64,000 nucleotides of DNA, taken from NCBI GenBank assembly GCA_010094025.1, contig ML991810.1, positions 232,049 through 296,048 of the forward strand, given 5' to 3'. The notes under the pieces were generated by a model that saw only the letters and a list, made by a program, of their open reading frames with translations, was not told the DNA's origin and searched no databases. Source of the stretch: Viridothelium virens. Its lineage: Eukaryota > Ascomycota > Dothideomycetes > Trypetheliales > Trypetheliaceae. This document shows positions 1 to 64,000 of the stretch, one piece after another. A program made the position numbers and the translations under genes. The stretch's first letter is position 1, and every line of letters starts with the position of its first letter.

Positions 1-2778
1 AAGACAGAGGAGGTACGGACGACGTGCATCAGTGCGTGCAATCGTAGCGCGGTCTGCAAAGACCTCCTTCTCATTTGGAGGCCCATGAGAGGACCGTACA
101 TTGGTCTTGTGCGACTTAGATATGCTCGAGTCTTCCAAAGAGCTCGGGCTACGGAAGCCATCTTCAACGGCTATATCCGTACCCTCCCCAAGGTTTTCCG
201 AGTTCGCAGTCTTTTGCTCCGAGAGGTTCACAGCTCCCTTCTGAACTTCAATAGAATAGTGATCTTCAGCAGAATCAAGGATATCAGCAGCACCAATATC
301 CTTCTGCCCCTCACCCTGGGCATCACCGGGAGACGGTTGAGTTTTCGCAAATATTTTCGGCGTCACTATGTCAATGCCGTACTTGACCGTATCAAAGTTC
401 GAATAGAATTCCAGAAAAGCTAGAAGACGTGACACAGGGTCGCGTTCGGGAAGATCAGGAAAGAGGCGGAAGACAGCAGCCACCATAGCAAAGATACTAT
501 ACCCTCCTATACCACCTTGATACACGTCAGTTAGTCCCCGACTTTCCAAGGTGGCCTTCACGACAAAGTAGACCTGTCGAATCGCTGGACATGTATCCTG
601 GTAGTGACAGACCCAACGCTGCTTAGGAACATCTGTCATAACGATTTGCAACTTCACACCAGTAGGCCGATGTTGCATCGCAAGAAGCGGACGTTTCGCA
701 TGTTGCACGGACAATCCTAGAAAGTCGCCTCTCTTTTCCAAGACCTTTCGTAGTCTCTGCAAATTTGCTGTTTGTGCTTTTCGAATCTTGCTGTGACTCA
801 GACCGCGGGGGTGCTCCCGAAGCTTCCAATCAATCCAGGAAAAGTCAAGATCAGAGGTGACAGAGCCCAGACCATTCTCACTCGAACCGAATGGGGTGAC
901 TTCACTGAAGCTTACAGAATCGAGAAGTATAGTCGAAACGTCTCGTCCAAGTTGGGTCCGGGCTCGTTTCTCAACCTCTGACAACGCGAGCCACTTTTCA
1001 AATGCTACTATTTCAGCATTGAAACTATCATAGAATGTTAGTGAAGCTGAAGTGTGAACGGAATCAACACATTAAACAAACCGGGCGCGAGTGTCGAGCT
1101 CCTTCGTACGATTTCCATCCACCCACGGTACAGAGTAATTCCAGCCTTCGCTTTGGTCCTTCAGCGGGATATATATACCTTTATAATCTGTATTGGTCGC
1201 ATCGTGCTCTGGTGACTTGGTATCAGCATTAATTCGCGGTGGCATACGTGCGCTCGACCGAAGGTCCTCGCGCTTGAAGGACGCCGGTTGCATCCGCCTC
1301 CCAGAATCGCTCTGCCTGGTTTGACTAAACGTACGGGTCGCTTGCCTCCGTTCTTCTCGAGTAGGGGATATGTCAGTATGGAGAGGTATGGAAACATCAT
1401 CTCTGGATTTCTCAGCCGTCTGGTCTAGGATCTGTTCCTCTTGCTCGAGGCTCGCTGTGCCAGACACAACATTCGATGGCGGATCATCTGGTCGAATCCA
1501 ACACGTCCTCTTCGGAAACGAATCATTTTGTTCTTCGAATATGGGACTATAAGTAATTGAAGATTCTTGTCCGATCGAGGATGCGTTTCGATTGATGACT
1601 TGATCCTCCATGGTCGACGAGCCAAGCTCGTAGCCTTCGTAAAAAGTCTCCTTCCTCGAATACCCATCGTCTTGTTGTTGAAATATCGGCTTGTACACGA
1701 AGTCTGACTGCGAATCATTTGATGCAGCTCCAGCGCTATTAATGAGCTGATCCCGTACAATCGCCGAGTCAAGCTCGCCATTCCATCCGCTATTCGTATT
1801 TAATCCTTCTGAAAATTCCTTGATTTGGCTCAGGGTGTCGAAAAATAAATGTACAGTTGGCCGAGACTGCTCTTCACGTCTCTGGGGCACCTTCTTCAAT
1901 GCGTTTTCAGTGGATTTTCCCCTCTTGCTCACGTTCTTCGCTCGTTCTCGGTTTAAGACAACAGGCAGCCGAAAATAGTCTAAGATTTGTGGGACACTAG
2001 ACTTAGAAGTCAAGTGACATGTGACACGCTTGTTTTCCACCCTAATATATCTGAGCATGGCTTCCCTCGATATAGGAATATCCCTCGCTGATTCCCAAGT
2101 ACCGTCTTCGTTCGATAATTCGTTCTGTTTGGGTTCGAGTTGCTTGTGTTCAGCATCTTCCATGCGGATATGAGCAGCGACTTCCCTAACATCGTCCCTA
2201 TACATCAATTGTTCCTGGACAACAGGACTTCCTGTCATCGTGTTCAAATGGACTTGGTCTTGAGTATTGTTTCCCTTTGGACACGCATCTTTCACGATGG
2301 AGTCATGAAGAGGATTCTCTCCCCGCAACATCTTTGCACTGTTCTCGTAGTGTGATATTGAGGCTTCCATCCGACTCGGCGAGGTTTTGAAAGAATTGCA
2401 GGGCCTCTTATCTGAAATGATTAGAGCGTTAGCCCTTTGGTTCTGTCCATCTTGTTTCAATCGTCGCCGGTATCGCCAGCAGTCCCTCCCTTTGCATCGG
2501 CAGTCCACTGGAATTCTGGTCCTAGTCTTGCCAGATCCTTCAGCGCCCGACCCCTCTGTCCAAGAAGTCCCTGGTATAAGATCCCCGTCAAACTGAATGC
2601 TATATTGGTCCACAGAAAGCTTCCGGTGCTGTGTGAACGTGAGTCCGTGAGTTGCAGTGTCAGGGACCAGACATCGTTGCAAGATTGATACTCCGAAGAT
2701 GTTGGCCAGAGCAATTGGGGCGTTGAAGGCGTCCTTCGACTTGCAGAGGATGCCATAGTAAGGCTGCGTTCGGTACAT
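1..2778 (-). CDS. Trf4/Cid1-family non-canonical poly(A) polymerase-like protein (3' end outside window)
   Basis: Two exons are visible, 2778..1082 and 1024..<1, around a 57-bp intron (donor GTTTGT, branch CTAAC, acceptor ATAG). At least 907 residues are visible. The first 565 or so are low-complexity and unrecognised. From there the nucleotidyltransferase core appears: FNAEIVAFEKW, then the FGS...SDLDF catalytic signature (GS plus DxD). It is followed by the PAP-associated helix region with the VYQGGIGGYSIFAM motif typical of Trf4/Cid1 enzymes. Such proteins add short A or U tails to RNA for decay or processing. Oddity: where family members carry a third catalytic Asp on the next strand, this protein reads TGVKLQIV, so Gln appears to replace it. 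The start at 2778 is the first ATG in the long frame; an upstream exon is possible. The family call is firm, the substrate and activity are not. Confidence 0.75.
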
Positions 2779-3299
2779 TATGATATTTTGTTGACATTGC
2801 GACGTCACAGGGAGCTCTGGCGGCCGGGAAAGCTTTCACGAGCTTCATCCAGCGCGTCGGGGTTTGACCGCGCCGACGTCAAAATATGTACTCCGTACTC
2901 CATACCTACCACGAATATTTACAGCTACAAACACCATTCTGGTAATTAGAGATGGAGATGGCACCAAGTCCGAGCCTGGTCGTCTCCTCACAGAAGCAAG
3001 CTATGATTTCTGGATTTCCCATCGCAGATGCCATTTCTCGTTTCCAAGGTATGCCTACACACTAAATGTACGGGCAGGATGTAGTGCGCCAATCTTCATA
3101 CAAGGAAGAAATCCAGTGACATCGGACATAGCTCACGAGCTGCCAGAGCATGAACGGTTTACAAAATAGGACTTCGCAATCTCCTACGAAATTTCAAATC
3201 ACCAAGCGAGCCACCGAGACCCTCTTTGCCCCTTCCTCTTCTTACCACCCAACCCTCACATCACCTCCCCCACCCATCCACCCACCCACCTATCTCAAC
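2779..3299. other. intergenic, about 520 bp
   Basis: This is the spacer between the poly(A)-polymerase-like gene's 5' side and the P450's 3' end. It carries one TACTCCGTACTCC motif (2889-2901) and a C/T-rich stretch at 3225-3300. No convincing coding frame was seen. Confidence 0.5.
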
Positions 3300-5553
3300 T
3301 CAAAACGCAAACCTCTCCCGCCCCCTCCTCACAAACCTCACCGGCACCTTCCCCTTCCGCATCTGCAGCGTAATCATCATGACCATCCCATCCCGAAACA
3401 GGGACCTCGCCCTCGCATCCGCCTTCCCCCACACCTCACGCCTCTCCGCGCCGCCCACTGGCATCGCCGCGACCTCCTCATCGCTCGCCCACTCGTCCAC
3501 CGCCAGCTCGACGCTCCACTCCCGGAAGATGACGGCCAGCACGGCGACCACCTCGGCCTGCGCGAAGCGTCGGCCGAGGCAGGCCCGCCCGCCGTCGCTG
3601 AAGGGGACGAAGGCGCCCTTGGGCGGGTGGAAGAGCGAGGCGGCAGTGTCGTGGCCTTGCGGGCCGCCGAAGTCTTCGGGAGGCGCGTCGTCGGCGGCGG
3701 CGGCGGTGGAGGAGGAGGTGGTGGTGGTGGTGGTGGTGGTGGGGTCGGCGGATTTGGTGGGGTCGAGCAGCCAGCGCTCGGGTTTGAACTCTTCGAGGTC
3801 TTCGTGGATGGATTCGGGGGAGGAGGAGAGGGAGGGGTCTTGGTTGGAGAGGGAGGGGTCTTGGTTGGAGAGGGAGGCGTTGGCGGGGAGGGGGACGAGG
3901 TTGCCTTTGTAGGTGGAGGAGACGAGGGTGGGGTTTGAGATGGTGGACTTGACGTTGGAGGAAAGGGCGGGCGTGTGGTGTGTTTTCGGGGGTCCGCGCG
4001 GCCAATACTTGGGGTTGCGGTGGGTGGCGGCTGTGTGGAGGTGAATGTGCGCTTCTGCTGGCACAACCACCTTTCGCCCCTGGAAGTTCAACGATTGTGG
4101 TGAACCATGAAGGGTGGACTTGGGTATGCCGACAACGGGTGGGAGCACGCGCAACGACTCGTTCATGACTGCACCAACCATACTGCCGAAGAGCTTGGGA
4201 AAGTCATTTTCGTAGTCCCATTCGGCAACGGGGCGTTCGCCCAAGATTTCTTCTACGTCTTGTTGCAGGCGTCGCTGGGCGGGCGGGTTCATAGCCAATA
4301 AGAGAAGAGAGAAGTGGATGGTGTTGGCCGTGGTCTCGTGGCCAGCAAGGATAAAGACAAAAGCATTGCCAATTATCTCTTCATCACTGAGAAGCTTATT
4401 CCCAGAAGTTACTCCTTTCTCGGCATCGGCCTCAGCGCCACCATTCTTCACTGGATCACCTTCCGTGAAACCAGCACCTCGGACAAGAGCGCCTGAGCAA
4501 CAAAAGTTAGCACGACTTCATCTGTGAACATTCAGACCAAAACATACCCATTAAATCTATACGATCGCTTGTTGTCTCGCCGTTGACAACCTCCGCTCGT
4601 TTTTCAGTATAGATTTCGTTCATGTACTTTCCCCATTCTGTTCGAGCTGCATAAGCGCGCTTGTGGACTTTGAACGGAGAGCTTTTCAGAAACCATCGTG
4701 GCAAGATGACTAGCCATATAATGTGTTCTAACAGACTCTGTAGCGCCTCCTTATATGGCATAGTGTGACCAGGAGGTACTTCTGACCTATCCGTCTCTCC
4801 ATCTTTCTCCGCATTGGATCCAGTCCTCTCTTCATGTGGCCATTTCACTCGACGACCAAAGGCAGCACGGCTAATGACATGAAGACTCAACCTCATTGCA
4901 TCAGCATCAACCGTATGGATTGTACGTTCCCCATTACCATCTTCCCCTACCCAGCTAGTCATCATGGCCTGGGCTTGATGCAAGCTTTCCGTCCACACCA
5001 AGCGGTTGTTCGTCTCGGAAAATGGCGGGGCAGTAATCTTACGATGTTGTCGCCAAATGGAGCCTTCAGTGGTGATAACATTCTTGCCATAGATGTCGAT
5101 AGACCGATACATGTATGTCGGTTTAGGGAAATCATTGCGGCGAGCGACAATTTGATTGATGACCTCGGCATCAGCCACAGATAACGAGATTCTGCTAGGG
5201 GTGACAAGCAGGTATATGTCGCTCTCCAGGCGCTTGAAGGTCTCGTAACGTTCGGACCATGCCATACCAGGACGGAGAAAGCTATGGACATTAGCTAGAT
5301 GATCGTCTCGAACTGCACTGACTGAAGGATATCCATACTTGATCCATTTTGACGATCCAGGCACCAGGCCTAAAAATGGCAACCACAATTCAGCGGTAGC
5401 AAGCCAGAACCAGTGCAATGGGTAGAGGGGAGCAGAGACATAGGGAATGCCAGACTGCTTGGCAGCGGCGAGGTTGCGGGCAAAGCATCGATAGACGTTG
5501 ATCAGATAAGCGAGGACCAGCCCGGCTGACAGTAATACGATGGGAGAGGCCAT
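3300..5553 (-). CDS. cytochrome P450 monooxygenase, membrane-anchored, with long low-complexity insertion
   Basis: Exons 5553..4548 and 4492..3300 surround a 55-bp intron (GTATGT...CTCAG), giving 732 residues. The N-terminus is a hydrophobic ER anchor (about residues 3-20). The I-helix oxygen-binding motif AGHETT is at 385-390, the K-helix ESLR at 447-450, a PERW-type motif near 573-576, and the haem loop FSDGGRACLG has the iron-ligand Cys at 640. All signature residues are present, so it should be an active haem-thiolate oxidase served by an NADPH-P450 reductase. It is about 200 residues longer than usual. The excess lies between the K-helix and the haem loop and includes a duplicated SNQDPSL heptad and runs of Thr, Ser and Ala, encoded by simple repeats. 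The substrate cannot be told from sequence and no biosynthetic neighbours are present. Confidence 0.88.
3715..3885. repeat. simple and short tandem repeats inside the P450 gene
   Basis: A GTG trinucleotide run (3718-3744, reading as poly-Thr on the minus strand) lies close to two direct copies of a 21-bp unit (ggagagggaggggtcttggtt, about 3836-3877). The latter encode the repeated SNQDPSL heptads. Both stay in frame, so they are expansions inside an otherwise intact gene. Confidence 0.8.
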
Positions 5554-5556
5554 TAC

Positions 5557-5718
5557 TCAGACGGATCTGATCCTGGGGTAGAGATGACTCGAAGAGGGGA
5601 TACGAGGGAAAAGGACTACTGCGATCACATAGTCGTCTCGTTTCTTTTTGCCGCCACGGCCAGGGCCGCGTCGGTCTAAGGTACAGTCCTCGTCATCGAC
5701 GCCAGGCGCCTGAGCCAT
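5557..5718 (-). promoter_or_regulatory. candidate upstream ORF in the P450 5' leader
   Basis: A 53-codon frame starts at ATG 5718 (MAQAPGVDDEDC...) and its TGA ends at 5557, only three bases before the P450 ATG at 5553. If this stretch is transcribed as 5' leader, the uORF would end almost on the main start, a layout compatible with termination-reinitiation control. The reading is from position only. It could equally be a chance frame upstream of the true transcription start. Confidence 0.25.
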
Positions 5719-8700
5719 GCTAGGTATCAATGTGAAGCAAAATGTGTCTGAAGAAGCGCGCAGACTCACTGACAGGAGCAGCGGTTGTCTACCAAAGCAT
5801 CCAGACGTGTGTGTAACCAGTGCTGCAACCCGCAGTCAACAGCGAATGAAAGCGAATGGCGTGCGCCCGGGACACGGGTTGCAACCATTCTTACCATTCT
5901 CGCGCATCACCTTAACTAAGGTTGAGAGTTGAGAAGCAGACGTGGTCCTTCATCCTATGTACTCCGTATGACAGAAGAATTGCTGAATCCTCCAAGTAAT
6001 ACTACAGCATCTTTCTGTGTCCATCATCTATAGCATCCTTCAAGACATAGGGCCTTTTAGACCTGTTCCAGTGACTGGTACAAGGATCTCGGCGAATCAA
6101 AGCTGAGGGGATCACTCCACAATCCTCCAAAATTCCTCCTTAAGCAACGATTATCACGCTGATGCAAGTCGAAGACATCAGACACAGGAAGATACTGTAC
6201 GCATGTACGAATCTTTCGCTCTGAATGCTTAATACGTAAAACAGTGCGACAAACGAAGAGCAAGGTGGAGACTCAGCGGGCAGACGGGCCTCTGTCTCAG
6301 CGCTTTTGCTCGCTACTGTACTTTGCTTATGCTTAGTACGATAACGACGGCCATTTGCATGCCCACAATTGCCGAATTCCAATTACTCCCGAGACCGGTT
6401 GCGCGCCGAATTCACTCGGTCACGGCTCGTTCGTGGTAAGAACAGCGTGCCGTGTGTGAACTTACTGCAGAAAAGGATTCCGACCTCCGCATCTTGGGCA
6501 TCAACCCGACTATGCTTCGCAACGGTCCTTCCAAGTCAAGTCACGGCTGACTTTTCCCAACACGTTTTGCTTATATTATTCTGCAATTTGTTCAAGACTT
6601 TCTCCCCGCGCTCGGTAGTTTCCGGTGATCGCCTGATGACTCGCACATGCCGCATCGCGCATAGACAGGGCCTTAAAACGACTGATCCTCACGTACGGCA
6701 CAAGGAGTAAACAAACAAGATTTGCCAGGAAACATCTCGGTCGAAGTTCCAAACAGTCCGCTCAAGTGGGAACTAGATGTGTCCAATTTTCTTTGCCAAT
6801 TAACTGGCGGTGTGTAGATTAGCTTTTGAGACGAAGGGAGGATAGCACAGCTACCTTGTTTGGCTACCTAGTCATCGTAATGCTCGTGGTCAATGTGATC
6901 CTACTTAGTCCAGAAAGAAGCTTAAGGCGAGCGAACTTTTATTATAGCTGCTCATCTAGAGAGACCGACTTGTCAGGTCCACTAAGTTCATAAACGGTAA
7001 GTAACAACGAATGACCAACACTTGCATGAACCATTGACTGCACCAGATTTATCCTGGTCAACCGTAATCACATCCAAAACAGGAGGCCTGACTAAACCGT
7101 TCTTTGGAATATGAGGCAACAATCATGTTTCAAGGACGTCGCAAGATGGCTGGGATTATTGGTAACAAGTAAAAGAGCAATGTGAAAGCGGGCGGGAAGG
7201 TAATTAGTCGTACCCCTCGGACCGAAACAGTAATATTCTACGGAGTACTACGATTGCAAAGCATGAATTTGAAGGAGGCTCTGCCGCTTGAAGCAACATG
7301 TTTGCCCTCATCCTGGCAGCGCTCGTGCGGCCAATGGACTGTGGCTTGAACTTGTCCGAATTACGTGGCAGGATGGCCTGCCATATTCGCCCGAAAGTCG
7401 TGCGTGATGCGCATACGCGATGCATGGTCTTCCCAGTCGAGGTGGATCCTGTGCAACCAAATGCGTACAGATTAGGCGGAAAGTTGCATTGCCTAGGGTT
7501 CGATGCAGCCCTCTCGCGCCATATTCGCTAAGGAACATTGGGTTGACTGTATGTCAGGTTCGCAAAAAACGGAAATGGTACGATGTCAGAGAAGGCTCAA
7601 ATAGGAACCAAGATTTGGCCCATCCAGGCGAGGCGAGGCCTTGGGTAAATCACACTCAGCGGGTGGTGGTAGCCTACGATGGTAGACACCGGCGGCAGCC
7701 ACCAGCAACACGCTATCTTTGCATCATACCGCTATAATAGTGCATCGTACGACTTTTGATATGATTTCGGAAAACTCTTTCGCGATGATATGAGACGGGG
7801 AGAGAAGAACAGTCGCATGATCAGTGACTACGATCGTGCTTACGACTAACATTACCTGAACTGCCTTGAGCGGGGTAATATGCAGAACTGAAGATAAGGG
7901 CCATTACCGCAGTGTAGAGCCTGATTGTCAGAAGACCACGAATTTAATGAAAATGGAACAGCGGTGAAGTCCGAAGCTTTCTAATGGCCTAAGGGCAATG
8001 GTTGATCCACCATGAATGACGTTAATAGTTCATCGCCGCAGAAAACAGTAGTTTTGGTGATACGAAAAATGCTCCATAAATTGTCTTGAGGTACAGTAGT
8101 ATTGTTGTGGAGGAAGTACGGGATACCCAGATAGGAACTTCGGGAGATTTCGTCAAACGCACTTGACCTGCCTAGGTATCCAAGTGAAGTAATCGAGGAT
8201 TGAGCTGCGACAGAGGCATTGTTGCAGCTCAATTTCGGCAGGTCAGCCACGGAAAGGGTAGGGTACGGGGTATACTCGGTTCACAATCAACTTCGCACCT
8301 TGGCCCCGTGGAGTGGGCAAACTGGACGTTTCCTCATACCATGCTGACGATCGCTCCTAGTCCCAGGCTTATTTTGCAGCTTGATAACAGCCTTGCAGGT
8401 ATGGGCCGAGGCTGCAGCATTCAGCCAGGGTCAGAAGCCATGGCGGACACCAATGACTCGCCAGGATCAGATACTGTCTGAGTAAGTGCTGCATCAACAA
8501 GAGTGATCTTGGGCGGAGATATGAATCAAGCACCCAAGCCTGCCCTCCTGAGGAGAGCGAATGGTTGCGTAGTTTCGTAAGGTGGTAAGGTAGTTTCTGG
8601 GCGTGTGACCTGGAGGCGGTGTCCGGGATGGGGAGGTGCTGGCGAGCCGCATCTCAGGCGAATCTCTAGTCAAACCCAAAGGAGCGCACCGGGGTTCTTG

Positions 8701-10534
8701 TGCCTGAAACGGGCGGTCGGCCCAAGCTTGTATCCAGCCGGCAAACTCTATCCGCGAGCTCGTTCGATGAGGCGGCAAAGTTGTGCCTTTTGGGATGAGT
8801 AGACCAAGGTCGCACGGACCAGGGTGGCCGAGCCTGCCAGTCCTGGCAGCCCTGGCAGCCCTGGCAGCCCTGACAGCAGCTGGCAGGAATGGCTACTAAG
8901 GAACCTCAGGTATCCAAGTACTGGACGGCGCTGGGGTGTTAGGTAACTGCTAGGTAGCAGGCAAGCATTGCATTGCCCCACTGCGAAATGGTTGCCAGGT
9001 TGTGCAAGTATGTAAGACGCGACGATTGCCGCAGCCACTACGGACTGCTGCTTCGCGCAAAGGGTGCAAAGGGCCGAGAGAATCCCTGCGAAGAAGCAGT
9101 TCACGCCCGTCGGCGGATTTGAGGGGCGAAACTCGACATTGAGGGCTATGGTGTATGGGTGGCAAAGTGGGATGATGAAAGCTCAAAGCTCAAAGGTGCA
9201 AACCTTCTTTTGTGTCCATGGCGACGGCGAGCAGGCCTGCCACGTGAAGCAAAAGCCCAACGGCCGGCGACCATGCGCAAGCCACTGCATCTCGAGAGTG
9301 CTCGTGGGCGAGGATCCAAGCCATCCGGCACTGAGGGCAGTCCTAGTCTTCACTGTCGAGCCGTATCTGTATCTGACGGCGCTCCGGGCGGGCAGCGCGC
9401 CAGGGCGGGCGACGAGCGTCGGCAGCCCAAGAGCATGGTTATGGGAAACCACGATCGCCTCCGGGCGTGGCATTCTCGTCATGCCACCGTCTATTGGTCT
9501 ATCTCAAGCTTCCCCCGCTGTCATGCTGTTTAGCTTGGCTTGTGTCACGATCCAGTCTTTTTCTTCGTCTCCTCAAGTCGGGCCCTCCCAAATCGTCCCC
9601 TCCGTCGTCCCCCCATCAGTCCCAGTCCCAGTCCCAATCGCGCTTAGAGACCAACCTCACCACTCACCACTCACCACGCAACCACGCACGAATCACAGCG
9701 CTGGCTCCGCCCCAATTCTTAGGCGTGGATCTTTCTTGCGCTGACGCCTGAGCTCCGCGCGCGTCGCATCGCATCGCCTGCGAGGTACTCCGTACCTGGC
9801 CCTCCTCTGCCCCGCCTGTCCTGCTCCTAGTCTGTTGGAATACGGTAGTTAGCTAGTCCATCGCCTCAGGTCCCATCGCCATCATTCCAGCCTACTGAGC
9901 CCGTGCCTCCCCTTCTCCCTTTCGCCCAGTAGGTCGCGGCTTCTTAGGCTCAGTCCGCGCCGTGTGCAGCTCGGTTGCGGTGTGTCCTGACCAGAGCCGA
10001 AGCGCTGCGGCAACTGCGAGCCGTCGTCGTCATCCACCCACTTGCTTTTTGACCTTCAGGTGTTCAGCAAACAAACAGAGAGACTTCTGCGCGCTACGGA
10101 GGCTCCCGCTGCTCCATCCATCTTTTCCGAGTCCATGGTACGCGCTGCCCAGCCTGCCGAACCCCGTAAATCAAGTGCCGGAGTCTGCCGACTTGACCTT
10201 CTTCTGCTTTGCTCCACTTAACCACGCGCAACGAGAGTAGACCCTTCAGACCATGGCTCTGCCGTGATGCTCTAGGCGGTCTCGTCCCGGCGCCATCTTG
10301 TCTGGCTTCGCGCGTCATTCTACGGCTTTTCATCTCTAGATCTATGGCGCTTGTCTGACAGCCCCGTTCTTGACTTTACACCCTGAAACGGACGCACCCC
10401 CCCCCCAGGGAACGCTTCAACCAAACCGGTATTGATCCAGGCCGCCTGTTTGCTTTCTTGACGTCTTGCAATTCCCCGGCGCTGTTGTGACCTCTGGTGC
10501 GGACGAATGGCCTTCGAGATTAACTTTGACTGCT
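5719..10534. other. long gene-free interval (about 4.8 kb) before the Zn2Cys6 regulator
   Basis: Many short frames exist on both strands, but none has an ATG start together with protein-like composition, recognisable motifs or a splice structure. The interval holds TACTCCGTA/TACGGAGTA motifs at 5960, 7239 and 9786, a 9-bp repeat at 8833-8886, and from about 9550 a pyrimidine- and CCCAGT-rich stretch with a poly-C run near 10397. The last kilobase resembles a long 5' leader/promoter of the regulator at 10535. Confidence 0.5.
8833..8886. repeat. short tandem repeat, unit cctggcagc
   Basis: Three perfect and flanking imperfect copies of the 9-bp unit cctggcagc lie head to tail. They are in noncoding DNA upstream of the Zn2Cys6 gene. 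No function is evident. Confidence 0.7.
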
Positions 10535-13500
10535 ATGGACGCCGCGGATCCAGAGGGAAAACGTCCCTATTCTTACACTGCTCCCCCACAGCTGCCCCAT
10601 CAAAGGCTTCCTCATCATCAGCATCATCCGGAGCAGCCTGTTGCTGCCCAATCCCAACCCTATAGCCTTCCTCCGCCGCACCAGCCCCCGACTCATACCC
10701 AACATCCTTCAAGCCGGCCCATTGCTGAACCTCATTCTGCCGCCCATTATCCACCACCACCGCCATCTTACCATGAGGGATACCCTCACGACCCAAATTC
10801 AAGCCGCAATCTGCCTGCTCCACCTGGTCCTCCGCATGGATACAGCACACAGCGCGCTGGCTTTGTCCCCGCCGTAGACGCGCCTCATCAATACCCCGTG
10901 GAGCCGTACCGTCGACCACCAAGCACTCCTTCGCAGGGGAATCCTCCAAGTGAACATTCGCTGCGGCCCATTCAGATCTCCAATCCACCACCACCCGAGG
11001 CCCCGCGCCCTGAAGGGCCCCCAATGAATCATCATCCGTACTCTCAAGGACCTCCTCCGGAGCACCTCAATGGAGTCTACAGTGGTCTTCCCTTATCTCA
11101 TCATGAGCAGGCATCCACTCCCGTGAGCTATGCGCCGCATCCCTACGGCCCGGGTCATGGCCCCCCAACACCGTATCAGTATGCTCCAAATGGCCATCCT
11201 TACAGTACGGGCCCCAGGAAGAAGCAAGTTCGAGCGACTCAGGTTCGACCAAGTTCTTGGGGAAGATATTGAAGCAAGAGCTTATTTTTCTGTGTAGGCC
11301 TGTGATGCTTGTCGTCAACGAAAGCAAAAATGCAACGAAGAAAGGCCTTGCGCATTCTGTTCCGAACTCAATCTCAAGTGCGAGTATCGCGATGTTCCCC
11401 CGCCAAAGTAAATCCCTTCCCCCTCCTTCGATCTCCCTTTCGGGAGCCTTCGTCCCCTAACTTACCCCTGCGACTGGCTTACGATATTTAATGACTAATT
11501 TCGAATAGGCAAGACCGAAGCATGATGCAATTAATGGATAAGTTGAATGCCATGGCTGAGAGTCAAGCTCGCGCTGAGGAGCATTTTTCTGCACTACGTC
11601 AAGAGTCGAAAGACACTAGAAGACGCATGGAAATGGTGGAACACGTACTAAAAATCAAGTTACCCGAATTGACGAGAAATAGTGAAGATGCCAGGTCCTC
11701 GACAGTGGACATGGATGCCGAGACTTCCAGGAATCGCTCCGCCTCACAGGAACTCCCTCCCGCAACGTTTCATAAAACAGTGCCACATGTGGGCACGGGA
11801 AATGATACTCCATCGAGTTTCCCAGCAGGACCTCCACTTACAGCCACTGTCTCCAAAGGCCAGGCGCCAATCACCGAAGCCGAGCTCTTCGTGCCTACCA
11901 AACACACCACTGGAGCCCATAACATGTTGAAATGGCCGATCCTCGAGCAGCTCATTGATCTGGACGGAATCATACCCAGGGATCTCTATGCAAAGGAGCA
12001 ATATCCTCAGCATTTAGAAATCAGACGTGGCCTTTTGAAGCTCTACGGCCGTGGTGAAGGACCCAAACACGGTGATCGCAGCAGCGACACTCCTGGAACT
12101 CCTAGTATGAGCGGGAGTATGAGTGAGCTTGGTGACGATGCAGCAAGCATTTCTTCCGCATCTGATTCTCCGTGGGGCACTGGATTTCACAGCCCTCCAA
12201 ACACCGATACATTACTCAGACCCGAACCAGAGGTAGGCGGCCTGAATCCGGACGGGACTCTGAAACTGGATTCCGCCACGATCAAACACTTGCTTTGGGT
12301 TTTTCAGAATCACGTATGGCTAATGCACCCATGCATTCCAAAGGATACCATGATTCGATTAATAAAGGTCTTCATAGCACACTATAGTCCTGACTCTGGA
12401 CAATCTGACCGATCTCCCTATTCCATCAACCACGATCCTGAGCTACCCTTCAGGAAAAGGAAACGGTCACAAGGTGGCATCTATCCCATAGGAGGGTCAA
12501 GCAGCCCAGACAACTCCAGTCAAAGGCCCAAGGCTCTTCCCGAACGCTCGATCAATAATGCAATTGTCCTGCTCATTTTAGCGCTCGGCAAGATATGTGA
12601 TGTTAAGACACCGATACCACCTTTTCCCGGAGAGGGCAGAGATCGATCATCTCGATCAGCTCCCGGCGAGTCTCCGTCCAATATTTCAAGGCCATCTCCA
12701 GGCTCATCGTCAGCGTTTCAATCCCCAAATCCGGAGACTCACCAGCTCACACCCGGCAGCCGCGGAGTTTCAACTGACGGTTACGTGCAAAATTCTCTGA
12801 AGGATTCTGGACGAAAAAACTCTGATGTTATTCCGGGCTTAGCGTACTACGCATACGCAACCGACATTCTCGGAAATTTACAGGGTGGAAACGATACATC
12901 GCATGCTCAGGCCTTTATTCTAGCGGCTCTCTATTCTGCTCAACTGGTACGCGTTATGGATAGCTTCTCCTGGCTTACCCAGGCCACGCGGGCGTGTCAG
13001 ATTCTAGTCCAAACGTGGGTCAGATCACTTCTCCCCCTTTGAGCAGTATCTTACGCAATGCATAGAGACCATGTCGTTGATGACAAAATTAATGATGTGC
13101 CAAAGTCAACAAATCGAGATCCGCGCCAGGAGAACATTCGGTTATTGTATTGGACTTGTCTACAGCTGGAGAGGTAAGGAAATTTGAACTTTGAGAGATT
13201 TCAATTTGTACTAAAGGATGATGCAGCGATATTCTTGCTGAACTAGATGCGTTGAGCGCAAGCGGCCTATATTACCATGAAGACGTGGTTGCGTACCCAA
13301 AAGGCGTCTTTCACGACATGCCCGATCCGAGCGAAATGCCCGCAAATATACCTGATATGATGCTGCACTACTCCGGACAGATTCAGCTTCGACGGTTTCT
13401 TAATAAGGTCCACAAGACGAATTTTTATAAGCAGGGCGAGCCTCGTCAGCGGCCACCCGAGGGAAACGGCGCAGATCACGAAGTAGTTCAGTCGGAATGG

Positions 13501-14251
13501 GAAGGGGTGGAAACTCCAGAGGAAACCTATCAACGGCTGACAAGTTATCTTGATGATTGGAAAGCTATCCTGCCTCCACATATGCAGTGGGATGAAGAAG
13601 ACGCTCCCCCCCCAGCCGAGATCAATCAAGCCCGCCTACGCGCAAAGTACTACGGAGCCCGTTATGTACTCAATCGACCATTTTTACTCCAAGCAATCGA
13701 GCCATTTGGAGTGAAAGAAAGGAAGAGTCCAGTCAGCGAGGAGACCATTATGCATGCAGCTGAGACTTGTGTTGCTGCTGCCATCAGAAGTACTGTGGCC
13801 TTTGATGGTTTACCTGGGGGACTGGAGAATCGCATTCTTGTCACCAGCATCTTTGGAACTGCTCATGCGTAAGTGCGACGTTTTCTTGACTTCACTTGTT
13901 GGGTTCGATGTATTCTATTTCTCACTCGTTCGAGATCCACCGAACTTCTGAATGGAAATTTCAACATAATTTTATTTGATTAACTGACAGTTACTTCTAT
14001 ATAGTCAATTCGGCAATTGCCTCGTCCTCGCAGCGACACACAAATCTCTTCGATTGAAGCATTTAGTGGACAGGGAAAAGCTCGATAGCCTTCTCGACCG
14101 GACCATCAAGTTTCTCAGCAACTATGAATTACATTCACCTACACTGAAGTGCGACAAGCTCATCCTCATGCGTCTTAAACACAACCTGGATAAGCCCGTG
14201 GGGCAGTCCAGTTCGATGAGCCTAAGCAGCTCGTTCGGTTCGAACAAATAA
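10535..14251 (+). CDS. Zn2Cys6 binuclear-cluster transcription factor with fungal-specific TF domain
   Basis: Six exons were reconstructed: 10535-11242, 11298-11407, 11509-13014, 13066-13173, 13227-13868 and 14005-14251, giving 1106 residues. The N-terminal 230 residues are Pro/His/Tyr-rich. The DNA-binding cluster spans exons 1-3, with Cys at 238, 241, 248, 254, 257 and 264 (canonical C-x2-C-x6-C-x5-C-x2-C-x6-C). A short basic linker and a Met/Gln-rich coiled coil (SMMQLMDKLNAMAESQ) for dimerisation follow. The fungal_trans region includes the conserved block LYWTCLQLESDILAEL, which only reads in frame after removal of the introns at 13015-13065 and 13174-13226. The start at ATG 10535 has a good context, and no upstream ATG is in frame. 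It is a nuclear regulator of unknown targets. Its large upstream interval suggests substantial regulation. Confidence 0.88.
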
Positions 14252-14577
14252 TCTCAAGTATTATCTCAGTCATCTATGTGTCACCAGATACCCCAATACA
14301 CTTTTGTTTCGCACCTTGATATATTCTCCACATGCATATTTTCTTAAGAAGACTTGTTGACTCTGGGCGGCTATTTTGAACAGTTTTGCGCTTTTGATGC
14401 AAGGAACATATTTATACCCAGCATTGGCACCTACGATGGTCCCAGGGGCGGCACTTTGCAGTTTGTTTTTGTTTTTTTTTCTGACATTTCAACATACTTA
14501 TCACGTTTTCCTGGATGTGGTGGGATTGTCAGTCTTTCCCTCTTCAGTCAGTGGGTGGATAGCGTTGCGATTTATCT

Positions 14578-15036
14578 TTATTCAGTGTGCCTTTTGTGGG
14601 TGGAGTGGTGGGAATGGGTTGCGTCGATAACCGTCCGTTGGCAGGCTTTGGGGAAGAGCACGCCTGTAAAGTGGAAAACGTTGGACGTTGAGTATAGGAT
14701 GGGATGCGATGACGGCTGACTCTCAGGAGAGGCATATCTTTTTACATTTCGGATATTCTGGAGAGCTGCTAAGAAGGGCAAATCCTCATTAGGAAATTCT
14801 TGGCTGTGAATATCAGGGGTCGCTCTCACGAGCGAAAGCGTTGTGATGGAAATTATGAGGGCAAAAAGCATTGTCTCCGTTGGTAGATAGCCAGATGGTT
14901 TGACCTTTGAGGATACCATGACAAGTAGGGCATGCTGGCTGGATGGGAGCAGCAGATAGGATTTACGGCAGAAGCAACGGCAGCAGTCACGGCAGCAGTA
15001 CGGAGCAAAAACGATAGGACTTCTCACATTAGCCAT
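14578..15036 (-). CDS. doubtful small ORF, 152 aa
   Basis: This frame opens at an ATG (15036) and has a Cys-rich start (CCRDCCRCFC). An internal Met is followed by a hydrophobic stretch (MLFALIISITTLSLVRA) that could be a signal peptide for a shorter product of about 97 residues. No family is recognised and there is no splice support. It lies between two convergent 3' ends and may be noncoding. Confidence 0.2.
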   Translation of the reverse strand: MANVRSPIVFAPYCCRDCCRCFCRKSYLLLPSSQHALLVMVSSKVKPSGYLPTETMLFALIISITTLSLVRATPDIHSQEFPNEDLPFLAALQNIRNVKRYASPESQPSSHPILYSTSNVFHFTGVLFPKACQRTVIDATHSHHSTHKRHTE

Positions 15037-15500
15037 GTTTCTCGGGTCAGACCCGTATTTCGGTCAATGCGATAGTCAATGGACAAAATGATCTCACAAT
15101 TCGCACTTCAGTTCCTGGCGACTCCTGGAGGAATGCTGTTTCGACCAGATTGATGGGCGCGAGTCAGCTCGCCTGCCACCGATCTGGTGTCGTCCACTTG
15201 ATCGGAGCAATTAGCGTCTTGGCCTGGCGCACGCTCTCCCTTCCCGCTACCTAAGACAAGCCTGTCACCCTGTCCTGGCCTATCCTGTCGGTGCTGTCCT
15301 TGTCCTGTGCACCCTGTGCTTACCGCGGTACATCAAGGTACTCGATGATACGCCCGGAGCTTCCGTGTCATTTACAGACTCCACAGCACGGAGAGTACCG
15401 AAAAGTTCCAACTTGGCAGTCATGGGGGTGTTAGGGCTCAATTCGGAAAGCTCTGCCGCCGGAAATAACCTATGGTAATTTCTCCAGGCCCGATCTAGCG

Positions 15501-15562
15501 CCTTAGCAAGAGACTTGGCAAAAGACTTAGCAAGAGACTTAGCAAGAGACTTAGCAAGAGCC
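15501..15562. repeat. 12-bp tandem repeat (cttagcaagaga)n
   Basis: About five head-to-tail copies of a 12-bp unit differ by one or two bases. Because 12 is a multiple of three, the minus strand reads AKSL-type tetrapeptides, but no gene supports that reading. It lies just beyond the stop of the WD40 gene. Confidence 0.75.
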
Positions 15563-15602
15563 ATCTCAGATATGATCCATGCTCATCTCTAATCTGACAA
15601 CT

Positions 15603-17461
15603 TCAATAATGATTGTTCAAATCCCCTGTGGCCCCCTCGCCATAATCACCGCCAAGATTGACCTCCCCCTCATTACTCCCGAAACGATCGTCTCCTTCGG
15701 CAATGGAATCGTTTGGTCTTCCAGAGATAACGTCGTTCCCGAAATTTCCGGGACTCCTGTTCAGGTCAACCACCCCGTCCGCATCCCGGGAGCCAGCCCC
15801 CACGTGCGTCCCATCGGGTGGGTGAAGTGGGTCTTCCACCATTCCCCAGACCCTCACGGTGCGATCGAGGCCCCCACTTGCAATCAACGGGAGCGTGGGG
15901 TGGGCATCTACACCGAGAACGGCACCTGAATGCGCTGCATCAATGCGCTGCAGGATTTCCTTCGTCTGCACATCCCAGAACAAGATGGCGCCGTCTTCGC
16001 TGCCACTCGTAATGAAGGCGTATCGTTCCTTTTCCCTCCCACCTGACCCCCCCTGCTGCAGCTCCAGCACCAGCTCCTCCATTCCCACCGCCCCTGCCGC
16101 CGTCCCTGCCGCTGCCGACGACGCCGCAGCAGTCCCACTCACCCGGGCCTCCCGTCTCTCCACCTGCCGCCGCTGCTCCTCCTGCACCCTCTGCCCACCC
16201 TCACCCTCCACCTCCACCTCCACCTCCACCTCGTCCTCCTCCTCCACCTCCTCCCAGCCCACAGAGCCGTAAACCCCAAAGCAGCCGCCCAGCGCAAACT
16301 GCTCATTCCGATGCCCCTGATACGTCTTGACACACCGCCCCTCGGCATACCGCCACAGCCGCACACACGCATCGAGGGTCCACGCAGCGACGAAGCGTCC
16401 GTTCGGGCTGAAGCGCACGCCCGTCACCGGCGCCATGTCCTCGTGCACCAGCGTCTTGAGGCACTGCCCCGTCGGCGTGTCCCAGATCCGGATCAGCCCG
16501 TCGCCCGCGCACGACGCGATCAGCGTGCCGTCCAGGCTGAAGTCCACGCCGGACACTGGGTCCGAGTGCGCGGGCAGCGAGCGCATCAGCCGCGGTGTCC
16601 GCACGTCCCACAGGAAGACGGCTTCGTCGAAGGAGCCGCTGACGAGGGTGGAGCCGGTCGGGGAGAAGGCCAGTGAGTAGATCGAGTTGTGGTGCCCGTG
16701 GAGCGGTTTGGGGTGCTGTTTGCCCTGGAGAGATAGGAAAAGGTGGATTGTTAGCTGGGTGTGTCTGTGGGGCGGGTCTCAAATGCTTTCGGCGTGACGG
16801 CGAGATATAAGGTAGGTTGGTCGGCTTACCGTTGCAATGTCCCAGAGTCGGATGCTTTTGTCGTCGGATCCAGATGCGATGAGCTTTGAGTCGGGACTCC
16901 AGCTTATTGTAGAAACGCCTGCGAGATGACCTTCTAGAGTCTGTTCGTGTTTGCCGGTTTGCGCATTCCAGATTCGCACCGTACCGTCCGCCGCTACCAG
17001 CCATTTCCTGTCAGCCCATGTCAACGTCAAGTATGGAGCTGTCTCAATGCAGCTGATGGCTTACATGCGCTTGCTATGAATCGCCCATTTGGAGAGAATT
17101 TGACCATGGAAACACCCTTTTTGTGACCGTGCAATACCATTCGTGGCTTATAGTGCAAAGTAGTAGGCTTTATTGCCCTCAGCAGTGGGCTGCGAGAGAT
17201 AGACGCTTTTCTTTCGCTCGATTCAGAACCATGACCTAGAGGGGTGTAGAATGTTTGAGTAAGCTCATCGGGGGTATCATCGCGATAGGCATCGTATTCC
17301 TGCTCTCGACGAACTGCAGACGCTGGTCGTTCCGCAAGCTGGAAGGGAGTGGATTCGGCATGCGCAGCGTTGGGAGACTGGGAGCGATAGCCATTCGGAG
17401 ATTCGGAATAGCCGTTGGAAGTTCGCGTACGCTTGGAAGATGATTCTGGGTATTCGTCCAT
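15603..17461 (-). CDS. swd3: WDR5/Swd3-type WD40 protein, candidate COMPASS (H3K4 methyltransferase) subunit
   Basis: Exons 17461..17065, 16993..16830 and 16724..15603 give 560 residues. The first intron (71 bp, GTAAGC...GGTAG) restores the blade motif IASASADGTVRIW. The ATG at 17461 starts a Ser/Arg-rich tail of about 95 residues before the propeller. Seven WD-type blades follow, in the WDR5 order and spacing: SGSDDKSIRLWD, SGSFDEAVFLWD, SCAGDGLIRIWD, then a diverged blade, then TSGSEDGAILFWDVQTKEIL and ASGGLDRTVRVW. The last blades match WDR5 closely. In fungi this protein is the Swd3/WDR5 scaffold of the nuclear COMPASS complex. Oddity: about 80 residues of acidic and Ala/Gly-rich sequence (EVEVEVEVE) interrupt the propeller at roughly 342-422. 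The gene is divergent from isc1, sharing a 254-bp promoter. Other WD40 proteins are possible but less likely. Confidence 0.8.
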
Positions 17462-17715
17462 GACGTCGCACGTAATGCGACTTGCAGAGCGTGTGTTGCA
17501 GGTGTAAAGCTTCAACGCGCCAGCGCTGTTATTCTGCCACCGCCTTGAAGCAGCTCAGGTACTTCCCGTCCTCGCTCTACTTCAACGAAAGGAGTGCCAC
17601 CATCAGTCTGGCTGACTTCCAGATTCAATAATTCGAACACACGTGAGAAGTTCTCGGGCTCTACATAATGTATACTCAGTAGTTCACGAATCTGTTCAGG
17701 AGTTATCGCATTGCC
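17462..17715. promoter_or_regulatory. bidirectional promoter between swd3-like and isc1
   Basis: 254 bp separate two divergent start codons. A palindromic CACGTG (E-box type) sits at 17640-17645. No TATA-like box was obvious. Confidence 0.4.
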
Positions 17716-19222
17716 ATGGATTCTTCAATCCCTTCTGAAACTCCATCTACGCTCAATATCTTCTCCCTCAATTGTTGGGGGCTCAAATACATTTCTAAAC
17801 ATCGCAGTGCTCGCCTCACCGAGATTGGAAAGCGCATAGCAGCTTTGAATCCTCCTCCCGATATCGTTGGTCTTCAAGAATGCTGGACAGGGGCCGATTA
17901 TGAGTCCATTCGCTCTCTTACATCTCACATATTACCGTTCGGAAAGTTCTATTACAGTGGTGCTTTTGGAGGTGGACTAGCTATACTCTCAAGATGGCCA
18001 GTAGAAGAAAGTAACATGGTGCGATACCCCTTGAATGGAAGACCTGGGGCGTGGCCAATAAGAGGAGACTGGTTTGTGGGAAAAGGCGTGGCGTGTGCAA
18101 GGATCCGGTATGGGCGTGATGCAAAAGACATTGTGGAGGTATTTTGTACACATGTACGTTTATGTAGTCCCATAGTGCTTCAAGCAGATATCTTCAATTT
18201 ATTGGGCGATCGCTAAGTGGTGAAAATAGTTGCATGCGCCATACGAGCCAGAGCATCGTGACTCTTACCTCTGCCACCGTACTGCCCAAGCATGGGAAAT
18301 TGCCCGCCTCATGCGCCATGCCACCGAGCGAGGACATCTCGTCATCGGCTTGGGCGATTTCAATATGCGACCCAAGTCACTTGCCCATCAATTAATCGAA
18401 ACTCATGGTCATGTTAGAGACGTCTGGCGAGAAGTACATCTAGATTCATCCCTGGGATCAACCGAAGACGAACTCGAGAGGAACCGAGGAAGACCTGTAC
18501 CAAGCGCGGACTTCAACATCACCGAGAACGGGGCCACTTGCGACAGTATCCTTAATACATGGCGTTGGAATAAAGACCAGCAAAAGCGGCTTGACAAGGG
18601 CGAGGACATCTTAATATCCGAAAGCGATCTTGATCCCCACGCCAAACGTCTCGACTATATTTTCTTCGGTTCGGGCGAAAGCACCGTAGCCGGCAACGCT
18701 GCATCGCAGAGTCCCTGGCGTGTAAAATCTACCACTGTGGGAATGACAGAGCGCCATCCAACATTGCATTGCTCCCTTAGTGATCACTTCTCTGTTGCTG
18801 CAACGCTTACCCGCTTGCCGTCTTCATCTCCTTCCTCTCCTTCAAAAGCATCCCATCGAGCAGATCAGGGTACTGGTTCCGTCTCCTTTCTCCCTGTCGA
18901 AGTTTATACCGACATTCTTACCATTACGTCCACATACACTGCTCGCGAACGTAAACAAGGCCGTCTCCGTCTATATCACTTTCTAGTCCAAATCGGCGTC
19001 TCGGTAGGCTGTCTTGTGGCCGTGTGGTGGAGCCCTCACAACTATGTCGCTTTCATCTTGATGCTAGTTAGTACATTAGGATTGAGCGTAGGAGTCGTGC
19101 AAGGTTTGATGGGAGGGATCTTCAACTTGTGGGAGGAAAGGGGTTTGCGGGAGTTTAAGTGGGAGATCGAACGGGCGAAGGAGGCCGCGAAAGCTGTTGA
19201 GACGAGCGAAAAGGAGATATAG
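17716..19222 (+). CDS. isc1: inositol phosphosphingolipid phospholipase C / neutral sphingomyelinase
   Basis: Exons 17716-18153 and 18230-19222 surround a 76-bp intron (GTACGT...AATAG), giving 476 residues. The N-terminal two-thirds is an endonuclease/exonuclease/phosphatase fold: FSLNCWGLKYIS carries the metal-binding Asn, LQECW the catalytic Glu, GDFNM the Asp/Asn pair, and LSDHFSV the catalytic Asp-His. The C-terminus has two closely spaced membrane segments (about 410-455), as in yeast Isc1 and mammalian nSMase2-like enzymes. It hydrolyses the phosphodiester head group of inositol phosphosphingolipids to release ceramide and works on ER and mitochondrial membranes. All catalytic residues I can place are present. 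Confidence 0.9.
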
Positions 19223-19625
19223 AATTTCAAAAAGATTCGAGGGATCGGAATTTCAAAAGAAGATCCGAGTCTAGAGGCATTTTGCACGTGAGAATGCTCT
19301 GTATTTGTATGGAACCTTGAGTACTATCCTAAGAAGAGGGCTATGATTTTCATAAGGATTAAGAGACAATGCAGGCGAGCAACCAAATAAGCCCCAAAGA
19401 CCTCTTAAGAACATGAGGTAGCAACACTTACGAAAAGTATGGAAAGTCAAATGCGAATAATTAAGGAGAATGCTCCTAACAGATAAGTACGGCGTACCTT
19501 AGGTGGCACGCGTGGTTGATTTGCGGAGGACAAAGTGGTGGGGCCTTAGATGACCTCACGCGTCCGCGTCGCGTCCTCCGCGGACTCTCATCCTCTTCAC
19601 CACCCTTCGGACCTCTCCCTCACAA
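19223..19625. other. intergenic, about 400 bp
   Basis: isc1 3' flank followed by the sld2 promoter. Nothing distinctive beyond short A/T-rich stretches. Confidence 0.5.
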
Positions 19626-21274
19626 ATGTCTGTTCAGGAGCGCTCGACTGCTCTCAGACACGAGCTCAAGCGATGGGAAAAGCAGTTCGCTACTCTTCAC
19701 GATGGTCGAAAGCCAGGCCGAGGTGATATAAAAGGAAATGCCGATATAGGTACGTACAACGAATATCCAGATCACGCCAGCACTAGACTAAACCAACGAA
19801 TTGCAGCTTCCAAATATAAGGAATATGATAGATTACGCGAATCACTCAGTGGCAAGATAACGGTTTCCACTCCGTGCCAAGCAGCAAAACGCCAGAAAGT
19901 CGATGAATCATTCATTCACCCGTCTGAAACCCCGTCCAGACGCTCTTCAAGACCACTGGCAACTCCCTCAAAATCTCGCACAGTACAAACAGATGAAAAT
20001 GGAATTATTGGACAATCGCCGAGTGCAACACCTTCCCGAACTTATCCTACTTTTGTTGGTCCCACACCACAAAAAGACGGCATTCCACTAGGCCTATTTG
20101 ACCTCCTATCTCCGCATCAAGCTTCTCCATCCTCCAAAGCGAACTCAAATCGTCCGCCATTATCTTCGCTTTCTACGAATATTCCAGCCACGCCAAGCAA
20201 GCGACCTCATAGTGCCGTTGGCGATGAAGAAGCACCTGACACAGTCAGCCATGCACGGTTCACGCGCACTCCTACCTCGACTGGGAAACGCTTTCTTTTG
20301 GATACTATTGTGACACCTCTCAAGCGCGAGCGGAACGCAGAAGAGGGCGGCACCCCGTCTTCTTCCACGAAGCATTTGCGAACTCCCGCATTTTTACGGA
20401 GGGATAGCGTAAGGTTAGATGTTCTTCCCGAAGGCAATGAAGGATTTGGTGGGCAGCAGACAGCGGCAAGTGGCGAACCGGTTTTCAAAAGGAGAAAGGG
20501 TTTTGGGCGAAGTTTGAGTGCTATGATCCGAGGATTGAGAAAGAAGGAGGATGAGGAATTTGAAGACGAAATGGAGGTCCAACGTGAGATGGAGATAGAA
20601 GCGTGTGCAGGTCGTGGAAACCCCCCAACGCAACGTGTACCTGATACGGGCACTGCCAGCATCAGAGAGGAGCCGCAAGTTCTGGTAGAAGATAGTCAAG
20701 TCGCAATGCCTTTGGGTCCAGACAGACAGGCCGAGACTAGCGATGAAGACAACGATCATCCAGAATTAGAAGCAAATGGACAGCCAAGAAAACTGTGGAA
20801 GAAGAGGGGAATGAAGCGACAAACGAAACGCATCAATAGTAAGTACCCTATTCTTCATGTATCAAAACAACATTCTAACGAAAACCCTCAGTACGACCAG
20901 TAGCCTCAAAACCCAGACCTCAAACCACACCTCTCCTCCAGGATGGCGATGAGCGCGATGCAGAGGTGGTTTTGGACAGTCAGCCCACGGGCCTTCCAGA
21001 TGCTGCCAGCGACGACGAAGAGCACGACTCTGGTTTTGCTGGTGAGAATTTCGAGGGGGTCTCACTAGATGGCAAGGCTGCGCAATCACCCTCTCGCCCG
21101 AGGTCTTTAGAATCCACTGCGCCGCAAGATAGCCAAGGCGCACGACTCGACTCGCCCAAGAAGCCCAGGCGCAAGGTCAACCCTCAGGCACACGCCAATT
21201 ATCGCAGGCTGAAGATCAAGAGTAAGGCCGGACAGGGGCAAGGCAGAGGACGCTTTGGCCGCAGCCGTAGATAG
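19626..21274 (+). CDS. sld2: DNA replication regulator Sld2 (Drc1, RecQ4 N-terminus-like)
   Basis: Exons 19626-19749, 19807-20838 and 20892-21274 give 512 residues. The N-terminal signature LRHELKRWEKQF, followed by ASKYKEYDRLRESL, is the Sld2 homology region shared with the RecQL4 N-terminus. The middle is disordered and rich in SP/TP sites (SPSATPS, ATPSKR, TPTSTGKR), the cyclin-dependent kinase targets that let Sld2 bind Dpb11. The C-terminus is highly basic and ends NPQAHANYRRLKIKSK then an RGRFGR tail, as in other Sld2 proteins. In the nucleus it acts at origin firing, bridging Dpb11, GINS and polymerase epsilon. The first intron leaves GTACGT in the donor, the second GTAAGT. Confidence 0.85.
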
Positions 21275-22025
21275 CAAATTACATTGAATATTCGTAGAAA
21301 TGCAGACAGGGCACTCCCCAGCAAATACATGAAGTGAACAAGTTGTGACAGAATTCTGTGGTTCGTAGACCTAGTATGAAGTACCTATATAGACTATGCG
21401 CTAGTGCAAATAAGGCAACAACCACCATAGTCCCCAATAATACTACCTCTTAATAGGAAACCTACACAGAGGTGAGAGACCTGCGCAGCGATCAAAGAAG
21501 ATCACTTGAATTAAATCTGATATTCGAATAGCTTCATGATTTCCTATTTAGGTTGCGAAAATGGTGAGAAATGTGTGAACATATTCAATATCAGGCCATG
21601 CAATTATACCAAGGTTCAATGACCGTTCTTGCTTTCGTCACGTACATGAACGTGCTCAACTCCAGGTTTGCCTCCTCCGCTTGAGCGTATGAGCGTCCGG
21701 ACCAAGCTCGGAAACTTTGAACCTGGAGTCACAATATTCTATAGTATCCAGCCTCCTCACTATCTAGAAAAGTCAATTCAAGATTTGTCCTCTACAAATG
21801 AGGGCACGAATCTCCGGACAAAGCTCGGAAACTTCAAACTTTGAGTTACGATGTTTCATGGTACCCAACCCCCTCACCCACCTAGAAGGGTACATATTGT
21901 TCCTACCTCTCCGTTAATATGTTCCATTCTACATCACATTACCTCGCAACTCCTGAGTCTAATCAAACATCTCATACCAAGCCTTGCCCCTTTTCAATCA
22001 GAAGTTCCATACAAAAAAAACAGCC
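21275..22025. other. intergenic, about 750 bp, with tandem duplication
   Basis: Contains the sld2 3' flank and the promoter of the AIG2-like gene. The distal part carries a diverged tandem duplication (separate entry). Otherwise nothing is recognised. Confidence 0.5.
21664..21890. repeat. diverged tandem duplication, about 110-bp unit
   Basis: Unit one (21664-21771) and unit two (21781-21890) align along their length. Shared anchors include ctccgga/gtccgga, aagctcggaaactt, the gag-tcac/gag-ttac block, and cctcac with ctagaa. Many differences are C/T or G/A. The pair ends about 135 bp before the start codon of the AIG2-like gene, so it is part of that gene's promoter or leader. Confidence 0.7.
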
Positions 22026-22859
22026 ATGGAGTTCCTCAATGACGAATTAGAGCGCATGGCTTCCAATTTGGCAAGCTATAGAGGCACGGAATGCGGATCT
22101 GAGATCCCTCTCGAACATATCAGTGGTGCGCCCATCACGCCAGCACCTACACGTGGTACACAGATGAAGGCAGCCTTAAGAAGGGGCCCAGTGAGCGAGT
22201 ACCTCATTAAGCTTGGGGGCCCTCTCTGGACCGCTGAACAAATCCAAGATGCGGCTTCTCTTTCGACAGCACCAGCCGTAATCGAGGGCACAGGAGATGG
22301 TGGAAAAGCGAGCTTCTGTCGTATTTCTCATATGACCAAAGACCGGATCGAGTCGCACCTCACCCGGGAAGACATTCCCAATAAAGATTGGCCGGTCATG
22401 GTTCAAATCTCGCAGGCTGCGAAGGATCTTTGCCAAGATTCGCCATATCCTACACTAGGCTTGGATCCTACCCTCCCGCAGCACCGTCCTGTGCGAGCTC
22501 AAACTCTTTACTATCCTCGTCAGGATCAATACCCGGTGTGGTACTTTTTCTATGGTACGCTGGCGGAGCCGGATAGACTCGTCGGGCTTTTGGGGTTGGA
22601 AAAGAGCCCTGTACTCAAAAGCGCAAGCGTTACTGGCGGCACCATGAAGACCTGGGCAGGGAGGTATAAGGCTGTAATTGATGGTCCAGGCAAAATCCAG
22701 GGCTTTGCATATCAGGTCCAAACTAAGGACCATGAGGATGCGCTCCGGGTGTATGAGACGGAGAACTATGAGGTCGTCCGGTGCAAAATTGCCATCCTCG
22801 GGGAAAACGAAATCTGCGGCTACACATTCCGATTCATCGATGAATCTGCGCTGGACTGA
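22026..22859 (+). CDS. AIG2/gamma-glutamylcyclotransferase-like protein
   Basis: Single exon, 277 residues from ATG 22026 (context agccATGG). The C-terminal 110 residues hold the GGCT-like fold: YFFYGTLAEPDRL provides the substrate-binding YGTL loop, followed by SVTGGTMKTWAGRYKAVIDGPG and the ALRVYETENYEV segment containing the conserved acidic residue. The N-terminal 160 residues are unlike the family and unrecognised. GGCT-like proteins release 5-oxoproline from gamma-glutamyl compounds, but fungal AIG2-like members are mostly of unknown substrate, so activity is inferred from the fold. No membrane segment or signal peptide. Confidence 0.8.
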   Translation: MEFLNDELERMASNLASYRGTECGSEIPLEHISGAPITPAPTRGTQMKAALRRGPVSEYLIKLGGPLWTAEQIQDAASLSTAPAVIEGTGDGGKASFCRISHMTKDRIESHLTREDIPNKDWPVMVQISQAAKDLCQDSPYPTLGLDPTLPQHRPVRAQTLYYPRQDQYPVWYFFYGTLAEPDRLVGLLGLEKSPVLKSASVTGGTMKTWAGRYKAVIDGPGKIQGFAYQVQTKDHEDALRVYETENYEVVRCKIAILGENEICGYTFRFIDESALD

Positions 22860-24998
22860 CCAAGTAGCTTGGAAGAGTCCTACAGTCATGCGAAAAGTTG
22901 ATAGTATCACTTTGCTGATGGATTTGGCATTTTGTAAGAAGAGGGCATAGATCTCCAGAGGTCCCTGAATTTAGTTCGATCTCGCTGATCGAGTGCAGGC
23001 ACTCGCTGATGGTGACATGCGTGGTACGAATGCATCCATGCTCTGCATATCAACTCACGAATTGACTAACTTGTCCCATAGAGATGAACTTGCATGCGTG
23101 CCAAGGACAGTGACGAAAGGGACCAAGCCGCGACAAGGTGGAGGGTCGTCGGATTCGGCACAATAGGATGAGATTAGAGAATGCATTGTCTGGATTGTTG
23201 GATTTCACTTCAGAGCATAGAGTGTCTTCTAGGAAGGCGTCTCTGAGTTCGGAATTGAATCGTTATGGTGTGATCAAACCGGGCGAGGGACACCGATGGA
23301 AACTCGAACAAGGCCATTGTATGTATGGTACTATACCTTGAATCGTGTGACGAAGATGAAGAGTCTACTGCGTATGTTCGGTTTTCATCGGCAGTTTCTT
23401 AGGGAATGTAGCCGTTGACTGTCGTTGATTCTCAAAGTTGAGTGTTCCAAGTGCGACTGCGCACACAGCCACGACCGCCCAAAACAACCGTTTCTCGCCC
23501 CAGGGCAAGGTAATTAATTTGCGCCACCAACGCCACTGAAAATCTGCCTTACTTTCAACCTCTATACGGTCAATCCATGTACCCAGATAATGGCTATTTG
23601 CCAGAATCATCAGACAAGAATCGCGACGCTGGCGGGTCTTCGTTTTAGTTTACGCTAATGAAAACTTCTTCACAACTTGGTCAACGAGGCGCGCCTTCAA
23701 CTTTGGATTGAAGTCATGAAATCCAACCTTACCGTCTGCTACGGTCTACACTGACTCACTGCATCAAGGCTACAATTCATATATTAGCGCGCTTTCACTG
23801 AAAGATCAATCACCATCGTCATCAGCAACCGAAAGGAAACCCGGCTCGAGCTATCGAGCATCTGCTGAAGCTGTGTTCTGCTACAGACCTTGGAGTCATT
23901 TCCTTGGATACCTGCTTGAGCTTCTAATTTAACGATACTGAAACCATTGTACGTAACCAAATGGCGTAAAGAAAGTCTAACTTCAGTCAGGCTCATCAAC
24001 AGTGCTTTTATTAGTCTTGAGGTATCCAAGCACCAGTTTTATCATCCTCTAAGTTCTTCTCTCTCGGGAAAACAGTCATAGAAATTCTGATATACTTCTT
24101 CGGAAACCCTGAACGTGATCGAGGCTGCGTTACCATAATCACAGCGTTCGACTGTGCACTCTGCTAGAGTCTCTCTCACCATCCAATCGCCTTCTTGAAC
24201 CACACCTATCGACGTCATTTCTTAACCTCTTCTTTCGGGTTTTAGTCCCTACATATTTTATCGAGTACCGTACCTAATGCTGGTTCCCAGTACGAAGTGG
24301 GTCTCCCCGATTAGGCTAACCATGGAGGATGCACTAAAGAGTCAGCAACCAAGGGTGCGGGCTGTGAAATTTCAGTCCCACGGTCTGAACTCTGCTACGT
24401 ATTGCTATGACAAAAGCACTAAAATTCGCTTCTCCACCTTGACGATGCCTTACAAGCTATGACTGCGCCGCTGTGTAGAGGCCATTATGACTCTGCCTTC
24501 TTGTCTATTGCTCAAGAAAATCAGTTGAACGCTAGACGTGGGGCAAGAGATCATGCCCTAGATCAAGGCTACCCGGTGAAACTCTTCATTATGCTTTAAC
24601 CAGCAAGGCGCAGCGTGAATCCCGTGTACGTCGTGTTGGCATGATTTTGCTCCTTTCTCGTAGAAAGCCAGTGGTTCAGGCTAGTTGAGCGCAGAAGCCA
24701 GGCATGGGTGCTTGTGGCTGACCTGACTGCCTGCACTTTCTTCAATTGGAGTTTAGTTCAAGGGAACGAATGCTTTGGGTATGCCTTTTCACTGCCTGGT
24801 CCGAACATGCATGGAAAAGAGTCATGCGGCGTAACTTTTCGTATATAGGTAACCGAGTATGACATTGAGAGACTGTTCAAGAACCCAAGTGACACAAATT
24901 CAATTCCATTTCTTTATCTGTAACAACATTCTGTTCCTCCTTTTAACCAGTCTCGTTAATTCCAAATATCATTCGCACATTTATCAAAAGACTTCACA
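22860..24998. other. intergenic, about 2.1 kb
   Basis: Two short frames drew attention. A 62-codon stretch at 22977-23164 on the plus strand lies next to a good branch/acceptor-like sequence (ttgactaactt...catag, ending 23093). A minus-strand ATG frame at 23365-23610 (81 aa) has one hydrophobic segment. Neither has family resemblance, so neither is called a gene. The rest is ordinary AT-leaning sequence. Confidence 0.45.
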
Positions 24999-27605
24999 AT
25001 GGTAAGATAACCCTCAACATTCTTGTGACTCATGATTCTGGATTCTGATTCATACTAGGTCACAATGAAGAACTCCTTCATCATCATGCTATCTGTCTCT
25101 GAATCCACACCAAGCAGTGAATCCATCCCTGAGATACTCCCTATTCGCGAGAAAACCATGGAGCCAATCCCGTCAGAAGACGTATCATTGTCCCTTCATC
25201 CACTTAATGATGGGTTCATTGTATCAGTTCGGCCCCCTACCACTCCTGTTTACGGCAGTCCGTCTTACCAAAGCCATGCGCCTGTTGACTTGGTGTTGGT
25301 GATTGATGTGTCGGGGAGCATGCAAGATAGTGCACCAATGCCAAGTGTTGGCGGCAAGACGGAGCACACAGGTCTGAGCATCCTTGATCTGACAAAGCAT
25401 GCGGCGAGGACGATTATCGAGACATTGAACGAGGGAGATCGACTCGGAATTGTAACGTTCGCATACCACGCAGAGGTTGTACAGGGATTGACACCGATGA
25501 CGAATCGATCAAAGAGAGAGACGTTAAAGAGAGTGAATGAATTGACGCCGGATGGGGCGACTAACCTTTGGCAAGGGCTGCAGTCTGGTAGACAGTTGTT
25601 TGAGCAGCAGCATACCAAGAATGGATATCGTGGGAAGGATAAAACCCAAGCAATGTATATCTTGACCGATGGAATGCCGAATTACATGTGTGAGTTTGAT
25701 GTATCTTCTAAACAGAACGTACATGCTAATCGGAGGTCAGGTCCTGCGAAAGGATATGTGCCCAAGTTGAGACCCATCATCGAGAAAGAGTGGGAACAGG
25801 GCAGGGTGCCACCCTCAATTCACACTTTTGGATTCGGATACAGCTTACGGTCAGGATTGCTGCAGTCAATTGCTGAGATCGGAGGAGGTAACTATGCGTT
25901 CATCCCAGACGCTGGTATGATTGGTAAGGCCTTTTAGTTTCATGAATCTGTTGTGAACTCCCTCAGTGCTAATAAGAAAAAGGAACTGTCTTCGTCCACG
26001 CCGTAGCGAACCTCTACTCCACTTTCGCGAAAGGGGCTATCCTCAATATTAAAGCGCCATTGGAAGTGTTCCTGGAAGATGCCTCCGGAAATTCTGTTGC
26101 GGAAGCGGCATCGAACGGTCTCACCATCCCACTTGGAAACCTACAGTACGGTCAGTCACGGGATATAGTGATTACGGCTCATTTACCGCCTCATTACCAC
26201 CATTCATGGTCCGCAACGGTAGATCTGAACTATGATTTTGGTGGTGAGAGCAAAAGTACCTCCACGTCTCTGGAGACGGAATGGGAAATACCCGAAGAGA
26301 GTACCGAGATGTCGCCTGAAGTTATACAATATCATGTCTGCCGGGCCAAGATCTGCAGCTTTCTCAATTCTTTGTTCCCGTTGAAAGCTTGTGGAGAGCA
26401 CGAGGCGCTTTCTAGCCCATCGAACAAGAGATCCTTGAAAAATTGCGACCCACCGATGCAAGACGAGATGATAGAGCGACTAAGAGGACTGGTTACTTGG
26501 ATTCGCAGTGGCCCTGCTGCCAACAGTGAGCTGATACAAAGCTTGTTGCAAGATCTTGATGGAATAGAACCACAGGGTCAGATAAGGATAGCAATACAAA
26601 ACACCGGGGAGTTTAATAGATGGGGTAAACATTACCGTAAGTTTAGCAACCTACCCCTCAGATCTTCCCCCCAATTGTGTACTAATTAATCTTGTTAATG
26701 CAGTGCCGTCGCTATTACACGCACACACACAGCAGGTCTGCAACTCCTTCAAGGACCCAGGACCGCTTCAATATGGTAGTGCAAGCCCAGTCTTCAAGCG
26801 CTGCCGGCAAGAACTGGATGACGCGTTTGACAATCTACCGCCTCCGAAGCCAAGCATCAAGCCTCGGAATGGGGAAACCCATACTAGAATCAGTAGGATG
26901 AGTCATTACAATGACTCCTCCGCACCTTGCTTCGCTCGCGGAATGATGGTGAGGCTTGGTGATGGCGGTGGTTTGGCAAGCGAAAAGGCTAAGAGCATCG
27001 CGGTTGAAGATCTAAGACCTGGAATGCAGGTATGGACACCAAAGGGCTCTCGAAAAGTCCGCGCCTTGGTGGAGACCCTAGGAAAGAGTGCAGATGAGTT
27101 AGGCTCGAGCAAGGCAAAGCAACAAGATTTGGAGGTGTGTCGTGTCGGAGACTTGATAGTGACGCCATGGCACCCGGTTTTGGTTGATGGAAAGTGGTCA
27201 TTTCCTGCGAATCTGATGGCTTCGGACGACGACCGAACAATTCAGCAAGGTGTTAGTGCTGTCTATTCTGTCCTTCTGGAGGAGAGTGCAGATGTCGATG
27301 CACATGCAATTCAGATTGGTGGAGTTGTCGCTGTGACGCTAGGTCATGGACTGCTAAAGAGCGAGAGCGGAGACATCAGGGCCCATCCATTCTTCGGCGA
27401 TCATTCAAAGGTTTCTGAAAGTATCAATCGGTTGACAACCGCGAGATCTGGAGTCATGAGATGCTTGGGTGTACAAAAGAGTATGCGGACGGGCTTGGCT
27501 AAGGGATTTCTAGGTCTGCATTCTGACCGAGAATGGTTTGTACTGGGCGGTAAGCGATTTGGCACGCTTAGTACAGGAGGCAACGCGAGTGGTATCTTTC
27601 TATAA
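24999..27605 (+). CDS. VWA-Hint protein (von Willebrand A, Vwaint and Vint/Hint domains)
   Basis: Exons 24999-25001 (just the ATG), 25059-25923, 25983-26636 and 26704-27605 give 807 residues. If the mini-exon is untranslated, ATG 25065 gives 804. The VWA domain starts near 77, with MIDAS residues DVSGS at 84-88 and a later LTDGMPN. A beta-rich and helical middle part follows, consistent with the fungal Vwaint linker. The C-terminal Hint module starts at Cys583 (APCFARGMMVRLGDG) and has the block-B TPWH at 661-664, then an LGHGLL...HPFFGDH tail. Hint modules of inteins and hedgehogs use an N-terminal Cys and TxxH for an N-S acyl shift, and both are intact here. Fungal homologues sometimes carry a RING/U-box, which is not visible here. 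No signal peptide is seen. Function is unknown; self-cleavage is inference. Confidence 0.85.
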
Positions 27606-28318
27606 TGCTTGTTAGATGAATTTGTAAGAATGGCCGGCGTCACAACGGATGAATGCAATGACGGTGTCTCGACGTGTCAGTTGAAAATATTTGAAATCAA
27701 ATTTCTTCTGAAAGAGTAGTATGATGAATTTGAACTCGGTCTGAGGAAGGGCTAGTATTGTTGCACCGACGTCTAAGATGACTGACGCAAAAGAAAGAAG
27801 CCTCGTCCCCTACAGTGTCGAGCGTTAAAGGCAGGATTTTTCAAGGTTTCCAGAACGTCGTTGGACAGTCGCGAAGCCACAGAAGCTATAGCTCATAGGA
27901 TGACGCTCGCTCTAGGAGAGAAGTCTTGGCGTATCACAGATATCAAGGCGGCCGGATGACAAGGGAAGCATTCGAATGAGTGGCTGGAAATAGAAAGGGA
28001 TGGAGAAGCACTGCCTGTAGGAAGTACATCGGTACGGAGTACTCCGTATTTCCATTGCCATACAGCTAAGCCCCATGCTTCAGCCACCTAATGCCAAAAA
28101 CTCAAGTGGTAAGTGTGGCTGATGCGCGTCGATCATGCCCTGCACCTAAGCGAGTCAGACAAGCTCGAAAATAGCTCCGGGCCCGACCTCGGCTGAGAGA
28201 TTCATGGTCACATCTCTGACAGCCTAGGTCATATATCCGCAACTCCAAGAACCCACGAAATTTAGTACTCAAGTGGAGTTCCCCAGCTACGTGCAAACAA
28301 ATCACAACCCTCAGCATC
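27606..28318. other. intergenic, about 710 bp
   Basis: 3' flank of the VWA-Hint gene and promoter of the uL11m gene. A perfect 16-bp palindrome TACGGAGTACTCCGTA lies at 28033-28048. No coding frame is supported. Confidence 0.5.
28033..28048. repeat. 16-bp perfect palindrome of the dispersed TACGGAGTA motif
   Basis: Two motif copies overlap head to head to give TACGGAGTACTCCGTA. It is the most symmetrical copy of a motif found at about ten places in the window (2889, 5960, 7239, 9786, 40985, 41012, 51274 and 52847 among them). Confidence 0.85.
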
Positions 28319-29263
28319 ATGGCGCGCAGAGGCATACAACATGACATAATAGTCAAGCTCATTGTTGGTGCCGGTAAGGCCTCGCCATCTCCACCCGTCG
28401 GACCAGCTCTAGGAAGCAAAGGCGTCAAATCAATGGACTTCTGCAAAGTAAGCTTTTCCATCTCTCGACCAGCGGCCAGCACTCGCTCCTTACCTACCCT
28501 CTCCTTGCCATCTCTACTCTCACACAAACTCCACCGAACCCGCAAAATCCAAGACCTACATCTCATCCACAACTTCCCAATCCCCCCAATTCCTTGAAGC
28601 TCTTACTAACACCAATGTCCCTGCTTTCCACAGGAATTCAACGCCCGCACCGCGAACTACAACCCCGGCACCCCCATCCCGGCCCTCATCACCGTCCGCC
28701 CCGACCGCTCCTTCACCTTCGAGCTGCGCACCCCACCCACCGCGACCCTCCTCCTCGCCGCCGCCGGCGCGTCCGAGCGCAAGAACAAAGTCCGCGGCGC
28801 GGGCAACACCGCGGGACCGAAGACGCACCGGCGGATTCTAGGCGGGGTGATGGCGGAGGTGGAGAGCGCGTCTGAGTCGAGAGCGCAGCAGCAGCAACAG
28901 GCGGGGAAGAAGGGAGCAGCATCGGGTGAGGGAGATGACGGAGATGAAGCTGAGGCGAGCGCGGCATCAGCTGAGGAGGGCAGGGCGAGGAGCGCGGTGG
29001 CGGAGTTGGCGGAGTCAGGGGATGGGACGGTGCTGGGGCCGAAGGCACTGTTGACGTCGGGGGGAAAGAGTCGTGACGCCGGGAGTACGAGTGTGGTGGG
29101 GAATAGTGGGACGGGGGTGGTGGGGACGGTCAGTTTGAAGCATGTGTATGAGATTGCGAAGATCAAGCAGACGGAGACGAGGTTGGCGGGACTGGGTATG
29201 GAGGGCCTGTGTAAGAGTGTGATTGCCCAGGCTGGGAGTATGGGGGTGGCGGTGGTGCCTTAA
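28319..29263 (+). CDS. mrpl11: mitochondrial large-subunit ribosomal protein uL11m with internal insertion
   Basis: Exons 28319-28447 and 28634-29263 around a 186-bp intron give 252 residues. The N-terminal domain is classic L11: [24 protein letters not shown], then MDFCK EFNART and the ADRSFTFEL-type segment (here [13 protein letters not shown]). The C-terminal rRNA-binding domain is split. After LLLAAAG come about 95 extra residues rich in Ala, Glu, Gln and Gly, before the domain resumes at [17 protein letters not shown] and ends [16 protein letters not shown]. Bacterial L11 is about 140 residues. It forms the base of the ribosomal GTPase-associated stalk in mitochondria. A presequence is not obvious, as in other fungal uL11m. 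Confidence 0.88.
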
Positions 29264-29565
29264 GATGGGGACATATTACTACCAGGAAAAAAAGATCTGG
29301 TGGGAAGGCTTGTCAGAATTTGCATTTGCATCGCGAGGCGTTAAGAGCGTGAAAAGACCTTTTGCTTCTTAGGTGACAAACATCCCCCCCAAGCATTGTA
29401 TATTACTCCAAGTATAGAGGAAAACTACAGCATACGACTCAAGAGTCAAAGATTGTTGGATTGGTTATGCTTCAGGCAAAGTCTATTGGCTATCATGATG
29501 TCCCCGGGCGCGCAGTCCTGTCCTGAATGTGGTATTAATTATACATTTGCATTCCCCAGCAGCGT
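29264..29565. other. intergenic, convergent 3' ends
   Basis: About 300 bp between the stops of the convergent uL11m and rpn12 genes. Nothing was recognised. Confidence 0.5.
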
Positions 29566-30498
29566 CTACACGATCGTCTCCAGCTCCCTCGCGTATCCTA
29601 AAGTATTCTCGATGACTTGACCACTCGTTGCCAGTATATCCTTCTCTGTACCATACTGTTCGGCCTCTAGCTGCGGGAAGTAAATCCGACTGTCTTGTAC
29701 CGCCCAGCCTCTAGTCTGCGCAAATTGCACAACGCTTCCTTCACTGTCAAGGAAAAGGAGATTCTTGGCATTGGAGATTGGCAACGAGGGATATGCCTTT
29801 TCACTGCAGGATGCGATCTCGCTGCGAATGGTTCCGATGAGTACCTTGATAATTGTGTTAGCGAAGACCCTGAGGGTGAGACGAATGGGGGTATGTCAAA
29901 GCCCTACATCAGAAAAGATGGCAAACTCTTCACTCGGGACCCGCTCGCTCTTAGTCTCACCCCAGACCCGATCATAGCTCCCTTCCATCAACGCTTGCTC
30001 CAGCCGTATAGGATATTGGATAAATGCATCATCCTCTAACCCCTTTCCTTGTCCCCTCGTACTACCCTTTCCACGCTGATTTGATTGCCCCTCGGCTTGT
30101 TGTGCCTGCGTCTCTAAGGCCTCAAGCGTGGTGTGGAAACCGGCGTAATCTCCCTGGCTTAACTGGAGCAAGAGATAAAGTCCGGTGACTTTGCTCGCAT
30201 TACCACCTTCCCTGGGTAGCACATCTGAAGGTAGGTTATAGAAGGGCTGTAGTTGTTGGAAGTACCGTGTGAATGCTTCGGGATCTTGTAGGCGAATGGA
30301 GACGAGGGCGCCGAGTTCGAGAGTTTCGCGAGCCGCGAGAAGTAGTGGGCGCGGTATTTGAGGCGAAGGGACAAGAGCGTTAAGGTTTAGCAGGCAGATC
30401 TTCGCTCTGGAGAGCAATGAGGGTGACTGCGAGTAGTTGTGGCTGCTGAGGGATGAATGGAGTTGTTTGAGGAGGGAGGATAGTTCTTGATCCGCCAT
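29566..30498 (-). CDS. rpn12: 26S proteasome regulatory (lid) subunit Rpn12
   Basis: Exons 30498..29908 and 29844..29566 surround a 63-bp intron (GTAGGG...TCAAG, branch CTAAC), giving 289 residues. Splicing restores the hallmark IFSDV-LIGTIRSEIASCSEKAYPSLPISNAKNLLFLDSEG. The CSN8/PSMD8 PCI region occupies the C-terminal half and ends in the usual short tail (GRIYFP-like, here DSRIYFPQ). The N-terminus MADQELSSLLKQLHSSL matches where Rpn12 proteins begin, so ATG 30498 is preferred. An in-frame ATG at 30771 would add 91 low-complexity residues and is judged to be leader sequence. Rpn12 completes assembly of the proteasome lid in nucleus and cytosol. Confidence 0.88.
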
Positions 30499-32442
30499 AG
30501 CGGAAACGTCAGGGCCGTACTTTGCTGTCTGCTGGTCTTTGGGACTTGATTCAGCTATCGAAGTATCCGTACGCTTGAAATTAGAAGGCCGCGAGAATAT
30601 GGGAATGGGAGGTAGTGGTGGTGGACTTGAAGTTGGGGAGTGAGATGCTGAGCTTCGTTTGCGAGGCTTTCGGCAGTGACGAGCTTCGGTCGCCTCCGAA
30701 AACGAACCTCCTACAACATCACACCCCGGCCAGCGCTCAAACAATCTATTGCGAATGTACAAAGAACTCATATTGTGCGTGTACTTCTAGACGACAAAGC
30801 TGTCCTCATGAGATAAGCTGGCCCTTTAAATATTCCTTTATACAAGCCTGCAAAGTTCTCTACTGCCCTCAAGGCTGCAGCAGCTGACCTTTGGCTATCA
30901 CAAGAACGTTTCACGGATGCTATCGATGAACGCATCGCTGATCCAGCTGAACCTGACATGCATATTCCATCCCTATACTGTAACGCTTATTCAGTTGGAA
31001 ATAGAGAGTAAATCGCGCAAGTTCTACTCTCTTATCTTGCTCTGGCATGCAAACAATTATGTTCCAATCAAAAACACCATCATCACTTCCAGCATTTCGA
31101 AAGATACTCCTCAAATACCACGCACATTGAGCATTGTTCAGACCATCAAAAGATGGATGAGAATATTAGGAGAGCGATTTCGCTTCCTAATCTATCCGTT
31201 TTCTTGACGAATACGAAAGTAGGAGATCCGAAGGCGGCTACGGCGCTAGAACTGCAGGTACGTACAAAAACTGAGAAGATTTTCTACAGGACACCAATGA
31301 CAGGCGTGGGCCTTGCTTGACCGCAATTGTGAGATGACAACCAAGTCTTTGCTGCCATGAGTCTACCTTCGCCCTGTAAGCTGATACGGCCCCACTTGCC
31401 AACGCATAAGTGTATCTGTTGAGAAATATAGAAGACCATTCCGGAGCTTGTGTGCGCCACGTGCGCTTATCAATAGCATACCTACCCAGACATTTAGATG
31501 TTGAATATGCTATGTGAAGGATCCTTACTGGGAAAAGTCCAAGCGTTGATGGGACGAACAATCTGCGTCCATCCCTCGGATCACAAAATTCGACATCCTA
31601 CTGGAATTTTGCTGTAAAATTATCAGCATATGAATTTGCGGCTGTCCCTAGCGCCGTCTGAAGCTTGTCGGCCCACTTTCGGGAGATCAGCGCTACGTGC
31701 TTCGACGAACGTGAGTTTGTCGTTAACGGGAACCAACGCAGGTCCATAATTGTTTGCAATCCACACCCATATCAGCATTAGTAGACCATTCCTGATCCAG
31801 GTTGCTTACGATATAAAGATACGACTGTAATAATAGAGACAGCAAGGGTGTGGCGTTCACTTCGACTTCCTACCGAACTACGGAGCATAGAGACTACGAA
31901 CAATGGACTCCTAGCTCCTCAACAGTTGCCGCGTTTAATCGTCTTCCTTTTCTTCCGAAACTTCTGAACTGCCAAAGTATTTGGAATGCAACGACTTCAT
32001 GTGCGGAGAATATTGGGAGAAGTGCTCGGCTCTCTGAGATCAGTAAATGCCGACACGCAGCGGGGTTGGGTTAGACCAGGACCACATCTTCTACCAGGCA
32101 GGCTAATGATGCCGAGTGGAGTGGAAGGCAAGTTGCAGGTTAGCAACCTGCAGCTAGGTAAGCGGCGTGCTTTTACAATTGTCATTCATGATCTCCCTGG
32201 CCTTCTCTATCGATACTCTAACATCTTCTACCGATTTCATCTCTCACTATTTCGTAATGATGCAGCTTCGCCCTTGGTAGCACGCAAAATGAAGCAGGGC
32301 TCAGAAATTTAGCAGAATAATGAAAATTGGCCACAGTAGAGATCACACTCGACAGTTCAAGATTTAGATAAGTGCATTTTCTGCTGCTCTCATATTTGCT
32401 CGTGCTCACTGTTCACTCATTTCGATTTGATAATCACCAAAT
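30499..32442. other. intergenic, about 1.9 kb, containing a decayed gene
   Basis: The first part overlaps the probable pseudogene at 30740-31360 (separate entry). From 31400 to 32440 only short unconvincing frames are visible. Confidence 0.45.
30740..31360 (+). pseudogene. probable gene remnant with two in-frame TAA codons, unknown family
   Basis: One plus-strand frame reads protein-like sequence across two TAA stops, at about 30814 and 31010. Fragments include HIVRVLLDDKAVLMR before the first stop, ALKAAAADLWLSQERFTDAI between them, and MDENIRRAISLPNLSVFL after the second. A good intron (31258-31303, GTACGT...GACAG) then joins AATALELQ to a last exon ending MTTKSLLP at 31360. Both stops could be CAA-to-TAA changes (C-to-T), the type produced by RIP or cytosine deamination. 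No family is recognised and no start is evident. It overlaps the rpn12 5' region. The alternative is chance open frames. Confidence 0.35.
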
Positions 32443-33340
32443 ATGCACTCTTTTCTCTATCTTCTTGCCATTGGAGCCATTACCACAACTGGAGTTCTCT
32501 CCGAAGCTCGTAGTGATACTGAAGAAAGAGCAACATCGTGCTCTACAGCTAATCCAAACGACGTGGCAGCAGCGAAAGCTGCCTTCACATCAGCAGAACT
32601 GGTACCGGACCTCATCCCTAGCTTTGATCCCGATACGACTGTCCAGGCTAGCTATAATGGCAAGCAGATTGATCTGGGCAACACTTTCTCTGTGACCGGT
32701 AAGTTGATGCTGGTTAGAAGGTTCTGACCATAGTATAGCTCAGTATCCACGCATTGTCCTATAAAATCGTTCCGGAGATCCTCAGTTGAACTCAGCTCCA
32801 ACAATAAAATGCTAAAGTAACTAGAAACTCTACTGCAACCATCCATCTCCTTCCTCGCCGAACCAAACTATGACGCCTCAACGACTAATTATACCATCTT
32901 CCTCGTCGACCCGGACGCGCCTGGCCCTGCCCTTCCTGTCCTCAGCGATTTCTTGCATTTGATCATGTTCGTCCTTCACCCTACGTTCGTGCTCCCTTCC
33001 TATCCCACTGACAAACTACCCCAGTGAGAATGCTCAGCCCTCCTGCATAACCACTCAATCACCAATCGACCTCGCTCCATACATGTCTCTCACTCCTCTC
33101 TCGGTGGCACCGCATCGGTATACCATCCTCGTGTATCGGCAACCACCCAACTATGTCGCTCCAGTCGACCCTCAATATGTACCTGGAGTAAGGAATAATT
33201 TCGACCTCAATGGATATGTAGCGGAGGCAGGACTGGAAGGACCGATTGCAGGGAACTTCTTCAGAGAGGGGCTATCCAGTACCGATTGCGCAATTACGCC
33301 AAATTGTACGCAAGATGGTACAGGCTATCCAACTTCTTAG
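32443..33340 (+). CDS. secreted phosphatidylethanolamine-binding protein (PEBP)-like
   Basis: Exons 32443-32698, 32825-32970 and 33029-33340 give 237 residues. Residues 1-20 are a signal peptide (MHSFLYLLAIGAITTTGVLS). The PEBP core follows: SISFLAEPNYD, the ligand-site strand YTIFLVDPDAPG at 108-119, FLHLIM, then HRYTILVYRQP and the C-terminal helix region FDLNGYVAEAGLEGPIAGNFF. Fungal secreted members bind lipids or act as carboxypeptidase-Y-inhibitor-like proteins; the ligand is unknown here. The first intron is canonical (GTAAGT...ACTAG). The second needs an uncommon donor (GTCCTT) with acceptor TGAG, so that boundary is uncertain. Potential N-glycosylation sites occur (NYT, NCT). Confidence 0.78.
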
Positions 33341-33624
33341 AGAGGAGAATTCAGGTGGACATGGGTTCGGTGAGAGAGAATTGCGTGAGAATAACAGATT
33401 CGAAAGGTCCAGTATCTGACAAAAAGTAGGTATCAGGCGCAAGAGCTATAAAAAAACTCAGATGCATAATGAAGGGCTGCACTTTTGTTTTGGCCGCCTG
33501 GGCCGTTCCACTCCATCTCAGGCTGTGCTGCGTCTGATCATCATTCGTAGACCTCGACGGGCCTCCTGTCTTTCCACTTAACCTCCAATCGATCTCCACT
33601 CCCGCTTTCCTTCCATCTCATCCC

Positions 33625-34299
33625 TCACATCCTCCCCAACATGCTCCTCCTCCTCCTCTGTAACCAACTATCCTGCCCTCCCTGTCCAGACCTCGTCCGC
33701 AGCCCGCCATCGACATCAGTCTCCACTCTATCCCTCTCCTCCATGCCGCCCTCCCCAATCGCACTCATCCGCCTCCTCTCCTTCCTCCGCCGCTGCTCCT
33801 GCTGCTCCTGCTGCTCCTCCCCTCCCTCATCCCTCCCCCCTTCCCACCCCAACCCCTCCGACCCCGTCGACCCCACAAACGCCGACCACCTTCTCCGCCG
33901 GCGCTCACTCGCCTCCGCCTGGAACGCGCGCGCCCTCGGCGTCACCGCCGTCGGACTCCCCACCTCCGCCTCGCACGCCTCCGCAATCGTCGGCGACGGC
34001 TGCGACAGCGAGGTCGGCGAGGCGGGGTTCGAGGAGTTGCGGCGGTAGTAGCTGAACGTCGGGGAGGAAGAAGCGGCGTAGAAGGGGGAGGGGTGGGCGG
34101 GGACCTGGCGGGTGGATTTCGGGGTGACGCCTGGGTTGGCGGGCGCGGGCGTCGGGAAGGTGGGAGGCGCGGCGTGGACGTATTCGCCGTTGACGTATTC
34201 GGCGTTGCTGATGAAGGTGTTGCGTTTGGAGCGGTTGAGGTAGCGGTTTTCGAGGCGGCGGTGCTCGAGGAAGGAGCGGAGGCGGTCGGTGATGCCCAT
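33625..34299 (-). CDS. conserved-looking basic protein of unknown function
   Basis: Single exon from ATG 34299, 224 residues. The first 45 residues (MGITDRLRSFLEHRRLENRYLNRSKR...) look ordered and are strongly basic. The rest is disordered: Pro/Ser-rich (PTFPTPAPANPG), then an Arg-rich block, a Glu/Gln run (EEQQEQQEQRRRKERRR) and a basic C-terminus ending RRRRSMLGRM. No membrane segment or catalytic motif is visible. High GC and steady codon use support a real gene. I do not recognise a family. Nuclear or cytoskeletal adaptor roles would be guesses. Confidence 0.6.
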   Translation of the reverse strand: MGITDRLRSFLEHRRLENRYLNRSKRNTFISNAEYVNGEYVHAAPPTFPTPAPANPGVTPKSTRQVPAHPSPFYAASSSPTFSYYRRNSSNPASPTSLSQPSPTIAEACEAEVGSPTAVTPRARAFQAEASERRRRRWSAFVGSTGSEGLGWEGGRDEGGEEQQEQQEQRRRKERRRMSAIGEGGMEERDRVETDVDGGLRTRSGQGGQDSWLQRRRRSMLGRM

Positions 34300-36532
34300 T
34301 GCGTGGTGGTGTTGGTGGTGTTGGTGGGGTGGGGGGTTGATGGGCTTGCTGACTGAGATGAGGGTGAGGCTGAGTGTGCGGGAGGTTGAGTTGAGGGGAT
34401 TCTGCCCGGGACTTTCGAGAATATATGGATATGGATGCTTCGTTTTGTCGAGAGGACGGGATGGTATGAACTGACTTTTCCGTGCTTAAAGAGCAGAGAT
34501 GCGAGAATGAGACGGCAAGAAGAGGGCTGTTTGAAGATAATGGAGCCTGGAAGGATTCTGGCTAAATGATGACAATGTTGCCAAATTGCAGCCACCTGAA
34601 ACGTAAAGGAACTGTGGGGAAGACAAGGACCTGGGGTTTGCGATTAAGTGGGAGATCTACGAATAATTTGGGTCTGATAATATTATAAAATATGAGCAAC
34701 TTTAACGGGTGCTGATACGTTGTGAGTCTCATCCTGAACTTACGACGATGAGCTCACCTTATCGTAGAACATTGAAGTTCGAGGCGCAATACTTCTGCAT
34801 CGTGCTCGCACGGCATACGGACGCCGTAATTCCTTGAGTTGCATTGCATACAATCCATAGTCAGATTCTCTCGATTGTCGATCGTTTTGATCTCTTCGCC
34901 TTTACCGCGTGTGCTTTAGCGCCGTTTCGAATCATATTAGGTGCAGGGCAAAGCGCCGGTAAAGTGCAGCCGCTGATTGGATGTCAGCGCTTTATTGCCA
35001 TCTGCAGGGTGTCCAAATGCTAAATTTGCTTGGAAATTTGTTCAGCTAAATATAAGCATGAATTCTAGCGATGAGGGTCTTTGTGATTCATATCACGATT
35101 GTATCCGGGTAGAGCCCTTCATTCGTCGTGGCTACGAAACGTTGCACCATATGACCATACGTCTTCATCCTATGGCAACCACGACAGTCTGATATTCATA
35201 TAACCGTATGTACTGACACTCTCGCTGTCGGACCCTACGATATTGAGGCAGTAAAATCTGCACTATATACTGGCGTATGTTCGAGTATTTAAGTATGGAG
35301 ATTCGTCAGGACGGAGAGACGGAAAGACCGAAAGCTACAGCGCTTGATATTCGGCTTAGGTAATTTGTAAGGTATACCTATTTGTTTTTATACTACCGAT
35401 TCTCAGCAGAGGGTCGAATGGTGTATTGATTAAGTGCGCCATATGGGGAGCAAATCTGTGATTGGGGATCGGGATCGACCACTGGAAATGCTCTTCGAGG
35501 TGTTTCTGCGGCCTCCTCAGGCTACAGTTTTGCCCTTTTTGAATACTTTTTCTTTTTTTTTTTTTTCTTTAATTTACTCTATCCTCTCAGATCCTGCGCT
35601 CGGCTAGTTCTTTGAGCGGTAAGAGCATTAGTCCGAAGACCAGACACGCCAGTCAAGATGGCCTAGACCCTCTCATTCGACATACCCGCACCTTATACTG
35701 CATTGAGAGCCGCACAAGGTGACAATGTGTTCAACTGTTCAGAAGGAGATGGCCATAATCTAAAACGTACAGTTGAACCAGCAGACGCAGCCAGTGCTGC
35801 TCTTATGTCTTGTGTTCTGCGCCATTAGCAGCTGCGGTATCAAAGCAGTAAGAATGCAGTCGAAACAAGGCAGCCTCTGCACCCAATTGCCACGTCCGAT
35901 ACACACGGCTTACGTTTTCCGAGTCGGTTGAGTGGCCTATTGTACTTGCGTTGCAAAATACTAAAGATCAATTCCAAGAGGCTCTACCTGCCACGTATCT
36001 GGAAGGTCCGCTATAGGGTGCCATTGCTGCCCTCCGGTCTGGCCATATTGTCGCATATAGGAATAGTCTGGATACGCATGGTGGCTTCTACTGCTTTTTG
36101 CTCAGGTGGTTGAAGAAGCTTCTGGACAAATTGTTGGCGAGTACTCTAATTGCGGGGACGGGAAAACACACTGACCAGAACTGCACCCCGATTTAAATTA
36201 GGCCGGTCTGCTAATTTAAATACTCCATCCGATGCTTCCCTTGAAAGATAGGTCTGCTGACAAGCTACGCGTTTCCTGTGAAGGCAAGTTCGCAAGTTCC
36301 GCAATTAGTGGGACCCTGCGCATTCTCGCTGCCGCCATGTGTCTAACCTTTCTGAGCGGGTAATTGGAGGAAAATGTTTGAGCTTCATCTATATTCCCCG
36401 GAGGCACACCAATCCCTGAAAGGAGTTTACACTCCCTTCATATGTGGAGATGCGCGCAAATAATTCCTAGGATCATTCACTTCTTTCGTTTCTTGATATT
36501 ACCCTACTCTCGTCTCTTGACAACTTCTCACG
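34300..36532. other. intergenic, about 2.2 kb
   Basis: Promoter of the basic-protein gene on one side and of the pectate-lyase-like gene on the other. There is a long poly-T tract at about 35550-35570. Around 35690-36110 a plus-strand frame reads weakly protein-like sequence interrupted by stops, possibly a relic, with no family visible. Otherwise nothing. Confidence 0.4.
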
Positions 36533-37669
36533 ATGGCACGCTTTCTTGGTCTTCTAATCGCGACTCTGTCTGTCTGCTTGCAGGCCGTTCTGGCTCAAAA
36601 TGCTTTCTCCGGAGCTGTTGGCTTTGGCGCCATCGCGACTGGTGGGAATAGTGGTTCGACAGTCCATGTAACGAATCTTGCCGATTCAGGGACAGGGTCT
36701 TTCCGTGATGCAGTCAGTGGTTCGAATCGCAACATCGTCTTTGATGTTGCGGGATACATTGTGCTCAAGTCGGCCGTGTCATTGTCTAGCAGCATCACCA
36801 TTAACGGCCAGACTGCTCCAGGCGGTGGTATTGGACTCATGGGTGCCGAAATCTCAGCCAGTGGAAAGAGCAACATCATCATCCGAAATTTGAGGATGCG
36901 ACAGGGCACAATGGACTCGGACACCGGCAAGAGCGCCTTCAATATGGGCGATGCCAAGAACGTGATCCTAGACCACTGCTCTTTTGCATACGGACAATTT
37001 GATAGCATCGATGCAGTAGGCGCGGTCAATATTACCGTCTCCAACTCCATCATTGCATTTCCCATCGGTCAACAATTTGGCGCGCATGTTGAAACCGGCC
37101 CCAGCACCTTCTACGGCAACCTCTGGGTGAGCGCACATAATCGGCAGCCACTGAGCAAAGACAACACCCAATACGTGAACAATATCGTCTACAACTACCA
37201 AGCTGCGTACACATCCGCCAATACCGGCGGCTATTTTAGCCACGATATTATCAACAATTACTTCATCGCTGGACCAAGTACCTCGTCAGCAGGCGACGAC
37301 TACTACCAGATGGACAACAAGCAGAGCGTCTACGCTACCGGAAACTTCCTTGACAGTAATAAGGACGGTGCACTCAACGGCGCTGCAGCCAACAGCGTGG
37401 GAAGCGCAGTAGTGCTCTCCAAGCCATGGGCAAGCACATCGCTCGGTCTGGCGACGAACAGTGCTGCAGCTGCAGTGACTTCGGTATTGGCCAACGCCGG
37501 TGCGACGCCCAGAGATGAGGTCGACACATTCGCAGTGAACACAGTCAAATCATACGGGAAAAGCGGCACCATCTACAAATCACAGGCTGACACGGGTTTG
37601 TCGAACGGCGGTTATGGGACATTGACTGCTACGTCGACAAAGAAGCGGGCAGTACAATTTGCAGTTTGA
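36533..37669 (+). CDS. secreted pectate-lyase-like polysaccharide lyase (parallel beta-helix)
   Basis: Single exon, 378 residues. Signal peptide 1-21 (MARFLGLLIATLSVCLQAVLA). The mature part shows the pectate-lyase-superfamily pattern GFGAIATGG..STVHVTNLADSGTGSFRDAV, then IVFDVAGYI, SSITINGQTAPGGGIGL and NIIIRNLRMRQG. These are the coils of a right-handed beta-helix, followed by an Asn/Asp-rich middle (NVILDHCSFAYG). Family enzymes cleave polygalacturonate by Ca-dependent beta-elimination outside the cell. The exact lyase family and the catalytic Arg were not established by eye. No adjacent wall-degrading genes are present apart from the secreted phospholipase 4.6 kb on. Confidence 0.8.
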   Translation: MARFLGLLIATLSVCLQAVLAQNAFSGAVGFGAIATGGNSGSTVHVTNLADSGTGSFRDAVSGSNRNIVFDVAGYIVLKSAVSLSSSITINGQTAPGGGIGLMGAEISASGKSNIIIRNLRMRQGTMDSDTGKSAFNMGDAKNVILDHCSFAYGQFDSIDAVGAVNITVSNSIIAFPIGQQFGAHVETGPSTFYGNLWVSAHNRQPLSKDNTQYVNNIVYNYQAAYTSANTGGYFSHDIINNYFIAGPSTSSAGDDYYQMDNKQSVYATGNFLDSNKDGALNGAAANSVGSAVVLSKPWASTSLGLATNSAAAAVTSVLANAGATPRDEVDTFAVNTVKSYGKSGTIYKSQADTGLSNGGYGTLTATSTKKRAVQFAV

Positions 37670-38552
37670 ATGATTGTGTATATTTATGAGGCTCACATCA
37701 ATATTACGACAATCTGCAATGTGAGTATTTGCCGAAAGATACGTGCAATTCGGTACGCCGAGACCTAGTCTAGATCGTATTCAGCCTCTACGCCGGAGCT
37801 CTGGTGCATATGTGATTTTTGGCACGTTCGAGATTCTGTAGTGATATATCAGAGGCCTGGATCTTCGTACGGGTGATCCAGAACTAGAGCACCAATCTGG
37901 ATCGTCGCTATGTTCCCATACAAAATGACCTCTCCATACACCCAACTTGGTTAGTGGTATCAGCACGCTGACTGAGCAGAATTACACTGGGAACCTTGCA
38001 CTTCTGGGGCACTCTTAAGAAAACACTATCAACTTTACACAGCCATCGTGAGAATCCCAAAACAGACAGCCCAAAACCGTCAAAAGCCTTAATTCATATA
38101 AGAAACTCCTTAGCCCACCCTTAGAGCTTTCTTGGTTTCTGGGAGTGCGGTTCTCCTACATAATACTACTACTATCCTCTCTGAACACTTTTTCCTCTTC
38201 CTTTAAGAGTATCTTGATCATCAAACGTGAAAAACGGTTGATATGAGATTAGACAGATCTTCTTCTAGAAGCCATCCTAGTTCTTTACTCCTGGACACAG
38301 TACACCTTAGAGTAATATAGCTTGAGATCATCGCTACTTATTATGCTTTTATCACCGTCAAATTTCCCATCACGAAAGCAGATTTCCCTCTGAGAGCGAG
38401 AGTTGACGCGTCAGCTCAGTAGCCTTAGGGTTCTTGACCTATTGCCAGATCAGGTGTAGCAGCACAACCACCACATAGCCTCCCTTCTACTTAGCGCTGA
38501 TACGGATTTTGAAATATTTGTGTAGCCAAACACGTTCGGAGCTATCCCGATT

Positions 38553-38667
38553 GGCTCCGTAACTGCGATAGCCTGTAGGGGACAAAACAATGGCAGAACG
38601 GTAGTAAGAATTTAATATTGTATATGCCAACTTTTTGTCCCCTAGAGGTTATCGCAGTTACGGAGGC
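38553..38667. mobile_element. MITE-like element with 35-bp imperfect terminal inverted repeats
   Basis: The left arm 38553-38587 and right arm 38633-38667 are inverted copies with three mismatches (core ctccgtaactgcgata and aggggacaaaa). They flank 45 bp of AT-rich interior, for 115 bp in all. There is no coding capacity. No perfect target-site duplication abuts the ends. It fits a non-autonomous inverted-repeat transposon. A plain long hairpin is the alternative. Confidence 0.6.
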
Positions 38668-38817
38668 AGGATTGAATTAAGCAGAAGAACAGGGATCCAA
38701 ATATGTGGGCACCGCGCCATCAGCTGCGCTTCAAAGAATCCCTAGGGTTACGTATTCCTTATACCCCTAGGAGAGTCTTAGAGAGATTAGAAAAAAAAAA
38801 TTTGAAAAAAAACTTAT

Positions 38818-38936
38818 TGAACGTACCAGGGGTCGAACCTGGAATCTCGTGATTCGTACTATGGACGGTTAGTTATAGTTATCAATCGGAATGTGTATTG
38901 CATACGTCACGCGCCTTGCCATTGGGCCATACGTCC
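38818..38936 (-). tRNA. tRNA-Arg(ACG) with a 47-bp insertion in the anticodon loop
   Basis: The minus strand folds as a full cloverleaf. The acceptor stem is GGACGTA with TACGTTC (one G-U). The D arm is GCC/GGC around an AATGG loop (A box TGGCCCAATGG). The anticodon stem is CGTGA/TCACG with loop CTACGAA, and the T arm is CCAGG/CCTGG with TTCGA (B box). The discriminator is A at 38818. A T-run typical of a Pol III terminator follows within about 10 nt. The loop is interrupted at 38905..38859 by 47 bp lying between positions 32 and 33, not at the usual 37/38 site. The insert starts GTATGC, contains ACTAAC and ends ATAG, like a spliceosomal intron. It reads the CGU/CGC Arg codons after A34-to-I editing. 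Confidence 0.72.
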
Positions 38937-39861
38937 TGAATATACTGGACTGACAATTTTTTTGAATATATTCTTTAAATAAAATTCTCTCTCTATGTCC
39001 TCTAAGTGCGGAAGTGTCGCATAGCTCGACAGCAAGTCTGCCTTAATAACTAGTAGGCATCCCAACTAGCATAAGTCCTACCTCTTTGTACTTATTTTGC
39101 ATACTGTTTAAGGTGTTTTAGGTGATGCATGTATATATGATAGTAAGGATTGAGTCTGTTGCCTGCGCTGTTTTGGCTTACCTCCTATCAGCGATATTGA
39201 AGGATATGTGCATAATGTTGCTAACACAGGAGCCCTTGTATCGATTTCTTAGCGCCTCTCACTGCACTTAGTCCATCTTCCCATTCCAAGAATAGACGGT
39301 AATCAACTTGACAAGCTGTCCTTTCAACTAAATTGATGCCTCATCCAGTCCTTTACTCCGCTCGTGTTAGATTGAGGTCTAGAACTGTTAAATTCACATA
39401 GTTTATGGGTTTTGCTGCCCATAAGATCGACCTTCTTGATGCAGTTGCTTTTTAATAAGAACCTCTGTCGATCAGTAACGATTAGGAACCCTGAGCATAA
39501 CATCAATTCGGTCACTATCGTCTAGACTGCTACATTCTATCTCATTCCATTATGAGTCTGCTATCTAGAACAGACTGCCACAATTGCAACAGATTACAAT
39601 TCCTCATGTCTATGAAAACGATCGCTTACTTCCTGTTACCAGTTATGGCAGCGACAGCTGAATCAATCAAGTCACTCACTTTAATGTGCAATTCCCAATC
39701 GTTTCACTTACTTCAATTCCACACAGTTTTTAACGGCTCGACAACGCCACCATGCACTGAAGCATTGCCTTTACTGATCCTAGGTGTCTACACTACCTGC
39801 CTTCCACGCTTTCAAATACCAAAATCCACCTCTATTGTAGAAGATCTCGAACGCTATGCTC

Positions 39862-40070
39862 TTAAACCCTGTCACTGACTCCGAGTTTGGTTTGGGGACT
39901 TTGGAAGAGGTTGCTTTGTCCATGAATATATTCCGCTATGTTCCTAGCCTCTTTGAACAACTTCCTCATACGCTCTGAGTATTTGTCATCCTCTGTAGGG
40001 TATCGAGATGCAAGCTCGAATATCTCGGCCTTGACATTGGCGGTGCCTCCGAACTTGGCACACAGATCTG
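39862..40070 (-). pseudogene. possible terminal exon or gene fragment, unknown family
   Basis: On the minus strand an acceptor-like CTTCACAG near 40070 is followed by about 69 open codons, with segments such as CAKFGGTANVKAEIFELAS and SERMRKLFKEARNIAEYI, ending in TAA at 39862. Composition is helical and charged, unlike the surrounding DNA. No upstream exons or start could be assembled. It may be a relic, or a chance frame. Confidence 0.25.
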
Positions 40071-42282
40071 TGAAGGAATGAGTCCAAAAGTTGAAGGGTT
40101 TTCAGCACACAAATGTCACCTCTCCTCTTGAGATTTATTAACACAATAGGACGTGCTGCAGTATGTTCGAAAATACCGAGATATCACTGTATTACGTCAA
40201 TGATAGTGAGATGCTTTCTGACTCAACTGATACGGTATCATTCGCTGGTTCAGTTCATCAATCCCTTTCTTAAGTGAGTGAGATATGAATGAAAAGACTG
40301 ACGCAAAATCTTGGAAGAAATGGAGAAGAGTTAGCTCGATGGACGTCGTTTTCAAACATTATATATTGAGAGTCAGAGTGATAGCCGACATTCGCCAGAT
40401 TCTGACAGAACTGAGCATAATACCTATACTTTACCGATAGCCAGTCATCTTCCTTTCGCCATGGTGTTTACCAGCCCGCTCGAGGGCCATTTGGAAGGAT
40501 ACTAGGGTAGATATGGTGAATCCATGGTTCAATGTGCGTGTCATGCCCTCTCCACGTATCGTTACTATGGGTGTTCTTTCCTTCGATCTCTTATCATCAT
40601 TCAGTGCCCAGGAAGTCCAGTAAATCGAGAGAATGGGGCTTATCATCCCAGTGGATAGAGATCTTATGGAGTTCGATGAAATCATGACCGTCTTCGAGCA
40701 ATAACGAAATGCCTCTTGAGGACGAAATATCGTGTCTTGACAACGTGGATATTTACAAGGTAAATTAGGATCAATTCAGATTAAGGCGAGTCTGCTATGT
40801 GACGATTTCTGGAGGTTGTGCTGACCGTTTATCGCGAGGGTTTAATCCGGAAAAGCTGTGTAAGTGTTGGGGTGCAACGAAGTTTCAAGCACCTTGGACC
40901 TTCTGTCTTATGAGGCGATGCTTGAATGTGTCCACTTGTTGACAACTAATTGGCGGATGGCGCCTACCGCAGCCATGGTATGCATACGGAGTACTAGAAT
41001 ACTCCGTGTAATACTCCGTACTCCGTACTCTGCACCTGTTGGCCTTTTTCTACGGAGCACGAAACGCGCCGCCGCTAACATTTCTCTTCAACCCCTCAGC
41101 TTTTCACGTCTCCTCGACTGCGACGTTAGGCGAGGAAAATGAAGAAGCGATGAGGCTGTGCAGAAATGATGTCGTCCTCGACGTGAGGCGACGGCCGTGC
41201 TATCGATAGGACACGGCATCATCGATCCGTGTGATCCTGGTCAGGAATCCAAAGTCTAAATAACTCGGTTTCATGCAAGCCACCCAAGCTCTGATCCATT
41301 CGTACGGATACTCGGTATTAAATAAGGACCTATCCATGGTCGAGTTCAAGTCCATGTGCACAAGGCCCTGTTTGATGGAACTCATTCGGTAGCATGATAG
41401 GCGCTCAACCACGGTCCCTACCGAGAAAAGTAATCACTGCGGGTGGGAGAAGCCAGAGCCGACTCTCTTCTTTCCATAAAACGCCCATCTAAAGTGGATT
41501 CCAGACGCACTCAGATCCATCCAATCCTAGCATTGCATCACCCCATCATGCCTACAATATCCCGCTCTGTGATCAGACTATGGATCATCCGGTGAGCCTC
41601 GCTGGTTACGAATTACCCAGATCAAGGTTCCAAATGCCGGTCCATCGACTTGTACTTCCCCTTGTGCACACTTCAAGCGGAGACACTAACACGGAGCCGG
41701 CACCTTACCATTCTGCTACCCTCCCTAGTACTAATTGTACCCTGCGAATCCGTCGTGAGGCAAGGAAACCCCACAGTAATCTCCATTTTTGGAAACTCCG
41801 AAGCTTGCGCCTTCACTACGCCACCCTTGGGGCTCCATTCGGCGAGTCGACGATGGGCTTGGAAGGTGGCATCTTAAGAGGCTGGGTCTTGCGTGCCCTG
41901 GCGATCTACACGGCTGGCAGAATGCTTTCGTCGGACCTTCAAGACACGATTTTGATCCAGGCCTTCAGGCACGTGTATGGCGGCTTTTGCCATCGCCCAT
42001 AGGAAAACGCCGATTGTTGGCCTTTAGCTCCGTCTCCGACGTTTCGAAGCGAGAGGGCATGCGTAAGGTGGAAGGGCTCATTGGAAAATTTAGCGAACAG
42101 AATACCAACAAGACACCACCATTCGCTTACGCTAGGGGGCCTTGCCTCTTTTGTTGCCACTCCACCATATCATATCCGGTTTTAGGAGGTGGGCCTGACA
42201 AGTGTTAAAGGTAGACCTCGCCTGCGATGAATTATCCATGTCGCGCCGGTAGGTCTTCTAGCAGTCTTTCGTTGTCCTCATC

Positions 42283-43914
42283 ATGAAATCTTTCGTTTCC
42301 TCTCTTGCGCTCTTTGCTGCTTCTACCTTCGCTTTACCACAGCAGTTGTCCTCGCTCGAAGGTCGCGCGCTATCCCCATACGCGCCTGTGACAACACCAT
42401 GTCCAAGCAATTCTCCCGTTCGCAAAGCTAATGACGTTTCCTCGGCCGAATCTTCGTACATCCAGCAACGTCAGACTAAGGCAAACGCTGCTCTTGCAGC
42501 ATGGCTCACCAAGACTGATTCGACCTTCCCTACTACTAATCTCCCAATTGTTGGCATAACTACGAGTGGTGGTGGTTACCGATCCCTCCTTACTGGTGCT
42601 GGTGTACTTCAGGCTTTGGACGCTAGAGACGGCAACACCAGTTTAAGCGGCCTTTATCAAGGCTTTACCTATCAAGCTGGTCTTTCGGGAGGCGCTTGGC
42701 TCTTGAGTTCCATTTCTGGTAATAATTGGCCTACCATTACCTCCCTGAAGACGAACCTCTGGGAGACTGCTTTTGAAGAATCTCTCTTCGACCCCGACGG
42801 AGCCCTGCTGGCAGTTGCCGATGCCGTGATTACCAATGACATTGCAGCCAAGTCTGCTGCTGGTTTCAACCCGACACTTACAGACCCTTATGGTCGTTTG
42901 TTGGCATATCAGCTCCTTTCGGGTAATGATGGTGGCGTCTCCGATACTCTACATGGCCTGACCAGCAACTCAAACTTCACCTCACAGGCCGTTCCCTACC
43001 CTATCCTCACCTCGATTGGCGTCAACACGGACGTGGGTCAGTGCACTCCAAGCAGTAATGGTACCCAATATGAGCTACATCCTTACGAATTCGGTTCCTG
43101 GGACTCAGGTGTCGGTGCCTTTATTCAGACACAGTATCTCGGTACCAGTGCGTCGAACGGCTCCCCCGTCAATGGTACCTGCCACACCAACTACGACAAC
43201 CTTGGCTACGCTCTCGGTACCTCCTCGAACCTCTTCAATGAAGTCTGCATCTCGGATCCAACTCTATCTGGTCTTTCCTCAAACTTGACCACTGAGTTGA
43301 CTAATTTCCTTGGCGCGGGCCACCAACTTGTTACTCGGGATGAGTACGCGGTGTACCCAAATCCCTTCCAAAATTATCCCGGTGCCACCTCGGTCAGCAA
43401 CCAAACCGAGCTCTCCCTCGTCGATGGAGGTGAAACCGACCAGAACAATCCAATTTGGCCGTTCCTGCACCGCCCCAACGTCGCCGTCCTCTTCGTCAAT
43501 GATAACAGCGCCGACACATCTGACAACTACCCCAACGGATCTGAGCTCTACAACACGTACCAGATTGCCAAGTCTGATGGACTCACTCGTATGCCCGTCA
43601 TTCCGCCCGACACGACATTCGTTAGTCAAGGCTTGAACATAAGGCCCACATTCTTTGGATGCAATACGCAGAACACGCTGACGCTCATTTATCTGCCGAA
43701 CCACAATTACACGTATGACAGCGGCGTCTCGACTGCAAAGCTTCAGTACAGTAAGACAGAGACGGACGCGTTGATCGCCAACGGTGTTGCTGTAGGAAGC
43801 TACAACGGGAATGGCACCTTTGCAGAGTGCGTCGGCTGTGCCATCCTCAAGAAGACAGGCGGAACTCTACCGAGTAAATGCCAGAGCTGCTTTTCCAGCT
43901 ACTGTTATAATTGA
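42283..43914 (+). CDS. plb: secreted phospholipase B / lysophospholipase
   Basis: Single exon, 543 residues. Signal peptide about 1-18 (MKSFVSSLALFAASTFALP). The cPLA2-like catalytic domain is complete: the oxyanion-hole loop TSGGGYRS at 94-101, the nucleophile motif GLSGGAW with Ser135, and LVDGGETDQN with the catalytic Asp near residue 385. Many N-x-S/T sites (NGT, NFT, NLT, NYT) and paired Cys in the C-terminus (CVGCAI, CQSC) indicate a glycosylated secreted enzyme. It removes acyl chains from glycerophospholipids and lysophospholipids. No C-terminal GPI-type hydrophobic tail is present, so it is probably released rather than anchored. Confidence 0.92.
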   Translation: MKSFVSSLALFAASTFALPQQLSSLEGRALSPYAPVTTPCPSNSPVRKANDVSSAESSYIQQRQTKANAALAAWLTKTDSTFPTTNLPIVGITTSGGGYRSLLTGAGVLQALDARDGNTSLSGLYQGFTYQAGLSGGAWLLSSISGNNWPTITSLKTNLWETAFEESLFDPDGALLAVADAVITNDIAAKSAAGFNPTLTDPYGRLLAYQLLSGNDGGVSDTLHGLTSNSNFTSQAVPYPILTSIGVNTDVGQCTPSSNGTQYELHPYEFGSWDSGVGAFIQTQYLGTSASNGSPVNGTCHTNYDNLGYALGTSSNLFNEVCISDPTLSGLSSNLTTELTNFLGAGHQLVTRDEYAVYPNPFQNYPGATSVSNQTELSLVDGGETDQNNPIWPFLHRPNVAVLFVNDNSADTSDNYPNGSELYNTYQIAKSDGLTRMPVIPPDTTFVSQGLNIRPTFFGCNTQNTLTLIYLPNHNYTYDSGVSTAKLQYSKTETDALIANGVAVGSYNGNGTFAECVGCAILKKTGGTLPSKCQSCFSSYCYN

Positions 43915-44179
43915 ATAATAACGACTGAGGGGCGCAAACACTGGCATTGGGATACTATGCATTGGGTCGGGTCGGTGTTACATTTCGTATAAATTTGGAT
44001 GGGATCATACAAATCTGTGTATTGCGATTAATCAGACATTATATATCGCTTCCATGTCTCATAAACCCATGTTCGACCCTCCCCGCCCGAACCAGACCCA
44101 ACCCGCAACAATAACTCCGTCGCCCACGAAAAAAAAATGACCGGATTCCTCTATCCCTTTTCCACTCCTCTCCTCCACT

Positions 44180-47100
44180 CTACCTCTTCCCCTTATTCCG
44201 TCCCCCCACCCCACCCGCAATCCTCCCCAAATGACTCAACCCACTCCTCCCCTTCGCAAACCCCCCCTGCCCCTGCCCCTGCCCCTGCCCCTGTCCCTGC
44301 CCCTTACTCTCCCCTCCCAACTGACTCCCTCCCCCCTCAAAGCCCCTCCCCAACCCGGGCAACTGCCTCCCCGCTCCCGCACTCGCCATCCCCACCGCCC
44401 TCAACTGGCCCCTCGCATCCGCCAACCCTTCCCTCCCCATCGCCGCAACCGTCGTCGAGGAGCGACCCAGCCTCGCCACAGCCGAGGGCTCGAGCGCGCG
44501 CGCCGCCGCAACCGCCGACGCCGCCGTTGCGACGCCATCGCCGCTCCAATCCGGATCCGCGCCGCGGTGTTCAGCCCCAGCGCCCGGCTCGAACGGCGGC
44601 TGCTCTTGCTGGTGCTGCTCGTCGGCATCGTTAGGGAGCAAGCCCTGGCTGCGCTGCAGGGCGCGGTGTGCGCGTTCTTGAACAGCTTTGAATTTATCGA
44701 GGAGCTCGGACCAGCGGATGGGGGCCGTGGCAGAGGGGTTGGTGGAGGAGGTGGTGGCAGCGGCGTCATCGCGGGCCTTGAGCCGGTTGCGGCCTTCGAA
44801 GCCGGCGTTGGCGGGGGTGGGGGGCGCGGAGACGCGCGGGGTGGTGGTGCTGGTGGAGGAGACGGGTCCGCCGGCGGAGTAAGGGGAGGCAGAGGAGGTG
44901 GTGGAGGGGGTGGAGGGGTGGTGGTGGAGGTAGCCGATGGCGGAGACGGAGCCGAGGCGGTTTTTGAGGGCGGCGAAGGCGGAGGATTGCGGGAGGAGCA
45001 TGAGGAGGCCGTAGAGGCATTTGTAGAGGTGGGGGAAGCGGTCGGGCTCGAGGAGTTGGAGGCGGAGGTAGGTGAAGACGGGGGATTCGAGGAGCTGGAC
45101 GAGCTTATCGATTTGAATGAGGATGCTGACGGTCATTTCGATCTGGTCGGCGAAGATCTGGAGGAGGTAGTAGGCTTGCTCGTATGCTTGTGCGAGGAGG
45201 CAGAGGCTGAAGGTCGCGACGGCGTTGTGGCACCAGGCGCGGAAAAGGGTGATGAAGAGAGTCTGGCCGTCACGGGAGTCAATGTTTCGGAGGCGTTTGC
45301 GGAGGTCGCTGAGTTCGGGAGCGGTGATGAGATTATTGTTGAGGTTTTGGACCATAATGCTAGCAAATTCGACGTCTTCGTCCCGTTCGAGACAGTCGGC
45401 CATGGTACGGTAGATACGCTCTGCGCTCAAGGAGACGCAGAGTTGACGGATAATAAGGTTGCCGCGAGTTTCAAGAAGCCTTCGGTCAGTGCAAAAGAGT
45501 TTGAGGAGATTAATCATAAACGAGGTGAAATAAGAGTCGTCGCTATTTTTGGAGATTTGTGAGAGTAAAAGGAGATCACGTGTGACCACTGATTCCGCCG
45601 GATCAGAGAGAGTTTTGAGCAGCGCGGGAAAAGTGCCATCGTTGATTGCGAGGATCTATGCAGACTGTCAGCGACTGGACGGCGAGCCGAGTGGTATCAA
45701 ACATTCTAACCTTTCGGGGAGATTTTCTATGCAACATGATAAGCCATGCGAGAGCCGCAACACGCGTTTCTTCGTGTTCATTCAAGAATTGGAGAGTTAA
45801 TGCTCCCACAGACGCCTCGTAGTCGAGATGTCTGGATTGCTTCGGTTCAGAAGATTCATCTTCGGGTGGAGTCGCAGGTAGCGATTTTGTTTCCTGGGGC
45901 GGATCGTCTTTTTGATCCTGCTGCTTTTTCTCAAAGTCAAGATCAGTACTCCTAGTCTTACGTTGTCTTATTGCCGCAAGTGTTTCTCGTCCCGTCGTTC
46001 CGTTTGCTTCCTTAAGAGCGGTCACAGCTGCAGGCGGCAGTCCTGACACAGCAGCAGGCGGTAGTTGCGCGATTGAGTCAACAGAAGCTTGCAGTGCTTG
46101 TCTTGGAGGTTCCTCCGCTAAGGACATGATATAATCCATCAAGGAGGAATTGACCCGATTTGCTGCTTGTCTCACCTGTTCCACGTTGCTCGCCATCGCC
46201 GGCAACACCTGCAAAAGCAGTTGGGGGACAAACGATAATATATCTTCTGCACAGATCTCGAAGAAGCTATCGATCCACCGAAGGGCCGTGAGCTGAATCT
46301 CTTCCTCTGTGAAGTCCCGTAAGCCCGCCAGGTTGTGAAAATTTGGTAGGCGCTGAAACTAACCAGGAGACTCGCTGAGAAATTTTACAAGAATTTCTAA
46401 GATCTCGGAGTACTCGATGTCTACGTCCTGACCCGGTACCCAATCACCGTCTGCATGATCAAATTTCTCATCCGTGATCGAATCTTGGTCTACTGATGTA
46501 GATTCTGCCGCCTCACTGTCAGCAGGCAATTTCTCTTCCTGACTCTCCGGTATGCTCTTAACACTCCTCTCTGTCCTGATACTTCTTCCTGTTCGCTCGC
46601 TCTTGACGCTGGAATTGGATCGCTTCACGCGATATTCAGTCTGACTTTTCTTGCTCTCGGCAATTCCTCGTTTTATACGAGCTATCTTCTTGATCTCTGT
46701 GAGGAAACGCTCCAATGCTATCTGTGTGGAATTATGTACGTCTTGATTCTCGTCGCTAAGAAATTTGAGGAGACCGCCGAGGAAAGATGGTAAGTATGTT
46801 ACCAGTTCGAGATCGGGGATCGAATCCAGAAGCGTCAACCATGACACCAGGAATTGGCGTACAAAAGGATGAATCGCACCAATCTTTTCGTGAAGTAGAG
46901 GAATGAAGCGGGATAGAGAGAATGCTGTGGGTAGGTCCAGACCGAGCGCTGCTTTTGTAGATTCGGAATCTGGTACAGCTGTGTCCTCGGATATATGTAG
47001 GACGGATACGTAGGTCGATGCTGATTCGGACACTATATCTTTCACCAGGCGATCTAGTAGCTCTGCACCATTCTTGACTGAGGGTTCGAGATCTCCAGCT

Positions 47101-47695
47101 AGCTAGTATATAGCTATTAGCTTTTGCAAGCGTCCGCTAATAGTTAATGCACATCCATACCTTGCACAGGGCGTCAAATATCTGATTGAAATACAACAGG
47201 ATCTCCCCCTTGGCAACTTTTGCAATGTTGTACATACTCTCGCAGGCATAATACCGCACTCGTGCATCTATATCATCGAAACAGGCGAGGACTGGAGGGA
47301 CGATTTTGTGGAGGTATCGGGCGACGTCCTACTATGAGCATGAGCAAAAGCAGAATAATAAATATCGTATGAGATTGACGCACAGGACCCAATGCTATTG
47401 AGGCCGCGGCAAGACCGATGAGGCCGCCATTTCTGGCATGGGGCTGGTGGACAGCAAAGGCAAAGTCATTGCAAAGCTGGTCCACAATCTTTTCTATCCT
47501 GGTATAATCGTTCGCGTTGAGTGCATTGCGTACTTGAGTTTCGAGCCTAGTCAGAATGAGGATACTGGCCTTTCTGAATAGCCACGAAGGAGCCAAGCAG
47601 CTCAAGTGAACGGCTGGGTTCACTTACTCGAGTGCACCGCCTTTACGTTTGTCATAGAGCTTGTCGTTTAATGCTTTGTGCGTATTGGCATCCAT
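44180..47695 (-). CDS. vac14: Vac14, scaffold of the PIKfyve/Fab1 phosphoinositide kinase complex
   Basis: Six exons: 47695..47628, 47546..47384, 47328..47161, 47102..46364, 46306..45711 and 45655..44180, giving 1069 residues. The N-terminal Vac14 HEAT block is unmistakable: LYDKRKGGALE, then FAVHQPHARNGGLIGLAAASIALGP, ARVRYYACESMYNIAKVAKGEI and SVKNGAELLDRLVKDIVSES. The Vac14/Fig4-binding C-terminal domain follows (ALRWIDSFFEIC, SYFTSFMINLLKLF, VEFASIMVQNLN, ATFSLCLLAQAYEQAYYLL). Vac14 holds Fab1 and Fig4 together on the vacuole or late endosome to make PtdIns(3,5)P2. The last 270 residues are a fungal-type disordered tail with a GQGQGQ repeat. The donors at introns 2 (GTGCGT), 4 and 5 (GTTAG) are weaker than consensus but keep frame and motif. 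Confidence 0.92.
44265..44305. repeat. hexanucleotide repeat (cccctg)n in vac14
   Basis: About six copies of ctgccc in tandem encode the Gly-Gln dipeptide run (GQGQGQGQ) in the disordered tail of Vac14. It remains in frame. Confidence 0.8.
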
Positions 47696-48031
47696 GACCG
47701 GGACTGGAAGTCAGACGCCGGACTAATGACTACCTCGAATAGGGACGGGGGACTGCAGAGGACAAATGCCTGCCTTGCATTGTTGTGGACCGCAAGGATG
47801 GGTGCGAGAGAACGGAATCGCGTGGTTTGGGTGGTGAAAGTTCACGTTGGCAAGATGCGGGATGACATCGCGTTCAAAACATGCCCCTCCCCAGCCAGCT
47901 CCCTCTTTGTTTGCCTAGGTACACGTCAACATTCGACATGTCTGCCCCTCCGCAGGCTTCATGGGGAATTCAAGCTCCTCAGAATGGAAATCTCGACCGT
48001 CGAGTTTCTAACCAGCAGCTCCTGAAGCTTC
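47696..48031. promoter_or_regulatory. bidirectional promoter between vac14 and DENND6-like gene
   Basis: 336 bp separate the two divergent ATGs. An upstream plus-strand ATG at 47939 opens a 44-codon frame in a different phase, ending at 48072, which would act as an overlapping uORF if transcribed. No strong motif was seen. Confidence 0.4.
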
Positions 48032-49799
48032 ATGACCTCCGTGTCGGGTGCAATGGGCGAACGTCATGTTGAACGCCGTGGGGGCTACGAGTATCCCTTC
48101 AATCTCCAAAGATTTCGTCAGTGGGCATTGGCCTTGTAAGCTTCCGAGACGCGGATCTGCCCAATAGCTCCGACTGATTGCACTAGCGTCGTGTGTAACT
48201 TCAACGTAGACATTGGTATGGTGGCGTCGACGGTTTCAAGGCAACCGCTTACCTTGACCAGGTCCAGAGATAGAATTGGTCTATCCCGAGACACACTTTT
48301 CAACCAGTGATCTTTTGGCTATTTCTTTCAACAGGTTCGTCTAAACGATTTTTGGTTTTACCTATGTGTTAGAGTATCCCTGCTGAGCATCTTCAGTTTT
48401 CCTGAGCGCCAGGACTCAGACACTACTGCTGACCTAGGGTTTCATTACACGATCAACAACCATTCGCCCGACGTGCAGTTACAGTCTCCGCACCCTCCAT
48501 ATGGCAGTCCATCCTTCTTGTTTGCTTCTTGTGTATTCCGTCAAGAAGCAGATCGCCTATCCAAGCGAAACTACGACCAAAAGACTCTTATCATCGTATC
48601 ACATCATGAGTTTCCGTCGTTCTTTCTCAGGATAGTACGAGACATCACGGCAAGGGACGTCATCAGCAATCCAGATGCGTTGATGGCAGCTTGCGGTCAA
48701 ATTGCTCAGTGGCAGCCCCCCTCAATGGGCAAGCAGACACTGCCATTTTTAGGATCCTTGCTAGAGCTACATATGTAAGCAAAGGAGAATCGATCAACCT
48801 TCTCATCGCTACTCTATCCTACGAATCAGCTCGATGTGATCGACTGTGTCACCTTTGCTGACTATCATTAGAGCTCCCCATCAATCTCTACCTCTTCAAG
48901 GTCTACAGATTCTTCCAGCCATCAGCGAAAAGCTCACGACCTCCCCAATATATGCTTACCAGCCTGTTGCATCGTGGGAGAAGATTATCCGTTACCTGCC
49001 ATCTCTTTGGGATCTATACAAAGCCTTTGAGAAGATGCTACTTTCGGAATCCGTCATAGTCCTAGCGAAGAATCCTCAGGTGTGCAGTGAGATCATCTCT
49101 GCACTGGTAGATCTGATTCGGCCGATCCCTTATGCTGGCGAATGTCGACCCTATGCCATCATGCAATCGGAATTCTTTGCTTCCAATCTCGAGCACGGTC
49201 CTAATCGAAGCTTTGTAGTTGGCATAACCAACCCATTCCTCCTCAAACGACTCATGGCTCAACTCGACGGGGCCAAACCCCCCTACATCCTCTACTTAAG
49301 AGAAGGCCGAACCCCGACCCCGCTCAAAGTCGACAAAGATGATCATCAAAAGCGAAGTAATGATGAACTGCCTGGCTCGCCCGTACCCCTTCAGCATTTC
49401 AAGTCATACATCAAACCTGACTACTCATTTCTGAGTTCGCTCGAATTAATGATGACCAACAACGATCCATCACTAAGTCCGACTATTCGTCGACACTTCA
49501 CATACATTGCCGCGCAGTTTCTTGCTCCCTTCAACCGCTATTTCGCCACGTTGATGTCTTCAGTTGTAACATCTCCAGGAGGGAACCTCAACTATCACAA
49601 CTTCTCCGAAGCCGATTTCATGAAGAACCTTGCGCATCATGGATCGAGCGTGCCTTTCAAAGGAAATAGCGCTCTGGCAAGACACAGATCCAGAGATACA
49701 TTGTATCTGGCATTCTGCCGAAGTGCCAGTTTTTACTCGTGGTTGGAGATGAAATTGAGTCTCGAGAAAGAGGCGAGCGCTGGTCTGCTAGGGTCATAA
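48032..49799 (+). CDS. DENND6-like DENN-domain protein (Rab exchange factor candidate)
   Basis: Five exons: 48032-48135, 48187-48215, 48262-48334, 48397-48774 and 48872-49799, giving 503 residues. Splicing assembles the DENND6 order: RFRQWALAFVVCNFNVDIGPEIELVYP, SFNSFPERQDSD, FASCVFRQEADRLSKRNYDQKTLIIVS, WEKIIRYLPSLWDLYKAFEKMLLSESVIVLAK, then PYAIMQSEFF and RSFVVGITNPFLLK. The C-terminus is helical (LRRHFTYIAAQFLAPFNRYF-like). DENND6/FAM116 proteins are guanine-nucleotide exchange factors for endosomal Rabs (Rab14 in animals); the fungal Rab target is not known to me. ATG 48032 is the first in frame after an upstream stop, though the short exon 2 (29 bp) makes the 5' model less certain. Confidence 0.82.
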
Positions 49800-52166
49800 T
49801 TGGATCAACAAAGAGTCAATAATCATGCGTCGGATCACTTTGTACCACCCTTGCTGGCGTAAGAAAGTAATCGCTCCAAGCATCAACGACGTTTGCTTGA
49901 CTCTGATCCATAAGGCTGGCTTGGATTTGGGCCTACTAGAAAGGGAAAGTCTTCAGGAAAGAAGAGAAGACGCAAGCCCGGATCTCAGGGCTTGGAACAG
50001 GCCATGCGTCTTTCCAAAAATAAGTCCGCTGTAGCTCTTGAAATGGGGAAAGGTCCGTTTCCCCGTTTCCTGTGGCCAATGAAGAGTGGATGGTTGCTCC
50101 GAGAGAGCGCCCCTAGGGAGATGGTTGGGAGAAGGATCTAGCAATATGGATGCAATAATGAGGCATTTGCAGTTATCAGTGCTAGAAGCTAGAGGCTTGA
50201 CTACTGTGTGGAACAGCAGCAGAAGGACCAGTTTTGGTGTCGCTTCTTAGCATAATTGCCGCCACCAATCCCGATCTCTGAAGCTTTGGTTTGCATGCCA
50301 GGCAGTCGCAGTACCTAGCAGAATCAACCCAACATATCCCTCTGCATAGGGTTAGAACGATGCGTGAATTCGATCGCTGCATGATACATGGGTACTTTTG
50401 CCGGTGAGCTAGACGAAAGACAGATTGGGACTACATTGACGTTGCCTTGGTCATCGGAGTAGGAAAGTCAATTTTCTCGGACATATGCAGCGATACTTGG
50501 ATGACAAGAAATACAATATTCCGCACGTTATGTGCTGCGCTTATCTCGGAAGAGATTCCGTAATTCTGAAGAGCTGAAGGAGAGGGCGTGTCAATCGCGA
50601 GTGAATACTGTCAGAAGGTCCTTTGGAGTACGTAATGTCACCGGCAACTACATCGATAAGACGGTGCCCAATGCCCAATAGATCCCTGTCTAGAAGATCT
50701 CTTGATGGCCACTATGCAGAGTGAGGCTGGTTCTCGAATTCTAATTCCACAAAGCAGAATGCTCGGTGGAAATCATGAAGGTGTGGTCAGCAAGTGTCGC
50801 GATCGGGACATTGTATCGGGCATCTATCTCGCTTTATTATTGCAGCCGAGAGACCAGCTCAGGTGGTAGTAGTCCCAATAGATAGAGGGTGCCGAGGATA
50901 TCAGGCTTCGAGAAAGCACACCAGTTTTGCTCGGGCTTACGGGAGAGGTGCAGGAGAGAGGACAGACATCAAGGCGAATGTTGCACCTGACAACCCCAGG
51001 CAAATTCCGAAGCTCTCTCGACAAACCCACGCTTCGTGGGGGTAATCGAGACCATGAAGGAGTATATGATTGGCCAAGGGGCCCTTCTCACCGCTTGTAG
51101 CCTCTTGTCGGGTTTAGCTGCTTCTGCATGACAGACGTGGCGGACGCGGAATGATCCTGGATGCAATTCCCTCTGCTAGTACTGTACGCGAAAATGTACC
51201 TCAAGAGAACCGTCAATAACACCATGCCCCGCCAGCCAGACTAATTTTTAGCAGTCGCAAGATGTCGGTGAAGTACTCCGTACGTATCCTCGGTAATTTG
51301 ATAGGATTTTTTTTGTCGCTATTGGCCGAGATTGACGCTCCAATCTGAGTAGATGATGCTACGCGACTCCAGCATAGGGCTGCTTTGCATATGCAGATAA
51401 TCTTGAAGGTTTAGGGAGTGAAGTTCAGTAAGCACGACGGAAGAGCGAGTCATGAGATCTGCCCTATAATGACCTTCCATGGTACTGGTACCGCATACCT
51501 AGTGTGCGGAATTTTCGGTAATGACGGGACGGCTAGGACAAAATAAGGCGTTTTGATGCCCATGGAGATCAGGACGACATCAATTTCTGACTTGCCATAT
51601 CTAATCTAGTCCCTTGTCCGCTGCTTCAAACCTCCATCACCATGTCCGGACCTTTCGATGACGTTCAAAGTACCCCTGTTGCATGTGCCACTGTGACGGT
51701 ACTCTGTCTCGAGCCCTAGCACCAAGAGCATTCAACAATGAGTCCACGCGGTTGCAAGGATCTGGCGTCACATCGTCGAACATGGCGGTACCTGGACCCT
51801 CACAGGCGAAGTACCTCTCACCGATTTTTGTACCGGCAACCATTTGGTAATATTGAGGAGCTCCGAAGGAGCCAGTCACCACCTTTTCAAATCGCACGTC
51901 GGCGTCAGCCCTGTTCTCCATGGCTCCTGATGCGTGATTTTGCCTCTCGATAGCCGGGCCAGTTGGTCTGCTTGCAATAACCGATTGGATCTCTTTAGGT
52001 ACTTTGGCTTCTTTCTGTAAATTCTCGTGGCGTCCCCCTTTATCTCTCAATTCCACCACCTACGTGCTTGCTGCCCGATGCGTCATGATGCCGTTCACAT
52101 ATACTTAATTCCCCTTCCCGCTCTCATTCTCCAATCTGCCTTGCTTGTCGACTAGATGGTCTAATT
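49800..52166. other. intergenic, about 2.4 kb
   Basis: Only short frames are present, and a 140-codon minus-strand frame at 51637-52059 lacks an ATG at its start. One TACTCCGTA motif at 51274. A poly-T run lies near 51310. No gene is supported. Confidence 0.45.
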
Positions 52167-54227
52167 ATGACCGCACCAGGTCCAAGTAAGATACTCTCAG
52201 AGGAGAAGTCCATCGGGGCTTCTTCAGAAAAGTCTCCACCAAATGCGACTACTACGCCAAGATCTATCATGGCTACGATACAAGATGATGACGAACGTTT
52301 ATTGGCACGAATTGGGTACAAACAAGTATGACCTGAGCATGCCCACTGTCAGTACGTCTTGTTGACCATATTCTCCAGGAGCTAAAGCGTGAATTCACCA
52401 AATGGTCCACTGTGTCCTATGCCATCTCCATCTTGGGAGTGTTGGGATCCGTGCCGGCAACCTTTGGAAGTCCTATCACCGCCGGAGGTCCGGCGACGGC
52501 TGTGTGGGCATGGTTTGTAGGATCATGCATGGCCATGTGCATTGCAAGCTCGGGTGCGTGGAGGCCCTTCCAGATGTCGATTTTAACTTCGTGAGGCCCA
52601 TCCAAAGCTTACTTTTCATTGCCTAGTGGCCGAGCTAGTGTCCGCATACCCAACTGCGGGTGGCATGTACTTTGTCACAAAGCATGTCGTGCCCAAAGAG
52701 CATGTGGCTATTTGGGCCTGGGTCATCGGCTGGTGCAACTTTCTTGGACAAGCTGCTGGAGTGGCTAGCCTTGCATACACTATTGCTCAGCTTATTTTAG
52801 CCGGTGCAACAATGAACTCAACCTTCATTGATGACACTTACTCGTATACTCCGTACGCTCCTCATTCTCTCTTTGCTCTCCCTGCAAGCGATTGACCAGG
52901 GGCACAGCAATGCCTTGCAGACGGTACTGTTGGCAATTCTCGTGCTATGTCTTTTCGGAACCATCTGTTCATTGACCACGAAATCGCTTCACCGGATCGT
53001 GATTTGGTTTGCGCCTATCAACAGTATGTCGTCAACTCGACCTTGAATCTCATTCCACTGAAGACATTGATCAGTTCTTGCCTCGATCAGCATTTGCATT
53101 GCTCTTTTAATTCTCACGCCAAACAAACAAAGCGCGACTTGGGTCTTTACTCACGTCACCGATGGCTCCGGTTGGGGTAGCAAAGGCTTTTCCTTCTTCC
53201 TTGGGTAAGATCACCAGACGGTCAGAATGTTGGTTATTGAACTCATTCCAGGTTCTTGTCCGTCGCATGGACCATGACAGATTACGATGGAACCACTCAG
53301 TAAGTGCCGGCATCGACCATACTACTAAACCTCCTGTTCACGGCATTTCGTAGTATGTCTGAGGAAACGCACGATGCGGCCATTCGGGGTCCCGTCGCTA
53401 TCAGAGCTGCTGTCTTTGTATCTGGTGTTGTCGGCTGGATGCTCACCATCACCTTCTGCTTCTGTCTTTCGGACCTAGATGCGATCATTGCTTCACCCAC
53501 TGGCCTTCCCGCTGCTCAAATCTTCCTGAACGCAGGCGGTCGAGCAGGTGGAACCACCATGCTCTTCTTCGTCATCTTGGTCCAATTCTTCACCGGCTGC
53601 AGTGCCATGTTGGCAAATGCAAGGATGGCGTACGCTTTCGCACGAGACGACGCGTTTCCGTTCTCAAGGTAGCCACCCATTTCCGCGTGTTTTCCCAGCT
53701 CATGCCTAATTTTTCCTCTCTTCTCTAGCTTCTGGTCTCGCATCAATTCCCTCACGCACACCCCCGTAAACGCCGTCTGGCTCGTCGTTTTTTTCTGCAC
53801 CTGCCTCAATCTCATCGGCATGGGTTCGACCCAGACCATCGTCTCCATCTTCAATGTCACTGCTCCAGCCCTCGACCTCTCCTACATCGCTGTCGTCGTC
53901 GCCCACATTGTCTACGCGCACCGGGTCCAGTTCATCGAAGGCCCTTACACCTTAGGACGCTGGGGTCGTCCCGTGAACGCTGTCGCAATCACCTGGGTCG
54001 TCTTCATCAGTACGATTTTGTTCTTTCCAACCACGCGGCCAGTCACGCCCGAGAATATGAATTATGCGGTCTGCGTGGCGGCCTTCATTGCGCTGTTCAG
54101 TCTGACGTGGTGGTGCGTGGGTGCGCGGAAGAAGTACACAGGGCCGCGGACGAAGGATCTCTTGGATGCGGTGCCGAGCGAGGACCCGGAGGAGGGGTTT
54201 GATCGGATACATGACTTTGCGGCGTGA
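52167..54227 (+). CDS. APC-superfamily amino acid/GABA/choline permease
   Basis: Eight exons: 52167-52325, 52379-52553, 52627-52803, 52889-53023, 53075-53204, 53252-53299, 53354-53668 and 53729-54227, giving 545 residues. The N-tail is cytosolic. The first membrane segment has the family loop ISILGVLGSVPATFGSPITAGGPA. Later landmarks are WVIGWCNFLGQAAGVAS, FTHVTDGSGWGSKGFSFFLGFLSVAWTMTDYDGTTHMSEETHDA, FFTGCSAMLANARMAYAFARDDAFPFS and THTPVNAVW. About 12 hydrophobic segments fit a UGA4/HNM1-type plasma-membrane importer; the substrate is not predictable. The exon 3/4 join is uneasy: the obvious donor at 52852 (CC|GTACGC) puts the next exon one base out of frame. A weaker donor at 52804 (GTGCAA) with acceptor TGCAAG keeps the frame but drops a stretch usually present. 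Confidence 0.82.
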
Positions 54228-55556
54228 AGGCCGCAGTCGGCCGTGCAATCGCTTAGTATTTTCCGGGGTCGATGTCTGTCGGAGGTCGAGCCGCATGACC
54301 TCGATCCTCGAAATCCATCCCTAGCCACCAATATAGAACGGTAAGGAAATTTTTTTTTTTTGAATTGATAGAAGTCTTCAGGATTACCTTGCAGACTGTA
54401 CGCTACAAGTTTCTAAGCTGTATTCAAATTGTTGAGTGAGAAATGATGCCCGACAGATACATGTTGAAGCCGAATGGTCGTATGCCGGGATGGTTTACCT
54501 ATGCTAGCCCGTGTTTTCTCAAACTTGGACTCGTCATATTGTAATAGCATGCAACGTGAAAATTTCAAGTCCAGGGATAGAGAACATATCTATGGACCAT
54601 CCTCTATTTTTTGAGCTATCCGCAGAAAAAAACTATGTTGTTGCGATGGAGTAGGAGCGGTTGCATGTTATCGAGATTTTGCGGGTTGCATCTCAATCGG
54701 TCGGAGATCATATGGTTTGGCGCTTTTGGTACTTCTGGCCACACCGTAAAATCGGTTACGGCAGTGCAAGACTACCTTTTGCCGTAAGGTCCTGTCTACA
54801 AATCGAGGTGCAGTGCAGCACCCCACCCTCCTCCAGGACTATTTAAACTTAAGGCCTACTGGGACAAAACATTGACAGCGGGGCATGAGGGGCTAGGTGA
54901 GTGGGTAGGTACCTACCCAGGTAGGTAGGTAGGTAAACAACCTTTGAAGATTGATTCAACCACAAAAATATATACCTAATTACCATACAAGCCGGCAGAG
55001 ACTACCATCAGGCTTTCTCCATAAATCTGCAAGTCAATTTGCAATTTCTTTCCTGTGTATCACAAGCTGGTTCTGATCCCAAAACTCCAACCTCGTATGG
55101 TCTCCGCTACCCTTCCCCGCTACCAAGAGCAAACTGCATTCATCCCGGATTATTCAACCAGATAACCACATAGGACAAAGCGTACATGATTGCCATGCGC
55201 TCACATCAATAAGAAACTCATTCTTGACTCGCTGCAATGCAAGAGCCTCTCTTGGTCTTTGGTATATGGAACTATGCAGGTGACGTATACCGCTTACTTC
55301 ATCTTTGATAATATCAACCACGGATTCCCTCAATATTTCATGACGTTCAGATAATATCGCTGATCTGTTATTCAACTACCTAAAATGGGGTATTAGATTG
55401 TTCTGCCAGGTCCTCCGTGCCCTCGTATATTCCTTGAACCTCGCAAGACGAATTCAAGCCAAGTCAGCAAAGCAAACGCCGACCACAACCGAGACAAATC
55501 CTCAAACGCCAGTCTCTCCTCTCTAAAGAGCTTGGGCACTATGTCAAGGCAGACCA
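54228..55556. other. intergenic, convergent 3' ends, about 1.3 kb
   Basis: Lies between the permease and vid27 stops. Contains a poly-T run (54351-54360) and a TAGG-repeat palindrome at 54896-54936. No coding frame is supported. Confidence 0.5.
54896..54936. repeat. TAGG microsatellite with 16-bp palindrome
   Basis: A run of (ggta)/(taggtagg) units contains the perfect palindrome GGGTAGGTACCTACCC at 54903-54918. It could form a small cruciform. It lies in noncoding DNA. Confidence 0.75.
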
Positions 55557-58183
55557 TCAGTAAGGCGAATTCACAATGTCGCTCCTCCCCAGATAACTCC
55601 CCCTCGTCCCCCTCCCACTGCTCCTCCTCGGCGTCGCCATCCCCGCAATACTCTCCCTCGTCGGCCGCTTCAACATACTCTTCTTGACCGCCTCGACCTC
55701 ATTTGGCAGCGCAACGATGAGATTTTTATCCGTGCCGAACCGGAAATCATCCGCCTTCACCTGCTCGCCATACCTCCTTATAGAATACGGATCCTTCCTC
55801 CCCTGCAGGATCTTCTTCAGACTCCACGTAACAATGAATGGCCCCGTCGCCGAAACAATACTCGTCTCGCCCCCCGCCGTGTGCGCCGCCTCCGGGTCGA
55901 CATTGAACTTCGCAGGCGTGAAGCTGATGGGCGCGTCCGTCTCGTGCTGGAACTGCGCGACGTGCGAAGGCGTCAGCGCGAGCCGCCGCGGCTGCGGTTT
56001 CGCGTCGGCCGCAAACGACTTCTCGAACCCGAGCTTGCCCTCGTTCTTCCCGGACTTCTGCAAAGAGTCGATGAGCAGCAGGTAGGTGCGCGTGGTGGCC
56101 AGCACCCAGCGGCCGTCGGCGGAGACGTCGAGACCGAGGATCGGGTCGCCGAGCGCGGGGATGTGCGTCTTGGCGTTGATGCCGAGCCGGTCGAACATGC
56201 GGACGTCGCCTTTGGTGCTGGCGACGGCGATGTAGCCCTGTTCGGTGGTGGCGGCTGCGCTGAAGGCGTTCTTGGAGGCGTATTGTTTGAGCTCGGCATC
56301 AACGAGCTTGTTGCCGGAGAGGCGGGGGTCGACGCGGTAGAGGGCGTTGTGGGACAGGCCGAGGAAGGTCTTTTCGTCGGTCATTTGTGCGAATTTCTGT
56401 AGACCTGGTTAGTCGCCGTAGATATGTAGTGTAAAACATGCTGTACTTACATTCTCAGGAGCAAAGACGTCGATAGGAATATCGTCATGGACCTTCCATT
56501 CATCAACTACCTTGCCATACTCGAGATCCATGCGATACAGGGAGTTCGGATTATCTGCGTTTTGGAGCACCATATTTCGGTCGCCTTCATGAAGCATGAC
56601 TTTCTTTGGGCTGAAGAGCTTGCCCTTGGGTGTCTGGACTTTGGATATGTTTGTCGAGAATTCGAGCTGATTATTTGGGGTATGCTTGAAGACGCCAATT
56701 TTAGAGCCTCGGACGACAAAGGAGCGATCATGCTTGGAGCCAACGGCAAGCTGCGAATTGACATTTCCATCCTTGTCGCGTTCGAGAGCTTCGTCCTCAT
56801 CCTCATCTTCGTCATAATCTTCTTCCCGCTGTGCAGGTTCTTCGTCTTCCTCATCTGCCTCCTCCTCAGCTTCTTCCTCCTCCTCATCCTCCACCTTCGC
56901 TTCCTCTTCTCGAATATCGTCCATAGTCAAGTCCTTGAACGAATCGAGGATGTAATCGCGCTCTACTTCCTTTTGTTTGAACCACTTTGTCTGATTGAGA
57001 TGTTCCCAAAGGGCCTGCATGAGTCCCTCTTGGAAGTTCTCGAGCAGGGACGGATCCTTGAACCGGAGTAACCAGGAATAAGCTGCGCCATCTTCGGGAT
57101 AATGGTTAAAAATGAAGGAGAGATATTCAAAATTGAAGACCGGATTGATATCTTCGACAATGCTCTGGCCTAACCAGTCTCCCTTCTCCCCCGTAATCTG
57201 TAGCCAGTAATTCCAATCGCCGATCTCTGATACGGTAGCTTCAACCTCCGAATCTTGCATCACAAAAGTGCCAGACTGAAAATCGAAGAGATGAAGTTCC
57301 GCGGTCTGATGAGCTAGGATTTCCCGACTTTTAGGAGCTTTCCTGCTTGGTGGAGCTACGGTCGCTTTTTCATCTTTCTTGACCACAGCCTTTGAAGCCT
57401 TATCCTCAGCGCTTTTCTTCGCCATATCGCCCCTTTTCGCACCAGGTTTTGCCTCGACGAGATTCAATGACTTCGGTGCTGCAAGCGACTGCGACGTCGA
57501 AGTTGGGGACAGTGTTCTTGGGCTTGAGATTGGGCTCGCAGAAGGGATGGGCTCCTCGTCTTCAAACTCAAATTCTCTCAGATCTTGATCAGTCGCGGCC
57601 GTCAGACTCTTATGATATTTGCGCTCGTATTGACACTGCTGGGCAACCAGCATAAACTGAGCAGTCTCGGCTCCTGACGTGCTTGGAGAACAGACAAACT
57701 CAAAGAGATCACCTGGATCGCCGCTCAGATCTCGCCAGGCAAAGACCGTTTCTCCACCTTCTCGGAGCTCACACCTCAATCGTAAGCTCTGATCAAGTAG
57801 AAAGCCTTTCTCGTCTTTGTCTCCTCCTAGCTCCTTTTCCAATGCCTCTTCGTCGTCGTCCGCGTTAAGAGCTTCCTCACCCTCTTCGTATGCTCGCTGG
57901 ACAACAAGTTGGTACTGGAAATCCTGACCTGTGCGCCGAATTGAGGCTGCAGCGTCGGTGAAGATAAGCTCGGAGTAGCCTTTTGGAGAGAGGGGTCGGA
58001 CTAGGTAGAGCTGGCCTTGGGGGAGATCGAGAAGAGTCTCCTTGCTAGTATCACCGAACAAGTATTTGCTCACTAGATGAGAATTAAATATTAGCCAAGA
58101 GGTCAAATAACTTCACAAGAATGAAAAGAAGGGGCCTAAAGATAGCGTTGGAGGGGTAACGCACCGTTCCGGAGCATAAACAT
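55557..58183 (-). CDS. vid27: Vid27 (vacuolar import and degradation protein 27 family)
   Basis: Exons 58183..58165 (19 nt), 58072..56451 and 56396..55557 give 826 residues. The first exon encodes MFMLRN, and splicing gives MFMLRNVSKYLFGDTSKETLLDLPQGQLYLVRP, the conserved Vid27 N-terminus with a PH-like domain. A long acidic region (EEEEEAEEEADEEDEE) precedes the C-terminal beta-propeller: FVVRGSKIGVFKHT, NTLYRMDLEYGKVVDEWKVH-like sequence, FLGLSHNALYRVDPRLSG, YIAVASTKGDVRMFDRLGINAKTHIPALGDPILGLDVSADGRWVLATT and PFIVTWSLKKILQGR. Cytoplasmic. Yeast Vid27 is linked to glucose-triggered degradation traffic, but its biochemical role is unsettled. Confidence 0.9.
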
Positions 58184-58510
58184 GATGGCGATGCGTATAG
58201 AAGGAAAATTTGGCGAGAGAGCGAAACTCTGCAAACCTCAGACGCAGAGGAGCAGAGCGGAAAGGTTGGCGACGGCAGTAGATATGCAGGAGGTGTGGGG
58301 ATAGCTTGAAATTGTTCCTTGGTTACACTGTTTGGGTTGCCTGTAGGTCTACCAGGTATTTCGTCATAATGCGCCGCCACAGGTAATGCGCCACAACGTC
58401 ACCCACGCCTCCTGCTACCAAGTTTGCATCGTTGCCTAAACAAACCTCCTGAAGCCTAGAATCAAAGAGTACATTAGTACAGCGCTGCATAATTCCATGC
58501 CCACATGCAT
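58184..58510. other. intergenic, vid27 promoter and apl2 3' flank
   Basis: About 330 bp lie between the vid27 start codon and the apl2 stop (same strand). Nothing distinctive was seen. Confidence 0.5.
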
Positions 58511-61113
58511 CTAGAACAACCCCAGGATATCCTCATTATTCTTTTTCGCCCCCTGCCCCTGCTCTTGTCCTCCTGATCCTCCACCTCCCCCTCCCCCTCC
58601 TCCACCACTCATATCCAGTCCAGCAAACCCATTCATCAAATCATCCTGCGCTCCTCCACTCCCCTGCCCTCCACTCATCCCCGCTCCAATCCCACCATTG
58701 CTACTCCCAAACACCCCCATCAAATCATCCATCCCACCCCCATTCGTGCCCGCCCCCACCGCCACAGGCGTCAACCCCGCCGCCGGACTCGGTCCCCTCT
58801 GCGGCGTACCCGCCAACCCCTCGAGCCCGCTCAACCCACCACCCGGCTCCTTCTGCAAGCTCGCCGGCGCCGCGCCATCGAAGTCGATATCGAGCAGGTT
58901 CTCCGCATTATTCTGGGGCGCGGCGGCCGACGCAGAGGCGCCGGAGATAGCGGCCGCGGCAGCAGCGGCGGCGATGGGGTTCTCTTGCGCGTTCTGGCGC
59001 TGCTCTTCGATGGCGGCGCGCTGCATGGCTTCGGCGCCGAAGCGGCCGTGGCCGAGGAAGGTGGCGGGCGGTTTGTGGTAGACGGAGGCGAGGGTGGAGA
59101 GTTCGTTGAGGAGGTCTTCGAGGAGGGCGGGGGGGAGGGAGTGGATGGTTGTGGCGATGGGGGGGCGGACGGAGAGGACGACGTTCTGTGGGTTGAGTTA
59201 GTGGGAAGGGGAGATCAAGATGTTTGGGGGGCGTTGATACCTTTGTAATGTTAGGATCGCTTGAAAGGAGACGCCAATAGACATATGCACGATCCCGAAT
59301 GTCTGGATTGTCTGTTTCGGCTGTGGCAGATTGGAGCACTTTCTGCACCAAGCCTTGGGATTGGTCAGGCTTCTTTAGGAAAAGCTTGACCACTGCTGTT
59401 AAGATTTGTAGTTGTGTCTGGTAAAAGGTTAATACTCGTATAGCAGACTCTCCAATTGGTACGGACCTGAGTGAACTCCTCTGTGAAGCCGTCCACGAAG
59501 CCTGATAGAATATCTCCGGCATTGCTAATCTTTTCCGCGTACTCTCCAACAATCCAAATGAGCGACCCTCTTGCATTCGGCTCGTCTAGATCATCGATAC
59601 ATTGGCAGAGAGTCGGGATGATGCCCTCATAGCCTGGGTATTTCCGGAAAATATCCTTGATGACGACAATCGCTTCTTGCACCACGTAGTTGACCTTCGT
59701 CGCGATCAGGTCCAGCAACGTATTGACACATTTCTCGCTCGCAGCCTCAATCTTAATCGCAACCTGTCCAATTGCACGTACTGCCCGCCGCACGAAGTCC
59801 ATGTCCACCTCCATGGCATATTCCTTCAATTCTGCCAAGAGCTGGTCTACATTGCGCTCGTTCGCTATTCGTACCATGATCTCGAGTTTTTGTAGTTTAA
59901 GGTAGGGCGGATCGTTGTATTTGCAAAAGAAGACTCGCATCTCCTTGCTGAGAATTTCGGGTGATTTTTGAAGGATGAGATCAATATTGCGAAGGGCGAC
60001 ATACTGCACCTCAGGAGCGGAAGAGACGAGGGTGACTGGAATATGTTAGCAAGAGGTGTGGTTCGAATTGGACATATAGTACCAAGCGGCGGGGCCATTT
60101 TCTTCGTGTAAGTTCTTGCTAGCTCTTGATTGATAAACCTCATATGCAGAAACACCACCTTGACCGCAGCCAGGACGACACTTGGGTTGACATGTTGGAA
60201 CTGGGGCGCTACCCGCTCGCATATGTGCTCCGACTCCTTTACGTCCACAGCCCGATAGTCTGCGAGGGTGCTTAAGATTGTTACTCGGCCCCACTCCGTG
60301 CACTCATTGAGAGCCAACAATAGCTTCTTAAGCGTCGATGGTGTGATAACAAGTGCTCTTGTCTCTGGTGCCGCTTCTTGTATCTCTGCAAGTGCTGTGA
60401 CCGAATTCGCCACTACCATTGGGTTGGGATCTCCAATCAGCTCTTGAACCTGCTCCAAAAATCCGTTCTCAAGGCATAGCGACGGATTCAAGTCAAAAAG
60501 CTTCGCCACACAAAGCACCGCCGTTTTTCGAACGTATGGTGATTCATCTCGTAGAGTCTTTCGGAGGGGCTCTTCCATGTAGTCGACCATCTTCTCCACT
60601 CTTATACAGCCCATTGTCCGCACCGCCAGTGCCCGAATTAATGGGTTTGGGTCTTCGGAATCTTGAACAAAGGTATTCACGGCGAGGATGCAAAGGTCCG
60701 GATGTGATTTAGCATAGTTCCTGGCGCAAAAGGGTCAGAGATGATTGTAAATAGTGTTGACAAAAATGAACCCACATCAGATAGAGATAAACGAGCTTCT
60801 TCTGGTCCAGATCTCCTGTTGCAATGTTCTTCAGTACATCAGGAAACAGAGCTGAAACGTCTTTGCCCAGCGTCATGGACATTATTGTCTTCTGGATCGC
60901 TTCTTTTCTGGTCAAAGTTCAGTATGCCCCAGACAGTGGTCATTGCTTTCGACATGCTTACCGTTCGTAGGCATATTGTGAACTACAAGTATCCAGTCAG
61001 CACTTCGTTCTCTAAGATTGACATAGTTTTGCCTACACTAAGCCTGCTCTTAATTCAAACGTCTCGCCTTTGCGCGGCACCGCAAAAGCGCCTCTTATCC
61101 TATTGACCGCCAT
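58511..61113 (-). CDS. apl2: AP-1 clathrin adaptor complex, beta subunit
   Basis: Seven exons: 61113..61037, 60982..60962, 60907..60776, 60720..60083, 60035..59467, 59417..59241 and 59185..58511, giving 762 residues. The trunk is a textbook beta-adaptin: [47 protein letters not shown], then [55 protein letters not shown] and [13 protein letters not shown]. The hinge/C-terminus is short, Gly- and Ala-rich, with clathrin-box-like LLDIDF and a terminal DILGLF; a folded ear domain is not evident, as in other fungal AP-1 beta chains. It sorts cargo between trans-Golgi and endosomes. The 21-nt second exon and donors GTGGGT and GTCCGT are unusual but required by the conserved frame. Confidence 0.9.
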
Positions 61114-62058
61114 CTCTGAGCATTAGACGCAAAGGCGGCGACCGAAGTGGTCCCCCTCATGCACTATGAAGCACCCCCTTTGTATTGTCGTAGAACGTGG
61201 TCGATGTTTAAAGTTCGTCAGGGTCCAGTGCTCGTAGCTACCTAGATGTATGTTGTAGGCTGGCGGCGTGAGGATTAAGAGGAGAGAATTTAGCAGAAAA
61301 GGGGCATTGCCTTTGCGCCGCTTGTCAGGAGAAATGAGAGTTACGGTCTGGTTGTAGTTGTGAATTGGCAGGGTATGCGGCAATCATAAAAGCTGATGGT
61401 GGATTCGAGAGGTACAATCCTTATGATGTACATATGCTTGTGCGGAATTTATGCAAGTGCTTATGTCTGGCCCAGCCAGCCCGTCCTATTCACAGGTCGT
61501 CCATAATTACACTATTGGAGCAACAAAGTTGCGAATCAAGCAAGGGGAGCAAGTCGCACACGATTGACATTATGGTAGAACTGTCCACAACGCAAATATA
61601 TCGAAAAAATCTGGTTAACAAAGCGTAGCCGCTCAATCTCCCAAACCTTCGACGTCTCTTTGTAGAAGCACGAACAGAGGCCGAAGAGAGCGCATATTCA
61701 CGCAATGCAGTGCGTCAAATCTTGGCCCAATACTTGACTGAGTACTGAATTATGCTGCTAGTTTTACAATCTTGTGCTTTTCATGTCCTCTGTCGCCGCC
61801 TTTAGTTTGATCGCTCAGCGGATGAACGCACAGAAAGCTCCTATCAAGCTATGAAGAAGTCGCCACTGTACAGGGTGATGAAAGAAGCCCAAAAGCTATT
61901 TCTCCTGACCAGATTCTTCAAAAAGCAACAAGAGCTCATGCGATACCACTGAATCCAAGTCAAGGAAACGCATCGCGGCGCGCAGTCAACCACAAAGTTC
62001 AAATGACAGAACTTGTCACTCGACAAATGACAGCGACCCCAAACACCAGTCGCAATAG
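61114..62058. other. intergenic, about 945 bp
   Basis: apl2 promoter and 3' flank of the HIRIP3-like gene. Short frames only; nothing supported. Confidence 0.5.
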
Positions 62059-63474
62059 CTAATCGGTCTCTTCGCCATCATCATCGTTCAGGAAATCCAG
62101 CCCCTGCAGGCTCTTTGCCAGCCTCCGCTTTGGCTTCTCTTCTCCGTCTTCACCACCATCTTGCTTGCCCTCTCCTTCACTCTCACTATCTTCATTCCTA
62201 TTGCCCCATCGCTTGTCACCCTCCTTCACGGCCTCCAAGTCTTGCTCGAGCTCTCTCCGCTCCTTAATGGCTCTGGCTTTTTCCACACTGAACCTCCCAT
62301 CCATCCCCGCATCTTTCAACATCTTCTTCAAGTGTGTGACCTTTGCAGAAGGAGTGGAGTAGGGTGCGAGTTCGCGGTGCCACATCTTTCGGATGCCACA
62401 TTTGATCAGCCAGGACTGAAGTCGCTTGATTTCAACTTCGTCCGCTGGAAGATCGGTGGTGGTAGGAGTGGCGCTTGCTTTGGGTTTTCTAGGTTTGGCC
62501 GGTTCAGCAGCCTTCTTGGACTTGGTTGATTTTGGTGATGAAGCCCTTTTCCGCCCTTTCTTTTTGGGCGCAGGCTCTTCGTCGACCAGGGAGGAAAGCT
62601 CTGAAGAATCATCCGGCACGTCATCCTTAGTTGATGCTTTCGGTTTGGACTTAGCAATTGAAGTGCCATTGGGTTTCTCTGCATCTTCATCATCTTCCCC
62701 GGCTTCTTGTGCCCCGTCTGCTCTTCCTTCCACTACGCTGGCTTTCTTCGTCGCACTATTTCTCCTAAGACCGTTCTGCTTGGGTTTTGCGGATTTCGAG
62801 CTCTTTGCTGGCTCAGGTTGCGGCGCTTCTACTTCCGAGGGTGGCTCGCTAAGCTCACTACCGGATGTCTCCGTTTTGGATTTTCTCTGCGGCTTTGGTG
62901 CTGAAGGTTCCAATACAGATTCAGCTGACGGCGACGGCTTCTTCCGCTTGCGAGGTTCCTCAATAACGTCCGGCGAAGACCGCTTCAGGCTCTTCTGTAG
63001 GGACATATCATTCTTGGTATTTGTGTTTTTCTTAGGCGTTCGGATCGTTGATTCTAGCTCAGGGGATGGCTTTGCACGCTTGCGCATTCCCTCCGAGTCC
63101 ACTGGGGAAGATCGTTTCGCGCCCTTCTTCTGCGACGAGTTGGCTTGTTCTGCGTCGGCTAATCTCGCTTGGGTGAGGCCTTGTGGGCCACGCTCGTCCT
63201 CCTCATGCTCGTTCTGTGCAGAAATTAGCATTGATCCTCAATAGATTATTTGATGAAAGGAACATACCACTGCGTCTTGAATAATATTTTTACTCTTGGC
63301 ACTCCAAATCTCATCAGCTTTGAAGAAGCCTTCCTCGAGTTCCAATTGCTTCTCAGTCAGTGTGCGTAGTCGCTTGACTGTGAGGTCTTCAGTTTTGCCG
63401 GATGCGAAGGTAGCATTGACCGCGTCGCGTAGCGCTTTTTCGAGTGCTGTATTCGAAGGTTTTGCTGCTGACAT
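62059..63474 (-). CDS. HIRIP3-like / DEK-C-like chromatin protein, candidate histone chaperone
   Basis: Exons 63474..63268 and 63213..62059 around a 54-bp intron (GTATGT...CACAG) give 453 residues. The N-terminal 69 residues form a helical DEK_C-like module (LRDAVNATFASGKTEDLTVK, EEGFFKADEIWSAKSKNI). The middle is disordered and basic/acidic, with repeated RKRAKPSP/RKRKKPSP blocks and several nuclear-localisation-type clusters. The C-terminal folded part EVEIKRLQSWLIKCGIRKMW...LKKMLKDAGMDGRFSVEKARAIKERRE matches the conserved HIRIP3 C-terminal region. It is followed by an acidic tail ending DFLNDDDGEETD, compatible with a CHZ-type histone-binding motif. Likely nuclear and histone-binding; the orthology is by pattern and not certain. 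Confidence 0.65.
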
Positions 63475-64000
63475 GGTCTAGGCTGTATGAATAGACTGGT
63501 TGGTTCAGGAATTGTACTCCTATGTACATGTAGGAATCAATTGAACGTTCGGAGGGATTGTGGAGAGTGAGCTGCGCGCGTGAGTTGCATGTCGTGTGGG
63601 GTTGAGGTCTAGGCGGAGGAGGCCCGCAATACTCGGTGACTCGGTATCCATGGTTCCCACCTCCTGCAGGCCACCACCTCCTGCAGGCGCACCACCTTCC
63701 AATCTCCACCCTTTCAATTAATTATTACTCCACCACCACTCTATTAAAAATTGTGATAACTAGATGTAATGTACTATTGAATGCGCTCTATCTACTGATT
63801 AGGTTGAATTAACTCTTAAATCGCTGTAGGAGTTGTGGTTGCCAGCGAGGTCGCGCACAAGAAGAATCCGCACTGCTCACTTTAGGTGCCTTAATTACTT
63901 CCACCTCTTTGATTGCTGAATTGGGTAATTGTGAGGCTTTTGGCGTGGTGTTTTGAGCTGCTTATAGCTTATTTATAAGCTGTTTAGTGGCCTTATTTTG
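63475..64000. other. upstream flank at right window edge
   Basis: Promoter side of the HIRIP3-like gene, then AT-rich sequence. A 17-bp direct repeat ccaccacctcctgcagg occurs twice at about 63656-63690. No gene is supported before the window ends. Confidence 0.5.

Follow-up and report, generated by a model that had tools for sequence, protein, structure and literature searches.

The splicing of tRNA precursors in eukaryotes is taught as protein work carried out at one fixed site. According to the paper on tRNAscan-SE 2.0, eukaryotic tRNA genes are limited to one intron, and the search for noncanonical introns is offered for archaea (PMC8450103). Noncanonical tRNA introns are known in archaea, Cyanidioschyzon merolae, and the nucleomorphs of cryptophytes and chlorarachniophytes, and, according to a review, they resemble the introns considered here in lying outside position 37/38, in occurring several per gene, and in interrupting the D, T, and anticodon arms (PMC4090602). 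They differ in that the archaeal and C. merolae introns depend on bulge–helix–bulge motifs and the tRNA endonuclease, and the tRNA introns of the Guillardia nucleomorph are only 3–24 nt long; no word beginning with “spliceosom-” occurs in that review (PMC4090602).

Spliceosomal introns outside mRNA have been described as well. The U6 snRNA gene of Schizosaccharomyces pombe, as presented in PMC8917221, is a Pol III gene with an mRNA-type intron removed by the spliceosome; however, this is one snRNA gene, whose product is itself a part of the spliceosome, whereas here many tRNA genes are concerned, and the U6 matches are full-length. The rDNA of lichens (Cladonia grayi and others) contains short spliceosomal introns (57 bp in C. 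grayi) that are removed from rRNA, but the host is rRNA and not tRNA, which the main text never mentions (PMC8527467). Spliceosomal introns in tRNA genes are not reported in the titles and abstract beginnings of the matches listed for the open-access literature.

The window, i.e., the whole stretch of 64,000 nucleotides analyzed here, lies on contig C40 of a 30.7-Mb genome and contains an interrupted tRNA-Arg(ACG) gene with the following features:

38818..38936, minus strand: tRNA-Arg(ACG) gene, unspliced, 119 nt (ARAGORN and Rfam)
38906..38936, minus strand: exon 1, tRNA positions 1–32, 31 nt, without position 17
38859..38905, minus strand: GT...AG intron, 47 nt, between positions 32 and 33
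38900..38905, minus strand: 5′ splice site GTATGC
38868..38874, minus strand: branch site AACTAAC, with the branch A lying 10 nt before the end of the intron
38859..38861, minus strand: 3′ splice site TAG
38818..38858, minus strand: exon 2, positions 33–73, anticodon ACG
38919..38929, minus strand: A box TGGCCCAATGG, intact
38829..38839, minus strand: B box GGTTCGACCCC, intact
38965..38970, minus strand: TATATT upstream of the gene, at about -34
38805..38812, minus strand: T8 run, resembling a Pol III terminator, 5 nt past the gene

With the intron position left free, ARAGORN finds tRNA-Arg(acg) and places an intron of 47 nt between C32 and U33, and the place and length that the initial annotation had assigned to the insertion proved to be exact. 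In a local scan, the gene scores 43.3 bits against Rfam RF00005; nothing was reported for it by plain ARAGORN with bacterial settings, and the whole-window Rfam scan at the gathering score reported no tRNA. The spliced tRNA is 72 nt long, with discriminator A. The initial annotation had described every stem as paired, which holds in full for the acceptor (7/7, one G–U), anticodon (5/5), and T (5/5) stems, whereas the D stem has three pairs, and the fourth pair of the Rfam model is non-standard. The other signs of a functional tRNA-Arg(ACG) noted there, namely the A and B boxes, U33–ACG–A37, and the downstream T run, are all found together with the cloverleaf. About 140 nt beyond the T run, the window has an inverted repeat (38552–38595 and 38625–38668) with 44-nt arms, 86% complementary and 29 nt apart.

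The boundary of the insert is fixed, with zero slide possible, and of six GT...AG segments of 35–100 nt tested in the gene, one, 38859–38905, leaves a tRNA according to ARAGORN. The intron thus lies at 32/33 and not at the canonical Sen-type position 37/38. An intron forced to 37/38 was tried and rejected, as the result is an Arg body that bears G33 and reads as tRNA-Ile(TAT); hence a 37/38 reading, proposed earlier as the outcome that would remove the anomaly, leaves it standing. The insert reads GTATGC...AACTAAC...CATAG and has the marks of a U2-type intron, that is, GT...AG ends, G at +5, a branch site, and likeness to local mRNA introns. The fungal spliceosomal grammar ascribed to it in the initial annotation is therefore there to be read, and the same grammar occurs in 22 more insertions in this genome.

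These were found among 34 nuclear tRNA genes, collected by an Rfam tRNA search and B-box patterns, with the mitochondrial contig C129 set aside. The set is incomplete, since 50 of the 84 GGTTCAANYCC places in the genome (three of them mitochondrial) lie outside the reading, whereas the nuclear GGTTCGANYCC places are all within the loci read; B-box patterns would also miss genes with a split B box. Small slices at eight GGTTCAA places contained no convincing tRNA. Absent from this incomplete set of 34 genes are, among others, Phe, Tyr, elongator Met, and every Leu but CAA. Twenty of the 34 genes carry 23 insertions outside 37/38, which hit the acceptor stem and the D, anticodon, variable, and T arms. 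The sites, in our own numbering, in which D-loop positions may slide by a few bases, are:

acceptor stem 5/6: Thr-TGT (L117), Arg-TCG (L118)
D arm 12/13: Lys-CTT (L031 and L119)
D arm 14/15: Gln-TTG (L078)
D arm 15/16: Ala-CGC (L120)
D arm 16/18: Arg-CCT (L068), Pro-CGG (L098)
D arm 17/18: Asn (L112)
D arm 18/19: Ala-AGC (L091), Ser-GCT (L092)
D arm 22–24: Leu-CAA (L074), Trp (L030)
D arm 24/25: Asp (L085 and L075)
26/27: Thr-CGT (L111), iMet (L116)
31/32: Asn (L112)
32/33: the window tRNA-Arg(ACG)
33/34: Ser-CGA (L029)
variable arm: Ser-AGA (L110)
T arm 53/54: Thr-TGT (L117)
T arm 59/60: Arg-TCG (L118)

Some readings needed individual decisions. For Gln-TTG, a 95-nt intron leaves no proper tRNA in ARAGORN and was rejected; the structure scan gives GTGCGT...ACAG, 99 nt, and Gln(TTG). 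Spliced L085 is called Asn(att) by ARAGORN and Asp(GTC) both by our solver and by its paralogue L075. In L025 (Ile-TAT), a 37/38 intron alone suffices in our reading. The locus L023 (C1:423895) is tRNA-like, with a tentative GTG anticodon reading and a distorted anticodon stem.

All 23 off-site insertions have GT...AG ends, with G at +5 in 21 and A or G at +3 in 20, and they are 46–99 nt long (median 51). With the earlier 95-nt boundary of Gln-TTG, 15 of the 23 have CTRAY at a distance of 9–25 nt to the 3′ end (mean 2.1, maximum 8 in 2000 runs of interior shuffles) and 20 have YTRAY there (mean 5.0, maximum 13, also in 2000 runs), the three introns without YTRAY having CTAA followed by A or G instead, and a single boundary is possible in seven. 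As the boundaries had been picked by eye, we ran a scan that scores the cloverleaf fit alone, by a scheme of our own, on the 16 genes whose T arm is normal and which are interrupted once outside 37/38, leaving out L119 as well as L112, L117, and L118, each of which has two such insertions. GT...AG is among the exact top solutions in nine of the 16 genes (three for the next pair) and within one score unit of the top in all 16 (eight for the next pair).

Numerous insertions of like length could also stem from a small mobile element whose termini are GT and AG by coincidence. Intron pairs that outscore every one of 20 shuffles show a weak excess (23 of 253, with 12 expected), but the Asp paralogues alone stand out (8.0 above the best shuffle, 4.0 for the next pair), and the interiors otherwise form no family, which makes such an element scarcely credible as the source.

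In order to compare the insertions with mRNA introns, one gene confirmed by homology was used, encoding the AP-1 beta subunit at 58.5–61 kb of the window. The protein encoded by its joined exons can be aligned to AP-1 complex subunit beta-1 over all four junctions (E 2e-214), and the introns are:

60721..60775, minus strand: 55 nt, GTGGGT..CTGAC..CCAG
60036..60082, minus strand: 47 nt, GTACTA..CTAAC..CCAG
59418..59466, minus strand: 49 nt, GTCCGT..TTAAC..CCAG
59186..59240, minus strand: 55 nt, GTATCA..CTAAC..ACAG

They are 47–55 nt long, with the branch A 10–14 nt from the end, and their 5′ sites (GTGGGT, GTACTA, GTCCGT, GTATCA) are looser than those in the tRNA set. The off-site tRNA introns share grammar, size, and branch distance with these four local introns. 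A spliceosomal intron captured by a Pol III gene, one of three possibilities raised in the initial annotation, is thus strongly favored, as far as sequence can tell, by 22 more insertions with GT...AG ends, spread over 19 other tRNA genes, and by the match to the branch motif and length of the AP-1 beta introns. With a probability of about 0.88, we propose that the tRNA-Arg(ACG) gene in the window is transcribed by Pol III and that its insert is a spliceosomal intron of the U2 type, to be removed by the spliceosome; the genome would then have no fewer than 23 introns of this kind, distributed over 20 or more nuclear tRNA genes.

The genome also has ordinary tRNA introns. Nine cleanly read 37/38 introns are 8–18 nt long, none of them GT...AG. 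Such introns coexist with the off-site ones in at least 12 of the 20 invaded genes according to ARAGORN or our solver (L085, L075, L074, L078, L092, L098, L110, L112, L118, L120, L029, L030), but differ from them in position, length, and grammar. L117 is probably a thirteenth such gene: after splicing, ARAGORN reads it as Thr(tgt) with a distorted anticodon arm because the 37/38 intron goes unrecognized. The machinery that acts on 37/38 introns is represented by two matches to tRNA-endonuclease (Sen-type) domains and one strong match to a Trl1-type ligase. The ligase, the introns, and the size of the genome suggest a fungus-like host.

The presence of Sen-type genes bears on a second possibility raised in the initial annotation, noncanonical tRNA introns proper, that is, ectopic introns with a bulge–helix–bulge cut by Sen as in archaea, Cyanidioschyzon, and nucleomorphs. 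Archaea likewise have introns at 53/54 and 59/60 and tRNA genes with several introns, as stated in the review (PMC4090602), and the first intron of Asn L112, as it happens, forms four out of four central-helix pairs. Under a simplified definition of the motif, a 4-bp central helix in which exon 1 pairs with the 3′ end of the intron, however, the central-helix test gives no signal, with 32 pairs over 21 introns compared to 34.0 in partner shuffles, and one out of four pairs in the window gene. Such a mechanism would also leave the GT...AG ends, the branch site, and G at +5 unexplained, and the lengths of the off-site insertions fit mRNA introns and speak against it. Taking all this into account, we regard bulge–helix–bulge introns as highly unlikely here.

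Another possibility, also present in the initial annotation, is a disabled copy, in which the insertion has killed tRNA-Arg(ACG) and another tRNA serves in its place. Eukaryotic tRNA genes with short insertions are usually regarded as pseudogenes, according to the same review (PMC4090602), and the second Lys-CTT gene, L119, looks decayed. On the other hand, the exons of the window gene are intact, and its cloverleaf, its TATA box, and a T run resembling a terminator are all retained. Nor can as many as 20 out of 34 genes all be nonfunctional; they include the sole copies read of iMet, Asn, and Trp.

The count of other tRNA-Arg(ACG) genes, suggested earlier as a check, bears on the same question. 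BLAST of the spliced tRNA against the genome (E<=10) finds the window locus alone; as its initial step scored a single candidate, a diverged copy may have escaped it. A pattern of U33–ACG–A37 with the B box occurs at five places (12 for a reversed control pattern), and the three of these that were read are the window gene and two that are not tRNA-like, the remaining pair being at C20:363346 and C33:257155. Thus, no second nuclear gene is seen among the BLAST matches and three of the five pattern places, which falls short of full exclusion; the mitochondrial contig C129 has an Arg(acg) gene of its own. We therefore consider a dead gene in the window most improbable.

Paralogues offer a view of the history of these introns. 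The Asp genes L085 and L075 share the 24/25 site, where their introns measure 46 and 51 nt, and the Lys-CTT genes L031 and L119 share the 12/13 site, where the lengths are 51 and 50 nt; both pairs keep the intron position and splice signals, and this sharing appears to show the age of the off-site introns. Prokaryote genomes, scanned with a 26-base exon-2 sequence for a relative filed there by mistake, gave no match. L119 (C63:130749, plus strand) has a short T loop, no tRNA is called in it by ARAGORN after intron removal, and it is probably decaying.

The flanks of the genes provide signs of activity and bear on the polymerase. A run of T5 or longer lies at most 60 nt downstream of all 34 tRNA genes, compared to 123 of 4000 random 60-nt stretches of the window. 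Of the 34 genes read, 23 have TATAW between -55 and -15, usually close to -35, and the other 11 are without it at the usual place; in the controls, it occurs in three to six of 33–34 in other upstream windows, in 16 of 136 downstream, and in 151 of 4000 random stretches. An upstream TATA box is a promoter habit of fission yeast tRNA genes. A T6 run that might stop Pol III lies within the intron of Trp (L030). In several genes (L117, L118, and others), D-loop or T-arm introns divide the A or B box at the DNA level, so promoter recognition must differ there. L117 (C71:137197) and L118 (C71:20429) each have two off-site introns, one in the acceptor stem and the other in the T arm, with the B box split.

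The A and B boxes interrupted in some genes and the TATA boxes would also agree with spliceosomal introns in mRNA-like precursors made by RNA polymerase II, a reading that differs from the proposed one in the polymerase alone. However, the T run just downstream of every one of the 34 genes and the narrow range of TATA positions around -35 are in keeping with Pol III, and the window gene retains both boxes, which renders Pol II transcription unlikely. Three U6 snRNA genes (C116:32817, C51:305, C38:47563) give full-length Rfam matches in 100 nt, and thus not all Pol III genes have been invaded.

Under the proposed reading of spliceosomal introns in Pol III genes, transcription of pre-tRNA-Arg(ACG) would be directed by the TATA box near -35, seen in the sequence, together with the internal boxes, and would end at the T run. 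U1 and U2 would then recognize GTATGC, AACTAAC, and TAG, and the spliceosome would release the intron as a lariat and join C32 to U33, yielding an intact tRNA-Arg(ACG). In doubly interrupted genes, the 37/38 introns would be removed by the Sen endonuclease and the Trl1-type ligase, genes for which are present, and for introns in the acceptor stem and T arm splicing would have to precede the folding and maturation of the tRNA.

The introns themselves would be ordinary spliceosomal ones; what would be new is the class of host genes and what follows for tRNA maturation. Judging by the genes read, spliceosomal introns have likely spread through much of the nuclear tRNA set, including the sole copies read of iMet, Asn, Trp, and Arg-ACG, in every arm and even in the Pol III boxes. 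Translation would then need the spliceosome as a third route of tRNA splicing beside Sen and self-splicing, with the spliceosome and Sen both acting on the same precursor. As plain scans missed the window gene, annotations of the tRNA genes in such genomes may be seriously incomplete. If the proposed reading is true, the spliceosome handles short, structured Pol III RNAs at scale, and has done so for long enough for the introns to be retained in paralogues, and the gain of introns, cap-independent splicing, and the rewiring of promoters (split A and B boxes, TATA near -35) become open to direct tests. The sequence data thus suggest that in this organism the machine that splices mRNA is needed by the cell for making its tRNAs.
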